From Oerskovia rustica (GTDB lineage Bacteria > Actinomycetota > Actinomycetes > Actinomycetales > Cellulomonadaceae): a stretch of DNA of 51,793 nt. The notes below the pieces were generated by a model. It made no database searches and had not been told where the DNA came from. It saw nothing but the letters and a program-made list of their open reading frames with translations. Where the stretch lies: contig NZ_JACSQQ010000001.1 of the NCBI RefSeq assembly GCF_014836555.1, positions 186,842 to 238,634 of the forward strand, written 5' to 3'. Position numbers and translations under genes: made by a program. Numbering within the stretch: the stretch's first letter is position 1; each line of letters opens with the position of its first letter. This document shows, piece after piece, positions 1-51,793 of this stretch.

Positions 1-76
1 CCCCCCCCCCCCGCTCCCCCGTCCCAGCCCGCCGTCGGGCATCGCGTCCCCGCTCGACCCAGCACAGGAAAGTCGG

Positions 77-1204
77 ATGAGCGTCCTCACTCCCACCCAG
101 CCCAACCAGGGCCTCGACGGACCGGCACCACGCCCCCAGCGGCGCGTCGGCTTCTCCCAGCGCCTCGGCCGCTGGGACGTCAAGCTCTCCCCCTACCTCT
201 ACATCTCCCCGTTCTTCATCCTCTTCGCGATCACCGGGCTCTTCCCCCTCGTCTACACGGCCTTCGTGTCGGTCCACGAGTGGAACCTGCTGGGCGGACA
301 GGGGGACTTCGTCGGTCTCCAGAACTTCTCCGACGTGCTCGCGCAGCCCACCTTCTGGAAGTCGCTGCGCAACACCTTCTCGATCTTCCTGCTCTCCTCC
401 GTGCCCCAGGTCATGTGCGCGATCATCATCGCGGCGCTGCTCGACCAGAACCTGCGCGCGGCGACCTTCTGGCGCATGGGCGTCCTGCTCCCCTACGTCG
501 TGGCCCCCGTCGCGGTCGGCCTCATCTTCGGCCGCCTCTTCGCCGACCAGTACGGCCTCATCAACGGGCTCCTCGGCGTGATCGGGATCGAGCCGATCCG
601 CTGGCACGCCGACGCCCTCGCGAGCCACGTCGCGATCGCCTCGATGGTCAACTTCCGCTGGACCGGCTACAACGCGCTGATCTTCCTCGCCGCGATGCAG
701 GCCGTCCCGCGCGAGCTCTACGAGGCCGCGATCATCGACGGTGCGGGCCGCGTGCGGCAGTTCTTCTCCGTGACCGTGCCCCAGATCCGCGCCACGATCA
801 TCTTCGTCATCATCACCTCGACCATCGGCGGGCTACAGATCTTCGACGAGCCGCGCACCTACGACGCGCAGGGCCTCGGTGGCGCCGACCGCCAGTGGAT
901 GACGACGGTCCTCTACCTGTACGACGTCGCGTGGGGCAACCAGAAGAACTTCGGCCGTGCGGCCGCGATCGCCTGGATCCTGTTCATCATCATCCTGCTC
1001 ATCGGGCTCGTGAACTTCGCGATCACGCGCAGCATCTCGACGTCGGGCCCCAGCAAGAAGGCGCCACGAGCCGTCCAGCGCGCACGCCGCAAGGCCGCTG
1101 CCGCCGCCCTGCGCGCCCAGAACGCGACCAGCCCGCGCGGAGGCTCCTCCGCCCGTCGACCCAGCGCGCCCACGAGCGCACCCAACGATCGGAAGAAGCG
1201 ATGA
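77..1204 (+). CDS. Carbohydrate ABC transporter permease (MalF/UgpA type)
   Basis: Inner-membrane permease of a sugar importer, 375 aa. It has about six hydrophobic segments, and the EAA loop that contacts the ATPase is visible near residue 216 (EAAIIDGAG). The ATG at 77 follows an AGGAAAG ribosome site. The last 50 or so residues form a basic Arg/Ala/Ser/Pro-rich cytoplasmic tail, longer than usual for the family. Its stop overlaps the next permease start (ATGA at 1201). A binding-protein gene would be expected just upstream, but the window begins there. The GH1 enzyme downstream suggests a beta-glucoside such as cellobiose as substrate; this is inference. Confidence 0.93.
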   Translation: MSVLTPTQPNQGLDGPAPRPQRRVGFSQRLGRWDVKLSPYLYISPFFILFAITGLFPLVYTAFVSVHEWNLLGGQGDFVGLQNFSDVLAQPTFWKSLRNTFSIFLLSSVPQVMCAIIIAALLDQNLRAATFWRMGVLLPYVVAPVAVGLIFGRLFADQYGLINGLLGVIGIEPIRWHADALASHVAIASMVNFRWTGYNALIFLAAMQAVPRELYEAAIIDGAGRVRQFFSVTVPQIRATIIFVIITSTIGGLQIFDEPRTYDAQGLGGADRQWMTTVLYLYDVAWGNQKNFGRAAAIAWILFIIILLIGLVNFAITRSISTSGPSKKAPRAVQRARRKAAAAALRAQNATSPRGGSSARRPSAPTSAPNDRKKR

Positions 1205-2130
1205 GCTCGATCCCCGTCGTCGCGCAGACCGCCGGAGCGGGTGCCGCCCGCGCCGCCGCCCGACGCCCGAACCGCCGCCCCGTCCGCAAGGGCACGGGCG
1301 GTCACACCCGCCGACCGGGCTGGGTCACCTACACGTTCCTCGGCCTCGTGCTGCTGATCTCGATCTTCCCGCTGTACTTCACGCTGATCCTGGGCTCCTC
1401 GACCCCGGCCGAGATCTCCAAGGCCGCGCTGCCGCAGCTCCTGCCCGACGCGAGCCTGTTCACGCAGTTCGCCGAGGTCATCGGGTCGAGCGCGATCAAC
1501 TTCTGGAAGGCGTTCGCGAACTCGGTGATCATCGCGGTCATCACGTCGCTGTCCGTGGTCCTGTTCTCCACGCTCGCGGGCTACTCGTTCGCCAAGCTCC
1601 GGTTCCGTGGCCGCGGCCCCCTGCTGGTCTTCGTCATCGCCACCATGGCCGTGCCGACCCAGCTCGGCGTGATCCCCATGTTCATCCTCATGTCCGACCT
1701 CGGGTGGATCGGGAAGCTGCAGGCCGTGATCGTGCCCGCGCTCGTCACCGCGTTCGGCGTGTTCTGGATGACGCAGTACCTGTCGGAGTCGCTGCCGTAC
1801 GAGCTCATCGAGGCCGCACGCGTCGACGGCGCCTCGATGTTCCGGACCTTCTGGTCGATCGCCCTGCCCGCGGCCCGGCCCGCGGCCGCGATGCTCGGCC
1901 TGTTCACGTTCGTCCAGCAGTGGACGAACTTCTTCTGGCCGTCCATCGTGTTGAACCAGGAGAACCCGACGCTGCCGCTCGTGGTGCGGTCGCTGCAGGC
2001 GAACTACTTCGTGGACTACTCGCTCGTCATGGCGGGCGTGTTCCTCGTGACGCTGCCGCTGATCGTGCTGTTCATCTTCACCGGTCGCCAGCTGGTCGCC
2101 GGCATCATGCAAGGAGCTGTCAAGGGATGA
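1201..2130 (+). CDS. Carbohydrate ABC transporter permease (MalG/UgpE type)
   Basis: Second permease of the sugar importer, 309 aa, partner of the gene ending at 1204. The EAA loop is near residue 203 (EAARVDGAS), followed by the usual last two membrane segments. The ATG at 1201 lies in the ATGA overlap with the upstream stop, and its own stop overlaps the GH1 start (ATGA at 2127), so the three genes are translationally coupled. The N-terminal 40 residues are Ala/Arg-rich and cytoplasmic. No ATPase gene is nearby; a shared MsiK-type ATPase encoded elsewhere, as in other actinobacteria, is likely. Confidence 0.93.
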   Translation: MSSIPVVAQTAGAGAARAAARRPNRRPVRKGTGGHTRRPGWVTYTFLGLVLLISIFPLYFTLILGSSTPAEISKAALPQLLPDASLFTQFAEVIGSSAINFWKAFANSVIIAVITSLSVVLFSTLAGYSFAKLRFRGRGPLLVFVIATMAVPTQLGVIPMFILMSDLGWIGKLQAVIVPALVTAFGVFWMTQYLSESLPYELIEAARVDGASMFRTFWSIALPAARPAAAMLGLFTFVQQWTNFFWPSIVLNQENPTLPLVVRSLQANYFVDYSLVMAGVFLVTLPLIVLFIFTGRQLVAGIMQGAVKG

Positions 2131-3578
2131 CCGAGATCATCACCCCCCGCCACCTGGGCGCCACCGACCGCGTCGAGTTCCCCCAGGGTTTCCTCTGGGG
2201 CGCCGCGACCGCCGCGTTCCAGATCGAGGGGGCCGCGCACACCGACGGCCGCGAGGACTCCGTCTGGGACACGTTCTGCCGCGTCCCGGGTGCGGTCCTG
2301 GGCGGCGACGACGGCGAGGTCGCGTGCGACCACTACCACCGCTACCGCGAGGACGTCGCGCTCCTGTCCGACCTGAACCTGGGCACCTACCGGTTCTCGT
2401 CGTCGTGGGCCCGCGTCCAGCCGGGCGGCGGAGCCGTCAACCAGAAGGGGCTGGACTTCTACTCCCGCCTCGTCGACGAGCTGCTCGCCAAGGACCTCCT
2501 GCCCTGGATCACGCTCTACCACTGGGACCTGCCGCAGGCGATCGAGGACCAGGGCGGGTGGACGAACCGCGACACGGCCTACCGCTTCGCGGACTACGCG
2601 GTGACGATGCACGAGGCGCTCGGCGACCGTGTCGGGGTCTGGACGACCCTCAACGAGCCCTGGTGCTCGGCGTTCCTCGGGTACACGGGCGGCGTCCACG
2701 CCCCCGGCCGCCAGAGCCGTCCGGACGGTCTCGCCGCGGCGCACCACCTCCTGCTCGGCCACGGTCTCGCGGTCCAGGCGCTGCGCGAGCGGGCCCCCGA
2801 GGCGAACCTCGGGATCACGCTCAACTTCACGGTCGCCGACCCGCTCGACCCGGACGACGCGGGCGACGTCGACGCGGCCCGCCGCATCGACGGCCAGTTC
2901 AACCGGATCTTCCTGGACCCCGTCATCAAGGGCGAGTACCCGGCCGACGTCCTGGCGGACGTCGAGGAGTACGGCTTCGCGGAGCACGTCCAGGACGGTG
3001 ACCTCGCGATCATCTCGTCGCCCATCGACGCGCTCGGCGTGAACTACTACCACGGTGAGCTGGTCTCCTCGCGGCCCGCGTCGACCACGCTGGACGGCTC
3101 TGCGCCGGTCGAGCGCCCGTCGTCGAGCCCGTACCCCGCGGCCGACGGCGTGTTCAACCACCCGCGCGGGCTGCCCGTCACGGACCAGAACTGGGAGGTC
3201 CAGCCCGAGGGGCTCACGCGCCTGCTCAACCGTCTCCAGGCGGACTACACGGGCCCCGCGGGGGTGCCGCTCTACATCACCGAGAACGGCTGCGCCTACG
3301 ACGACGTCGTGGAGAAGGACGGGTCGGTCGACGACCAGAACCGTCTCGAGTTCTTCGACGCCCACCTGCGGGCCGTCAAGGACGCGATCGACGACGGCGC
3401 CGACGTCCGCGGCTACTTCGCGTGGTCGCTCCTGGACAACTTCGAGTGGTCCTGGGGCTACTCGAAGCGCTTCGGGATCGTCCGGGTCGACTACGAGACC
3501 CAGGAGCGCACCGTCAAGGCGAGCGGGCACTGGTTCGCCCAGGTCGCGTCCCAGAACGCGGTCCCGGCCCGCCCCTGA
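2127..3578 (+). CDS. GH1 beta-glucosidase
   Basis: Glycoside hydrolase family 1, 483 aa, the usual length. The acid/base motif TLNEPW (Glu near residue 177) and the nucleophile motif YITENG (Glu near residue 386) are both present, as are the N-terminal FLWGAATAAFQIEGA strand and the C-terminal SLLDNFEWSWGY aglycone-site segment. There is no signal peptide, so it works in the cytoplasm on imported beta-glucosides such as cellobiose. It is the third gene of the permease operon, coupled by an ATGA overlap. Beta-galactosidase or beta-fucosidase side activity cannot be excluded. Confidence 0.95.
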   Translation: MTEIITPRHLGATDRVEFPQGFLWGAATAAFQIEGAAHTDGREDSVWDTFCRVPGAVLGGDDGEVACDHYHRYREDVALLSDLNLGTYRFSSSWARVQPGGGAVNQKGLDFYSRLVDELLAKDLLPWITLYHWDLPQAIEDQGGWTNRDTAYRFADYAVTMHEALGDRVGVWTTLNEPWCSAFLGYTGGVHAPGRQSRPDGLAAAHHLLLGHGLAVQALRERAPEANLGITLNFTVADPLDPDDAGDVDAARRIDGQFNRIFLDPVIKGEYPADVLADVEEYGFAEHVQDGDLAIISSPIDALGVNYYHGELVSSRPASTTLDGSAPVERPSSSPYPAADGVFNHPRGLPVTDQNWEVQPEGLTRLLNRLQADYTGPAGVPLYITENGCAYDDVVEKDGSVDDQNRLEFFDAHLRAVKDAIDDGADVRGYFAWSLLDNFEWSWGYSKRFGIVRVDYETQERTVKASGHWFAQVASQNAVPARP

Positions 3579-3610
3579 GGGCGAGCCTGCGAACGTGGCA
3601 GTTCTCTCAT

Positions 3611-3629
3611 CCAGGCCTGGCAGGATACT
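3611..3629 (+). promoter_or_regulatory. Leaderless promoter and possible operator of the first LacI gene
   Basis: A perfect palindrome CCAGGCCTGG (3611-3620) sits just upstream of a -10-like GATACT (3624-3629). That hexamer ends exactly six bases before the ATG at 3636, and there is no Shine-Dalgarno sequence, so the transcript probably begins at or next to the ATG. The palindrome is placed where a repressor would block the promoter, which would fit autoregulation. Confidence 0.5.
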
Positions 3630-3635
3630 GAGACC

Positions 3636-4652
3636 ATGAGCACCCTGAGTTCCGCGCCGACCCTGGACGAGGTCGCACAGACGGCCGGCGTGTCCCGCTC
3701 GACGGCGTCCCGTGCCATCAACGGCGGCCTGCGCGTCTCCCCCGAGGCGCAGGCCGCCGTGGACGCAGCCGTCGCCCAGCTCGGGTACACCCCGAACAGG
3801 GCGGCACGGTCACTCGTGACACGACGTACCGACTCGATCGCGCTCGTCGTCCCCGAGCCCGACGAGCGCATCCTCACGGACCCGTTCCTGTCGGGGACGC
3901 TGCGCGGGGTCAGCGCGGCGCTCGCGCCCACGGACCTGCAGCTGGTGCTGCTCATCGCCCGGCCCGACGAGCACGCGGGACGCATCGTGCGGTACCTGCG
4001 TAGCGGTCACGTGGACGGCGCGATCATCACGTCGCACCACCGCGAGGACGACCTCGAGGGCGCGGTGCTCGCCTCCCCGCTCCCCGCGGTCTTCGTCGGC
4101 CGCCCCTTCACCGCGATGGACGACCTGGTCTACGTGGACGTCGACAACGTCGAGGGCGGGCGCATCGCGACCCAGCGCCTGATCGACGGCGGCTACCGGC
4201 GCATCGCGACGATCACCGGCCCCCAGGACATGACGGCAGGCGTGGACCGCCTCGCGGGGTGGCGCAAGGCGCTGCGCGCGGCGGGCCTGCCCGACGACGC
4301 GATCGCCTCGGGCGACTTCGCCGCGGCCGGCGGGGCGGCGGCCATGGAGGAGCTCCTGGACCGCCACCCCGACATCGACGCGGTCTTCGCCGCCTCGGAC
4401 CTCATGGCCGAGGGCGCGCTGCGCGTCCTGCGCGCACGGGGCAAGTCCGTGCCGGGCGACGTGGCCGTCGTCGGCTTCGACAACCTCGGCGTCGCCGGGG
4501 CGACCAGCCCGGCGCTGACGACCGTGCAGAACCCCGTCGTGGAGATGGTCAAGGCCGCGACGGGGATGCTGCTCGACCTCATCGCCGGCCACCCCGTCTC
4601 GCGGTCGCCGCGCGTCTTCTCCCCCGAGCTCATCCGCGGGGCGTCGGACTGA
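3636..4652 (+). CDS. LacI-family transcriptional regulator (beta-glucoside module)
   Basis: 338 aa. The N-terminal LacI helix-turn-helix is clear (DEVAQTAGVSRSTASRAI), followed by a periplasmic-binding-protein-like sugar sensor domain ending in the typical VVGFDN and LTTVQNP motifs. It lies 57 bases after the GH1 gene on the same strand and most likely represses the permease/beta-glucosidase operon in response to cellobiose or a related sugar; the effector is inferred from context only. Translation is probably leaderless (see 3611-3629). Confidence 0.92.
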   Translation: MSTLSSAPTLDEVAQTAGVSRSTASRAINGGLRVSPEAQAAVDAAVAQLGYTPNRAARSLVTRRTDSIALVVPEPDERILTDPFLSGTLRGVSAALAPTDLQLVLLIARPDEHAGRIVRYLRSGHVDGAIITSHHREDDLEGAVLASPLPAVFVGRPFTAMDDLVYVDVDNVEGGRIATQRLIDGGYRRIATITGPQDMTAGVDRLAGWRKALRAAGLPDDAIASGDFAAAGGAAAMEELLDRHPDIDAVFAASDLMAEGALRVLRARGKSVPGDVAVVGFDNLGVAGATSPALTTVQNPVVEMVKAATGMLLDLIAGHPVSRSPRVFSPELIRGASD

Positions 4653-4662
4653 CCGTGCGCCG

Positions 4663-5037
4663 CTAGTCGACGTCCCACTGGCCGGGGTGCTCGTCCCCCT
4701 GAACGGCGTCCGCACCCCGCGCCGCGACCTCGGCGACCACCGCCGCCGCGATCCCCTCGGTGAGGAGCGCCCCGGCGACGGCGAAGAACACGACGTCCGT
4801 GGCGCCGTCGGGACCCATGACGCTGCCGACGACCGCGAGCGCCGTCACGAGCGCCGCCCCCGGCAGCACCACCTTGAGCGCGGCCCGGTGCCCCGCGATC
4901 CACCCCGCGTCGCTGGCTTGGGTCGCGGGGGTGCGGATCCCGATCAGACTGTTGCGCGTCATCCGGTCGGTCGCCCCGAGCCAGGCGAGCCACGCGACGA
5001 GGAGCGCCACGACGACGATGATCCAGACAGCCAGCAC
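4663..5037 (-). CDS. SdpI-family membrane protein
   Basis: 124 aa with three or four hydrophobic segments. The segment TRNSLIGIRTPATQASDAGW followed by GHR matches the signature of the SdpI/YhfL family (named for the Bacillus immunity protein SdpI). GTG 5037 was chosen because GAGGAGG sits five bases upstream and translation then starts directly at the first membrane helix; longer in-frame starts upstream would add a non-conserved Arg-rich leader. The C-terminus is acidic. No SdpA/B/C toxin genes are nearby, so an immunity role cannot be assumed; many actinobacteria carry solitary copies of unknown function. Confidence 0.75.
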   Translation of the reverse strand: MLAVWIIVVVALLVAWLAWLGATDRMTRNSLIGIRTPATQASDAGWIAGHRAALKVVLPGAALVTALAVVGSVMGPDGATDVVFFAVAGALLTEGIAAAVVAEVAARGADAVQGDEHPGQWDVD

Positions 5038-5177
5038 GGGGGCCTCCTCGGCGAGGTCGGTAGTGCGTCGCGGTCGGCGGGCGAGGCCGCGGGTGCACGG
5101 CACGAGCCTAGGCCGCACCGCTCGGAGGACGTACGCGCCCGCGCCCGGCGAGACGCTCATGACATACTGACAACCGC

Positions 5178-5195
5178 TTGTGAAGGTTCTCACAA
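5178..5195. promoter_or_regulatory. CRP/GlxR-type operator
   Basis: Perfect inverted repeat TTGTGA-N6-TCACAA, which contains the full CRP/GlxR consensus TGTGA-N6-TCACA. It lies in the 278-base gap between the divergent SdpI-like gene and the NrdG-like gene, about 120 bases before the latter's ATG. A CRP-family protein responding to cAMP or oxygen status is the likely binder. Confidence 0.7.
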
Positions 5196-5315
5196 AGTGG
5201 CTCGGTGAGTCGAGCGTCCCCTCCCCGTACCGTCGAGGCACGTCGTGCCGACGCTGACCCGAGCCTGCCCGGGGACCGTTCCACGACCCCTGACGACCGG
5301 CCGGAAGGACACGAC

Positions 5316-6044
5316 ATGACCGCCACCGCGGGCTCGTCCGCGGAGCGTGCGCTCCCGCCCCTCGTGGTGGCGGGCCTGACCACGCTCTCGACCGTCGACT
5401 GGCCCGGCCGGCACGTGGCGACGGTCTTCCTCCAGGGATGCCCGTGGCGCTGCACGTACTGCCACAACCCGGACCTCGTCACCGCCGCGCCGCGCAGCGC
5501 GCAGCGAGCGATCCCCTGGACCGACGTCCTGGCGTTCCTCGCGACGCGGCAGGGGCTCCTCGACGGCGTCGTCTTCTCGGGCGGCGAACCGACCCTCCAG
5601 GCCGCGCTCCCGTCGGCGATCGCCGACGTGCGCGCCCTGGGCTTCGGCGTCGGGCTGCACACCGGGGGCGCGTGGCCCGCACGCCTCGAGCACGTCCTGC
5701 CTCTCGTCGACTGGGTCGGGCTCGACATCAAGGACCTGCCCGACCAGTACGCACGGGTCACGGGCGCTGCTCCCTCGGGCGAGGCCGCGTACCGGTCCCT
5801 CGCGACCTTGCAACGCTCGGGCGTCCCTCACGAGGTGCGGACCACGGTCGACCCGACCGTGCACTCGCGCGCCGACGTCCTCGAGCTCTGCGGGCAGCTC
5901 TCCGCCATGGGAGTCAGGGGTCACGTGCTCCAGGAGGCGCGCGACCTCGGGACGACCCCCGAGTACGCGGCCGCCCTCGCCGGTCGACGGCTGTCCGACG
6001 TCCTGCACGACGACGACCTGCCCCTGACCCGGCGGCGCACCTGA
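5316..6044 (+). CDS. nrdG: Anaerobic ribonucleotide reductase activating protein (radical SAM, NrdG-like)
   Basis: 242 aa radical-SAM protein. The CxxxCxxC iron-sulfur motif is at C42, C46, C49 (GCPWRCTYCHNP), followed by the SAM-binding FSGGEPTLQ segment. The family uses SAM to install the glycyl radical on the class III ribonucleotide reductase NrdD. ATG 5316 was chosen because GGAAGGA lies 6-12 bases upstream. The NrdD partner normally sits directly upstream, but here there is none; it may be elsewhere in the genome, or this protein may activate another glycyl-radical enzyme. The CRP-type site upstream would fit anaerobic control. Confidence 0.82.
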   Translation: MTATAGSSAERALPPLVVAGLTTLSTVDWPGRHVATVFLQGCPWRCTYCHNPDLVTAAPRSAQRAIPWTDVLAFLATRQGLLDGVVFSGGEPTLQAALPSAIADVRALGFGVGLHTGGAWPARLEHVLPLVDWVGLDIKDLPDQYARVTGAAPSGEAAYRSLATLQRSGVPHEVRTTVDPTVHSRADVLELCGQLSAMGVRGHVLQEARDLGTTPEYAAALAGRRLSDVLHDDDLPLTRRRT

Positions 6045-6067
6045 CGTGCCTCGGGGCGGCCTCGTGC

Positions 6068-6103
6068 CAGGACCAGCGTGACCCCTGGGTCACACTGGTC
6101 CTG
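6068..6103. terminator. Bidirectional hairpin terminator between nrdG and putA
   Basis: Near-perfect inverted repeat with 17-base arms (16 of 17 paired; the one mismatch becomes a G-U pair in the minus-strand transcript) and a very tight loop. It lies in the 73-base convergent gap and can end transcripts from both sides. There is no U-tract, as is common in high-GC actinobacteria. Confidence 0.85.
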
Positions 6104-6117
6104 ACACGTCCGGAGGG

Positions 6118-9100
6118 TCAGCGCGTCACGTGCCCGAACCGGTGCATCGTCCGGCTGATCGCCTGCTCGCGCAGGACCGTGAGCAGCTCGCGCCGCCCGC
6201 TCGCGAGGACCGGGTGGTCCAGCACCGTCACGTCGCCCACGTGGCCCGCCGCAGCCTCGCGCAGCCCGGGCGCCGAGCCCACGACGCGGACGCGACCCGT
6301 GACCTCTCCACGCGCGACGGCCGCGGCGAACGCCTCGTGGCTCACGGCCGACTGCCCGTCGGCGCGGCTCACGACGACCGGCACCCCGGCCGTGCGCGCC
6401 GCGGACAGCACGCGCTCGACCTCGACCGGCGCGGCCCCGTCCCCGACGCGGACCGTCAGGACGTCGATCGGCCGGTACCGGAACACGTTCGACTCGACGT
6501 GGAGCGCCGACGGGTCGTGCTCGACCGCGAACTCGTGCGCCCACCAGCGGGCGTCGTCGGCCCGGGCCCACGCGAGCCACGCCTCGGGCGAGGTCTCGCG
6601 CGCGGGGACGGCTCCGGCGTCCGGCGCCCCGCCTTCCGCACCCGCGGCGACGGCGTCGCTCCACGTGCCCAGCTCGGCCACGTAGTTGGGCCCGCCCGCC
6701 TTGGCGCCCGGACCCACGGCCGAGCGCTTCCAGCCGCCGAACGACTGGCGCTGCACGATCGCGCCCGTGATGACGCGGTTGACGTAGGCGTTGCCGACCT
6801 GGACGCGGTCGAGCCAGGTGTCGACCTCGGTGTCGTCGAGGCTGTGGATGCCGCCCGTGAGTCCGAACGAGACCGCGTTCTGGAGCTCGATGGCCTCGTC
6901 GAGGGTCGCGGCCGTCATGACCCCGAGCACCGGGCCGAACGCCTCGGTGAGGTGGAAGAACGAGCCCGGCGCGACGCCCGAGCGCAGCCCCGGGGTCCAC
7001 GAGCGACCCGCGGCGTCGAGGCGGCGCGGCGCGACGAGCCACTGCTCGCCCGGTTCGAGCGTCGTCAGGGCGCGCAGCAGCTTGTCGCCGGGCGCCTCGG
7101 TGAGCGGGCCCATGGTCGTCGAGACGTCCGTGGCCGGGCCGACCGCGAGCGAACGCACCGCGTCGACGAGCTGCACCGAGAACCGGCGCCCCGTCTCGGT
7201 CCGCTGGTCACCGACCGAGCCCACGAGGATCACGAGCGAGGCCGCCGAGCACTTCTGGCCCGCGTGCCCGAACGCAGAGCGCACGACGTCGGCCGCCGCG
7301 AGGTCGAGGTCCGCCGAGGGCGTCACGACGATCGCGTTCTTGCCCGACGTCTCGGCGAGCACGTCGAGCCCCGGCCGCCAGGACGCGAACATCTGCGCGG
7401 TCTCGATGGCCCCCGTGAGGATGACGCGGGCCACTCCCTCGTGCGTCACGAGGTGGCGACCGAGGTCGCCGTCGGGCACGCGCGAGAGCTGCACGACGTC
7501 CCGGACGGACTCCGCGGTCAGGGTGCTCCCGGCGGCTGCATCCGCGACGGCGTCCGCGAGCCCCGCGTGGATCGCGTCGACCGCGACCTCCAGGCAGCGC
7601 GGCGTGGCCGGGGCCGGCTTCGCGATCACGGCCGAGCCGGCCGCGAGCGCCGCGACGATCCCGCCCACGGGGATCGCGACGGGGAAGTTCCACGGCGGGG
7701 TCACGAGGGTCACGCCGTGGGGCGTGAAGCTCGCGCCGGGGACCTGGTCGAGCGCCTCGGCCGACTGCGCGTAGTAGCTCGCGAAGTCGACGGCCTCGCT
7801 GACCTCGGGGTCGGCCTCGCCGACGGTCTTGCCGGGCTCGTGCACCATGGCGGTCACGAGGTCGGTGCGGGCCTCCTCGAGCCGGGCGGCCACGGCGCGC
7901 AGCGCACGGGCGCGATCCGCGGGGGCGACCTGCGCCCAGGCCGCGGTGGCCCTGCCGGCGCGCGCGACGACGTCGTCCACCTGGTCCGTGCTCGCCACCT
8001 CGGGCGACTGCGCGGGGACGAACCCGGAGTCGGGTCCGACGATCCGCGCGGCCCAGGCGCGGCTGGCGGCGACGGCCGGGTCGGTGTCGGCGGCGTTGGT
8101 GAAACGCTCCCCGGCCACATGCCCGACGGCGTCGCGCGCCTGGCGACGCGGCGTCACGTCCGCGGCGGAGTAGCGGGTGCCGAGCTCGACCGAGGCGCGG
8201 TAGGCGGCCTCCTGGCGGTCCATCGCGGTGTCCGAGGAGTGGTCCGACGGGTGGTCCGACGGAGCGAACATGGCGTGCAGGAAGTTCTGCTCGGCCGCGT
8301 TCTCCTCGAGACGTCGCACGAGGTAGGAGATCGCGACGTCGAAGTCCTCGCGAGCCACGACGGGGGTGTAGAGGACGACGCGGCCCGCGTCCCGAGCGAC
8401 CTCGTCCCGCACCGCCCGCGCCTCGCCCGGCGCCATGCCCTGCAGCATCTCGACGTCGAGCGCGTGAGCGACCCCGCGCGCACGTGCGACGAGGATCGCG
8501 AGCGCGACGTGGAACAGGTTGTGGCTCGCGACGCCGATCCGCACCGCGTCGGTGCGGGGGGCGCGCAGCGCGTGGTCGACGAGGCGCACGTAGTTCGCGT
8601 CGACGTCGGGCTTGGTCGGGTAGGGAGCCTGGGCCCAGCCGTGGAGCTCGGCCTCGACCTTCTCCATCGCGAGGTTCGCACCCTTGACGAGGCGCACCTT
8701 GACGGGGGCACCGCCCGCCGCGACGCGCTCGGTCGCGAACGCCGTGATGCCGTCGAGCGCGCCGAGCGCGTCGGGCAGGTACGCCTGGAGCACGATCCCG
8801 GCCTCCAGACCACGGAACTCCTCTCGCCCCAGGACCGCCCGGAAGACCTCGGTCGTCAGGGCCAGGTCGCGGTACTCCTCCATGTCGAGGTTGAGGAACA
8901 CCCCGTGGTCGCGCGCGGCGCGGTACAGCGGCAGGAGCCGCTCGACGACGCGGTCGCGCGAGCCCTCGAGGTCCCACGTGACGAGCTGGGACGCGACCGA
9001 GGACACCTTGACCGAGACATAGTCGACGTCGGGACGCTCGACGAGCGCGATGGTCCGCGCGAGCCGGGCCTGCGCCTCGTCCTCGCCGAGCACGGCCTCG

Positions 9101-9651
9101 CCGAGGAGGTTGACGTTGAGCGCGTACCCCTCGGCACGCGTGCGCGCGAGGTGCCTGCCGAGCCCCGGGCCGGCGTCGGCCACGAGGTGACCGACGAGCT
9201 GGCGCAGGCGGATCCGCGCGGCGGGCACGACGACCTTCGGCAGGACCGGGGCCATGCGGGCGCCGAGACGCAGCAGCGCGGTGTCGACCGGGCCGAGGAA
9301 GCCCTTCGCGCCGCCGGCGAGGTCGCCCAGGAGCCCGAGCTCGTGCGCGGCGACCTGGACGTCCTGGGGGCGGGCGACGTTGTCGACGAAACGCACCGCG
9401 AGCTCGAGGCCCGCAGGGTCGGACACGAGGGCGCCGAGGCGCTCGGCGGTCCTGCGCTCGCGCGCCCCCTCCGAGGCCGCGGCCGCGGCGGCGATCCAGC
9501 TGCGGGCGAGGCGCGCGGCGTCGTCGGCCAGGGCCTCGATCGGGGTGTCGGTCTGGACGTCGACGCTGGTCAGGGGCGAGGAGGCACCGGCTCGTGACCG
9601 GTCGTCCGCGCGTGGAGCACCCGCTGGGGCGCTCGAGTCGTGGCTGCTCAT
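6118..9651 (-). CDS. putA: Bifunctional proline dehydrogenase / L-glutamate-gamma-semialdehyde dehydrogenase
   Basis: 1177 aa, both steps of proline oxidation to glutamate. The N-terminal half is a FAD-dependent proline dehydrogenase barrel (roughly residues 80-460, motifs LNLDMEEY, RLVKGANLAMEK, GVASHNLFH). The C-terminal half is an aldehyde dehydrogenase (roughly 530-1010) with the catalytic Cys near 803 (GHAGQKCSA) and the Glu near 765 (AETSGKN), followed by an extension of about 160 residues. The N-terminal DNA-binding domain of E. coli PutA is absent, so regulation must come from another protein; the divergent PAS-AraC gene is the obvious candidate. The GGAGG directly abuts the ATG with no spacer, which is unusual. 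The aldo/keto reductase and glutamate dehydrogenase lie nearby. Confidence 0.96.
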   Translation of the reverse strand: MSSHDSSAPAGAPRADDRSRAGASSPLTSVDVQTDTPIEALADDAARLARSWIAAAAAASEGARERRTAERLGALVSDPAGLELAVRFVDNVARPQDVQVAAHELGLLGDLAGGAKGFLGPVDTALLRLGARMAPVLPKVVVPAARIRLRQLVGHLVADAGPGLGRHLARTRAEGYALNVNLLGEAVLGEDEAQARLARTIALVERPDVDYVSVKVSSVASQLVTWDLEGSRDRVVERLLPLYRAARDHGVFLNLDMEEYRDLALTTEVFRAVLGREEFRGLEAGIVLQAYLPDALGALDGITAFATERVAAGGAPVKVRLVKGANLAMEKVEAELHGWAQAPYPTKPDVDANYVRLVDHALRAPRTDAVRIGVASHNLFHVALAILVARARGVAHALDVEMLQGMAPGEARAVRDEVARDAGRVVLYTPVVAREDFDVAISYLVRRLEENAAEQNFLHAMFAPSDHPSDHSSDTAMDRQEAAYRASVELGTRYSAADVTPRRQARDAVGHVAGERFTNAADTDPAVAASRAWAARIVGPDSGFVPAQSPEVASTDQVDDVVARAGRATAAWAQVAPADRARALRAVAARLEEARTDLVTAMVHEPGKTVGEADPEVSEAVDFASYYAQSAEALDQVPGASFTPHGVTLVTPPWNFPVAIPVGGIVAALAAGSAVIAKPAPATPRCLEVAVDAIHAGLADAVADAAAGSTLTAESVRDVVQLSRVPDGDLGRHLVTHEGVARVILTGAIETAQMFASWRPGLDVLAETSGKNAIVVTPSADLDLAAADVVRSAFGHAGQKCSAASLVILVGSVGDQRTETGRRFSVQLVDAVRSLAVGPATDVSTTMGPLTEAPGDKLLRALTTLEPGEQWLVAPRRLDAAGRSWTPGLRSGVAPGSFFHLTEAFGPVLGVMTAATLDEAIELQNAVSFGLTGGIHSLDDTEVDTWLDRVQVGNAYVNRVITGAIVQRQSFGGWKRSAVGPGAKAGGPNYVAELGTWSDAVAAGAEGGAPDAGAVPARETSPEAWLAWARADDARWWAHEFAVEHDPSALHVESNVFRYRPIDVLTVRVGDGAAPVEVERVLSAARTAGVPVVVSRADGQSAVSHEAFAAAVARGEVTGRVRVVGSAPGLREAAAGHVGDVTVLDHPVLASGRRELLTVLREQAISRTMHRFGHVTR

Positions 9652-9688
9652 CCTCCTAGCGTGCCTCCGTTGCTGACGCTTCGTCTTG

Positions 9689-9694
9689 TACGAT
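9689..9694 (+). promoter_or_regulatory. -10 element of the PAS-AraC regulator gene
   Basis: TACGAT (TAnnnT) ends ten bases before the ATG at 9705, which would give a leader of only a few bases. The gap to putA is just 53 bases, so the two divergent promoters must overlap, and a regulator bound here could control both. Confidence 0.4.
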
Positions 9695-9704
9695 CCGGGC
9701 TGTC

Positions 9705-10472
9705 ATGGCATCGCTTCCGGACAAGTCCACCCCACCACGCACCTGGCCAGACGGCGAGGCGCTGCTCGCTGCCCTCAGCCCCGCGATGGTCGACCTCATG
9801 GACGAGCTCTCGTCGACCATGTTCTGCGCCAAGGACGTCACGGGCCGGTACGTGCTGGTCAACCGGGTCTTCGTGGCCCGCACCAACGAGCGCTCGCGCC
9901 GCGCGGTCCTCGGCAAGCGCGCCACCGACCTGTTCGTGCCACAGCTCGCCGAGCGCTACGACCAGCAGGACGCCGAAGTCCTGCGCACGGGCCGTCCGCT
10001 GCGCAACGAGCTCGAGCTCATCCGCCGCCTGGGCGGCACGCCCGGCTGGTTCCTCACGTCCAAGCTCCCCGTGCACGACGCCGCAGGACACCTCGTGGGG
10101 CTCGTCTCGGTCTCGCAGGACCTGCGCGAGGACGACGCCGACGACGCCTCGATGGACTCGATGGCGCGGCTCGTCGCGGGCATCGAGGAGCGCCTGGGGC
10201 AGGCGCTCACGGTCGCGGACCTCGCAGCGCTCGCGGGGTGCACGCCCGCGGTGCTCGACCGCCGCGTGCGGCGCGTGTTCTCGCTCAGCCCGCGCCAGCT
10301 CGTGCTCCGCGCCCGGGTCGACCGGGCGGCCGAGCTGCTCGTGGGCTCCGACTCCCCCATCGCCGAGATCGCGGTCGTCACGGGCTTCTACGACCAGCCC
10401 GCGTTCACCCGGACCTTCGCGCGCCTGACGGGCGAGACGCCGTCGTCGTTCCGGCGCAGGGCTCGGCGGTAG
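9705..10472 (+). CDS. PAS domain plus AraC-type DNA-binding regulator
   Basis: 255 aa. Residues about 28-140 form a PAS sensor domain (FCAKDVTGRYVLVNRVF, then GWFLTSKLPVHDAAGHLVGL); residues about 160-255 are an AraC/XylS double helix-turn-helix with the typical ending FYDQPAFTRTF followed by RLTGETPSSFRRR. It is divergent from putA with only 53 bases between the starts, and is followed 51 bases later by the aldo/keto reductase. Its position argues that it controls putA in response to proline or a redox signal; the ligand is not identifiable from sequence. Confidence 0.9.
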   Translation: MASLPDKSTPPRTWPDGEALLAALSPAMVDLMDELSSTMFCAKDVTGRYVLVNRVFVARTNERSRRAVLGKRATDLFVPQLAERYDQQDAEVLRTGRPLRNELELIRRLGGTPGWFLTSKLPVHDAAGHLVGLVSVSQDLREDDADDASMDSMARLVAGIEERLGQALTVADLAALAGCTPAVLDRRVRRVFSLSPRQLVLRARVDRAAELLVGSDSPIAEIAVVTGFYDQPAFTRTFARLTGETPSSFRRRARR

Positions 10473-10523
10473 GTCGGCTTTCCGGCTCGCGCTCCCGCGC
10501 CGCCCGTGCCAAGACTGGGAACC

Positions 10524-11294
10524 ATGACCTCGATCCCCACCGCCGCCCTGCCCGGCGGCGACATCCCCCTGCTCGGCCTCGGCACCTGGCAGTCCGAGGG
10601 CGACGACTGCTACCGCGCGGTGCGCCACGCGCTCGACGTCGGGTACCGGCACATCGACACCGCGACCATGTACGGCAACGAGGAGCAGGTGGGCCGGGCG
10701 CTCGCCGCGTCCGGCGTGCCGCGCGGGGACGTGTTCCTCACGACCAAGCTGCGCCCCGCGGACGTCGGGCGTGAGCACGAGACCCTCGCGCAGTCGTTGC
10801 GCCTGCTCGGCACCGACTACCTGGACCTGTGGCTGATCCACTGGCCACCGTCGGGCGACGCCTCCCCCTGGGTGTGGGCCGAGATGCTCGGGGCGCGCAA
10901 CGTGGGACTCGTGCGGTCGGTCGGGGTGTCGAACTACTCGGTGGACCAGCTCGACGTCCTGTCCGAGCAGACGGGCGAGACGCCCGCGGTCAACCAGATC
11001 CCCTGGGGCCCGGACGACTACGACGCGCAGGTCGTCGAGCAGCACGCCAAGCGCGGCGTGGTGCTCGAGGGGTACAGCCCGTTCAAGCGCACGAACCTCG
11101 ACTCACCCGCCCTGCAGGCGGTCGCGAGGGCCCACGGGGTCAGCACCGCACAGGTCGTCGTGCGCTGGCACCTGGACCACGGATTCGTCGTGATCCCCAA
11201 GTCGGTGACCCCGGCCCGGATCGAGGCGAACTTCGACGTCACGGGCTTCTCGCTGAGCCCCGACGAGCTCGCGAGCATCGACACGCTCGGGTGA
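10524..11294 (+). CDS. Aldo/keto reductase
   Basis: 256 aa NADPH-dependent oxidoreductase of the AKR (2,5-diketo-gluconate reductase-like) family. The catalytic-tetrad motifs are present: DTATMYGNE (Asp, Tyr), TTKLRP (Lys) and WLIHWPP (His), with the cofactor-binding PKSVTPARIEANF near the C-terminus. ATG 10524 gives the standard N-terminus; a GTG six codons upstream (10506) is in frame but adds nothing conserved. An AAGACT hexamer ends seven bases before the ATG, a weak leaderless signature. The substrate is unknown; it lies between the proline regulator and glutamate dehydrogenase. Confidence 0.9.
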   Translation: MTSIPTAALPGGDIPLLGLGTWQSEGDDCYRAVRHALDVGYRHIDTATMYGNEEQVGRALAASGVPRGDVFLTTKLRPADVGREHETLAQSLRLLGTDYLDLWLIHWPPSGDASPWVWAEMLGARNVGLVRSVGVSNYSVDQLDVLSEQTGETPAVNQIPWGPDDYDAQVVEQHAKRGVVLEGYSPFKRTNLDSPALQAVARAHGVSTAQVVVRWHLDHGFVVIPKSVTPARIEANFDVTGFSLSPDELASIDTLG

Positions 11295-11334
11295 CGATCC
11301 GGCGGGCGACGTGAAACGGGCCCCGACCTGGCGG

Positions 11335-11370
11335 TACGTTGGACGGGCACGGTCCCTCACCTCGGGACCG
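11335..11370 (+). promoter_or_regulatory. Possible promoter and 5' hairpin of glutamate dehydrogenase
   Basis: A -10-like TACGTT (11335-11340) is followed by a perfect 7-bp hairpin (CGGTCCC at 11350-11356, GGGACCG at 11364-11370) that would fold near the start of the transcript, 26 bases before the GTG at 11397. It may be an operator or a leader structure; no convincing -35 was seen. Confidence 0.35.
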
Positions 11371-11396
11371 GAAAACCCTCATCACCCGGAGGAAGA

Positions 11397-12710
11397 GTGA
11401 CGACGACGTCAACGCCGCCCACCAGCGGTCCCACCCAGGCCGGATCCACCGCCGAGCCCCCCCACCAGAAGGCCTCGGCCCTCGCGACGGCCCACAGCCA
11501 GCTCGCGAACGCGGTCGAGATCCTCGGGTACGACCCGGGCCTGCACGAGATGCTCGCGACCCCGCGCCGCGAGGTCAACGTCTCGGTCCCGCTGCGTCGC
11601 GACAGCGGCGAGATCGTGCTGTTCCGCGGCTACCGCGTGCAGCACAACGTCTCGCGCGGCCCCGGCAAGGGCGGGCTGCGGTACCACCCGAGCGTCGACA
11701 TCGACGAGGTGCGCGCGCTCGCCATGTGGATGACCTGGAAGTGTGCCGTCGTGGACCTGCCGTACGGCGGCGCCAAGGGGGGCGTGTCGATCGACCCGCG
11801 CCAGTACACGCAGGCCGAGCTCGAGCGCGTGACCCGCCGGTACACGAGCGAGATCATGCCCGTGATCGGCCCCGAGCGGGACATCATGGCCCCCGACATG
11901 GGGACCAACGAGCAGACCATGGCATGGGTCATGGACACCTACTCGGTCAACCAGGGGTACACGATCCCGGGCGTCGTGACGGGCAAGCCGATCCCCGTGG
12001 GCGGCTCGCTCGGGCGCACCACGGCGACGTCGCAGGGCGTGGTCCACACGACCAAGGCCGCGCTCGCCGAGGCGGGGCTCGAGCTCTCGGACGCGTCGGT
12101 CGCGGTCCAGGGCTTCGGCAAGGTGGGCTCGCACGCCGCCGCGATCCTCGCGGGCCAGGGCGCCCGGGTGGTCGCGGTGAGCGACCAGTACGGCGGCATC
12201 CACGACGAGGACGGGCTCGACGTCGCCGCGCTGTTCCGGCACGTCGCCGAGACCGGGACGGTGGTCGGCTTCGAGGACGCCGAGCCGATCGACAACCACG
12301 CGCTGCTCGCGCTGCCCGTGGACGTCCTCATCCCCGCGGCCGTGGAGGGCGTGCTCGACGACGAGACCGCGCACACCGTCAAGGCCCGCTGGGTCGTCGA
12401 GGGGGCGAACGGCCCGACCACCGCTGCGGGCGACCGCATCCTCGCCAAGAACGGCGTGACCGTGGTGCCGGACATCCTCGCGAACGCGGGCGGCGTCGTC
12501 GTGTCCTACTTCGAGTGGGTCCAGGCGAACCAGGCGTACTGGTGGACCGAGCAGGAGATCGGCGAGAAGCTCGAGCACCGCATGCACGTGGCCTACCAGG
12601 GCGTGTCGTCGCTGGCTCGTCGCGAGGAGCTGAGCCTGCGCGACGCCGCGCTCGTCATCGGCATCCAGCGCACGGCCGAGGCGCACCAGATCCGCGGGCT
12701 CTACCCGTAA
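11397..12710 (+). CDS. gdh: Glutamate dehydrogenase (RocG/GudB type)
   Basis: 437 aa Glu/Leu/Phe/Val dehydrogenase converting glutamate to 2-oxoglutarate and ammonia. GGLRYHP, the catalytic-Lys motif LPYGGAKGG (Lys near 127), APDMGTN and a Rossmann GFGKVGSHAA segment are present. The sequence resembles the catabolic NAD-type RocG/GudB group rather than E. coli GdhA. The GTG start has a strong GGAGGAAG directly upstream. In context it takes the glutamate made by PutA into the TCA cycle. Confidence 0.94.
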   Translation: MTTTSTPPTSGPTQAGSTAEPPHQKASALATAHSQLANAVEILGYDPGLHEMLATPRREVNVSVPLRRDSGEIVLFRGYRVQHNVSRGPGKGGLRYHPSVDIDEVRALAMWMTWKCAVVDLPYGGAKGGVSIDPRQYTQAELERVTRRYTSEIMPVIGPERDIMAPDMGTNEQTMAWVMDTYSVNQGYTIPGVVTGKPIPVGGSLGRTTATSQGVVHTTKAALAEAGLELSDASVAVQGFGKVGSHAAAILAGQGARVVAVSDQYGGIHDEDGLDVAALFRHVAETGTVVGFEDAEPIDNHALLALPVDVLIPAAVEGVLDDETAHTVKARWVVEGANGPTTAAGDRILAKNGVTVVPDILANAGGVVVSYFEWVQANQAYWWTEQEIGEKLEHRMHVAYQGVSSLARREELSLRDAALVIGIQRTAEAHQIRGLYP

Positions 12711-12729
12711 CGTCGCCCTCGACCTGGGC

Positions 12730-12760
12730 AGGGCGGTCCCCGCGAGGCGAGGGCCGCCCT
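12730..12760 (+). terminator. Hairpin terminator after glutamate dehydrogenase
   Basis: Inverted repeat with arms AGGGCGG(T)CCC and GGGCCGCCCT, ten base pairs plus one bulged T and a ten-base loop. It begins 20 bases after the stop and lies in the convergent gap before the TspO-like gene. Confidence 0.75.
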
Positions 12761-12825
12761 GTCGCACGTCCTGGCCCGGCACTCCGGGGCCCTGGGCGAG
12801 ACCTGTCCTGCCCGACGGCGCCGCG

Positions 12826-13662
12826 TCAGCCCCGGCGCGCGCGCAGGGTGGTCACGACGGGGGCCAGGATCGCGACGCCCGCGGCGATGCCGGCCGCGAC
12901 CGCGACGGTGCCGTCGACGAGGGGGCCGTTCGCACGGCCGTAGGCGATCCAGCCGAGCCCCCAGGCCATGGCCAGCCCGATCGTGATCGCGACCACGGGC
13001 CTGCGCGCCGCGAAGAGGGCGTAGGCGACGGCCAGGACCGCGCCGGCTGCGACGACGAGCACACCCCAGGCGGTCGCGCCGAGACCCGCCTCGCCCACGC
13101 CCGCGTCGGTGAGCGCGGCGGCGACGTTCGCGAGCGTGGCCACGCTGGCCCAGCCCAGGTAGAGGCCGACCGTGCCGTCCAGGACGACGGACTGGACGCC
13201 GCTCGTGGGCGGGGTGCGCACGAGCCGCACGAGGATCACGGCGAGCACCGCGACGAGCACGCCGATCACGACGACGCTTAGCGGCAGGACGCCCGTCTGG
13301 ACCACGCCGATCCATGCGGCGTTGAGCAGCATCGAGGCCAGGACCCACCACGACACGGACCGCAGGCGGGGATCGGTGGCCTGGCGCGGGAGCGCCTGGT
13401 AGACCGCGAAGACCGCGAGCCCCAGGTAGATCACCGACCAGATGGAGAACGCGGGGCCGTCGGGCGCCACGGGGGTCGCGTCGGCGGCGAGGGCTCCCCC
13501 GGCGGCGTCCTGGATCGCCTGGCCGCCAAACGCTCCGGAGCCGAACGCTGCGCCGACGATCGCGACCGCCGCCCCGACGAGGACCGTGACCTGGCGGACC
13601 CGGTCGGCGGTCGCGGGGGCGGCGGCGGGCTGGGCTGACGTGGTTGCTCGGGTGCTGCTCAT
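12826..13662 (-). CDS. TspO-like (tryptophan-rich sensory) integral membrane protein
   Basis: 278 aa, about eight hydrophobic segments. The FSIWSVIYLGLAVFAVYQ stretch near residue 72 and the LLNAAWIGVV segment resemble the long actinobacterial proteins annotated as tryptophan-rich sensory proteins, distant relatives of TspO/PBR, which bind tetrapyrroles in the 160 aa classic form. ATG 13662 has a CATGCT hexamer ending six bases upstream and no strong ribosome site. The neighbouring hemQ and ferrochelatase genes fit a tetrapyrrole connection, but this is inference. Confidence 0.7.
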   Translation of the reverse strand: MSSTRATTSAQPAAAPATADRVRQVTVLVGAAVAIVGAAFGSGAFGGQAIQDAAGGALAADATPVAPDGPAFSIWSVIYLGLAVFAVYQALPRQATDPRLRSVSWWVLASMLLNAAWIGVVQTGVLPLSVVVIGVLVAVLAVILVRLVRTPPTSGVQSVVLDGTVGLYLGWASVATLANVAAALTDAGVGEAGLGATAWGVLVVAAGAVLAVAYALFAARRPVVAITIGLAMAWGLGWIAYGRANGPLVDGTVAVAAGIAAGVAILAPVVTTLRARRG

Positions 13663-13668
13663 GGTCCC

Positions 13669-13674
13669 AGCATG
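13669..13674 (-). promoter_or_regulatory. -10-like hexamer of the TspO-like gene
   Basis: CATGCT on the minus strand ends exactly six bases before the ATG at 13662. It matches TAnnnT at the conserved A and T only, so it is a weak member of the leaderless set. Confidence 0.35.
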
Positions 13675-13790
13675 CCAACCCTCAGCATGCTGAGCATCTC
13701 GTGCGCATCCCGCTGGCGCCGGGCGCCCTCGACCGGTTACGCTCCGGCGCCAGCAGATCGCCGCGACGCGGCCCGCCGTCGGAGAACCAC

Positions 13791-14081
13791 ATGAACAGCA
13801 TGCTGCGAGCGGCGCTCGGCGCGCTCGTCCACGTCCTGGCCCCCGGGGCCGAGACGTCCGGCGACAGCGCGGGGTCGGCGGCATCGGCAACGGGATCGGC
13901 AGAGCCCACCGCGACGGCCGACCGGACCTTCGCCGAGCAGCAGTACCTCGCCCCGGCGTGGGAGCACGGCCACGTGCCGCTGTCGGTCGACCTGTTCGGG
14001 GCGCTGGGCCGCCTCCTCGACGCCCGCGCCCCCGGGGACGTCCGGGACGCCCCGGAGACGCGAGGTCAGGACAGCGGCTGA
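13791..14081 (+). CDS. Small hypothetical protein
   Basis: 96 aa open frame beginning [19 protein letters not shown], with GGAG positioned seven bases before the ATG. The first 20 residues are mildly hydrophobic, the middle is Ser/Ala/Thr-rich, and the end ([25 protein letters not shown]) looks like a helical domain. It is divergent from the TspO-like gene and overlaps the end of hemQ by 16 bases. No family was recognised. It may be a real small gene or chance coding in high-GC DNA. Confidence 0.35.
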
Positions 14082-14800
14082 CGCCCCGCCCACTCGATGA
14101 GCGTGGTCCGGGGACCGGTGAAGAACGGCGTCTCCTCGCGCACGTGGCGGCGCGCCTCGGTGGCCCGCAGGTCCCGCATGAGGTCCACGATGCGGTGCAG
14201 CTCCTGGGCCTCGAAGGCCAGCAGCCACTCGTAGTCACCGAGGGCGAACGACGCGACCGTGTTGGCCCGCACGTCCGCGTAGTCGCGAGCCGCCAGACCG
14301 TGGTCGCGCAGCATGGTGCGGCGCTCGGCGTCGGGCAGGAGGTACCAGTCGTACGACCGCACGAACGGGTACACGCACAGGTACGAGCCCGGCTCCTCGT
14401 GCATGAGGAACGCCGGGACGTGCCCGCGGTTGAACTCGGCCGGGCGGTGCAGGGCCGCGTTCGACCAGACCGGCTCGAGGTGGCGGCCGAGCTCGCTCGC
14501 CCGCAGGCGCTGGTAGGCGCCCTGGACGGACTCGATCGTCGGGCCGTGCCACCAGACCATGAGGTCGGCGTCGGAGCGCAGTCCGCCCAGGTCGTACCAG
14601 CCGCGGACCACGAGGTCGCCCTCGACGGCCGCCGGGTCGTCGCCGCCGCCGACCGCGGCGAGCGCGGCCTCGACCATCTCGGTGCGTTCGGCGGCGTCGG
14701 CCGGCAGGGACTCGGCCAGCGCGAAGACCGACCACATCGTGTAGCGGATCGAGTCGTTGATCTGTTCGTGGTCCACGGGGACGCGGTGCGCGTCGTTCAT
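14066..14800 (-). CDS. hemQ: Coproheme decarboxylase (HemQ, chlorite-dismutase-like)
   Basis: 244 aa, the last enzyme of the coproporphyrin-dependent heme pathway of Gram-positives: peroxide-dependent double decarboxylation of coproheme to heme b. Family segments include [46 protein letters not shown], and [17 protein letters not shown] 14800 has AGAGAGG nine bases upstream. It lies 67 bases downstream of the ferrochelatase gene on the same strand, so the last two steps of the pathway form one operon. Confidence 0.94.
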
Positions 14801-14867
14801 CGTCGTGCCTCTCTGGAGTGCGTGCTCCTGGGACGCCGACGTCCCGGGAGTCGTGCGGGTCGTCGGG

Positions 14868-16064
14868 TCAGCGGTGCAGGTCCGTGCTGCACAGCGCGGG
14901 GATGCCGCTGGGCTCCCCGTCGCGGCGCAGGCAGCAGTCCGGTGCGCAGACCGAGCGGAACGCGCCGAGCTCGCCGACCACGGCCTCGGTGAACTTCTCG
15001 TCGCGCGCGATGGCCGCACGCTCGAGGACCAGGTCCACCAGGCCCTTGACGAACGGGGCGCGGGTGCCGACGGTCCCGGCGCGCACGGCGGTGATCCCGA
15101 GGCGCGTCGCGGTCTCCATGGCCTCGGTGTCGAGGTCGTACGCGACCTCCATGTGGTCCGACACGAAGCCGATGGGCGAGAGCACGACGTTCGTGACGTC
15201 GTCGGCGGCCAGCGACTCGAGGTGGTCGTTGACGTCCGGCTCGAGCCACGGCTGCGCGGGCGGCCCCGAGCGCGAGCAGAACGTCAGGTTCCACTCGACC
15301 TCGTGGCCGAGGCGGGTCGAGACCTCCTCCGCGACGACGCGGGCCAGGTCGAGGTGCTGGCGCGAGTAGGTCGCGTGCGAGATGCGCGACGCGGCCTCCA
15401 TGGTCAGCGGGATCGAGTGCGTGACGAACACCAGGCGAGCCTCGCGCACGTCGCCGCCCTTGGCCGCGAGCGCCTCGTACCCCTCGAGCACGGCGTCGAT
15501 GTTCGCCTGCGCGAAGCCGGGGTGGTTGAAGTAGGAGCGCACCTTGTCGAACTGGATGCCGGTCGAGCCGTCGGCTCCGAGCTCGCCTCGGGCGTCGAGC
15601 GTGAGCGCGAGGTCCTCGCGGTACTGGCGGCACCCGGAGTAGGACGAGAAGGCCGAGGTCACGAGGGCGACCACGCGCTGGGCGCCCGTGCCGGCGAGCT
15701 GCTCGACGGCGTCACGCGTGTAGGGCTCCCAGTTGCGGTTGCCCCACACGACGGGCAGGTCGATCCCGCGGTCCGCGAGCTCTTCCTCGAGCGCGGCCTT
15801 GAGGGCGAGGTTCTGCTCGTTGATGGGGCTCTTGCCGCCGAACCCGTAGTAGTGCTCGCCGACCTCCTCGAGACGTTCGTCGGGGATCCCCTTGCCGACC
15901 GTGACGTTGCGCAGGAACGGCACGACGTCCTCGGGCTTGTTGGGTCCTCCGAACGAGTAGAGGAGGAGGGCGTCGTAAGGGCGGACTTCTGCGGCAGCGG
16001 CAGGAGCGGTGCTGGTCCGTGCACCGGTTCCGGCGGCCGTCGTCTGAGGCGAGAACGAGGGCAT
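14868..16064 (-). CDS. cpfC: Coproporphyrin III ferrochelatase
   Basis: 398 aa. It inserts Fe(II) into coproporphyrin III, feeding HemQ next door. The body has the family motifs [36 protein letters not shown] and [19 protein letters not shown]. The C-terminus carries several Cys (CAPDCC and a further Cys 20 residues on), consistent with the [2Fe-2S] cluster known from mycobacterial ferrochelatases. The first 25 residues are a low-complexity Thr/Ala leader. A GATGAT hexamer ends six bases before the ATG, so the mRNA may be leaderless. Confidence 0.94.
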
Positions 16065-16070
16065 GTCCGC

Positions 16071-16076
16071 ATCATC
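16071..16076 (-). promoter_or_regulatory. -10-like hexamer of the ferrochelatase gene
   Basis: GATGAT on the minus strand ends six bases before the ATG at 16064, and no Shine-Dalgarno sequence is present. The rest of the gap to 16192 holds only a weak 5-bp inverted repeat (TGACG/CGTCA, 16129-16146) that might help terminate the permease operon. Confidence 0.4.
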
Positions 16077-16192
16077 TCAGCCGCACCTGGGGGTTCTTCC
16101 CCGGAGGGCTGCGACGCGGACGTGACATTGACGGGACAGTTCGTCAGAACGACCCTCGCCCTCGCCCGGAGCATGGAACCGCTCCCCCGTGA

Positions 16193-17305
16193 CTACCCCT
16201 TGACCGCTCCCCCGAGCCCCGCGCCCTGCAGGAACGTGCGCTGGAACACGAGGAACAGCAGCACCGGGATGATGGTCGAGATCGCGAGCGCCGCGAGGAA
16301 CACGCCCTTGTCGGTCGTTGCCGCGATCGCGGGCAGGCGCACCGACAGCGGCTGGATCAGGGGGTCCTTGAGGACCAGGAGCGGCCACAGGAAGTCCTTC
16401 CAGCTCGCGATGATCGCGAACACCGACACCACGCCCAGGATGGGCTTGGACATGGGCAGCACGATCGACCAGAACAGCCGGTAGGGGCCGGCCCCGTCGA
16501 CGCGCGCGGCCTCGAAGACCTCGCGCGGCAGGTTGTCGAAGAACCGCTGCACGAGCAGCACGTTGAACGCGCTCGCCCCCGCGGGCAGCCACACGGCCCA
16601 GAAGCTGTTGATGAGCGAGGTGCCCAGCAGCGGCGGGTCCAGGATCGTCAGGTAGAGCGGCACGAGCAGCACGACGGCCGGGATGAACATGGTCGACAGC
16701 ACGGCTGCCTGGACCGCCTTGCCGTAGCGCGGGCGCAGCACCGACAGCGCGTAGCCCGCGGTCGTCGCGACGACCATCTGCACGGCCCACGAGCCCAGCG
16801 CGAGCCAGATCGTGTTGAAGAAGTACTTGCTGACCTGCACCTCGTTCCACGCCTTGTCGAGGTTGTCCCACGCGATGCCGTTCGGGAAGATCGCCATGGG
16901 CGTGCGCAGGATGTCCTGCGTGGGCGTGACCGCGAACTTCGCGAGCAGCAGCATGGGCCCGAGCCCCGCGACCACGAGCAGCACGAGCAGCAGGACGTGC
17001 GTCCCGCCCATCCCGAACCGCACCGAGGGGCGCCGCCAGTCCGCGACGGATACCGCGCCGCGGTCGGCCACGCCGTCCATGGCCCGACGACGCCGCCTGC
17101 GTTCGCGCGCCGCGTCGCCCTCGCGACGGGTCAGGTAGGCCCTCTCGGCGAGCCCCGCCATGGAGCCGCCGCCCTGGGCCGAGACCTCCAGCGGAGAGGG
17201 GTACTCGCCGGGGCGGGCTGCGCCGTCGGGCCCGGCGAGGTCGGGCGTGCTGCCGGGCGTTCCGGGCGGGACGGCGGCGGGACGGTCGGTGCGCGGGGTC
17301 GTCAT
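16193..17305 (-). CDS. Carbohydrate ABC transporter permease (MalG type)
   Basis: 370 aa, last gene of the alpha-glucoside uptake operon. The first 110 residues are a polar, low-complexity cytoplasmic extension rich in Pro, Gly and Arg, well beyond the usual 20-40. Six membrane segments follow, with the EAA loop EAARVDGAGPYRLFW near residue 265. The start lies in the ATGA overlap with the upstream permease stop. It is transcribed together with the binding protein and the GH13 enzyme. Confidence 0.93.
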   Translation of the reverse strand: MTTPRTDRPAAVPPGTPGSTPDLAGPDGAARPGEYPSPLEVSAQGGGSMAGLAERAYLTRREGDAARERRRRRRAMDGVADRGAVSVADWRRPSVRFGMGGTHVLLLVLLVVAGLGPMLLLAKFAVTPTQDILRTPMAIFPNGIAWDNLDKAWNEVQVSKYFFNTIWLALGSWAVQMVVATTAGYALSVLRPRYGKAVQAAVLSTMFIPAVVLLVPLYLTILDPPLLGTSLINSFWAVWLPAGASAFNVLLVQRFFDNLPREVFEAARVDGAGPYRLFWSIVLPMSKPILGVVSVFAIIASWKDFLWPLLVLKDPLIQPLSVRLPAIAATTDKGVFLAALAISTIIPVLLFLVFQRTFLQGAGLGGAVKG

Positions 17306-18258
17306 GAGGTGCTCCAGGACCGGGTCAGGCGGAAGTACAGGGCGGAGAAGGCCGCGAGGGCGAGCGCGAGCATGAGCGAGAGCGCGGTCGCCGCGCCGTA
17401 GTTGCCGCCCAGGCTGTTCGCGAACGCGTAGTTGTAGATGAGCAGCAGGATCGTGATGGTCGAGTTCGCGGGGCCGCCGCCCGTGAACAGGTATGGCTCG
17501 AGGAACACCTGCGCGGTCCCGATGATCTGCAGGATCAGCGTGATGAACAGGACCCCGCGAAGCTGGGGCATGGTCACGTGCCACACCTTGCGCCACACGC
17601 CCGCGCCGTCCACCTCGGCGGCGTCGTAGAGCTCGGGCGGGACGCTCGTGAGGGCAGCGAGGTAGATGATGATCGTGCCGCCTGCCCCGGCCCACGTGGC
17701 CGCGAGCACGAGCGACGGCATGGCGGTGGTGGCGTCCTGCAGCCAGGGGTAGGGGCCCAGTCCCACCCAGCCGAGGATCGTGTTGAACACGCCGTTGGGA
17801 CCGGCGTCGTAGAAGAACTTCCACAGCAGCACGGCCACGACGGGCGGGACGACGACCGGCAGGTACGCGAGCGCCGAGTACAGGCCCTTGTACCTGCGCA
17901 CCTCGCTCATCAGCACCGCGGCCACGAGCGGGATCGGGTACCCGAACAGCAGCGCGAGGAACGCGAAGTACGCCGTGTTCCTGACCGCGGTCCACAGCAG
18001 CGGGTCGGCGAGCACGTACCGGAAGTTGTCGAGCCCCACGAACCGGGTGTCGACGAGGTTCGTCTCCTGCACGCTCATGAGGAGCGCGCGCACGATCGGG
18101 AACCAGGAGAAGACCCCGAAGATCACGATCACGGGCAGCATGAAGATCAGGTTGCTGAGCCCGCCGCCGCGCACCCACGTCGCGGGCGACCGTCGTCGGG
18201 CGGGCTTGTCGGCCGGCGCTTCGTGGCGTCTGCGCGCCGGTGCACTGGTGGCGGTCAC
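17302..18258 (-). CDS. Carbohydrate ABC transporter permease (MalF type)
   Basis: 318 aa. After a basic 45-residue N-terminus come six membrane segments, with the EAA-type loop DAAEVDGAGVWRKVW near residue 215. GTG 18258 was chosen because GAAGGA lies nine bases upstream and upstream frames are not conserved. Its stop overlaps the next permease start. A 260-base spacer holding two strong hairpins separates it from the binding-protein gene, so it is probably expressed less strongly than that gene. Confidence 0.93.
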   Translation of the reverse strand: MTATSAPARRRHEAPADKPARRRSPATWVRGGGLSNLIFMLPVIVIFGVFSWFPIVRALLMSVQETNLVDTRFVGLDNFRYVLADPLLWTAVRNTAYFAFLALLFGYPIPLVAAVLMSEVRRYKGLYSALAYLPVVVPPVVAVLLWKFFYDAGPNGVFNTILGWVGLGPYPWLQDATTAMPSLVLAATWAGAGGTIIIYLAALTSVPPELYDAAEVDGAGVWRKVWHVTMPQLRGVLFITLILQIIGTAQVFLEPYLFTGGGPANSTITILLLIYNYAFANSLGGNYGAATALSLMLALALAAFSALYFRLTRSWSTS

Positions 18259-18345
18259 GGAAGGTCCTTCGGGGTCGAGGAGAAGAGGAGGTTCCCGGTC
18301 GGTCGGAGGGGGCGCCCGCGACCGACCGGGAGTTCTTGAGACCGG

Positions 18346-18371
18346 GCGGGGCCGGGCCACCCCGGCCCCGC
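18346..18371. repeat. Perfect 11-bp hairpin in the binding protein-permease spacer
   Basis: Arms GCGGGGCCGGG and CCCGGCCCCGC with a four-base loop. It is the second hairpin met by RNA polymerase after the binding-protein gene and probably acts in attenuation or 3'-end protection. Confidence 0.65.
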
Positions 18372-18416
18372 TCTCACGAGCACCGGGTGAGGCCCCGGCG
18401 AGAGCAGCGGTGAGGT

Positions 18417-18512
18417 CCCGGGGTGAGGGGTGTGGCGCGACCGTGGTCGGGCCTGGCGGGAGCGCGAGGCACGAGCGCGGAGGGAAGGTCGCGCGACACC
18501 CCTCACCTCGGG
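18417..18512. repeat. Long inverted repeat just after the binding-protein gene
   Basis: Arms of 26 bases (18417-18442 and 18487-18512) pair at 24 of 26 positions around a 44-base loop. The structure starts six bases after the binding-protein stop codon. Such structures between the binding-protein and permease genes are known to stabilise or partly terminate the upstream mRNA, giving an excess of binding protein. Confidence 0.8.
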
Positions 18513-18518
18513 CCGGCG

Positions 18519-19904
18519 TCACCCCTGGTCGAGCAGCGCCTGGGCCTGCTTGTTGGCGTCCGCCAGCAGCTTGTCGATGTCGGCGTTCTGGTCGGTCAGC
18601 ACGGCCTGGACGACGGGGTCCATGAGCGCGTAGATCTCCTGCGTCTTCTGCGACGGCTCACCGACGAGGGGCAGGTCGAACATGGTGTCGGTGTAACCGG
18701 TCATCTGGTTCAGCGGGACGTTGATGTAGTCCTTGATCCATTCCTGGTTCTCGAGGTACTGCTCCTTGCTGAACATGGGGAGCACGGGCGTGCCGACGGG
18801 CTGGTCGCTCGCGACGAGCGTCTGGGCGTCCTTGACGGCGGCGTCCTGGTCGACGAGCTTGTTGAGATAGAAGAAGTCGATCCACTTGACGGCGGCGGCC
18901 TTCTTCTCGTCGGTGGCCTTGGCGGGCATGGCCGCGAGGGTGCCGCCCGTGAGGACGCCGGCGTCGCCGCCGTCGAGGGGCAGCGCGGTGAGGCCGTAGG
19001 TCGCGGGGTCGAGCCCGTTGGACTGGACCATCGAGGTGTAGACGTCGGAGCCCGACGTGTACATGCCGACCTGTCCGGCGGCGAAGGCCTCGTTCATGGT
19101 GCCCCAGTCGAGGAGGAAGTTGCTGCCCATGGAGTTGTCCTCCCAGCGCAGCGTCTTGAGGAACTCGAGGGCTTCCTTGGTGCCGTCGTTGTCGAGCGAC
19201 TCGGTGGCCGTGCCGTCGTCGGCGACGTCCTGGACACGACCGCCGCGCGAGTAGGTGTTGACGGTGAGCTGCCAGCCGCCGGTGTTGTTCTGCGTCATCT
19301 GGGCGTAGCCCGCGACGCCGGGGTTGGCGTCGGCGATCTTCTTGGCGTACTCGCGGACCTGGTCCCAGGTGGTGGGCGGGGAGTCGGGGTCGAGGCCGGC
19401 GGACTCGAACAGGGCACGGTTGTAGTGGAGGCCGACGCCGTAGACGTTCTTGGCGGGGATGGCGTAGACGTGGCCGTCGGGTCCGGTGCCGGCGTCGATG
19501 ATGGCGGGGTTGAACTTGTCGGCGTAGGGCAGGGTGCGGAACTGGGTGTCGAGGTCGGCGATCTGCTTGTTCTCGACGAGGGTCTTGGCGTCGGTGAACG
19601 GGATCTCGAACACGTCGGGCAGGGTGCCGCCGGCGAGCTGGGCGGCGAACGTCGTCGCCTTCCACTCGTACTCCTCGGGCACGACGTCGATGTCGGGGTT
19701 GGCGTCCTCGAACTGCTTGACCTGCTCGTTGAAGGCGTCGATGGCTTCGGGCTCGGAGCCGGGCAGGAGGGAGACGACCTTGAGGGTGGTCCTCCCGTCG
19801 GCGGACTCGTCGTCGCCCGAGCCGGAGCTCGAGCAGGCGGCGAGGGCGGTGGCGGTGAGGGCCCCCACGAGGGTGAGGGCGATCGCGCGGCGTGTGGACT
19901 TCAT
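18519..19904 (-). CDS. Sugar-binding lipoprotein of an ABC importer
   Basis: 461 aa solute-binding protein. It has a lipoprotein signal with lipobox LAAC (Cys24) followed by a Ser/Gly/Asp linker and an ordinary family 1 binding-protein fold (TLKVVSLLPGSEPEAIDAFNE, GGTLPDVFEIPF, FLLDWGTMNEAFAAGQVGMYTSGSD). It is anchored outside the membrane and delivers sugar to the two permeases encoded downstream. It follows the GH13 gene by 50 bases. An alpha-glucoside such as maltose or isomaltose is the probable ligand, judged by the neighbouring enzyme. Confidence 0.94.
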   Translation of the reverse strand: MKSTRRAIALTLVGALTATALAACSSSGSGDDESADGRTTLKVVSLLPGSEPEAIDAFNEQVKQFEDANPDIDVVPEEYEWKATTFAAQLAGGTLPDVFEIPFTDAKTLVENKQIADLDTQFRTLPYADKFNPAIIDAGTGPDGHVYAIPAKNVYGVGLHYNRALFESAGLDPDSPPTTWDQVREYAKKIADANPGVAGYAQMTQNNTGGWQLTVNTYSRGGRVQDVADDGTATESLDNDGTKEALEFLKTLRWEDNSMGSNFLLDWGTMNEAFAAGQVGMYTSGSDVYTSMVQSNGLDPATYGLTALPLDGGDAGVLTGGTLAAMPAKATDEKKAAAVKWIDFFYLNKLVDQDAAVKDAQTLVASDQPVGTPVLPMFSKEQYLENQEWIKDYINVPLNQMTGYTDTMFDLPLVGEPSQKTQEIYALMDPVVQAVLTDQNADIDKLLADANKQAQALLDQG

Positions 19905-19954
19905 TGTCTCTGCTCCTTGTCGGGCGGGTGTGCGGGTGGTGCGTGTCGGTGCTG

Positions 19955-21658
19955 TCAGGCGGGGGTGGTGCCGGTCGCGTGGCCGGGCGGGGTGCGCCGG
20001 AGCCATGCGGCCGTGTCGGTGGGGAGCCGGGTGCCTGCGGCGCCTGGCTCGAGGTCGGCGCTCGCCAGGAGCACGTCGTACCCGGCGGGCAGCGGGACGG
20101 CGGGCCCGAGGTTGACGACGCACAGCAGGTCTCCCCGCGTGAAGGCGAGCACCTGGTCGCCCGTCGCGTCGCCGGGCAGGAGGTCGTCGGCCCACGCGAA
20201 GTCGGCGCGGAACGCGGGTTCGGTGTGCCGCAGCGCGAGGACGCGGCGGTAGAGGCTGAGCATCGACGCGTCGTCGCCGGCCTGCGCCTCGACGGACACC
20301 TCGCCCCACCCGGCGGGCTGGGGCAACCAGGGGTGAGCACCGCCGTCGGGCCCGAACCCGTGGCTGGTGCCGCCGCGCGTCCACGGCAGGGGGACGCGAC
20401 AGCCGTCGCGGCCGGGGTCCACTCCCCCGGACCGGAAGTGCATGGGGTCGTTGATGACGTCGAGCGGGAGGTCCTCGACCTCGGGCAGGCCGAGCTCGTC
20501 GCCCTGGTAGACGTACAGCGAGCCGGGCAGGGCGGCGGACAGGAGGGCGGCGGCGCGCGCCCGACGGCGTCCGGCGGCGAGGTCGGTCGGCGTCCCGAAC
20601 CGCTTGGCGCCGAACGCGAACGCGCTGTCCTCGCGGCCGTAGCGCGTCACGGGGCGGGTCACGTCGTGGTTGGACAGGACCCACGTGGCGGGGGCGCCGA
20701 CGGGGGCGTGCGCGTCGAGCGTGGTCTGGACGGACTCGCGCAGGGCCTTGGCGTCCCAGGGGCGGGCCATGAAGTCGAAGTTGAACGCGGTGTGCATCTC
20801 GTCGGGGCGCAGGTACTGCGCGAACCGCGCGCGGTCGGCGAGCCAGACCTCCCCGACGAGGACGCGCGGCTCGTCGTAGGACTCGGCGACGGCACGCCAG
20901 CCGCGGTAGACGTCGTGGATCTCGTCGCGGTCGACGTGCGGGTGCTCGCCGGGGCCGGGGTGGGCCGGGACCTCGGGCAGCGTGGCGTCCTTGACGAGCA
21001 GTGCCGCGGAGTCGATCCGGATGCCCGCGGCGCCGCGGTCGAACCAGAACCGCAGGATGTCCTCGTGCTCGCGCCGGACGTCGGGGTGGTTCCAGTTGAG
21101 GTCCGGCTGCTCGGGCGTGAACAGGTGCAGGTACCACTCGCCGGGCGTGCCGTCGGGGTTCGTGGTGCGGGTCCAGGTGGTGCCCTGGAAGTCGGAGACC
21201 CAGTGCGTGGGCATCTCGTCGCCGCCCGGGCCCTTGCCGGGGTGGAACCAGAAGCGCTCGCGCTCGGGCGAGCCGGGGCCTGCGGCGAGCGCGGCCTGGA
21301 ACCAGCGGTGCGCGGCCGAGACGTGGTTGGGCACGACGTCGACGATGGTGCGGATGCCCAGGTCACGGGCCTCGGCGATGAGCTGCTCGGCCTCGGCGAG
21401 CGTGCCGAACTGCGGGTCGATCTCGCGGTAGTCCGCGACGTCGTACCCGCCGTCGGCGAGCGGGGACAGGTACCAGGGCGTGAACCAGATGGCGTCGACG
21501 CCCAGGTCCCGCAGGTACGGCAGGTGCTGCCGGACGCCGGCCAGGTCGCCGGTGCCGTCGCCGTCGCCGTCCGCGAAGCTGCGTACGTACACCTGGTAGA
21601 TGACCGCGTCGCGCCACCAGGTGGCGTCGGTCCCTCGGGTCGAGTCGTCCTCGCGCAC
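19955..21658 (-). CDS. GH13 alpha-glucosidase / oligo-1,6-glucosidase
   Basis: 567 aa alpha-amylase superfamily enzyme without a signal peptide, hence cytoplasmic. The catalytic triad motifs are visible: nucleophile GIRIDSAAL (Asp near 215), acid/base VLVGEVWL (Glu near 268) and LSNHDV (Asp near 329); DVVPNH is also present. GTG 21658 is preceded by GAGGAC. First gene of the alpha-glucoside operon, it would hydrolyse the imported sugar to glucose. Maltose against isomaltose specificity cannot be settled by eye. Confidence 0.93.
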   Translation of the reverse strand: MREDDSTRGTDATWWRDAVIYQVYVRSFADGDGDGTGDLAGVRQHLPYLRDLGVDAIWFTPWYLSPLADGGYDVADYREIDPQFGTLAEAEQLIAEARDLGIRTIVDVVPNHVSAAHRWFQAALAAGPGSPERERFWFHPGKGPGGDEMPTHWVSDFQGTTWTRTTNPDGTPGEWYLHLFTPEQPDLNWNHPDVRREHEDILRFWFDRGAAGIRIDSAALLVKDATLPEVPAHPGPGEHPHVDRDEIHDVYRGWRAVAESYDEPRVLVGEVWLADRARFAQYLRPDEMHTAFNFDFMARPWDAKALRESVQTTLDAHAPVGAPATWVLSNHDVTRPVTRYGREDSAFAFGAKRFGTPTDLAAGRRRARAAALLSAALPGSLYVYQGDELGLPEVEDLPLDVINDPMHFRSGGVDPGRDGCRVPLPWTRGGTSHGFGPDGGAHPWLPQPAGWGEVSVEAQAGDDASMLSLYRRVLALRHTEPAFRADFAWADDLLPGDATGDQVLAFTRGDLLCVVNLGPAVPLPAGYDVLLASADLEPGAAGTRLPTDTAAWLRRTPPGHATGTTPA

Positions 21659-21777
21659 CGTGTCCTCGTCTTCCGTCCGTCCCGTTCAGCCGTGAACGGG
21701 TGCTCCTCGTCGAGCGCGGCGTCCCGGGTGGGTGGGCCGCTGGACTCCTGATCCGTGGATCCGTCGTCTTGAGCATC

Positions 21778-21817
21778 AACGTAATCACTCGACAGCAATC
21801 ACGCAAGAACTCGACAG
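21778..21817 (-). promoter_or_regulatory. Promoter of the alpha-glucoside operon with direct repeats
   Basis: On the minus strand a -35-like TTGCGT (21801-21806) and a -10-like TACGTT (21778-21783) are exactly 17 bases apart. A nine-base direct repeat CTGTCGAGT lies once upstream of the -35 (21809-21817) and once inside the spacer (21787-21795), 22 bases or two helical turns apart, which suggests a regulator on one DNA face. The remaining part of the 306-base gap shows nothing else except the terminator at 21912. Confidence 0.5.
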
Positions 21818-21911
21818 GAGCGTTATCAAAACGCGACCTTCTCGATGGAGCCAGGCTCAAGAGGGCAGACGCAGGGCAGGCCGGACAGGCGGGGCGGGCG
21901 CGGGCAGCACG

Positions 21912-21948
21912 GAGGGCGCCGCCCCGGGAGTCCCGGGACGGCGCCCTC
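21912..21948 (-). terminator. Hairpin terminator after the second LacI gene
   Basis: Arms of 17 bases (GAGGGCGCCG plus an inner CCCGGG block) with one mismatch that pairs as G-U in the minus-strand transcript, and a three-base loop. It begins 17 bases after the LacI stop codon and separates that gene from the GH13 operon. Confidence 0.88.
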
Positions 21949-21964
21949 GTCGGCAACGGCGCGG

Positions 21965-22984
21965 CTAGTCGCTCCCGGTGCTCCGCAGCGGCGCGGTCGA
22001 GCCGCGCACCACGAGCTCGGGCTCGAACAGCAGCTCGTCGCGCGACACGTCGGCCCCCGCGATCATGCTCGCGAGCAGGTCGACGGCCGCGCGCCCCATG
22101 GGCTCGATGGGCTGGCGGACGGTCGTGAGCGCGGGGTCTGTCGAGTTCATGAGCGCCGAGTCGTCGTAACCGACGACCGAGACGTCGGTCGGCACCTGCT
22201 TGCCGGCCCGGCGCACCGCGCGGATCGCGCCGAGCGCGAGCGGGTCGCTCGCGCAGACGATCGCCGTCGCCCCGGCGTCGAGGAGCCGCACCGAGGCGGC
22301 CTGGCCGCTCTCGAGCGAGTACTGGCTGTGCTGGACGAGCGCGGGGTCGATGGTCACGCCGTGGCGGGCTGCGAGCGCATGGGCCGCGGCGAGCTTGCGC
22401 TCGGACGGGATGTGGTCGGTCGGCCCGAGGAGCAGCCCGATCCGGCGGTGCCCCAGCGACAGCAGGTGCCCGAGCGCCTGGTTCATGGCGACGACGTCGT
22501 CGCACGAGACCCGCGGGAAGTCGAGCGACTCGATCGAGGCGTTCATGAGGACCACGGGCAGGTTGCGCTCGGCGAGGCGCCGGTACGGCTCGTGGTCGGC
22601 CTCGCGCTGGGCGTAGAACCCGCCCGCGAAGAGCACGCCCGAGACCTGCTGGCCGAGCAGCAGGTCGATGTACTCGGACTCGGTGATGCCGCCCGCGGTG
22701 CGCGTGCAGAGCACGGGCGTGAACCCCTGCTGCGCGAGCGCCCCGCCGATGACCTCGGCGAACGCCGGGAAGATGGGGTTGGCGAGCTCGGGGAGCACGA
22801 GGCCGACGAGCCGTCCGCGCTCACCGCGCAGCTTGGTGGGGCGCTCGTACCCGAGCACGTCGAGGGCCGTGAGGACGGAGTCGCGCGTCGCCTGGGAGAC
22901 CCCGGGCTTGCCGTTGAGCACGCGGCTGACCGTGGCCTCGCTGACGCCGACCTTCTTGGCCACCTCGGCAAGTCGTCTGGACAT
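21965..22984 (-). CDS. LacI-family transcriptional regulator (alpha-glucoside module)
   Basis: 339 aa. N-terminal helix-turn-helix RLAEVAKKVGVSEATVSRVL followed by a sugar-binding sensor domain with the VGYDDS and LTTVRQPIEPMGR motifs. It lies directly upstream of the GH13 operon on the same strand and is the likely repressor of that operon. ATG 22984 was chosen: a TATAGT -10 ends seven bases before it, while the AGGAG is only one base away and too close to act as a normal ribosome site. The LacI-like palindrome overlapping its promoter implies autoregulation. Confidence 0.92.
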   Translation of the reverse strand: MSRRLAEVAKKVGVSEATVSRVLNGKPGVSQATRDSVLTALDVLGYERPTKLRGERGRLVGLVLPELANPIFPAFAEVIGGALAQQGFTPVLCTRTAGGITESEYIDLLLGQQVSGVLFAGGFYAQREADHEPYRRLAERNLPVVLMNASIESLDFPRVSCDDVVAMNQALGHLLSLGHRRIGLLLGPTDHIPSERKLAAAHALAARHGVTIDPALVQHSQYSLESGQAASVRLLDAGATAIVCASDPLALGAIRAVRRAGKQVPTDVSVVGYDDSALMNSTDPALTTVRQPIEPMGRAAVDLLASMIAGADVSRDELLFEPELVVRGSTAPLRSTGSD

Positions 22985-22991
22985 GCTCCTG

Positions 22992-23032
22992 ACTATACGC
23001 AGAGCGCAAGCGGCTTGCGTTCGCTTGCGCAA
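22992..23032 (-). promoter_or_regulatory. Leaderless promoter with overlapping LacI-type operator
   Basis: A TATAGT -10 (22992-22997) lies seven bases before the LacI ATG. Just upstream is the palindrome CGCAAGC-G-GCTTGCG (23005-23019) and a third GCTTGC half-site joined to TTGCGCAA (23023-23032). GCAAGC/GCTTGC is the typical LacI-family half-site core. The operator fills the -35 region. Confidence 0.7.
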
Positions 23033-23078
23033 TCTTGAGTGGCCCCGTCGGCGCTCGTCGGGCTGCCCGTCAGCGCCG

Positions 23079-23444
23079 TCACCGTCCCCGCGTGACCGTG
23101 TGTCCCGCGTCGGTAAGCACGTCCGCGGCGGACTCGACCGAGTCCTCGGGGACCAGCACCAGGTCGGCGTGGAACGTCGACGCGACGAAGACCGCGATCC
23201 CCGCGTCGGCGAGCGGGCCGACGATCGCCGCGAGCATGCCGGGCTTGCCGAGCCCGTGGGGGTCGCCGTAGAAACCGGCCCACCGGTCGCCGCCCCCGCC
23301 GAAGGGCGAGGCCTCGCGCAGGACGGTCAGGCCTTCGGGTGCGCGGACGAGCGCGACCCACTCGTCGTCGTCGGGGAAGGACGCGTGGGGCTCGTGCGCG
23401 AGCGTGAAGAACGAGTCGAGGAGGCGGAGCTTCTGCGCGGACAT
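23079..23444 (-). CDS. ACT domain-containing protein
   Basis: 121 aa small protein. It looks like a two-lobed ACT-type regulatory fold (EWVALVRAPEGLTVLRE and GMLAAIVGPLADAGIAVFVASTF, ending in VLVPEDSVESAADVLTDAGH), found free-standing in many actinobacteria and related to amino-acid sensor proteins. ATG 23444 has a TAGGCT ending seven bases upstream and no ribosome site, so it is probably leaderless. It is divergent from the GH20/D-amino-acid operon and may sense an amino acid linked to it; this is inference. Confidence 0.78.
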   Translation of the reverse strand: MSAQKLRLLDSFFTLAHEPHASFPDDDEWVALVRAPEGLTVLREASPFGGGGDRWAGFYGDPHGLGKPGMLAAIVGPLADAGIAVFVASTFHADLVLVPEDSVESAADVLTDAGHTVTRGR

Positions 23445-23451
23445 GCCCGCG

Positions 23452-23457
23452 AGCCTA
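23452..23457 (-). promoter_or_regulatory. -10 element of the ACT-domain gene
   Basis: TAGGCT on the minus strand ends seven bases before the ATG at 23444, consistent with a leaderless transcript. Confidence 0.5.
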
Positions 23458-23497
23458 GGGCGCACCACCGACACGCGAATCACCCCCGAGAGGTGTC

Positions 23498-23531
23498 GTG
23501 CAGTGCACAACAACCCGTGTGCGCGGCACAC
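23498..23531. promoter_or_regulatory. Two palindromes in the divergent promoter of the GH20 operon
   Basis: GTGCA-G-TGCAC (23498-23508) and GTGTGC-GCG-GCACAC (23517-23531) are perfect inverted repeats 19 bases apart from start to start. The second reaches the -35 region of the operon promoter, whose -10 is at 23552. The operon's own IclR protein is a candidate binder. Confidence 0.55.
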
Positions 23532-23551
23532 TCCGAGCGCCGGGCCGTGGT

Positions 23552-23557
23552 TAGGCT
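23552..23557 (+). promoter_or_regulatory. -10 element of the GH20 operon
   Basis: TAGGCT ends six bases before the GTG at 23564; no Shine-Dalgarno sequence is seen, so the five-gene operon probably starts with a leaderless mRNA. Confidence 0.55.
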
Positions 23558-23563
23558 CGACGC

Positions 23564-25327
23564 GTGAGCGCCCCCACCCCCACACCCGGGCTCCTGCCCG
23601 CACCCGTGAGCCTGCACCCTGCCGCCGGCTCGTTCCCGCTGGCCGACGGCACGCCGGTCCGCACGGACCCTGCACTGGTCGCCGCCGCGCGCTGGTGGCG
23701 ACGGGTCACCGAGGACGCGTTCGGCCTCGACCTGCCGTTCACCGTCAGCCCCGCCGGTCCGTCGTCGGGCGGCACGTCCCTGCCCGACGCCGCCGCTCCC
23801 GCGGGCGTGACCCTCGCCCTCGACGCGGCGCGCCCCGCAGGCGGCTACCGCCTCGAGGTCACCCCCGAGTCCGTGCTGCTCACGGCCGCCGACGCGGCCG
23901 GTGCCCACGCGGGCGTCCAGACGCTGCGCCAGCTCGCGGGACCGCAGGCCTACCGCGCGGCGCCGGTCGCCGGCGTCCCGGCGGACGCCGCCCAGCTGCC
24001 CGCCCTCACGATCGAGGACCACCCGCGCTTCGGCTGGCGCGGCGTGCTGCTCGACGTCGCCCGGCACTTCCTGCCCACGCGCGAGGTCCTGCGGTTCGTC
24101 GACCTCGCGGCGGCGCACAAGCTCAACGTGGTCCAGCTCCACCTCACGGACGACCAGGGCTGGCGCATGCAGGTCCACCGCTACCCGCTCCTCACGGAGG
24201 TCGGCGGCTGGCGCACCGAGTCGAACGTCGGGACGTGGCGCACGGGGGTCTTCGACGGACGGCCGCACGGTGGCTTCTACTCCCAGGACGACCTGCGCGA
24301 GATCGTCGCCTACGCCCGCGAGCGTGGCGTCGTCGTCGTGCCCGAGATCGACGCCCCCGGGCACGTCGAGGCGGCCGTCGCGGCCTACCCGTTCCTCGGG
24401 ACCCGCAAGGCGCCGCACGCGGTGCGCACCACGTGGGGTGTGAGCACCGAGGTCCTCGACCCCTCGGACGAGGCGCTCGAGTTCTTCACGAACGTGCTGG
24501 ACGAGGTCCTCGACGTCTTCGACTCCCCCTGGATCGCGATCGGCGGCGACGAGGTCCCCACGACCCTGTGGCGCGAGAACCCCGCGATCGTGGCCCGCGC
24601 CGAGGAGCGCGGCCTCGCGGACGTCGCCGACCTCGCGGGCTGGTTCCTGGCCCGCCTGAGCGAGCACGTCACGGCCAAGGGGCGTCGGGCGGTCGTGTGG
24701 GACGAGGGCTTCGGCGAGCAGCTCCCGCGCGACGTCGTCGTGACCGCGTGGCGCGGCTTCACGGTCGGCGCGGACGCGCTCGAGGCGGGCAACGACGTCG
24801 TCATGGCCCCCGAGCAGGTCGTGTACCTCGACCACCGCGCGGGCGACGGCGAGGACGAGCCCGTGCCCGTCGGCTTCCTGCGCACGGTCGAGGACGTCTA
24901 CGCGTTCGACCCGTTCCCGCCCGAGGTCCTCGCGCAGTACCCGGGGCTCGACGCCGCGCCCGGCCGCCTGCTGGGCGCACAGGCCGAGGTCTGGTCCGAG
25001 CACCTCGACTCCCCGCGCCGCGTCGACTACGCGGCGTTCCCGCGCCTCGCGGCGTTCGCGGAGGTCGTCTGGAGCCCGACGGCGGAGCGCGCCCCGGGCG
25101 GGTCGGCCTCGGCCGAGTTCCTCGCGCGGCTCGGGCACGACCACCTGCCGCGCCTCGACGCGGCAGGGGTCGAGTACCGCCCGCTCGACGGGCCGAAGCC
25201 CTGGCAGCAGCGCCCCGGCGTGCACGGCTTCCTGCGCCACCTCGACCAGGAGATGGCGGCGGGCGGCTGGGCGGGCGTGGGCGGCTGGGTCGAGGGCCGC
25301 GACGAGCACTCGGAGGGACAGGCATGA
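23564..25327 (+). CDS. GH20 beta-N-acetylhexosaminidase
   Basis: 587 aa. An N-terminal GH20b-like domain (about residues 10-145) precedes the catalytic barrel, which holds FGWRGVLLDVARHF, VVQLHLTDDQGWRM, VVVVPEIDAPGH and the catalytic pair in IGGDEV (Asp-Glu near 328-329); a C-terminal region contains AQAEVWSEHLD. It releases terminal GlcNAc or GalNAc from chitobiose, muropeptides or glycans. No signal peptide is seen, so it is probably intracellular. It is the first gene of the operon and overlaps the deacylase start by ATGA at 25324. Confidence 0.94.
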   Translation: MSAPTPTPGLLPAPVSLHPAAGSFPLADGTPVRTDPALVAAARWWRRVTEDAFGLDLPFTVSPAGPSSGGTSLPDAAAPAGVTLALDAARPAGGYRLEVTPESVLLTAADAAGAHAGVQTLRQLAGPQAYRAAPVAGVPADAAQLPALTIEDHPRFGWRGVLLDVARHFLPTREVLRFVDLAAAHKLNVVQLHLTDDQGWRMQVHRYPLLTEVGGWRTESNVGTWRTGVFDGRPHGGFYSQDDLREIVAYARERGVVVVPEIDAPGHVEAAVAAYPFLGTRKAPHAVRTTWGVSTEVLDPSDEALEFFTNVLDEVLDVFDSPWIAIGGDEVPTTLWRENPAIVARAEERGLADVADLAGWFLARLSEHVTAKGRRAVVWDEGFGEQLPRDVVVTAWRGFTVGADALEAGNDVVMAPEQVVYLDHRAGDGEDEPVPVGFLRTVEDVYAFDPFPPEVLAQYPGLDAAPGRLLGAQAEVWSEHLDSPRRVDYAAFPRLAAFAEVVWSPTAERAPGGSASAEFLARLGHDHLPRLDAAGVEYRPLDGPKPWQQRPGVHGFLRHLDQEMAAGGWAGVGGWVEGRDEHSEGQA

Positions 25328-26937
25328 GCACCACGGACCAGCCGGTGACGCTCGTCGTCCGCGGCGCACGGCTCACGACCCCGGAGGGGCTGTCGGAGCC
25401 CGTCGACGTGCTGGTCGCGGGCGACACGATCGACGACGTCGTCCCGGCGGGCACCGTGCCCGTGCCCGCGGGGGCGCACGTGGTCGAGGCCGCGGGGCGC
25501 ATCGCGTTCCCCGGCTTCATCGACTCCCACGTGCACGGCGAGGCCGCGGTCCTGGACCCCGACGTGCAGCTCGCGATGCTGCGCCAGGGCGTCACGAGCA
25601 TCGTCACCGGGCAGGACGGCGTCTCCTACGCCCCCTCGGCGCCGCTGCCCGTCGCGGACGGAGCCCCCGACGCGCACACCTGGGCCACGGGCTACTTCAG
25701 CGCGATCAACGGCGAGCACCCCACGTTCCGGGGCGGCTCGGTCGCGGACCTGCTCGCGACCTACGAGGGCACGACGCCGCTCAACGTCGCCTACCTCGTG
25801 CCGCACGGCACGCTGCGCTACGGCGTCCTGGGCGGCGCGGCCCGCCCCGCGACGCCCGAGGAGACCGGTCGCATGGTCGCCCTGCTGCGCGAGGCGCTCG
25901 ACGACGGCGCGTGCGGCATGTCCACGGGCCTCGAGTACGCCCCGGCCTCGAACGCGACCGACGACGAGCTCGTCGCCCTGGCCCGCGTCCTCGCCGAGCA
26001 CGACCTGCCCCACGTGAGCCACATGCGCGGCTACGAGGACAAGGCCGGGACCGCGATGGCCGAGCTCGTCCGGGTCGCCCGGGCGTCGGGCGTCGCGACC
26101 CACGTCTCGCACTACCACGGCCCCGCGGCCGAGCTCGTGGGCTACGTCGAGGACGCCCACGCGGCCGGGCTCGACGTCACGTTCGACTCCTACCCGTACC
26201 TGCGCGGCGCCTCGATCCTCTCGATGGTCTCGCTGCCCACGTGGCTGCCCGTCGCGGACCCGGACGCCACGGTCGCGATGCTCCAGGACCCCGGCGTCGT
26301 CGCGCGCCTCAAGGCCGAGCACTTTCCCGGCCTCGCCGCCCTCTGGGGCCGCGTGACCATGGCCGCCGTCCCCGGCGAGCTGCGCTGGAGCGAGGGCATG
26401 GCCCTGCTCGACGTGGCCGACCGGCTCGGCCTCGACCCGGTCGACACGACGCTGCGCATCCTCGTCTCGACGCACCTGCGTGCGGGCTGCGTGTTCGCGC
26501 AGCCGCCGACCAACTCCCCCGGGTCCGTCCGCACGCTCCTGCGCCACCCTGCGCAGATGGCCGGGTCGGACGCCATCTACCAGGGCGGGCGCCCCCACCC
26601 GCGTGGCTGGGGCGCGTTCGCGCGGTTCCTCGCGGAACACGTGCGCACGCTCGGGGACTGGACGTGGCACGAGGCCGAGCGGCACCTGTCGACCGCGGCC
26701 GCCGAGCGCTTCGGGTTCACCGACCGGGGCCGCCTGGTGCCCGGCGCGCGCGCGGACGTCGCACTGCTCGACCCGGAGACCGTGCAGGACGTCGCGACGT
26801 ACGAGGACCCGCGCCGGCCCGCGACCGGGATCGACGACGTACTCGTCGCCGGCGTCCCCGTGCTCGCGGGCGGCCTGCCCACCGGGGCCACCCCCGGGCG
26901 TGCGCTGCGACCGACCGTCCCGGCGGTCCGCGCGTGA
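25324..26937 (+). CDS. N-acyl-D-amino-acid deacylase (D-aminoacylase family)
   Basis: 537 aa amidohydrolase-superfamily enzyme. Metal-binding and active-site motifs seen are FIDSHVHGE near residue 63, GMSTGLEYAPA, HVSHMRGYED, THVSHYHG and a late SDAIYQGGRPHPRGWGAF. The family hydrolyses N-acyl-D-amino acids (or related imides) to D-amino acid plus carboxylate. The ATGA overlap with GH20 and GTGA overlap with the IclR gene show translational coupling. The downstream PLP enzyme and RidA fit a D-amino-acid product. Confidence 0.88.
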   Translation: MSTTDQPVTLVVRGARLTTPEGLSEPVDVLVAGDTIDDVVPAGTVPVPAGAHVVEAAGRIAFPGFIDSHVHGEAAVLDPDVQLAMLRQGVTSIVTGQDGVSYAPSAPLPVADGAPDAHTWATGYFSAINGEHPTFRGGSVADLLATYEGTTPLNVAYLVPHGTLRYGVLGGAARPATPEETGRMVALLREALDDGACGMSTGLEYAPASNATDDELVALARVLAEHDLPHVSHMRGYEDKAGTAMAELVRVARASGVATHVSHYHGPAAELVGYVEDAHAAGLDVTFDSYPYLRGASILSMVSLPTWLPVADPDATVAMLQDPGVVARLKAEHFPGLAALWGRVTMAAVPGELRWSEGMALLDVADRLGLDPVDTTLRILVSTHLRAGCVFAQPPTNSPGSVRTLLRHPAQMAGSDAIYQGGRPHPRGWGAFARFLAEHVRTLGDWTWHEAERHLSTAAAERFGFTDRGRLVPGARADVALLDPETVQDVATYEDPRRPATGIDDVLVAGVPVLAGGLPTGATPGRALRPTVPAVRA

Positions 26938-27779
26938 GCGTCGGCCCGCGGGCCACCGCGACCACCGCCGTCACGACCACCGACGCCGCGAGCAGGAACT
27001 CGTCCCAGTCGCTGCGGCGCGCGCTCGGGATCCTCGACGCGCTGCGCCACGACGCGGCGCGCGGACTGAGCCTCGTCGAGCTCGCGGACGTCCTCGGAAC
27101 GCACAAGAGCACGGTCTCGCGCCTGCTCGCGCCTCTCGTCGAGGTCCACCTCGTCCGGCGCACCCCGACCGGGCGCTTCGTGCTGGGGGCTGGCACGCTG
27201 CGGCTCGGCCAGGCGTACCTCGAAGGGCTCGACCTGCGCACGGTCGCCGAACCGCACCTCGCGGCGCTCATGCGCGCCTCGGGGGCCACGTGCCACCTCG
27301 TCGTGCACGACGGCCTCGACGTCGTCTACATCGACAAGAAGGAGAACACCGCGGTCGTACGCATGGCCTCGCGCATCGGGCGCCGCATGCCGCTGTACTG
27401 CACGGGCGTCGGCAAGGCGATCCTCGCTGCGAGCGACGTCGAGCTCCTCGACGCCGTGCTCGAGCACCCCATGCCCGCCGTCACCGCGCGCACCGTCACG
27501 AGCCCCGAGCACCTGCGGGCCGAGATCCGCACGGTCGCCCAGCGCGGCTACGCGATCGACGACCGCGAGAACGAGGCCGAGGTGCGCTGCGTCGCGGCCG
27601 CCGTCGTCGACCACACGGAGACCGCGATCGGCGCGCTCTCCGTCTCCGCCCTCGCCTCGCACATGCCGCCCGCACGGGTGCGCGAGCTGGGCCCGCTCGT
27701 CGTGCAGGCCGCCCGCGCGGTCTCCGCCGGGATGGGCTCCGTGCGCTGCGGCTACGAACCCACCGGGAGGAACGCATGA
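26934..27779 (+). CDS. IclR-family transcriptional regulator
   Basis: 281 aa. Winged helix-turn-helix at about residues 22-80 (SLRRALGILDALRHD, LVELADVLGTHKSTVSRLL) and an IclR effector-binding domain after it (RIGRRMPLYCTGVGKAILA, RGYAIDDRENEAEVRCVAA). It is embedded between the deacylase and the PLP enzyme with GTGA and ATGA overlaps, so it is made together with the enzymes it probably controls. The palindromes at 23498-23531 are candidate operators. Confidence 0.92.
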   Translation: MSVGPRATATTAVTTTDAASRNSSQSLRRALGILDALRHDAARGLSLVELADVLGTHKSTVSRLLAPLVEVHLVRRTPTGRFVLGAGTLRLGQAYLEGLDLRTVAEPHLAALMRASGATCHLVVHDGLDVVYIDKKENTAVVRMASRIGRRMPLYCTGVGKAILAASDVELLDAVLEHPMPAVTARTVTSPEHLRAEIRTVAQRGYAIDDRENEAEVRCVAAAVVDHTETAIGALSVSALASHMPPARVRELGPLVVQAARAVSAGMGSVRCGYEPTGRNA

Positions 27780-29176
27780 CCCACCCCACCCAGCCACCCG
27801 CACACGCGACCGGGCCGGCGGCGGCGAGCGCCGTCGTCGGGCCGGCGACCAAGGGCCTGCGGCTCGACGCCGAGCGGACCGTCGCCGACGTGCTCGCCGA
27901 CTCGCCCCGCATCACCGACGACGCCTTCTCCTGGCCGCTCCTGACGCTCGACGACGCGGCGCTCGACCACAACGTCGCGCTCATGGCGCGACTGTGCGCC
28001 GAGCACGGCGTCGAGCACGCACCGCACGTCAAGACCGCGATGTCCCGCTCGCTCTACGCGCGCCAGGCACGCGCCGGGGCGTGGGGCGCGACCGTCGCGA
28101 CCCCGTCCCAGCTGCGCGTCGTGCGCACGTGGGGGGTCGAGCGGGTGTTCCTCGCGAACGAGCTCATGGACCCGCGCGACATCGCGTGGCTGCGCCGCGA
28201 GCTCGAGGCCTCGGTCGCCCCGGGCGGTGCGCCGTTCGAGGCGTGGGTGTACGTCGACTCGATCGAGGGCGTCGGGCTCCTCACGCGCGGCTTCGCGGGG
28301 GCGACCCCCGAGGTCGTCGCGGGGCTCGGCGTGCTCGTCGAGGTCGGCGTCCCGGGCGGGCGCACGGGTGTGCGCAGCACGGCCGACGCGCTGGGCCTGG
28401 CCCGCGCCGTGCGCGCCGCAGGCCTGCGCGTGCCGGGCGTCGCCGGGTACGAGGGGTCGGCCGCGGGCGGCACCACGCCCGAGGACCTCGCCAAGGTCAC
28501 CGCCTACTGCCGGGGCCTGCGCGACGTCGCGGCCGCGTTCGTCCGCGAGGGCCTCGTGCCCGACGACGAGCCCGTGGTCGTGACCGCGGGCGGCAGCTCG
28601 TTCCTCGACGTCGTGCTCGCCGAGCTCCCCGGCCCGCTCACCATCCCGGGCAGCGCCGGGACCGACGGCCCCGACGGGTCCTCGGTCACGCGCGACGTGC
28701 GCGTCGTCGTGCGCTCGGGCGCGTACGTCACCCACGACCACGGCTTCTGCGCGCGCATGGACCCGTGGGACCGCATCCCGGGCGGCGAGCCGATGCACGC
28801 GGCCGCGGTCGTGTGGGGGCAGGTGCTCTCGGTCCCCGAGCCAGGGCTCGTGCTGTGCGGCGTGGGCCGGCGCGACGTGTCGTACGACATCGACCTGCCG
28901 ACGGCCCTGTGGCTGCGCACGCTCGACGAGAACGGCGGGCTGCGCCCGGCGCAGGACCTCGCGGGGGCGCGCGTCACGGGACTCAACGACCAGCACCTGT
29001 ACCTCACGATCGACCCCACGCCCGCGGGCAGCGCCCCGGTCACGACGCAGATCCGGCCCGGCGACGTCGTCGGTCTCGGGATCTCGCACCCGTGCACGCT
29101 GTTCGACAAGTGGCGCGTGGCCGTCGTCGTGAGCGACGACGACCAGGTCGTCGACATCGTCGGCACCGAGTTCTGA
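27776..29176 (+). CDS. D-amino-acid deaminase / D-serine dehydratase-like PLP enzyme (DSD1/D-threonine aldolase fold)
   Basis: 466 aa alanine-racemase-fold PLP enzyme. The Schiff-base Lys is in the N-terminal HAPHVKTAMS motif (near residue 86), and the metal-binding His and Cys of the eukaryotic-type D-serine dehydratase family are in GISHPCTLFDKW near the C-terminus. Such enzymes turn D-serine, D-threonine or other D-amino acids into 2-keto acids and ammonia, or cleave D-3-hydroxy amino acids. The first 45 residues are an Ala/Thr-rich leader. Its place after a D-aminoacylase and before RidA supports the deaminase reading. Confidence 0.87.
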   Translation: MTHPTQPPAHATGPAAASAVVGPATKGLRLDAERTVADVLADSPRITDDAFSWPLLTLDDAALDHNVALMARLCAEHGVEHAPHVKTAMSRSLYARQARAGAWGATVATPSQLRVVRTWGVERVFLANELMDPRDIAWLRRELEASVAPGGAPFEAWVYVDSIEGVGLLTRGFAGATPEVVAGLGVLVEVGVPGGRTGVRSTADALGLARAVRAAGLRVPGVAGYEGSAAGGTTPEDLAKVTAYCRGLRDVAAAFVREGLVPDDEPVVVTAGGSSFLDVVLAELPGPLTIPGSAGTDGPDGSSVTRDVRVVVRSGAYVTHDHGFCARMDPWDRIPGGEPMHAAAVVWGQVLSVPEPGLVLCGVGRRDVSYDIDLPTALWLRTLDENGGLRPAQDLAGARVTGLNDQHLYLTIDPTPAGSAPVTTQIRPGDVVGLGISHPCTLFDKWRVAVVVSDDDQVVDIVGTEF

Positions 29177-29221
29177 CCCCGGTCGCGGAGCACCCGGACC
29201 ACCCCGAGAGAAAGAGACACG

Positions 29222-29629
29222 ATGAGCACCCCCAAGACCCCGATCAGCACCCCGCACGCACCGGCACCGGCCCACACCTTCCACCAGGGTGTGCGCAAGG
29301 GCCCGTTCGTCCAGGTCTCGGGTCAGGGCCCGGTCGACCCCGCGACGAGCGAGTACCTGTACCCCGGGGACGTCGCGGCGCAGACCACGCGCACCCTGGA
29401 GAACGTCAAGGCCATCGTCGAGGGCGCGGGCGCCACGTTCGACGACGTCGTGATGCTGCGCGTCTACCTCACCAAGCGCGAGGACTTCCCGATCATGAAC
29501 GACGCGTACGGCGCGTTCGTCGAGGCCAACTGCCCGGGCGGCGTCCTGCCGGCCCGCACCACGGTCTTCACGGGCCTGCCCCGCGAGGAGATGCTGGTCG
29601 AGATCGACGGGCTCGCGATCACGGACTGA
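29222..29629 (+). CDS. ridA: RidA family enamine/imine deaminase
   Basis: 135 aa, standard RidA/YjgF length. Family segments include FVQVSGQGPVDPAT, TRTLENVKAIVEGAGATFDDVV and LPARTTVFTGLPREEMLVEIDG, with the conserved Arg in the PARTTV motif. It hydrolyses reactive 2-aminoacrylate-type enamines released by PLP-dependent Ser/Thr dehydratases, so its place as last gene after a D-amino-acid deaminase is functionally apt. GAGAGAAAGAG precedes the ATG. A large family A palindrome begins 12 bases after the stop. Confidence 0.93.
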   Translation: MSTPKTPISTPHAPAPAHTFHQGVRKGPFVQVSGQGPVDPATSEYLYPGDVAAQTTRTLENVKAIVEGAGATFDDVVMLRVYLTKREDFPIMNDAYGAFVEANCPGGVLPARTTVFTGLPREEMLVEIDGLAITD

Positions 29630-29640
29630 CGCTCCCTCCG

Positions 29641-29705
29641 CCGCTGAGTGCGTGATTCGGCTGCGACTCGCCGGGCGTGTCGCAGCCGAACCATGCACTC
29701 AGCGG
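29641..29705. repeat. Palindromic element family A, copy 1
   Basis: 27-base arms (29641-29667, 29679-29705) pair at 25 of 27 positions, with one of the two mismatches a G-U pair, around the loop TCGCCGGGCGT. The ends are CCGCTGAGTGC/GCACTCAGCGG. It follows the ridA stop and precedes the ATPase promoter, so it may terminate the D-amino-acid operon. Confidence 0.9.
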
Positions 29706-29730
29706 AACGCGCGCCGTGGGTGGCCGCGCC

Positions 29731-29736
29731 TAGCCT
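29731..29736 (+). promoter_or_regulatory. -10 element of the AAA ATPase gene
   Basis: TAGCCT ends six bases before the ATG at 29743, a clear leaderless arrangement, 26 bases after the family A palindrome. Confidence 0.5.
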
Positions 29737-29742
29737 GGCGGG

Positions 29743-30987
29743 ATGATCGAGACGCTCGCCATCGAGGGCTACCGCTCGCTGCGGCACCTCGTCCTGCCCC
29801 TGGGCCGCCTCACGGTCGTGACGGGCGCCAACGGCGTGGGCAAGTCGAGCCTGTACCGCTCGCTGCGTCTGCTCGCCGAGTGCGCGCTGGGCGGCGCGGT
29901 CGGGGCGCTGGCCCGCGAGGGCGGCCTGCCCTCGACGCTGTGGGCCGGGCCGGAGGTCGTCGGGCGCTCGGTGCGCGAGGGCGTGCACCCCGTGCAGGGC
30001 ACGGTGCGCGGTGGCCCGGTCGCGCTGCGGCTGGGCTTCGCGAGCGGCCCGGACCCCCTGCCCGACGGCGCGGCGTCCGCAGGTGCGTCGCTCACCGGCG
30101 CGTACGGGTACGCGATCGACCTGGGGCTGCCGCAGGACGGCGGCGCGTCGTTCGGCCTGGACCCCGAGATCAAGACCGAGGTCGTCTGGTCGGGACCTGT
30201 CCTGCGCCCCGCGACGCTCGTCGCCGACCGGCACGGCCCCTCGGTCCGGCTGCGCGACGAGGACGGGGTGTGGCAGGCGTCAGGGCGCCGGCTGCGGTCC
30301 TTCGACAGCATGCTCTCGGAGGTCGTGGACCCGGTCGGCGCCCCCGAGCTCGTGCTGGTGCGCGAGCGCCTGCGCTCCTGGCGCTTCTACGACCAGTTCC
30401 GCACCGACGCCCTGGCCCCGGCTCGCGCCTCGCACGTCGGCACCCGCACCCCGGTCCTCGCGCACGACGGCGCCGACCTCGCCGCGGCCCTCGAGACGAT
30501 CCGCGAGCTGGGCCTGGCCGACGACCTGGACGCCGCTGTCGAGGACGCGTTCCCCGGGTCGAGCGTGCGCGTGCGGGTGACGGACGACGGCCGGTTCTCG
30601 CTCGAGCTGCGCCAGCACGGCCTGCTGCGCCCGCTGGGCAGCGCCGAGCTGTCCGACGGCACGCTGCGCTACCTGCTGTGGGTCGCCGCCCTGCTCACCC
30701 CCCGGCCGCCCGAGCTGCTCGTGCTCAACGAGCCCGAGACGAGCCTGCACCCCGAGCTGCTGCCCGCGCTCGGAGCCCTGGTCGCCGGGGCCGCGCGACG
30801 CACGCAGGTCGTGGTCGTGACGCACTCACAGGCGTTGGTCCGGGCCATGGAGGACGCGGCGGTCGGCTCGCGAACGGCCTCCCCGGCGCTCGTGCACGTC
30901 GAGCTCGTCAAGGAGCTCGGCGAGACGACGGTCGCGGGCCGCGAGGGACCGCTCGACGAGCCGCAGTGGCACTGGCCCAAACGCTGA
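29743..30987 (+). CDS. AAA-family ATPase (RecF/SMC-like, predicted ATPase)
   Basis: 414 aa. Starts IETLAIEGYRSLRHL, the usual RecF/OLD-like first strand, with Walker A GANGVGKSS (about residues 27-35), a signature-like LSDGTLRYL and Walker B LLVLNEPETSLHP near 325-340, then THSQ. No Toprim nuclease domain follows, so it is not an OLD nuclease; it belongs to the free-standing predicted ATPase group, some members of which act in defence. The stop codon TGA lies inside the family A palindrome. It is alone between two such palindromes. Confidence 0.85.
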   Translation: MIETLAIEGYRSLRHLVLPLGRLTVVTGANGVGKSSLYRSLRLLAECALGGAVGALAREGGLPSTLWAGPEVVGRSVREGVHPVQGTVRGGPVALRLGFASGPDPLPDGAASAGASLTGAYGYAIDLGLPQDGGASFGLDPEIKTEVVWSGPVLRPATLVADRHGPSVRLRDEDGVWQASGRRLRSFDSMLSEVVDPVGAPELVLVRERLRSWRFYDQFRTDALAPARASHVGTRTPVLAHDGADLAAALETIRELGLADDLDAAVEDAFPGSSVRVRVTDDGRFSLELRQHGLLRPLGSAELSDGTLRYLLWVAALLTPRPPELLVLNEPETSLHPELLPALGALVAGAARRTQVVVVTHSQALVRAMEDAAVGSRTASPALVHVELVKELGETTVAGREGPLDEPQWHWPKR

Positions 30988-31044
30988 GTGCATGGTCCGG
31001 CCGCGACTCGCCGGGCGCGTCGCGGCCGGATCATGCACTTAGCG
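30982..31044. repeat. Palindromic element family A, copy 2
   Basis: 26-base arms (30982-31007, 31019-31044), all positions paired if two G-U pairs are allowed, around the loop TCGCCGGGCGC. It contains the ATPase stop codon (CGC TGA) and fills the convergent gap to the glycerate kinase gene, so it may end transcription from both sides. Compared with copy 1, the stem base pair T-A has become C-G on both arms (GGCTGCGAC to GGCCGCGAC and its partner). Confidence 0.9.
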
Positions 31045-31051
31045 GCCGGGA

Positions 31052-32296
31052 TCAGCGACGCACGGACCCCAGGTACAGGCTCGTGACCGACGCCGCGACC
31101 TCGGTCAACCGGCTCGCGGTGCGCGCCACGAGCTCCTCGAGGTCGGTCGGTCCGGGAGCGATCGAGAACGCCGCCGTGATCCCCGCGGCACGCGACTGCC
31201 GCGCGGGCAGGAGCACCTGCCCGGCGATCACCACGACGGGCGGCCGGCCCGGCGCGGCCGCGGCGAGCGCCCCGATCCCGTCGGCGACCTTGCCGTTGAC
31301 GGACTGCGAGTCGAACGAGCCCTCGCCGGTGAGCACCAGGTCGGCGTCCGCGACGGCCGCGGGCAGCCCGATCGCCTGCGCGACCAGGGTCGCGCCGTGC
31401 TCGAGCTCGGCGCCGAGGACCGCGACGAGGGCCGCCGGCACCCCACCGGCAGCGCCCGCCCCCGAGAGGTCGTGCGTGCGGACGCCGGTCTCGCGCTCGA
31501 GCAGGTCGGCCCAGCGCACGAGCGCCGTGTCCAGGAACGCGACGTCCGCCTCGCTCGCCCCCTTCTGCGGCCCGAACACCGCGGCCGCCCCGCGCTCGCC
31601 CACGAGCGGGTTCGTCACGTCGACGGCCAGCCGCCACCGCACCTCGCGGGCCCGCGGGTGCAGTCCCCCGAGGTCGAGGCCGACGACCCGAGCGAGCCCC
31701 TCGCCGCCGTCGGGCACGAGGGTCCCGGCGAGCTCCCCGTCCGCCGACGAGGCGACCGTCGCGACCGAGTGCGCGAGGAGCCGGGCGCCGAGACCGGTGA
31801 GGACTCCTGCGCCGCCGTCCGTCGAGGCGGAACCGCCGAGGCACAGGACGACCTCCTCGACCCCGGCGTCCAGGACCGCCGCGCACGCCTCTCCCGTGCC
31901 GCGCGTGTGCGCGTGGAGCGGCTGGAGGACGACGTCGCTCACAGCCGGCAGGCCGCTCGCCGCGGCGAGCTCGACCACGCCGATGCGGCGGTCGGCCGAC
32001 ACCCCGTAGCGTGCCCGGCGCGGGCGCCCGATCGCGTCGACCGTCTCGACCTCGCGCGCCTCGACCCCCCACACGGACAGGAGCGCGTCGAGCGTGCCCT
32101 CGCCGCCGTCGGCCATGGGCAGGAGCCTGACCTCGGAGTCCGGTGCCGCGGCCAGGACGCCGTCGGCGAGGTGCCGGGCCACGTCCGTGGCCGTCGCGGA
32201 GCCCTTGAACGAGTCGGGCGCGATCACGACGCGCAGCGGTCGCGGGCCGGTGCGCGCGGGGTCGACGGTCGGTGCGGCGTTCGTCGTCGGAGGCAC
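31052..32296 (-). CDS. Glycerate kinase (GarK/GlxK family)
   Basis: 414 aa. The start region VVIAPDSFKGSATATDVARHLADG and the motifs PMADGGEGTLDAL and LCLGGSASTDGGAGVLTGLGARL are diagnostic of glycerate 2-kinase, which phosphorylates D-glycerate to 2-phosphoglycerate with ATP. GTG 32296 was chosen because TACGAT ends six bases upstream (leaderless) and the conserved region begins soon after. It lies downstream of the DUF916-like gene on the same strand, but the relation to that gene is unclear. Confidence 0.93.
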   Translation of the reverse strand: MPPTTNAAPTVDPARTGPRPLRVVIAPDSFKGSATATDVARHLADGVLAAAPDSEVRLLPMADGGEGTLDALLSVWGVEAREVETVDAIGRPRRARYGVSADRRIGVVELAAASGLPAVSDVVLQPLHAHTRGTGEACAAVLDAGVEEVVLCLGGSASTDGGAGVLTGLGARLLAHSVATVASSADGELAGTLVPDGGEGLARVVGLDLGGLHPRAREVRWRLAVDVTNPLVGERGAAAVFGPQKGASEADVAFLDTALVRWADLLERETGVRTHDLSGAGAAGGVPAALVAVLGAELEHGATLVAQAIGLPAAVADADLVLTGEGSFDSQSVNGKVADGIGALAAAAPGRPPVVVIAGQVLLPARQSRAAGITAAFSIAPGPTDLEELVARTASRLTEVAASVTSLYLGSVRR

Positions 32297-32302
32297 GCCC
32301 CG

Positions 32303-32308
32303 ATCGTA
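32303..32308 (-). promoter_or_regulatory. -10 element of the glycerate kinase gene
   Basis: TACGAT on the minus strand ends six bases before the GTG at 32296, with no Shine-Dalgarno sequence; leaderless start likely. Confidence 0.5.
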
Positions 32309-32345
32309 GCCAGCGGGTCCGGCCCGCGCCGTGTGGGGGACCTGG

Positions 32346-33443
32346 TCAGGAGGGTGCCGTCGCGCTCGTGGGATCCGCGGCACCGGCCGTCCCTGTCCGT
32401 GCCGCGACCGCAGCGTCGATCCGCGCCTGCGTGCGCGCCTCGCGACGCCGGCGTGCGCGCAGGACCGCGAGCACCGCACCGACGAGGACGAGCAGCGTCC
32501 CGAGCTGGACCCACGGCAGGGTCCACGCCGCGTAGGTACCGGTCACGGGGGCGAGCGCGACCTCGACCACGTCGTCGCCCACGACGAGCGGGGTCGTGGT
32601 CAGGTCGCCCGAGACCTTGCCCAGCGGCCAGACGCCGTCGAGCACGACGCTCCCGCTCGCCTCCTGGCCGGGCAGCACCTCGCGCTGGGCGGGGGCCACG
32701 ACGTCGCGGGCGTTCCAGCCGAAGAGACCGGATCCCACGACCTGGGTGTCCGCGCCGAGCCGGACGTTGCCCTCGTTCGCGACCGTGTAGTCGACGCGCA
32801 CCGCGCCGGGCGCGAAAGGGTTCCAGCTCGGCTCGTAGGTCGCACGGACGTCCGTGAGCGCGAGCGCCGGGGCCAGGTCGCCCCCTACGCGCAGGTGCAC
32901 GCGGGCGCCCACGCGCGTGTCGAACGTGACGGCCGACCCGTCGCCCTCGGGGCGAGCCAGGGCTGCGACGACCCCGGCCGGGTGGTCCCCGGGCGTCGCG
33001 TCGGCGGGGACCGAGACCGTGAACGGCACGGTCACCGACGACTCCGCGGCGACCTCGACGCGCTGGGTCGGCCCGGCGGCCTCTCCCTCACCGAGGGTGA
33101 TCCACGCGCCGCCGTCGACCGGGGCAGTGCCCGCGGGGAGCAGGTCGAACTGCCCGTCCGCGGTCACGACGCCGTCGCTCGCGTACACGTCGAACGTCGC
33201 GGGGTGGGCGCTGAAGTTGGTCACGGTCACGTGGTCGCTCGCCTGCCCGCCGGGGTCGACGGTCAGGCGGAACGAGACGCGCCCGTCGGGCCCGTCGGCC
33301 GTCGCGGGCTCGACGGCCCACGTGGTCCTCGCGGGGCCCGGGTCGGACGCCGCGGTCGCGGACGGGCCGGGTAGTCCGGACAGTGACGCAAGAGCGAGCG
33401 CGAGGACGGCTACGGGCCGGACGGCGCGAGAGAGGACGTTCAT
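32346..33443 (-). CDS. DUF916-like (WxL-interacting) membrane-anchored surface protein
   Basis: 365 aa. A Sec signal peptide ends near residue 31 (ATAA). Two beta-sandwich regions follow; WAVEPATADGPDGRVSFRLTVDPGGQASDHVTVTNFSAHPATFDVYASDG is the DUF916 pattern. A transmembrane helix (WVQLGTLLVLVGAVLAVL, near 315-335) and a basic cytoplasmic tail close the protein. In Firmicutes, DUF916 proteins bind WxL-domain proteins and peptidoglycan. The upstream neighbour is a phosphatase with a WxL-like C-terminus. GGAG sits eight bases before the ATG. Confidence 0.82.
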   Translation of the reverse strand: MNVLSRAVRPVAVLALALASLSGLPGPSATAASDPGPARTTWAVEPATADGPDGRVSFRLTVDPGGQASDHVTVTNFSAHPATFDVYASDGVVTADGQFDLLPAGTAPVDGGAWITLGEGEAAGPTQRVEVAAESSVTVPFTVSVPADATPGDHPAGVVAALARPEGDGSAVTFDTRVGARVHLRVGGDLAPALALTDVRATYEPSWNPFAPGAVRVDYTVANEGNVRLGADTQVVGSGLFGWNARDVVAPAQREVLPGQEASGSVVLDGVWPLGKVSGDLTTTPLVVGDDVVEVALAPVTGTYAAWTLPWVQLGTLLVLVGAVLAVLRARRRREARTQARIDAAVAARTGTAGAADPTSATAPS

Positions 33444-33569
33444 CGATGGGCTCCGAGCGGGGGAAGGTGCACGACCCGCTCCGGTCGGCGACCCGCACGC
33501 ACGGGCGCGCGACGCCGTCGGGCGGACGGACGGGGGGCGGACGGGTGCGCCGCCGGGAGACGACCCGCC

Positions 33570-33602
33570 GGGCCCCGGCGCCACGAGAGCGCACCGGGGC
33601 CC
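33570..33602 (-). terminator. Hairpin terminator after the alkaline phosphatase
   Basis: Arms GGGCCCCGGCG and CACCGGGGCCC pair at ten of eleven positions (the odd pair is G-U in the minus-strand RNA) around an 11-base loop. It lies 20 bases after the phosphatase stop, so the DUF916-like gene may have its own promoter or rely on read-through. Confidence 0.75.
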
Positions 33603-33622
33603 GAGGGTTCGTCAGGCGACGG

Positions 33623-35521
33623 TCAGTCGACCGGGAAGAGCGAGACCGTCAGGGCGCCCGCGTAGTCGCCCGCGCGGGTGTCGACCGGGACCTCGAGCGC
33701 CAGGTCGGCCGAGACCGTCGTGGTGCCCAGACGCCCGTCCGCCGTCGCGGTCGCGAGCGTGGCCGGTGCCGCGAGGCCCGTGCCGCCACCCAGGAGCGAC
33801 GCGACGGGCGAGCCTGCGCTCACGCCGTCCTTGGCCGAGACCAGGCCCGGGGTCCAGCCGAGGTTCTGGGCGCGCAGCGTGCGCGGGCCCGACGTCAGGT
33901 CGCTCGACTGGCCCGAGACGGTCCAGCCGCCCGCGCCGACCGTGGCGGCCGCGCGCGAGTCGGTCACCGAGACCTCGGGAAGCCGTCCCGCGAAGCGCAG
34001 GCGGTCCCCCACGTTCTCGCCGCCCGTGAGCGCGACGCCCGCACCAGCGTCCGAGACCGACAGCGTGAGCTTGCCGCCCACCTCGCCGGCCTCGGGCACG
34101 GTCGCGACCAGCGGGATGCCGTCCGCGTCGTTCGCGGCCCACAGCTCGTTCGAGACGCGGCCCACGTCGGCGTTGTCGAGGTACGCGCCGCGCACCGGGT
34201 CGGTGCCCGTCGCGGCGGCCGCGAGCAGCTCGGAGCCCGGGCCCTTGGCGTACACGGGCACGAGGTGGTTGGTGTGGCCGCCGCTGTTCCAGCTGACCTG
34301 CGGGGCGCCGCCCTGCACGCCCTGGACCGGGGTCCAGGCCGGGTTCGCCGCGGGACCGGAGAGGTAGCCGCACTCGTGGTCGGCGGTGATGACGACGAGG
34401 GTCTCGTCCCAGCTCGAGTTCTCCTCGACCCAGTCGACGACCGTCTCGATGGTCCGGTTGAAGTCGACCTGCTCCTCGACCGCGCCCGCGGTGTTGTTGT
34501 CGTGCGAGGCCCAGTCGATCGCGCCGCCCTCGATCATGACGAAGAAGCCCTCGTCGGAGGCGTTGGACAGCACGTTGAGCGCGGCGTCCGTCATCTGCGG
34601 GAGCGAGGGGACGTTGTCGTTCTGCGGGGCGGTGAACGGTACGCCGCCCGGCTTCAGGGACGTGCGGTCGGCCTGGAGCGTGCCCGCGACCTGCGCGGTG
34701 CCCAGCACGTGCGTGGGCGTGTCGCCCTCGGCGAGCGCGAGGAAGTCGTCCTTCGACTCGACCAGGTCGAACGCCGACTGGCCGTCGACCAGCGTGTTCC
34801 ACTCGGTCTCGCCGATGTAGTCGTACTTCGGGGTCGAGCGCTTGTCGCCGTTGTCGTCGTACCAAGGGTTGCCCGCACCGAAGATCACGTTGGCGCCCGA
34901 GTCCATCATGTCGGCCGCGATGTCGTGGTAGTTGTTGCGGTGCTCGTTGTGCGCCAGGTAGGACGCGGGCGTCGCGTGGGTCCACGGCACCGACGTGACG
35001 ACGCCCGTGGCCTTGCCCAGCTCGAGCGCGCGCTCGGCGACCGTCCTGAGGTCCTCGTGGTTCTCGTCCTGGCCGATCACGTTGTTGAGCGTCTTGACGC
35101 CCGTCGCGAGGGTCGTGGCCGCCGCTGCGGAGTCGGTCGAGTTCTTCAGCGGCGCCGCGAAGCTGCTCCAGTTCTGGGCAGGGTCGTACGTGTTGCCGAA
35201 CTGGTACGTGGACATCGCGAGGGCGACCGGGAACTCCTGGTACACCTGCGTGCCGGCCTGACCGGGGACCGGCGTCGAGACGCCGCCGGGCTTCACGGTG
35301 GTCTGGTAGGCCGTGCGGCCGTGCTCGAACTGGCTGCCGAGGTCGACCTGGTTGAACCCCATCCCGTCACCGATGAGGTGGATGATGTTCTTCGGTCCCG
35401 GCGCCCCCGGGTCGGCGGACGGCGCGGCGAGCGCCGGCGTGGTCGAGGAGATCGCGATACCCGCCGCGAGGACGCCCGTGCCGGCGACCCGCAGCCACTT
35501 CATCGGTACACGTGAAGTCAT
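33623..35521 (-). CDS. Secreted alkaline phosphatase with C-terminal WxL-like domain
   Basis: 632 aa. A signal peptide ends near residue 32 (TPALAAPSA). The phosphatase domain (about 40-440) shows NIIHLIGDGMGFNQVDL, the nucleophile STDSAAAATTLATG (Ser near 131), MIEGGAIDWASHDN, ITADHECG and SGGHTNHLVPVYAKG. The last 180 or so residues are a beta-rich region ending in DLTSGPRTLRAQNLGWTPGL and TTTVSADLALEVPVDT, which resembles a WxL surface-attachment domain. It would release phosphate from organic phosphates at the cell surface. GGGAAGAG precedes the ATG. A PhoP-box-like repeat lies upstream. Confidence 0.92.
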   Translation of the reverse strand: MTSRVPMKWLRVAGTGVLAAGIAISSTTPALAAPSADPGAPGPKNIIHLIGDGMGFNQVDLGSQFEHGRTAYQTTVKPGGVSTPVPGQAGTQVYQEFPVALAMSTYQFGNTYDPAQNWSSFAAPLKNSTDSAAAATTLATGVKTLNNVIGQDENHEDLRTVAERALELGKATGVVTSVPWTHATPASYLAHNEHRNNYHDIAADMMDSGANVIFGAGNPWYDDNGDKRSTPKYDYIGETEWNTLVDGQSAFDLVESKDDFLALAEGDTPTHVLGTAQVAGTLQADRTSLKPGGVPFTAPQNDNVPSLPQMTDAALNVLSNASDEGFFVMIEGGAIDWASHDNNTAGAVEEQVDFNRTIETVVDWVEENSSWDETLVVITADHECGYLSGPAANPAWTPVQGVQGGAPQVSWNSGGHTNHLVPVYAKGPGSELLAAAATGTDPVRGAYLDNADVGRVSNELWAANDADGIPLVATVPEAGEVGGKLTLSVSDAGAGVALTGGENVGDRLRFAGRLPEVSVTDSRAAATVGAGGWTVSGQSSDLTSGPRTLRAQNLGWTPGLVSAKDGVSAGSPVASLLGGGTGLAAPATLATATADGRLGTTTVSADLALEVPVDTRAGDYAGALTVSLFPVD

Positions 35522-35595
35522 GGTCTCTTCCCTGTCGAGGTCTGGTCCGGTCCGGAGTCGAGTCCCGGCCGGCACGTCAGAGCCAAGCGGTCAGA

Positions 35596-35613
35596 GGTGG
35601 CGAGGGGGTGAAC
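35596..35613 (-). promoter_or_regulatory. Candidate PhoP box upstream of the alkaline phosphatase
   Basis: On the minus strand GTTCACC (35607-35613), identical to the Streptomyces PHO-box unit, is followed at exactly 11 bases by CGCCACC (35596-35602), which keeps the ACC core and four of seven bases. It lies about 75-92 bases before the phosphatase start codon. No third unit is visible. Confidence 0.45.
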
Positions 35614-35629
35614 GGCGAAGGGCCGCGCG

Positions 35630-35656
35630 GGGACGGATGGGGTAAATGTCCGTCCC
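35630..35656. terminator. Perfect 8-bp inverted repeat between FMN reductase and phosphatase genes
   Basis: GGGACGGA and TCCGTCCC are separated by 11 bases. It lies 61 bases after the FMN reductase stop and upstream of the PhoP-like box; it may be a terminator for the former or an operator for the latter. Confidence 0.45.
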
Positions 35657-35717
35657 GCCCGGCGAGTCGCGGGAAGGCGCGCGGGAGGCGGAGCGCGCCG
35701 CGGGCGGGCGCGCCGCC

Positions 35718-36314
35718 TCAGCCCGGCGCGGGGAGGTCCGCGAACCGCACGAGCTGCCCCGCGGCCCGCTCGGCGCGCTCGTCGAGCCACGGCATGGGGA
35801 AGAGCTCGATCGTCCAGTCCTCCTTGGACGCGAACACGCCCGTGGGCACGATCAGGTCGCCCATGAACGCGAACAGGGGTCGCAGCGCCTGGTCGATCAC
35901 GAGGGTGTGCCGGGCCGTGCCGCCCGTCGCGGCGAGCAGCACGGGCTTGTCAGCCATCGGGAGCGAGTCGACGAGGTCGAAGAAGGCCTTGAAGATCCCG
36001 GAGTAGGAGCCGCGGAACACGGGGGTCGCGACGATCAGCAGGTCGGCCTCCTCGACGGTCTTGAGCGCGAGCTCGAGCTCCTCGCTGCGCATCCCGATCA
36101 CGGTCGCGGTCGCGACGTCCTGCGCGTGGTCGCGGACCTCGATCGTGCGGGCGTCGACCTGGGTGCCGCTGGCCGCAAGCCGTGCGACGGTCTTGTCGAG
36201 CAGGAGGTCGGTCAGGGCGCGCGTGGTCGAGGGGAAGCTCACCCCGCCGGTCACGGCGACGACGCTCAGCGGGCGGGGTGCGGACGCTCCGGCGTCCCGG
36301 GGTCCGGCGCTCAC
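35718..36314 (-). CDS. NAD(P)H-dependent FMN reductase (CE1759-like)
   Basis: 198 aa flavodoxin-fold reductase. SVVAVTGGVSFPSTTRALTD is the phosphate-binding start of the fold, and ADLLIVATPVFRGSYSGIFKAFFDLV is the flavin-contacting segment typical of the family; it supplies reduced FMN to two-component monooxygenases or acts as an azo/quinone reductase. GTG 36314 overlaps the MarR stop (GTGA), with GGGAG about nine bases upstream. It is coupled to the MarR regulator, which probably represses both in response to an aromatic or oxidant signal. Confidence 0.88.
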   Translation of the reverse strand: MSAGPRDAGASAPRPLSVVAVTGGVSFPSTTRALTDLLLDKTVARLAASGTQVDARTIEVRDHAQDVATATVIGMRSEELELALKTVEEADLLIVATPVFRGSYSGIFKAFFDLVDSLPMADKPVLLAATGGTARHTLVIDQALRPLFAFMGDLIVPTGVFASKEDWTIELFPMPWLDERAERAAGQLVRFADLPAPG

Positions 36315-36817
36315 GCCTTGCTCCCGTCGCGTGCGGGGATGTCGCCCTGGGCGCCGCGGAGCTTGTCGAGCAGGCCCTTGAGGGTCGCCAGCTCGTCGGC
36401 GTCGAGCGCGCCACCCACGTAGGCGCCGATGGTGCGGACGTGCTTGCGCCCGATCTCCTTCTGGAGGCGCGCCCCCTCGGGGGTGAGGCGGACGATCGTG
36501 CCGCGTGCGTCGTCGGGCGCGGGGACGCGTTCGACGAGGCCGCGCTGCTCGAGGCGCTCGGCCATGCGGCTGAGCGAGGGCTGGCTGATGAGGACGTACT
36601 CGTTGAGGTCGCGCAGGCGGGTGCCGCCCTCGGGGCAGCCGGCGAGCGTGAAGAGCACGTCGTACTCGCGCATCGTCAGCTCTTCCCAGATGTCGTCGGC
36701 CTGGAAGCGGCGCATGAGGGCGACCTGGGTGCGGAAGAGCGACTCCCACGTCTCGGCGGCCTCTCGCGTGGTGGCTCGGTCGTGGACGGTGGGGGGCGCG
36801 GCGGTGCTGCTGGTCAT
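36311..36817 (-). CDS. MarR-family transcriptional regulator
   Basis: 168 aa winged-helix regulator. The DNA-binding region is clear: LTMREYDVLFTLAGC, LRDLNEYVLISQPSLSRMAERLEQRGLVERV and the wing DDARGTIVRLTPEG. GAGAGACAC precedes the ATG at 36817. It overlaps the FMN reductase gene, so the two form an operon and autoregulation is likely. The 150-base gap upstream (to 36969) has an imperfect TTCGTATGAA palindrome near 36895-36904 but no clear operator. Confidence 0.92.
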   Translation of the reverse strand: MTSSTAAPPTVHDRATTREAAETWESLFRTQVALMRRFQADDIWEELTMREYDVLFTLAGCPEGGTRLRDLNEYVLISQPSLSRMAERLEQRGLVERVPAPDDARGTIVRLTPEGARLQKEIGRKHVRTIGAYVGGALDADELATLKGLLDKLRGAQGDIPARDGSKA

Positions 36818-36969
36818 GTGTCTCTCGATCCTGCGGGGTGCACCGGCCCGACGGCGGTGCTCGCCTCGTCGGCGCACGTCCCCCGGGTAGATGCGTTCGT
36901 ATGAACTCGAGCGGTACAACCGACGGGGCGAGAGGTGTATTCCGGACGCGCTGGAGCGCGAGGAGCGGC

Positions 36970-37731
36970 CTACCTGCCGAGCCGCCGTTCGCGCTGCGAG
37001 TACGACCGCAGGGCACGCAGGTAGTCGACCCGGCGGAAGCTCGGCCAGTACGCCTCGCAGAAGTAGAACTCGGCGTGCGCGCTCTGCCACAGCAGGAACC
37101 CGCCCAGGCGCTGCTCGCCCGACGTGCGGATCACGAGCTCGGGGTCCGGCTGGCCCTTGGTGTAGAGGTGCTCCTCGATGTGCTCGACGTCGAGGTTCTC
37201 GGCGAGGTCCTGGAGCGAGGCGCCGCTCGCGGCCTGCTCGCTCAGGTAGGAGCGCACGGCGTCGGCGATCTCGTGCCGGCCGCCGTACCCGATCGCGACG
37301 TTGACCTGGAGCCCGTCGACCCCAGCGGTCTGGTCCTCCGCGTCGCGCAGCGCCTTGGCGAGGCGCTCGGGCAGGAGGTCGAGTCGGCCCATGACGCGCA
37401 GGCGCCAGCGGCCCGTCTCGGCGAGGTCGCACACGGCGTCCTCGATGATGTCGAGCAGCGCGCTGAGCTCCTCGCGCGAGCGCGAGAGGTTGTCCGTGGA
37501 GAGCATCCAGAGCGTGACGACCTCGATCCCGAGGTCCTCGCTCCAGGTGAGGAACTCGGCGATCTTGTCGGCACCGCGACGGTGACCGGTCGCGGCGGTC
37601 TCGCCGAAGGACTTCGCCCAGCGCCGGTTCCCGTCGAGGATGACGCCGACGTGACGTGGCATCGCCTCACGGGGCAGGGAGCTCGCGAGCCGTCGTTCGT
37701 ACAGCCCGTAGAGCAGGTGGGGCATGCGCAC
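36970..37731 (-). CDS. uppS: Isoprenyl transferase (cis-prenyl diphosphate synthase)
   Basis: 253 aa. The catalytic GVILDGNRRWAK motif (Asp), WMLSTDNLSR, and the ending RTSGEQRLGGFLLWQSAHAEFYFCEAYWPSFR are all diagnostic. It elongates isoprenyl diphosphates with IPP in cis. Next to a divergent hemolysin III gene it corresponds by position to M. tuberculosis Rv1086, a short-chain Z-farnesyl diphosphate synthase, so a short product is more likely than undecaprenyl. GTG 37731 was chosen because AAGGA lies six bases upstream; ATG 37725 is possible. Confidence 0.92.
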   Translation of the reverse strand: MRMPHLLYGLYERRLASSLPREAMPRHVGVILDGNRRWAKSFGETAATGHRRGADKIAEFLTWSEDLGIEVVTLWMLSTDNLSRSREELSALLDIIEDAVCDLAETGRWRLRVMGRLDLLPERLAKALRDAEDQTAGVDGLQVNVAIGYGGRHEIADAVRSYLSEQAASGASLQDLAENLDVEHIEEHLYTKGQPDPELVIRTSGEQRLGGFLLWQSAHAEFYFCEAYWPSFRRVDYLRALRSYSQRERRLGR

Positions 37732-37930
37732 GTGGGGTCCTTCGCGGTGTGTAATGGATGAGCGGCGACGGGGCCGGGCAGGGCCCGGGAGCGTCGCACG
37801 GACGACACGGGCACCGAGGAGCGCTCGGGGGCGTCGCTCGCCAAACGGTACCGGAGGCAACAGTCGATATGTCCCGAGGTCCGGCCCGGGAGACGCCTTT
37901 GCGCAGGATCTTCACAGTCCCCCGCAGCAA

Positions 37931-37961
37931 CCTACGGTGACGTAACTTACGATGGCGTAGG
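37931..37961. promoter_or_regulatory. Tandem TACG-N4-CGTA operators upstream of the hemolysin III gene
   Basis: Two adjacent 16-base inverted repeats share one base: CCTACG-GTGA-CGTAAC (37931-37946) and CTTACG-ATGG-CGTAGG (37946-37961). Both fit YTACG-N4-CGTAR, a TetR-type operator pattern. They lie in the 322-base divergent gap between uppS and trhA. The rest of the gap shows no other structure or gene. Confidence 0.65.
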
Positions 37962-38053
37962 TTGTTCCTGAGCCACGCACGTCGACTCACGCGCAGTCCC
38001 CCCGGGCCAGGGACGCATCGTCCCCCGCCCGCCGAACGAGTAGGAGCACCTCC

Positions 38054-38791
38054 GTGGCACGACCCTCCGACCGCCCGACCTCGGGCGACACCGTCGAGAA
38101 CGCCCTCGACTCGGCAGCAGACGCCGTGTCGAGCGCGAGCGCGAAGGTCGCGGAAGCCATCAAGCCCCGGCTACGGGGCTGGATCCACGCCGGCACGTTC
38201 CCCGTCGCCCTCGTCGCGAGCATCGTCCTCGTGATCCTCGCGCCCCCCGTCGCGGGCAAGGTCTCGTGCGCCGTCTTCGGCCTGAGCGCGTGCCTGCTGT
38301 TCGGCACGAGCGCCGTCTACCACCGCGGCACCTGGTCACCGAAGGTCGCGGGGATCCTGCGCCGGGCCGACCACTCGAACATCTTCCTCATCATCGCGGG
38401 CACGTACACACCGCTCGCGGTGCTGCTCCTGCCGCAGAGGACCGCGACGATCCTGCTCGTCATCGTGTGGGCGGGCGCCCTGCTGGGGCTCGCCGCGCGC
38501 ATCATCTGGCTCAACGCCCCGCGCTGGGTCTACGTGCCGATCTACGTCGCGCTCGGCTGGGTCGCGGTCGGGTACATGCCCCAGTTCTGGACGACGCCGT
38601 CCGGCCCGGCGATCGTGTGGCTCGTCGCGATCGGCGGCCTGGCGTACACGCTCGGCGCGGTCGTCTACGGGCTCAAGCGCCCCAACCCGAGCCCGCGCTG
38701 GTTCGGCTTCCACGAGATCTTCCACGTGCTGACGGTCGTGGGTTTCGGGTGCCACTACGCGGCGATCATGATCGCGGCGCTCAACGCCTGA
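38054..38791 (+). CDS. trhA: Hemolysin III family membrane protein (TrhA, PAQR-like)
   Basis: 245 aa with seven hydrophobic segments. The PAQR/hemolysin III motifs are present: SAVYHRGTWS, LRRADHSNIFLIIAGTYTP and HEIFHVLTVVGFGCHYAA, whose His residues bind metal. TrhA controls membrane fluidity in E. coli; pore-forming activity is doubtful for this family. GTG 38054 follows AGGAG at eight bases. It is divergent from the cis-prenyl transferase gene, as in mycobacteria (Rv1085c/Rv1086), and probably controlled through the tandem operators upstream. Confidence 0.93.
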   Translation: MARPSDRPTSGDTVENALDSAADAVSSASAKVAEAIKPRLRGWIHAGTFPVALVASIVLVILAPPVAGKVSCAVFGLSACLLFGTSAVYHRGTWSPKVAGILRRADHSNIFLIIAGTYTPLAVLLLPQRTATILLVIVWAGALLGLAARIIWLNAPRWVYVPIYVALGWVAVGYMPQFWTTPSGPAIVWLVAIGGLAYTLGAVVYGLKRPNPSPRWFGFHEIFHVLTVVGFGCHYAAIMIAALNA

Positions 38792-38804
38792 GCCTTCCTG
38801 CACC

Positions 38805-38867
38805 CGCTGAGTGCGGAGCAGCTGTCGCGGACGGCCTCGATCTGCGACGACCACTTCGCACTCAGCG
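38805..38867. repeat. Palindromic element family A, copy 3 (diverged)
   Basis: 24-base arms (38805-38828, 38844-38867) pair at 19 of 24 positions; the outer ten (CGCTGAGTGC/GCACTCAGCG) are perfect. It spans the convergent gap between trhA and the nitrilase gene and includes the nitrilase stop codon (CGC TGA on the minus strand), the same arrangement as copy 2. The loop differs from copies 1 and 2. Confidence 0.82.
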
Positions 38868-39716
38868 TTGCTGCTGGTCCTTGGGCACGACGGCGTAGCG
38901 CCGGTTCACGAGCGACGGGTTCGCCTCCCGCACGGCCCCCAGGGCGCCGGGGTCGACGTCCGCGGTCCGCAGGCCCGCGCGCTCGTCGAGCTCGAGCCCG
39001 ACCTGCCCGTCGGGCCCCACGAGCAGCGACCTCCCGGTCACGCCCTTCCCCGCCTGCCCGACGGCGAGCACCACCGAGGTGTTCTCGATCGCCCGGGCAC
39101 GGGCCAGGGTGCGCCAGTGGTCGGCCTTGAGGTCGCCCGCGGCCCAGGCAGCGGGCACGACCAGGACGTCGGCGCCGGCGTCGACCAGCCGGCGCGCCGA
39201 CTCGGGAAACCGCAGGTCGTAGCACGTCATGACGCCGAACGTCAGGCCGCCCACGGTCATCGTGGTCGGGGCCGCGTCGACCGGGCCCGGCTCCAGCCGG
39301 TCCGACTCACGGTGCCCGAACGCGTCGTAGAGGTGCACCTTGCGGTACACCCCGACCAGGTGCCCGCCCCCGTCGATCGCGACGACGGCGTTGACGGCAC
39401 GGGTCGTGCCGCTGCCGCTGCCGCTGCCGCTGCCGCTGCCCGGGAGCGTCGTGCCCGCGATCACCGCGACCCCGGTCTCCGCCGCCCAGCGCTGGAGAGT
39501 CGTGACGAACGGGCCGTCGAGCGGCTCGGCGTGCTCGATCCCGACCCCTCGCGGATCGAAGCCCGAGGCGTACTCGGGGAGCACCAGGAGGTCGGCCTGG
39601 AGCCGCTGAGCCTCCGTGAAGGCCGAGCGCACCACGAGCAGGTTCGCCGCGTGGTCGTTCGAGACCTCGATCTGGGCGATCGTGACCCGCACCGGACCAC
39701 GCGACGTCCGTGCCAT
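38862..39716 (-). CDS. Carbon-nitrogen hydrolase (nitrilase superfamily)
   Basis: 284 aa. The Glu-Lys-Cys triad motifs are visible: LLVLPEYASG (Glu), GVYRKVHLYDAFGHRE (Lys) and GVMTCYDLRFPE (Cys). It resembles the omega-amidase/deaminated-glutathione amidase branch; the substrate is not certain. Residues near 93-103 are a (Gly-Ser)n stretch coded by a perfect hexanucleotide repeat. ATG 39716 is one base after the upstream stop, so it is coupled to the small membrane protein and mca. Its last codon and stop lie in a family A palindrome. Confidence 0.9.
   Translation of the reverse strand: MARTSRGPVRVTIAQIEVSNDHAANLLVVRSAFTEAQRLQADLLVLPEYASGFDPRGVGIEHAEPLDGPFVTTLQRWAAETGVAVIAGTTLPGSGSGSGSGSGTTRAVNAVVAIDGGGHLVGVYRKVHLYDAFGHRESDRLEPGPVDAAPTTMTVGGLTFGVMTCYDLRFPESARRLVDAGADVLVVPAAWAAGDLKADHWRTLARARAIENTSVVLAVGQAGKGVTGRSLLVGPDGQVGLELDERAGLRTADVDPGALGAVREANPSLVNRRYAVVPKDQQQR
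39408..39440. repeat. GCCGCT hexanucleotide microsatellite inside the nitrilase gene
   Basis: Five and a half perfect copies of GCCGCT, read as Ser-Gly pairs in the protein (GSGSGSGSGSG). Copy-number change by slippage would lengthen or shorten this loop by two residues without breaking the frame. Confidence 0.9.
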
Positions 39717-39717
39717 G

Positions 39718-40119
39718 TCAGTCGCCGCCGCCACCGGAGTCGCCGCCCGAGCTGCCCGAGTCGCTCGAGCTGTCGCTCGGACCGTCGTTCGAGCGCGAGC
39801 CGCCGCCCGAGGAACCGCCGTCCGAAGACGCACCAGCCCCGCCGCCGTCGCCGGAACGGACCGACCGCTCGTCGTGCCGGACCTTGCGGAGCTGCTTGTT
39901 CATCGACAGGAACAGCGCGACGCACGCGAGCGCGACCGCGAAGATCGTGAGGAACCCCGGCAGGCCGGGAGACACGTCGGTCGGCTCGAGGCCCGGGCGC
40001 AGCTCACCGCCCGTCGGGGCGGGGGACGGCGTGGTCTCGGCCGTCACGCCGACGGCCCAACCGGGCCCTCCCGCGAGGTGGGACGACAGGTCGACCGCGA
40101 GCTGCGGCGTCGGGCTCAT
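39718..40119 (-). CDS. Small single-pass membrane protein next to mca
   Basis: 133 aa. One transmembrane helix (LPGFLTIFAVALACVALFLSM, near residues 53-73), a short basic stop-transfer segment (NKQLRKVRHDER) and a 50-residue tail made almost only of Ser, Gly and Asp. The ATGA overlap with mca and one-base gap to the nitrilase gene place it in one operon. It matches by position the small membrane protein Rv1083 next to mca in M. tuberculosis. Function unknown. Confidence 0.85.
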   Translation of the reverse strand: MSPTPQLAVDLSSHLAGGPGWAVGVTAETTPSPAPTGGELRPGLEPTDVSPGLPGFLTIFAVALACVALFLSMNKQLRKVRHDERSVRSGDGGGAGASSDGGSSGGGSRSNDGPSDSSSDSGSSGGDSGGGGD

Positions 40120-41057
40120 GCGTGGCCTTCCTCGGTGCGGATACCGGCGAACAGGTCGTCCTCCGGAAGCGTGGTCGGGACGCGCGACTCGGCGAGCTCG
40201 AACTCCTCGATCGGCCACACCGCGACCTCGAGGTCGCGCGGGATCGCGAAGAAGAAGCCGTCCGGGTCGATCTGCGTCGCGTGCGCGATGAGCGCCGCGT
40301 CGCGCTGCGGGAAGTACGGGGCGACCTCGACGCGCGTCGTGACCTCGCGCTCGGGGATCTCGCGCGCCGCCCGCGACTCGACCCAGTCGCTGAACGGCGA
40401 CTCGAGACCGGCGTCCACGACGGCCTCGTGGATCGTGCGGATGCGGTTCATCGAGAAGTCGTGGTTGTAGTACAGCTTGAGCGGCTCCCACACGGGCGCG
40501 CCGCCCTCGACCTGGTAGCGCTCCGGGTCGCCTGCGGCGTGGAACGCCTCGAACGCGACCCTGTGGCACATGATGTGGTCCGGGTGCGGGTAGCCCCCGC
40601 TCGGGTCGTACGTCGTGATGACGTGCGGGCGGAACTCACGCACCAGCTCGACGAGCGGCGCCGCCGCCTCCTCGAGCGGGACGAGCGCGAAGCAGCCCTC
40701 CGGCAGCGGAGGCAGCGGGTCGCCCTCGGGCAGCCCCGAGTCGACGAACCCCAGCCAGCGGTGGCTCACACCGAGCGCCCTGGCCGCCGCCGCCATCTCC
40801 GCGCGGCGCAGCTCGGCCATGCCCTCGGGGGTCGAGGGGACCTCACCGAAGCTCGGGTTGAGCACGTCGCCGCGCTCACCGCCCGTGCAGCTCACGACGA
40901 GCACCTCGACGCCCTCCGCGGCGTAGCGGGCCGACGTCGCGGCGCCCTTGCTCGACTCGTCGTCAGGGTGCGCATGGACGGCCATGAGGCGCAACGGTGC
41001 GCCGTCGACCGTCCCGGGCGCCGTTGCAGTCCGCGGGCGCGCCGTCGATTCGGTCAC
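40116..41057 (-). CDS. mca: Mycothiol S-conjugate amidase
   Basis: 313 aa, PIG-L/LmbE zinc deacetylase family. AVHAHPDDESSKGA holds the zinc ligands, VSCTGGERGD and TYDPSGGYPHPDHIMCHRV complete the active site. It cleaves mycothiol S-conjugates of toxins to a mercapturic acid and GlcN-inositol; the length and the C-terminal segment FFFAIPRDLEVAVWPIEEFEL favour Mca over MshB. GTG 41057 follows GGAGG at four bases. First gene of a three-gene operon. Confidence 0.93.
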   Translation of the reverse strand: MTESTARPRTATAPGTVDGAPLRLMAVHAHPDDESSKGAATSARYAAEGVEVLVVSCTGGERGDVLNPSFGEVPSTPEGMAELRRAEMAAAARALGVSHRWLGFVDSGLPEGDPLPPLPEGCFALVPLEEAAAPLVELVREFRPHVITTYDPSGGYPHPDHIMCHRVAFEAFHAAGDPERYQVEGGAPVWEPLKLYYNHDFSMNRIRTIHEAVVDAGLESPFSDWVESRAAREIPEREVTTRVEVAPYFPQRDAALIAHATQIDPDGFFFAIPRDLEVAVWPIEEFELAESRVPTTLPEDDLFAGIRTEEGHA

Positions 41058-41094
41058 AGGTCCTCCAGGGGGTACTCCGGGGCGAAGAAGTTCA

Positions 41095-41110
41095 GAGACA
41101 ATGATGTCTC
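41095..41110. promoter_or_regulatory. Palindromic operator between mca and the DUF4307 gene
   Basis: GAGACA-ATGA-TGTCTC, a perfect 6-bp inverted repeat with a four-base spacer, central in the 94-base divergent gap. It is a plausible site for a dimeric regulator controlling both genes. Confidence 0.5.
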
Positions 41111-41151
41111 ATGAGCAGGTAGTCCACCCAACCCCTGGACCTCGATTCACC

Positions 41152-41643
41152 ATGACGAACAGCACTCCCCCGTCGGGAACAACCCCGCAGGTCGGCCCCG
41201 ACGCGCTCGACGAGCACGAGAACCCGATCGGGCTCGCGCCGCGGACCCCGGGACCGCAGCCGCCCGCAGGGCGCTACGGACCCCCGTCGACGCCCGCCCG
41301 CCGCCGCCTCACGATCGCGGGCATCGTCGCCGCCGCGGTCGTCGGCGTCGGGATCACGATCTGGATCGGGCTCGGGCAGGCCTCGACCCCGGTGCGCTAC
41401 GACGACTTCGGGTTCAAGGTCATCAGCTCCGAGCAGATCGACGTGACGTTCCAGGTCTCGATGAAGCCCGGCACCCAGGCCGAGTGCACGATCGACGCCC
41501 TCGCGGAGAGCTACGCGCAGGTCGGGACGGTCGACGTCGTCGTCGGACCGAGCGACCAGCTCGAGGGGCGCTACACCGTGAGCGTCGCGACGTCCGAGCT
41601 CGCCACGACCGGCATCGTCGAGAGCTGCCGCGCACTGCCCTGA
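41152..41643 (+). CDS. DUF4307 membrane-anchored protein
   Basis: 163 aa. A Pro-rich cytoplasmic N-terminus (about 50 residues) leads into one membrane helix (LTIAGIVAAAVVGVGITIWIGLG) and an extracytoplasmic domain (RYDDFGFKVISSEQIDVTFQVSMKPGTQAECTIDALAE). This is the actinobacterial DUF4307 pattern, regularly found between mca and greA. The function is unknown. The start has no clear ribosome site. Confidence 0.85.
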   Translation: MTNSTPPSGTTPQVGPDALDEHENPIGLAPRTPGPQPPAGRYGPPSTPARRRLTIAGIVAAAVVGVGITIWIGLGQASTPVRYDDFGFKVISSEQIDVTFQVSMKPGTQAECTIDALAESYAQVGTVDVVVGPSDQLEGRYTVSVATSELATTGIVESCRALP

Positions 41644-41678
41644 CGGGGGAACGGCGGTGTGATGCAGCGGACATTTGG

Positions 41679-41684
41679 TATCCT
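41679..41684 (+). promoter_or_regulatory. Extended -10 promoter of greA
   Basis: TATCCT preceded by TGG gives an extended -10 (TGnTATnnT-like). It lies about 187 bases before the greA GTG, so the mRNA would have a long leader (41690-41870); no recognised riboswitch was seen in it. Confidence 0.4.
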
Positions 41685-41870
41685 GAGGGATTCACGCTGC
41701 CCCAGAAGCATCAGGTCCAGCGAAACCCGCCACGCGGCGTCGGCGACCGGCCGACGTCACCACCCCGGGCAGGCAGCGGAGTCGCTCTCACCCGCACCCA
41801 CTGCCTCACCCTGTGCGGTCGCGTCCACCGACGTCGACCGCAGGAACGCAAGGAAAGGAAGGAGCGAACC

Positions 41871-42353
41871 GTGACCGAGACCAGCGTCACCTGGCTGACC
41901 CAGGAGGCACACGACAGGCTTCAGGCCGAGTTGGCTCACCTGTCCGGTGCCGGCCGCACCGACATCGCCGAGCGCATCGCTGCTGCCCGCGACGAGGGTG
42001 ACCTCAAGGAGAACGGCGGCTACCACGCCGCCCGCGAGGAGCAGGCCAAGAACGAGGCGCGCATCCGCGAGCTGACCGCGAAGCTCCGCAACGTGCAGAT
42101 CGGCACGCCGCCGGACGACGGCAAGGTCGAGCCCGGCATGGTCGTCACGGCCCTCGTGGCCGGCGAGGAGATGGCGTTCCTGCTCGGCTCGCGCGAGATC
42201 GCCGGCGGCACGGACATCCGCGTCTACTCCCCGACGTCCCCGCTCGGCGAGGCCATCAACGGCACCTCGATCGGCGACAAGGTCTCGTACGCCGCCCCCA
42301 ACGGGAACCAGATCCAGGTGGAGATCCTCGCGGCCAAGCCGTTCGAGGCGTGA
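41871..42353 (+). CDS. greA: Transcription elongation factor GreA
   Basis: 160 aa. An N-terminal coiled coil (TQEAHDRLQAELAHLSG, RIAAARDEGDLKENGGYHAAREEQ) holds the acidic tip that reaches the polymerase active site, and a C-terminal FKBP-like domain follows. It restarts backtracked RNA polymerase by stimulating transcript cleavage. GTG 41871 is preceded by AAGGAAGGAG. In actinobacteria it is a usual neighbour of DUF4307 and mca, as here. Confidence 0.95.
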   Translation: MTETSVTWLTQEAHDRLQAELAHLSGAGRTDIAERIAAARDEGDLKENGGYHAAREEQAKNEARIRELTAKLRNVQIGTPPDDGKVEPGMVVTALVAGEEMAFLLGSREIAGGTDIRVYSPTSPLGEAINGTSIGDKVSYAAPNGNQIQVEILAAKPFEA

Positions 42354-42418
42354 CCCACCGCTGACGCGCCGAGCCACCACCGACGGTGGCCGCCCCAGGG
42401 CACGCGCATCGCGACCAC

Positions 42419-42453
42419 GCAGGCCCGGGGAACCTCAGGGTTCCTGGGCCTGC
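42419..42453 (+). terminator. Hairpin terminator after greA
   Basis: Outer stem GCAGGCCC/GGGCCTGC and inner stem GGAACC/GGTTCC with a small asymmetric internal loop and a four-base apical loop. It lies 66 bases after the greA stop. The 441 bases from 42354 to 42794 hold this hairpin and two family B palindromes but no supportable gene. Confidence 0.75.
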
Positions 42454-42521
42454 GTGCGTCCGGGTGCCTGCCGGGCGGCCGGTCGGGCCAGCCTGGACTC
42501 TTCAGCCCGCTCGCGACGGTC

Positions 42522-42583
42522 GGCGAGATGCTGCCGGTTGTCGGGTCCCCCGCGCGTGGTGCGACAACGAGCAGCATCTCGCC
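42522..42583. repeat. Palindromic element family B, copy 1
   Basis: 22-base arms (42522-42543, 42562-42583) with 20 paired positions: outer block GGCGAGATGCTGC, a two-base mismatch, inner block GTTGTCG, and an 18-base loop. Same layout as copies 2 and 3. Confidence 0.9.
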
Positions 42584-42737
42584 GCCGGGGCGGAAGGGCG
42601 CGGCTCACACGACGTCGGCGTCTGTCCACAGGCCGCCCCAGACCCGCCACGCACCCGGTCGCTCTCAGGCAGGATCACGCCATGACGGACGACTCCCCGA
42701 GCCCTCCCCTGTCCCAGCGGTCACCCGCACCCGCGCC

Positions 42738-42795
42738 CGAGATGCTCGCGGTTGTCGGGTGCCCACCTCTCGGGGCGACAACAGGCAGCATCTCG
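42738..42795. repeat. Palindromic element family B, copy 2
   Basis: 20-base arms (42738-42757, 42776-42795) with 17 paired positions: CGAGATGCT outside and GTTGTCG inside, loop of 18 bases. Its last base is the first base of the GTG start of the DUF559 gene, so the palindrome abuts the coding sequence. Confidence 0.88.
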
Positions 42796-43828
42796 TGATC
42801 CCCCTCCCACCCGCACCGTTCCTCGTCACCGACGCGATCGCGGCCGGATGCACCCGACGGCAGGTACGGTCCACGAAGCTCCACACACGCCGTTGCCCGG
42901 GATCCGGATGGACAGGTCCCGGATGCACGACCTCGGAGCGCTCTGCGAAGCCGTCGAGCTCACGTTCTCCGACGGTGATGCCTGGTCGCACACGACGGCC
43001 GCGGCCCTGTGGGGTCTTCCGCTCCCGTCCGGAATCGACCTCACCGCGACCCTGCACGTCTCCCGGGGCCCCGGGAAGTTCCCGAGCGAGGCCGCGGGGA
43101 TCACGGGACACGTCCGCCCCCGGACCAACCACGTCACCCGTCACCGTGGGCGCCCCGTCACGACCCTCGCCCGGACGTGGCTCGACCTCGCCGGCCTCGT
43201 CCGACCCGCCGCGCTGACCGGTCCCGACCAGGGGCGGGTCGACGCTCGTCGCGCCACGATGCCGTCGCTCTCGTCCACGCACGAGCTGTCGTTCATGGAT
43301 CTCGTCTGCGTCACCGACGCGATCGTCGGCAGACGCTGGCCCGCGGTTCCCCGGGAGGAGCTCGCCAGAGCCCTGGCCTGGCACGGCTCCCGGCGCGGGG
43401 CTCGTGCGCTCCGGAGAGCGTTGGCCGCCACCCGGGCGTTCGTCGACTCGCCCATGGAGACCCGGCTCCGGCTCATGCTGGTTGCGTCCGGGTTCCCGTG
43501 CCCTGTCGTCGGAGCCGACGTGTACGACCGGGACCGCTGGGTCGCACGCCCCGACCTGTGCTGGCCCGGGCTACGCATCGCGATCGAGTACGACGGGATC
43601 CACCACCTCACGGACAGGCAGCAGATGCTCGACGACGTCGCGCGCCGAGAGGAGCTGGAGCGCCTGGGTTGGCGGGTCCTCGTGCTGTACGCGGACGACG
43701 TCCTGCGCCGCTGGCCCGCCACGACGGGACGGGTCATGCAGGCCTTTGCCGACCGTGGGGTGGACCCGGGCAACCTCGCAGACGCACCGGACGTCGTAGT
43801 CCGGCCCCGCATCGTCGAGGTCGCATGA
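42795..43828 (+). pseudogene. DUF559 endonuclease-like protein, frameshifted near the N-terminus
   Basis: About 343 aa if repaired. The N-terminal part (IPLPPAPFLVTDAIAAG, then RSTKLHT) is in one frame from GTG 42795; the rest (PLPGIRMDRSRMHDLGALCE to the stop) is two bases out of register. The switch lies at the dinucleotide run CACACAC (42882-42888): removing one CA restores the family's reading frame. The middle region (AWSHTTAAALWGLPLP) resembles the AbiEi-like part of actinobacterial DUF559 proteins, and the C-terminal RPDLCWPGLRIAIEYDGIHH is a Vsr-like PD-(D/E)xK nuclease core. An internal ATG at 42908 could give a 306 aa product. Sequencing error is possible. Family B palindromes flank it. 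Confidence 0.75.
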
Positions 43829-43869
43829 CGCCGACCGGAGGGGCCCCTCCGTCCGCCCCGTTCACCTAC

Positions 43870-43927
43870 CGAGATGCTGCAAGTTGTCGTCCCACGCACC
43901 CCGGAAGCGACAACGGGCAGCATCTCG
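43870..43927. repeat. Palindromic element family B, copy 3
   Basis: 20-base arms (43870-43889, 43908-43927) with 18 paired positions and an 18-base loop. It lies in the convergent gap between the DUF559 gene and ilvA, where it could terminate both. Confidence 0.9.
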
Positions 43928-43990
43928 CGTCCGACTCCGCTCGTCGAGACGGCCGACGGCCGGGCCGCAGAGCGGCAGCCCGTCAGCCCG

Positions 43991-45211
43991 TCAGCCCGTC
44001 AGGACCCGGTACCCCGCGCCCCGTAGCTGCGCGACGAGCGCCTCGCAGTGCTCCTGCCCCTTGGTCTCGACCTGCATGCGCACCCACGCCTCGCCGATCG
44101 CGAGGTGCACGTCCGTGCGGTCGTGGTCGATGTGCATGATCGAGCCGCCGACCCCCGCGATGACGTCGAGCATCTGCGCGAGCGCCCCGGGCCGGTCGTC
44201 GAGCAGGACCTGCATCTGCATGTACCGGCCCGCAGCCGCGAGCCCGTGCCGCAGCACGCGCAGCAGCACCAGGGGGTCGATGTTCCCCCCGGACAGGATC
44301 ACCACGACCGGGCCTTCCCACCCGGTCGGGGCGGCGAGCAGCGCCGCGACCCCGGCGGCCCCCGCCGGCTCGACGACGAGCTTGGCCCGCTCGGTGATCA
44401 TCAGGAGCGCGCGCGACAGCTCGTCCTCGGTCACCGTCCGCACCTCGGCGCCCAGCTCGGACACGATCGAGAACGGCACGGGGCCCGGGGTGCCCACCGC
44501 GATGCCGTCGGCCATGGTCGAGCGGGCGAGCGACGTCGTCGGGACGCCTGCGGCGAGCGAGCCCGGGTACGCCGCAGCCCGCGCGGCCTGGACCCCGACG
44601 ACCTTGACGTGCGGCGCGACCTCGGCCATGGCCGCCGCGACCCCCGCGACCAGGCCGCCGCCGCCGAGCGGCATGACGACCGTGCGGACGTCGGGGACCT
44701 GCTCGAGGATCTCGAGCGCGATCGTGCCCTGGCCCGCGACGACGTCAGGGTGGTCGAACGGGTGGATGAACACCGCGCCCGTGCGCTCGGCCTCGGCCTT
44801 CGCAGCCGCGAGCGTCTCGTCGACGTCGACGCCGACCAGGCGCACCTCGGCCCCGTACTCCCGGGTCGCGGCGACCTTGGGCAGCGCGGCGTCGACCGGC
44901 ATGTAGACGACGGCCTGGATACCGAGCAGCCCCGCCGCGAACGCGACGCCCTGGGCGTGGTTCCCGGCGCTCGCCGCGACGACGCCGCGCGCCTTCTCCT
45001 CGGCCGAGAGCCGGGCCATGCGGATGTACGCGCCGCGGATCTTGAACGACCCGGCGCGCTGGAGGTTCTCGCACTTGAGCGCCACGGGCACGCCCGTGAC
45101 CTGGCTGAGCGCGCGGCTCGTCTGGACGGGGGTCCGGTAGGCGACGCCGTCGAGCATGCGGGCGGCGTCGCGGATGCTGTCGAGCGTCACGCCGGGCTGA
45201 GCGAGGGTCAC
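43991..45211 (-). CDS. ilvA: Threonine ammonia-lyase (biosynthetic type with ACT domain)
   Basis: 406 aa PLP enzyme that deaminates threonine to 2-oxobutyrate, the first step to isoleucine. The PLP-Lys motif GSFKIRGAY is near residue 58, the phosphate loop GGGGLVAG near 180, and SGGNIDP near 310. A single C-terminal ACT domain (MQMQVLLDDRPGALAQMLDVI) matches the short allosteric/catabolic-like form common in actinobacteria. GTG 45211 overlaps the AI-2E gene stop (GTGA). Third gene of the metB operon. Confidence 0.94.
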   Translation of the reverse strand: MTLAQPGVTLDSIRDAARMLDGVAYRTPVQTSRALSQVTGVPVALKCENLQRAGSFKIRGAYIRMARLSAEEKARGVVAASAGNHAQGVAFAAGLLGIQAVVYMPVDAALPKVAATREYGAEVRLVGVDVDETLAAAKAEAERTGAVFIHPFDHPDVVAGQGTIALEILEQVPDVRTVVMPLGGGGLVAGVAAAMAEVAPHVKVVGVQAARAAAYPGSLAAGVPTTSLARSTMADGIAVGTPGPVPFSIVSELGAEVRTVTEDELSRALLMITERAKLVVEPAGAAGVAALLAAPTGWEGPVVVILSGGNIDPLVLLRVLRHGLAAAGRYMQMQVLLDDRPGALAQMLDVIAGVGGSIMHIDHDRTDVHLAIGEAWVRMQVETKGQEHCEALVAQLRGAGYRVLTG

Positions 45212-46587
45212 GCGTCCTCGCCCGCGCTCGCCCCGGCGCCCGACGACGGCGCTCCCGCTCGGCGCGACGCCCTGCGCCCGGCGGTGCGCGCCGAGGCGGG
45301 CACCTTCTCGTCGTCGGCGAGGTCTTCCTCGGCACGCCGGACCATGACCGGGAGCGCGGGCTTGCCGCGTATCACGAGGGTGTCGTCGGTGCCGAGGTCG
45401 GGGAACTTGTCGTGCCCGTTGAAGTAGAGCACCACGGTGTTGATCAGGGCGGCGAGCGGCACCGCGAACAGGGCCCCCACGATGCCGGCAGCGAACCCGC
45501 CGGCCGCGACCACGAGCAGCACCGCGACGGGGTGCAGCGAGACCGCGTGCCCCATGAGGAACGGCTGGAGCGCGTGGCTCTCGATCTGCTGGACCGCGAG
45601 CACGATGCCCAGCATGATGAGCGCCGCGACCCACCCGTTCGCGACCAGCACGACGAGCACCGCGACCGCGCCCGTGACGACGGCACCCACGATCGGGATG
45701 AACGACCCCACGAACACCAGGATGCCGAGGGGCAGCGCGAGCGACGGCACGAAGAACGCGGCACCGACACCGATACCGACCGCGTCGACGAGCGCCACGA
45801 GGATCTGGGTGCGCGTGTAGGCGGACAGCGTGACGATGCCGCGACGCCCCGCCTGGTGGATCGTGTCGCGCGACCGCGCCGGGAACAGGCCCACGCACCA
45901 GGACCAGATGGTCCGGCCGTCGAGCAGGAAGAAGAACGTGCAGAACAGCGCGATCACGGCGCCCGCGGCCACGTGGCCCACGGTCGTCGCCGCGCCCAGC
46001 GCCCCGGACACGATGCTGTCCTGGCTCGAGCTGATGAACTTCTCGAGCTCCTTGAGGTAGCCGTCGACCTGCTCGACGCCGATCCCGAACGGACCGGCCT
46101 GCAGCCAGTCCATGAACTCGTTGAAGCCGTCGATCGCCTTCTCCCGGAGCTCCGAGATCCCGCTCACGATCGTGCTGCCCGCCACCGTGATGAGCCCGCC
46201 CACGACCAGGAGAAGCCCCAGCAGCGCCGAGATGGAGGCCAGGCCGCGGGAGAACCGCAGCCGCTTCTCGAGGAAGCGTCGAACCGGTGTCAGCAGCACC
46301 GTGAGGAGCAGCGCGATCGCGACCGGGACCACGATGACCTTGAACAGCGCCGTGACGTACAGGCTCGCCGTGACGAGCGCGCCGATCAGGAGCAGGCGCC
46401 ACGACCAGGCCGCGGCGGTCTGGATCGAGGGCGGGACGGCGTCGGCACCGTGCGGCCTGCCGGCTCGTACCTTCGTGGTCGCCGCGGACGTGGGGACCAC
46501 TGCGGTGGCGACCGTTCCTGCCGAGGCGGGCGCCGTCGTCGGGCCCTGTGCCTTCTGGGCGCGGCCCTTGCGCGGTGCCGCGCTCAC
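45208..46587 (-). CDS. AI-2E family transporter (TqsA/YdiK-like membrane protein)
   Basis: 459 aa with about eight membrane segments in the PerM/AI-2E pattern: LFKVIVVPVAIALLLTVLLTPV at the start and GSFIPIVGAVVTGAVAV, then VQQIESHALQPFLMGHAVSLHP near the end, the most conserved part. Polar low-complexity tails flank the core. The substrate is not known for most members. GTGA overlaps on both sides put it between metB and ilvA in one transcript, an odd place for such a transporter. Confidence 0.88.
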   Translation of the reverse strand: MSAAPRKGRAQKAQGPTTAPASAGTVATAVVPTSAATTKVRAGRPHGADAVPPSIQTAAAWSWRLLLIGALVTASLYVTALFKVIVVPVAIALLLTVLLTPVRRFLEKRLRFSRGLASISALLGLLLVVGGLITVAGSTIVSGISELREKAIDGFNEFMDWLQAGPFGIGVEQVDGYLKELEKFISSSQDSIVSGALGAATTVGHVAAGAVIALFCTFFFLLDGRTIWSWCVGLFPARSRDTIHQAGRRGIVTLSAYTRTQILVALVDAVGIGVGAAFFVPSLALPLGILVFVGSFIPIVGAVVTGAVAVLVVLVANGWVAALIMLGIVLAVQQIESHALQPFLMGHAVSLHPVAVLLVVAAGGFAAGIVGALFAVPLAALINTVVLYFNGHDKFPDLGTDDTLVIRGKPALPVMVRRAEEDLADDEKVPASARTAGRRASRRAGAPSSGAGASAGEDA

Positions 46588-47816
46588 GCGAGAGCCCGCG
46601 TGAGGTCCGCGATCAGGTCCGCCGCGTCCTCGATGCCGACCGACAGTCGCACGAGGTCGTCCGGGACCTCGAGCGCAGAACCCGCGACCGACGCGTGCGT
46701 CATGCGCCCCGGGTGCTCGATCAACGACTCGACCCCGCCGAGCGACTCGGCGAGCGTGAACACCTGGGTGCGCGCGCAGACCGCGAGCGCCTTCTCCTCG
46801 CTCCCCGCGCGGAAGGACACCATGCCGCCGAAGCCGCGCATCTGGCGCTTCGCGAGCTCGTGACCGGGGTGCGACGCGAGGCCCGGGTAGACGACCTCGG
46901 TCACCGCGGGGTGCGACGCGAGGAACTCCGCGACCGCGGCCGCGTTGGCCGAGTGCCGGTCCATGCGCACCGCGAGCGTCTTGAGACCGCGCAGCGTGAG
47001 CCACGCGTCGAACGGCCCCGCGACCGCACCCGAGGAGTTCTGGTGGAAGCCGACCGCGTCAGCCAGGCCGCGCGTCCCCGCGGGCGAGACGAGGTCGCCC
47101 GGGAGCTCCGCGCCGTCGGCCACGACGAGCGCTCCCCCGACGACGTCGCTGTGCCCGCCGATGTACTTGGTCGTCGAGTGCACGACGACGTCGGCGCCCA
47201 GGCCGATCGGCTGCTGCAGGTAGGGCGTCGCGAACGTGTTGTCGACCACGAGGGTCGCGCCGTGCTCGTGCGCGATCCGCGCGAGGGCGGCGATGTCGCT
47301 CACGCCCAGCAGCGGGTTGGTCGGGGTCTCGACCCACAGGACCCTCGTGCGGCCCGGCTGGACCGCTGCCCGCGCGGCGTCCAGGTCCGTCAGGTCCACG
47401 GCCGTGTGCTCGATGCCCCATGGCCCGAACACCCGCGCCACCAGGCGGTACGTGCCTCCGTACGCGTCGTCGGGCACCAGGACGTGGTCGCCCGGGCGCA
47501 GCGTCGCGCGCAGCAGCGTGTCCTCCGCCGCGAGGCCCGAGGAGAACGCGAACCCGCGCGCCTGCGCGGCCCCGGCAGGCGTCTCGACGGCGCCGAGCGC
47601 CTCCTCGAGCGCCGTGCGGGTGGGGTTCGCGGACCGGGAGTACTCGTACCCCCCGCGCAGACCGCCGACGCCGTCCTGCTTGTAGGTGGAGACCTGGTAG
47701 ATCGGGGGCACGACGGCCCCCGTCGTCGCGTCCGGGTCCTGTCCCGCGTGGATGGCGCGGGTCGCGAAGCCGGTGCTCGACCAGTCGGGGTGGGAGGGAG
47801 TGCTCGCGCTGCTCAT
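46584..47816 (-). CDS. metB: Cystathionine gamma-synthase
   Basis: 410 aa Cys/Met metabolism PLP enzyme. GGYEYSRSANPTRTALE, the PLP-Lys motif HSTTKYIGGHSDVVGG (near residue 215) and the ending SLGGVESLIEHPGRMTHAS are diagnostic. It joins O-acetyl/succinylhomoserine with cysteine to form cystathionine; cystathionine gamma-lyase activity, giving 2-oxobutyrate, is the alternative, and co-transcription with ilvA makes it worth noting. TAGGCT ends six bases before the ATG, indicating a leaderless mRNA. Divergent from msrA. Confidence 0.9.
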   Translation of the reverse strand: MSSASTPSHPDWSSTGFATRAIHAGQDPDATTGAVVPPIYQVSTYKQDGVGGLRGGYEYSRSANPTRTALEEALGAVETPAGAAQARGFAFSSGLAAEDTLLRATLRPGDHVLVPDDAYGGTYRLVARVFGPWGIEHTAVDLTDLDAARAAVQPGRTRVLWVETPTNPLLGVSDIAALARIAHEHGATLVVDNTFATPYLQQPIGLGADVVVHSTTKYIGGHSDVVGGALVVADGAELPGDLVSPAGTRGLADAVGFHQNSSGAVAGPFDAWLTLRGLKTLAVRMDRHSANAAAVAEFLASHPAVTEVVYPGLASHPGHELAKRQMRGFGGMVSFRAGSEEKALAVCARTQVFTLAESLGGVESLIEHPGRMTHASVAGSALEVPDDLVRLSVGIEDAADLIADLTRALA

Positions 47817-47822
47817 CCTGTG

Positions 47823-47862
47823 AGCCTACGTGCCCGGGGGCCGCGTGTTCCTGCGGAACACG
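47823..47862. promoter_or_regulatory. Leaderless metB promoter with 8-bp palindrome
   Basis: On the minus strand the -10 TAGGCT (47823-47828) ends six bases before the metB ATG. The perfect palindrome CGTGTTCC-TGC-GGAACACG (47844-47862) covers the -35 position. It is a candidate operator for a sulfur-amino-acid or oxidative-stress regulator acting on metB and perhaps the divergent msrA. Confidence 0.6.
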
Positions 47863-47989
47863 ACGGTTCTCGCAGAGCGGATGTGGACATTTCGCGCGGA
47901 CCGTCGGGACGGGACGGTTCCGAGGCGTCCGGGGAACAGGCGACGACGACGAGGTGTTGCCCAGGTGTCGGCTACAGGTGGAGGTAAAG

Positions 47990-48652
47990 ATGTTCGAGTC
48001 GTTGTTCGGGTCCTCGATGAAGACCCAGATGGTCGCGCCCGAGAAGGCGCTCGCCGGGCGGGACCAGCCCGTGCTCCCCACCGCCCGCCCGCACACCGTG
48101 CTGGGGACGCCGATCACCGGTCCCTGGCCCGAGGGCACGCGCGTGCTGTACCTCGCGATGGGCTGTTTCTGGGGCGCCGAGGAGATCTTCTGGCAGGTGC
48201 CGGGAGTGATCTCGACCGCCGTCGGCTACATGGGCGGCACCACCCCCAACCCCACGTACGAGGAGGTCTGCACCGCGCGGACCGGGCACACCGAGACCGC
48301 GCTCGTCGCGTACGACCCGTCGGTCGTGAGCGAGGAGGAGCTGCTCAAGATCTTCTGGGAGCGCCACGACCCGACCCAGGGCTACCGACAGGGCAACGAC
48401 GTCGGCACCCAGTACCGCTCGGCGGTCTACTGGACGACGCCCGAGCAGGAGGCCGCGGTCCGCGAGACCGAGGAGCGGTACCAGAAGGTCCTGACCGCAC
48501 GTGGCCTGGACCCCATCACCACCGAGGTCGCACCGGCCGAGGGGCGCACGTTCTACTACGCCGAGGACTACCACCAGCAGTACCTCGACAAGAACCCCAA
48601 CGGGTACCGCTGCCACGCGACGACGGGGATCCCGTTCCCCGACGCGGCGTGA
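47990..48652 (+). CDS. msrA: Peptide-methionine (S)-S-oxide reductase
   Basis: 220 aa. The catalytic motif AMGCFWGAEEIFW (Cys near residue 58) and GYMGGTTPNPTYEEVCTARTGHTE are diagnostic, and YFAEDYHQQYLDKNP-like residues are present near the C-terminus (YYAEDYHQQYLDKN). It reduces S-sulfoxides of free and protein methionine with thioredoxin. GGAGG lies six bases before the ATG. It is divergent from metB, linking methionine synthesis with methionine repair. Confidence 0.95.
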   Translation: MFESLFGSSMKTQMVAPEKALAGRDQPVLPTARPHTVLGTPITGPWPEGTRVLYLAMGCFWGAEEIFWQVPGVISTAVGYMGGTTPNPTYEEVCTARTGHTETALVAYDPSVVSEEELLKIFWERHDPTQGYRQGNDVGTQYRSAVYWTTPEQEAAVRETEERYQKVLTARGLDPITTEVAPAEGRTFYYAEDYHQQYLDKNPNGYRCHATTGIPFPDAA

Positions 48653-48658
48653 TGCCGG

Positions 48659-48700
48659 GCTGAGCGTCGGTGCAGAACCCCAGGTTCGGCACGTCTCAGC
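48659..48700. terminator. Interrupted hairpin in the msrA-chitinase convergent gap
   Basis: Three short stems in register (GCTGAG/CTCAGC, GTGC/GCAC, AACC/GGTT) broken by internal loops, in a 51-base convergent gap. It is a likely bidirectional terminator. The outer GCTGAG resembles family A, but the rest does not. Confidence 0.55.
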
Positions 48701-48703
48701 TGC

Positions 48704-49642
48704 TCAGCAGGTCAGGCCCGAGCCCGGCGCGACGCCCAGGATCGCCGTGATCTTCTGGTAGCGGTCGACCCTGCTCTGGACCGAGGCCGGGTTGCCGCCG
48801 TCGCACTCGAGCGCCCCGTTGAGCGAGTTGATCGTCTGACCGAATCCGGCGCCGCCGATCATCGCCTCGTGCGACGTCATGACGCCCGGACCGTTCTGCG
48901 TGTTCCAGTACCAGAGGGCCGTCTGCCAGGCGATCGACGGGTCCTGCTCGACGAGCCACGGGTTGTTGAGCAGGTCGATGCCGAGCGCGTCACCGGCCGC
49001 CTTGTAGTTGAAGTTCCAGCTGAACATGATCGGGCCGCGGCCGTAGTAGGCCTTCTGCCCGGCCGGGCAGCCGAACGGCTGCGAGTAGTCGCACTTGATC
49101 CAGTAGTTCGCCTCGTTGATCTCCTTGACGTACCGCAGACCGACCGACTCGAAGTCGGCGTGGGTCAGGAAGGCCGCAGCCTCCTGGGTCCGGGTCGTCT
49201 CGGTCCCCGTGTTCGCGAACCTCGGGTACGCCGCGAGGGCGTCGACGAGGCCCTGGTAGGTGTAGAACGCGTTGCGCTTCGGGAAGATCGCGTCGAACTC
49301 GGCCTCGCTGATCACGAAGTCGGACGCGCCACCCTGGCAGGCCCCCTTGTCCGCCCAGACGGTGGTGGCCCCCGGGTTCTCGCGCTGCGTCCACCACTTC
49401 GCGGTGAAGTTGCGGCCGTGGTGCGAGACCGTGGCCCCGCCCTGGTACGCGGTGGTCTCGCTCCACGTCGCGGCGCAGGGGTTCGCGGGCGCCGCGGTGG
49501 CGACCGTGAGCGGTGCCGTGGCCGGTGCATCGACCGCGGTCGCCGGCGCGGCGGCGGCGGTCGCGACGACCGCGCTCACGAGGCCGGCAGCCACGATCGC
49601 GGCTCCTCGGCGCATGCCGGTGACAGTTCTCTTGCCAAACAT
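48704..49642 (-). CDS. Secreted GH19 chitinase with N-terminal CBM5/12
   Basis: 312 aa. The signal peptide ends around residue 36. A chitin-binding CBM5/12 (CAATWSETTAYQGGATVSHHGRNFTAKWWTQ, about 54-95) precedes a GH19 domain of about 205 residues (EAAAFLTHADFESVGLRYV, YYGRGPIMFSWNFNYKAAGDALG, AWQTALWYWNTQNG). The usual catalytic HETGG is here FESVG, so the Glu remains but its neighbours differ. It hydrolyses chitin outside the cell by inversion; the GH20 enzyme in this window could use the released chitobiose. Confidence 0.93.
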   Translation of the reverse strand: MFGKRTVTGMRRGAAIVAAGLVSAVVATAAAAPATAVDAPATAPLTVATAAPANPCAATWSETTAYQGGATVSHHGRNFTAKWWTQRENPGATTVWADKGACQGGASDFVISEAEFDAIFPKRNAFYTYQGLVDALAAYPRFANTGTETTRTQEAAAFLTHADFESVGLRYVKEINEANYWIKCDYSQPFGCPAGQKAYYGRGPIMFSWNFNYKAAGDALGIDLLNNPWLVEQDPSIAWQTALWYWNTQNGPGVMTSHEAMIGGAGFGQTINSLNGALECDGGNPASVQSRVDRYQKITAILGVAPGSGLTC

Positions 49643-49672
49643 CGAGCCCCCATTTGCTCATCGTTGAACAAT

Positions 49673-49704
49673 CCTTGTGAACGGCTGGCGCCGCGGTCAC
49701 AAGG
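49673..49704. promoter_or_regulatory. Inverted repeat upstream of the chitinase gene
   Basis: CCTTGTGA and TCACAAGG form a perfect 8-bp inverted repeat with 16 bases between. It lies 31-62 bases before the chitinase ATG, over the probable promoter. The half-site TTGTGA is the same as in the CRP-type site at 5178, but the spacing is wrong for one CRP dimer. The DasR consensus was not found. Confidence 0.5.
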
Positions 49705-49769
49705 TAGCGATGCGCACAAATGTCAGCAACTCGAACAAACCACCTGATTGCGCTGCGCCTCCCCCGCGG

Positions 49770-49799
49770 GCATACCTGGGCATGCCTGGGCGCGCCTAG
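49770..49799. repeat. Three tandem 10-bp repeats
   Basis: GCATACCTGG, GCATGCCTGG and GCGCGCCTAG follow one another directly in the gap between the chitinase promoter and the PAP2 gene. Ten-base period suggests binding sites on one DNA face; nothing more can be said. Confidence 0.55.
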
Positions 49800-49824
49800 G
49801 CACTCCGAGTGGACGCGGGCCCGC

Positions 49825-49886
49825 CGAGGGTGCCCGACTCGACCCCCGAGGGTGACGCGCGCGACTACCGACGGTGACGCCGTCGA
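49825..49886. repeat. Degenerate 20-22 bp tandem repeat
   Basis: Three units beginning CGAGGGTG (49825), CGAGGGTGACGC (49847) and CGACGGTGACGC (49867), each followed by a GAC-rich stretch. They lie just after the PAP2 stop codon in a 284-base gap without a gene. Confidence 0.5.
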
Positions 49887-49926
49887 CGACTGAAGGAGTC
49901 ACCCGCGGCAGGTCGTCGCGTCACTC

Positions 49927-50700
49927 TCAGCGCCGGACCAGCGTCCTGTCATCGGCCCCGGCCCGCACCTCCGGCGCGAGCAGCAGCCGGCCCACGGCCT
50001 CGTTGCGGCACAACGTCGCCAGGACCGCGGCGACCGGCCCGCGCAGCGCCAGGACGAGCGCCACCACGACGCACACACCGACCGTCGCGCCCGCGACGAC
50101 GTCGTGCGGGAAGTGGACCCCCTGCACCAGGCGCGCCGCGCCCGTCACGATCGCGAGGACCGCGGGCGCGACGACCATGACCCGGTAGGGCGGGAGGCGA
50201 CGTGCGCGCCGGAACCGGAGCGCCGTCGTCGTGCCGAGGGAGTCCCGCGGGCGGCCCGTGGCGAGCGCCGTGAGCACCACGGACGTCGCGAGCGCGAACG
50301 CGATGGTCGTGTGGTTGCTCGGGAAGGACCAGTCCCCCGCCGCGGGGCAGTGCGCGATCTCGATGAGGTCCCAGCACCCGCGGGGCTGCTGGACGATCGT
50401 CTTGGCGACCTCGGACGTCGCGTAGGCCAGCACGGCGCCCGCGCCCCCGACGACCGCGGTCGCGACGGCCACGAGCCCCGCCCCGCGCGCCTGCCAGGCC
50501 GCGAGCACCCACAGCAGGGCGAGCACGATCACGCCTGCCTCGGCGACCAGCTCGACGCCGGGCAGGTCCGCGGTCCGGGCCGTCACGGCGAGGTAGAGCT
50601 CGGTGCTGGGCCCGCGCAGGAGCAGCAGCGACGGCACGACCACGGCGGCCGCGAGCAGCCAGAGCAGGGCCAGGAGCAGGGGCGATCTGGGGGACTTCAC
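49927..50700 (-). CDS. PAP2-family membrane phosphatase
   Basis: 257 aa with five or six membrane segments. The three phosphatase motifs are seen: KTIVQQPR (K-x6-RP-like, with P and R swapped), PSNHTT, and RLVQGVHFPHDVVAG (R and catalytic His, Asp). The family removes phosphate from lipid phosphates or undecaprenyl diphosphate at the outer face. GTG 50700 has TACCAT ending six bases upstream, so it is probably leaderless. The last 40 residues are a polar tail. Confidence 0.88.
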   Translation of the reverse strand: MKSPRSPLLLALLWLLAAAVVVPSLLLLRGPSTELYLAVTARTADLPGVELVAEAGVIVLALLWVLAAWQARGAGLVAVATAVVGGAGAVLAYATSEVAKTIVQQPRGCWDLIEIAHCPAAGDWSFPSNHTTIAFALATSVVLTALATGRPRDSLGTTTALRFRRARRLPPYRVMVVAPAVLAIVTGAARLVQGVHFPHDVVAGATVGVCVVVALVLALRGPVAAVLATLCRNEAVGRLLLAPEVRAGADDRTLVRR

Positions 50701-50706
50701 CCCGGA

Positions 50707-50712
50707 ATGGTA
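50707..50712 (-). promoter_or_regulatory. -10 element of the PAP2 gene
   Basis: TACCAT on the minus strand ends six bases before the GTG at 50700; no ribosome site is seen. Confidence 0.45.
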
Positions 50713-50826
50713 CGGAGGTGAACGGCCGATGAACATCAGACCGCGGTCGGACCCGGACACCTCCTGCCGTCCCCCTCGCGGCCCACACCCCGCCTTCACG
50801 TCCGTGCCCGTGGCATCGTGGGGCGC

Positions 50827-51663
50827 GTGACCGACGCCCGCACCGCCGCGACGCCCGACACCGCCCTGCTCACCGCCGCACGCCTGCTCGCCGCGGCGCT
50901 GGTCTGCGGGTCGGCGGTGCTCCTGTTCGCGGTGCACGTCCGGCCGCTCGGGTACGTGCCGCTCGTCGCGGGCGTCCTGCTGGGGCTACTCGTCGACCGG
51001 CGGCTCGGGCGCGACCTGCTGCTGATCGCGCTCGGCATGGGCATCATCAGCACCATCCCGCTCGCGGCGGACCTGAGCGATGCCGGGATCGCCCGGTTCG
51101 CCGTCGTGCTCTCGCTGGCGGTGCTGGTCCCGTGGGCCGTCTCGCGCTATGTCTACCGCGACGACGCGATCCGGTTCCCGGTCCGCACGGGCAGACGGTG
51201 GAACCGCACCCAGATCGTGTACCTGCTGGTCGTGCTCGTCGCGGGCTACCTGATCCTGCCCGCGTACTTCATCGGGTCCGGCTCGTACCAGAACTGGCCC
51301 GCGATCGAGACACCGCAGGAGATCGCGCGACTCTTCGTGGGCGTCAACGCCGTGGGGATCTGGGACGAGCTGTTCTTCGTGTGCGTCGTGTTCGCGCTGC
51401 TGCGCCGCCACTTCGCGCTGTGGCCTGCGAACCTCCTGCAGGCGACGGTGTTCGTGTCGTTCCTGTGGGAGCTCGGCTACCGGAGCTGGGGGCCGCTCCT
51501 GACGATCCCGTTCGCGCTGGTCCAGGGGTGGATCTTCGCGCGCACCAAGTCGCTCACGTACGTGGTGTGCGTGCACCTGCTGTTCGACGCGATCGTGTTC
51601 GCGGTCCTGGTGCACGCGCACCATCCCGAGCTGTTCGACGTGTTCGTCACGGGCGGGCGCTGA
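50827..51663 (+). CDS. CPBP-like (CAAX protease-related) integral membrane protein
   Basis: 278 aa, about eight membrane segments. The segment VGIWDELFFVCVVFALLRR is in the place of the EExxxR motif and VCVHLLFDAIVF provides HxxxD, as in CPBP glutamic proteases, but the first motif has one acidic pair (DE) and the FxxxH motif is replaced by FLWELGY. It may thus be an inactive member. GTG 50827 is preferred over GTG 50818, three codons upstream; neither has a ribosome site. Divergent from the PAP2 gene. Confidence 0.7.
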   Translation: MTDARTAATPDTALLTAARLLAAALVCGSAVLLFAVHVRPLGYVPLVAGVLLGLLVDRRLGRDLLLIALGMGIISTIPLAADLSDAGIARFAVVLSLAVLVPWAVSRYVYRDDAIRFPVRTGRRWNRTQIVYLLVVLVAGYLILPAYFIGSGSYQNWPAIETPQEIARLFVGVNAVGIWDELFFVCVVFALLRRHFALWPANLLQATVFVSFLWELGYRSWGPLLTIPFALVQGWIFARTKSLTYVVCVHLLFDAIVFAVLVHAHHPELFDVFVTGGR

Positions 51664-51731
51664 GGCACCCACGGCGGGGTCGTCACCCACCCGCGACGCG
51701 GGCAGCCCCAGCCCGCCCGACGTCGCGCGGG

Positions 51732-51793
51732 TCAGGGTGTCGCGTCCCCGTCGAGCGGCGGGACGTAGAACGCGGTCGTCGCGGGGGGGGGCC
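51732..51793 (-). CDS. C-terminal fragment of an unknown gene, cut by the window edge
   Basis: Reading the minus strand into the edge gives a frame ending ATTAFYVPPLDGDATP and a TGA at 51732-51734. Only about 16 residues are readable before the poly-G run at the end. No family can be assigned. The 70 bases between it and the CPBP-like gene hold no clear terminator. Confidence 0.3.
   Translation of the reverse strand, partial: PPPATTAFYVPPLDGDATP

Follow-up and report, generated by a model that had tools for sequence, protein, structure and literature searches.

The REP/REPIN systems consist of a RAYT gene bracketed by palindromes that are dispersed in the genome and whose type follows the enzyme lineage (PMC8266576, PMC3116915, PMC3733652). 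The REPs of E. coli have been recognised as imperfect, bulged palindromes (PMC8266576). RAYT genes can also be flanked by TIRs, an arrangement known as the TIRtron or TIRYT, and some of these repeats form families (PMC3733652). I-Bth0305I, a Vsr-like EDxHD nuclease, dimerises on a target of nearly 60 bp (PMC3943268), and MTES_1575 has been described as a Vsr-type domain (PMC3710099). In the AbiE type IV toxin-antitoxin system, AbiEi antitoxins autoregulate by binding inverted repeats (PMC7319586).

The window, meaning the whole stretch of 51,793 nucleotides of Oerskovia rustica DNA that was analysed, contains a DUF559/MTES_1575-type gene surrounded by palindromes. It resembles a REPtron in that one gene stands between palindromes of a kind dispersed in the genome, copies lie after genes, the palindrome type follows the enzyme lineage, and the palindrome is imperfect with a conserved mismatch or bulge. 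It differs in that the predicted enzyme is a PD-(D/E)xK/EDxHD nuclease whereas that of the REPtron is an HUH tyrosine enzyme, the palindromes measure 53-77 bp rather than 20-40, the GTAG/CGTC tag is absent, and forward matches number 6-19 in each Oerskovia genome and, for one pattern, 7-62 across five of the Jiangella genomes, rather than hundreds. Since the REP tags are absent and the enzyme is not of the HUH type, the system is not regarded as a member of REP/RAYT, although it is REPtron-like in anatomy. The TIRtron likewise has a repeat-bracketed gene and repeats that partly form families, but its enzyme belongs to another family, and each flanking repeat here is a full hairpin. The nuclease domain fold is shared with I-Bth0305I, whose nearly 60-bp target is close in length to the palindromes, whereas the gene described here lies between two palindromes and has an AbiEi-like N-terminal half. 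That half matches profiles of AbiEi, itself a binder of inverted repeats, but is fused to a nuclease; no AbiEii-like gene was seen among the window neighbours, whose ORFs were read by eye and carry the labels that we presume for them.

It is considered rather probable that these loci are palindrome-nuclease units that work in a REPtron-like way with an unrelated enzyme. No description of DUF559/MTES_1575 genes paired with palindromes was found in searches of open-access full text. To our knowledge, small PF18741-type genes have no assigned role.

The window locus and the fold of its palindromes

The features of the window that bear on the palindromes are as follows.

29641..29705, no strand assigned: family A palindrome (A1), of the family that flanks DUF559 genes in four related genomes
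30982..31044, no strand assigned: family A palindrome (A2), at the stop codon of gene 29743-30987
38805..38867, no strand assigned: decayed family A' palindrome, with the outer block of family A and an interior resembling that at locus L049
42416..42456, + strand: hairpin after the greA-like gene, unrelated to the palindrome-nuclease system
42524..42581, no strand assigned: palindrome B1, 58 bp, loop 18, an extra copy between the greA-like gene and the unit
42738..42795, no strand assigned: palindrome B2, 58 bp, loop 18, lying 5' to the DUF559 gene
42804..43828, + strand: DUF559/MTES_1575-type gene, with an N-terminal piece at 42804-42887 and the remainder from 42872, in different frames
43870..43927, no strand assigned: palindrome B3, 58 bp, loop 18, on the 3' side of the DUF559 gene

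The three family B elements have 20-base arms around an 18-base loop (58 bp each), and all share the outer block CGAGATGCT, the inner block GTTGTCG and the loop length. The full pattern gives six matches in the window (three elements on both strands) against none in 100 shuffles, and the three hairpins of common build that an earlier note on this DNA had placed around the gene are thus real. Its coordinates for B2 and B3 hold, whereas its 42522-42583 for the first element adds two flanking pairs. The second copy was also said simply to abut the start codon of the gene; this needs correction, as the reading frame changes at 42872-42887. With a frame shift between these positions the gene looks broken, or else the assembly is in error, and the unit in the window is probably a decaying member of the palindrome-nuclease units. 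Pfam assigns the gene to DUF559 at 21.9 bits (cut-off 20.6), while MTES_1575, at 26.3 bits, stays under its cut-off of 38.2. In three relatives, the place equivalent to B3 is occupied by a palindrome that shares the outer block but differs in its interior; the window protein is 59-60% identical to the proteins of these relatives, which are 79-82% identical among themselves. The gene upstream of B1 is presumably greA-like, and the hairpin at 42416..42456, which is kept in two relatives, is probably its terminator. The sole Rfam match in 41500-45000 was a sub-threshold RT-13 (22.6 bits vs 69.1), and megablast of the locus against plasmids gave no match.

Family B has nine members in the whole genome, three at the window locus and six elsewhere. 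The outcome that the earlier note named as refuting, with the palindrome confined to this locus or equally frequent beside unrelated genes and without insertion polymorphism, was not observed; yet six of the nine copies lie away from the DUF559 locus, as is expected of dispersed REP-like copies. In two members the outer block is CGAGATCGGG in place of CGAGATGCT, with both arms altered. A third has the inner block GTCGTCG/CGACGAC, and the same site in a related genome reads GTGGTCG/CGACCAC, again with both arms altered. In an alignment of 16 copies from three genomes, some of which represent one site in more than one species, 93.1% of cells are paired, and five pairs are altered on both sides against 0-2 when the alignment is slid. 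Inner-pattern matches outside the genus (221 family genomes) at L036 and L037 were set aside as chance, L036 having another palindrome and L037 none, and L024 was likewise excluded from family B.

Family A behaves similarly: across 42 copies 89.4% of cells pair, and 13 pairs are altered on both sides against 2-5 in slid controls (in these and in the polarity, position and T-run counts below, the same site can be included from several species). One position close to the tip fails to pair in 34 of the 42 copies (A.A in 15, T.T in 15, other mismatches in four), and the middle base is C in all A.A copies and G in all T.T copies. One asymmetric element in two orientations accounts for this pattern, that is, a polar palindrome. 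Quasi-palindromes are known to be corrected by template switching, and mutation alone could be proposed as the source of perfect stems and alike flanking copies, with template switching perfecting the stems and recombination homogenising neighbouring copies. The abundance of double changes in stems agrees with such a proposal, but correction should erase the A.A (or T.T) mismatch, which is retained in 30 of 42 copies in one polar form, and the tie to DUF559 is left unexplained; this explanation is highly improbable. At 50 stem ends of 25 family A copies GTAG was never found beside the stem, and CGTC occurred four times against 3.65 expected.

The bracketed protein

Modelling and profile searches show the protein to be an AbiEi-like N-terminal half joined to a predicted nuclease domain of the Vsr/EDxHD homing-endonuclease type. 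The model of the protein from L048 (72 sequences) has a mean pLDDT of 93.7 and a pTM of 0.89. Its best meaningful PDB match in Foldseek is the catalytic domain of I-Bth0305I (3r3p, probability 1.00), with TM values of 0.71 and 0.72 by target length and E values of 0.036 and 0.089; no Foldseek match of this model had an E value as low as 0.001. A chain of a mitochondrial ribosome that ranked first, at an rmsd of 16.9, was set aside. A profile search gave 3r3p at E 0.012 and 3hrl at E 0.018, and AbiEi profiles matched the N-terminal half in all five proteins scanned (best 3e-12). Residues E203, D236, E247 and D249 are invariant and H253 and D263 nearly so; they presumably map onto the EDxHD motif. 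Considered with the target of I-Bth0305I, the AbiEi matches and the nuclease fold suggest that the N-terminal half reads the DNA and the C-terminal domain cuts it. No Y1 transposase appeared in the Pfam results for eight queries, and the one protein modelled has a nuclease-type fold. The defence models ProA, Hhe and PDC-S37 matched weakly, mostly through the nuclease domain.

Palindromes at DUF559 genes across Actinobacteria

The unit consists of a palindrome, the gene and a second palindrome; of 31 units that were measured, 26 span 1053-1128 bp, and the full range is 879-1351 bp. The palindromes measure 53-77 bp (64 flanking copies), and the two copies of a locus are 0.89 identical (0.75-1.00, n = 32). 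Between loci, the 3' palindromes are on average 0.41, 0.45 and 0.57 alike at protein identities of 20-35, 35-45 and 45-55%, and 0.65 and 0.82 alike at higher identities (Spearman 0.39 between protein and palindrome similarity, uncorrected for ancestry). The palindrome thus differs between DUF559 lineages. Two further small DUF559 genes were detected in the genome of the window, and each has a long, near-perfect palindrome of different sequence at its 3' end.

A PF18741 search of seven Oerskovia genomes returned 28 matches. A conserved protein of ~1370-1385 aa accounts for seven of these, and an 873-aa frame for one. Among the remaining 20 loci, the window's included, 18 have a palindrome at one or both ends, and L063 and L064 have none reaching threshold. 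The search was incomplete, as a gene of O. turbata (L079) surfaced only in a scan by protein alignment. Palindrome type tracks protein subfamily in the genus, the other types being distributed as follows.

Family A: loci L046-L048 and L052
Family A': locus L049
Family C: loci L050, L051, L053, L054, L056 and L059
Family B': loci L055, L057 and L060
Family D: locus L061
Family E: locus L062
Family F: locus L065

In the protein tree, L061, with its D-type palindromes, groups with L063, while L063 and L064 are without a palindrome; loss is possible there. The O. turbata gene (contig6.1) has a perfect palindrome with 21-bp arms upstream (GTGCGGAGTTCTTGTGCGACA), and as the final 40 query residues are unmatched it may be damaged. 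At L043 and L044 a long palindrome with TTTCTGCGTAGCCACCAC in its arm lies 367 and 441 bases past the stop of the ~1380-aa PF18741 protein, and is outside the DUF559 families. The A' unit at L049 (G006 C8:180747-183929) has a DUF559 gene with an internal segment missing (229 aa left), and keeps two near-perfect palindromes despite the shortened gene.

A first wider sample took the best 80 of 432 relatives from a genome scan by protein alignment, with flanks of up to 4 kb; seven of the 80 loci duplicate loci of the genus search. With hairpins called at a score of 14 or more and a loop of up to 25, 44 of 78 genes had a strong 3' hairpin (0.0126 expected per window) and 44 of 73 a 5' one (0.0247 expected); the background comes from far flanks, where 498,620 bp contained 30. 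Both ends had one in 32 of 71 cases, and all 32 pairs of partners have a 9-mer in common. At a score of 20, 26 of 78 genes still have a 3' hairpin (0.0008 expected per window). Terminator-like hairpins make up two of the 44 hits on the 3' side, leaving 42, and four of the 44 on the 5' side, these being the Curtobacterium loci L116, L122, L127 and L141. The stop codon lies wholly within the palindrome in 31 of the 42 non-terminator cases on the 3' side and is TGA in 29; among all 80 genes, 69 end in TGA. A recurring GAAGGGCCCCGCACGC hairpin, ~290-360 bases 5' of the protein match at the Curtobacterium loci L116, L122, L127, L139, L141 and L142, is terminator-like and unrelated to the units.

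Matched pairs occur in Oerskovia (7/9), Promicromonospora (4/4), Cellulomonas (5/11), Jiangella (4/8), Cellulosimicrobium (3/7), Leifsonia (2/3), Sanguibacter (1/3), Isoptericola (1/1), Puerhibacterium (1/1), an uncultured Cellulomonadaceae (1/1), Propionibacteriaceae (1/6) and Curtobacterium (2/17), and eight further labels gave 0/9. The enrichment beside DUF559 genes that the earlier note proposed to look for is seen at gene ends in several actinobacterial genera. In the same sample a 3' hairpin reaching the threshold is lacking at 34 of 78 loci, and 24 of 80 have one at neither end; about a dozen of those 24 show weaker or longer-loop palindromes by eye, a setting without a hairpin control. 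These loci, like the small share of matched pairs in Curtobacterium, count against the palindrome-nuclease unit.

A second sample comprised 40 standalone genes, taken near list order among the matches listed for 148 genomes of the class, with small contigs and contig edges skipped. At a score of 13 or more and a loop of up to 45, hairpins were found on the 3' side of 12 genes, on the 5' side of 14 and on both sides of nine, with eight matched pairs; the far flanks held five in 97,506 bp, or 0.011 expected per 3' window. Two loci overlap with the first sample (L347 = L088 and L351 = L126), and the 38 genes left without them give 11, 12, eight and seven, respectively. As a control, large proteins sharing the nuclease domain had a hairpin in two of 38 cases. 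A PF18741-type match is present in 86 of the 148 genomes sampled from the class, large proteins counted. The DUF559 protein gave one weak match in phages and seven weak matches in plasmids, so these genes appear to be mainly chromosomal. Mapped on the protein tree, the matched-pair label takes 19 changes; shuffled labels average 22.9, and 29 of 500 shuffles needed as few. Weaker palindromes, labelled in the same way, show no clustering, and in view of these results no number of origins is claimed.

Dispersed copies and their possible spread

Dispersal was tested in Oerskovia and Jiangella, and in both genera the palindrome families are dispersed and intergenic. Each of seven Oerskovia genomes has 6-19 forward and 5-17 reverse matches to family A, with none for the reversed-pattern control, and the window palindromes at 29641 and 30982 are members of this dispersed family. 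In Jiangella, where up to two mismatches were allowed, one variant gave forward/reverse counts of 2/2 in J. asiatica, and the five other genomes of the genus had 62/46 (which include related families), 19/18, 10/9, 7/12 and 21/19. The flank variant of J. asiatica's own gene gave 15/15 in that species and at most 9/11 in the others, and within one mismatch it is absent from all nine other genomes; controls, and four genomes of other genera, gave 0-1. This enrichment of the species' own variant indicates that the dispersed type matches the flanks of the resident gene. Family A copies are also present in two Oerskovia genomes (G000 and G004) in which the PF18741 search found no A-type gene, which counts against a strict link between gene and palindrome.

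The position of the dispersed copies bears on two further explanations. Each of the 26 family A copies that were classed (about 15 distinct sites in three genomes) has the 3' end of a called gene on at least one side: 11 lie between convergent genes, eight between genes of the same direction and seven have one side lacking a called gene. No copy falls within a called gene, and none separates divergent genes (simple ORF caller). Such a distribution, together with the stop codons inside the palindromes at DUF559 3' ends, would suit shared transcript-end elements, either terminators or protectors of mRNA 3' ends, that merely insulate the DUF559 gene. Against this, none of 60 stem ends is followed by five or more T in 10 bases (background 0.0028), palindromes are present on the 5' side of the gene too, and neither the way in which palindrome type follows DUF559 lineage nor the scarcity of such hairpins in far flanks is explained. 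The lack of T-runs weakens the simple terminator considered in the earlier note, though the palindromes may act at transcript 3' ends in another way; overall, this explanation is unlikely. Slightly less likely again are operators bound by the AbiEi-like half for control of its own gene, with the dispersed copies as other regulated sites or decoys. The AbiEi-like profile matches, the autoregulation of AbiEi antitoxins through inverted repeats (PMC7319586) and the 5'-side hairpins of the first sample all fit such a role, but the dispersed copies stand at gene 3' ends and never between divergent genes, and the 3' palindrome and the nuclease domain are left unexplained.

Comparison of orthologous sites, proposed earlier as a check for clean insertions, does reveal differences in presence and absence, several of which resemble partial loss. 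The L253 site is filled in at least G000, G002 and G004, reduced to a stub in G003 and empty in G005, and the L231 site is filled in G003 and G005 and unfilled in G000, G006 and G001. Because several absences leave stubs, loss appears to be common. At the window A1 site and the L264 site, G003 and G005 have an A' interior where others have an A interior, and at the home locus of the A-type unit G004 has one palindrome on its own (L262) and G006 has an A' unit (L049). A- and B-type units occupy the same loci across the Oerskovia genomes compared, as expected of inherited genes. Alignments of six family A sites, inspected visually, showed no target duplication such as would be expected of a MITE, an internally deleted transposon derivative, and no insertion was caught in the act among the sites compared.

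Gene 29743-30987 of the window, which we take to be of the AAA-ATPase type, stands between A1 and A2, the second of which contains its stop codon. In G001 the gene is missing and a single palindrome remains, so palindrome pairs may carry or lose other genes. This second gene type between family A palindromes, and the REP-like character of palindromes that are dispersed, polar and mismatch-bearing, would agree with spread by another transposase (e.g. RAYT), the DUF559 gene being cargo or passenger. Against this, it is one gene family that stands between palindromes of differing sequence in several genera, and such constancy would not be expected of a passenger; this explanation is improbable.

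Dispersed palindromes and a bracketed nuclease gene suggest a selfish element, and the palindrome-nuclease unit is preferred here. The REPtron-like reading of the earlier note extends beyond this locus as to anatomy (enrichment at DUF559 gene ends, matched flanks and dispersal); movement or guarding of the palindromes by the nuclease is inferred. A metal-dependent nuclease is incapable of HUH strand transfer, so spreading would need host repair. In the proposed mechanism the N-terminal half, perhaps dimeric, would recognise its lineage's own ~60-bp palindrome, the nuclease would cut the palindrome or an adjoining site, and host break repair would then fill the cut with a copy of a palindrome or of the entire unit. 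Palindromes could in this way spread to gene 3' ends, where they are tolerated, both flanking copies would stay alike, and one palindrome type could replace another at the same site. The nearly 60-bp target of I-Bth0305I (PMC3943268) is close to the 53-77 bp of the palindromes. There is about an even chance that a homing-endonuclease-type enzyme with a domain that reads inverted repeats fills the role of RAYT, spreading its own ~60-bp palindrome by cutting, repair and same-site conversion, and giving rise to REP-like families across Actinobacteria without HUH transposases.

If the link holds, it would provide a role for the small members of the PF18741-type genes, a group common in the class, and would explain dispersed palindrome families without a known enzyme. 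REP-like populations could then be founded by a nuclease incapable of HUH chemistry. Some REP classes are apparently without a dedicated transposase (PMC3733652), and the link would imply that the enzyme dedicated to a palindrome can be something other than a transposase. J. aurantiaca (G221) also has another dispersed family of palindromes, GTTGATCTTGGAGTAACCGG, whose arm spacing is 52.
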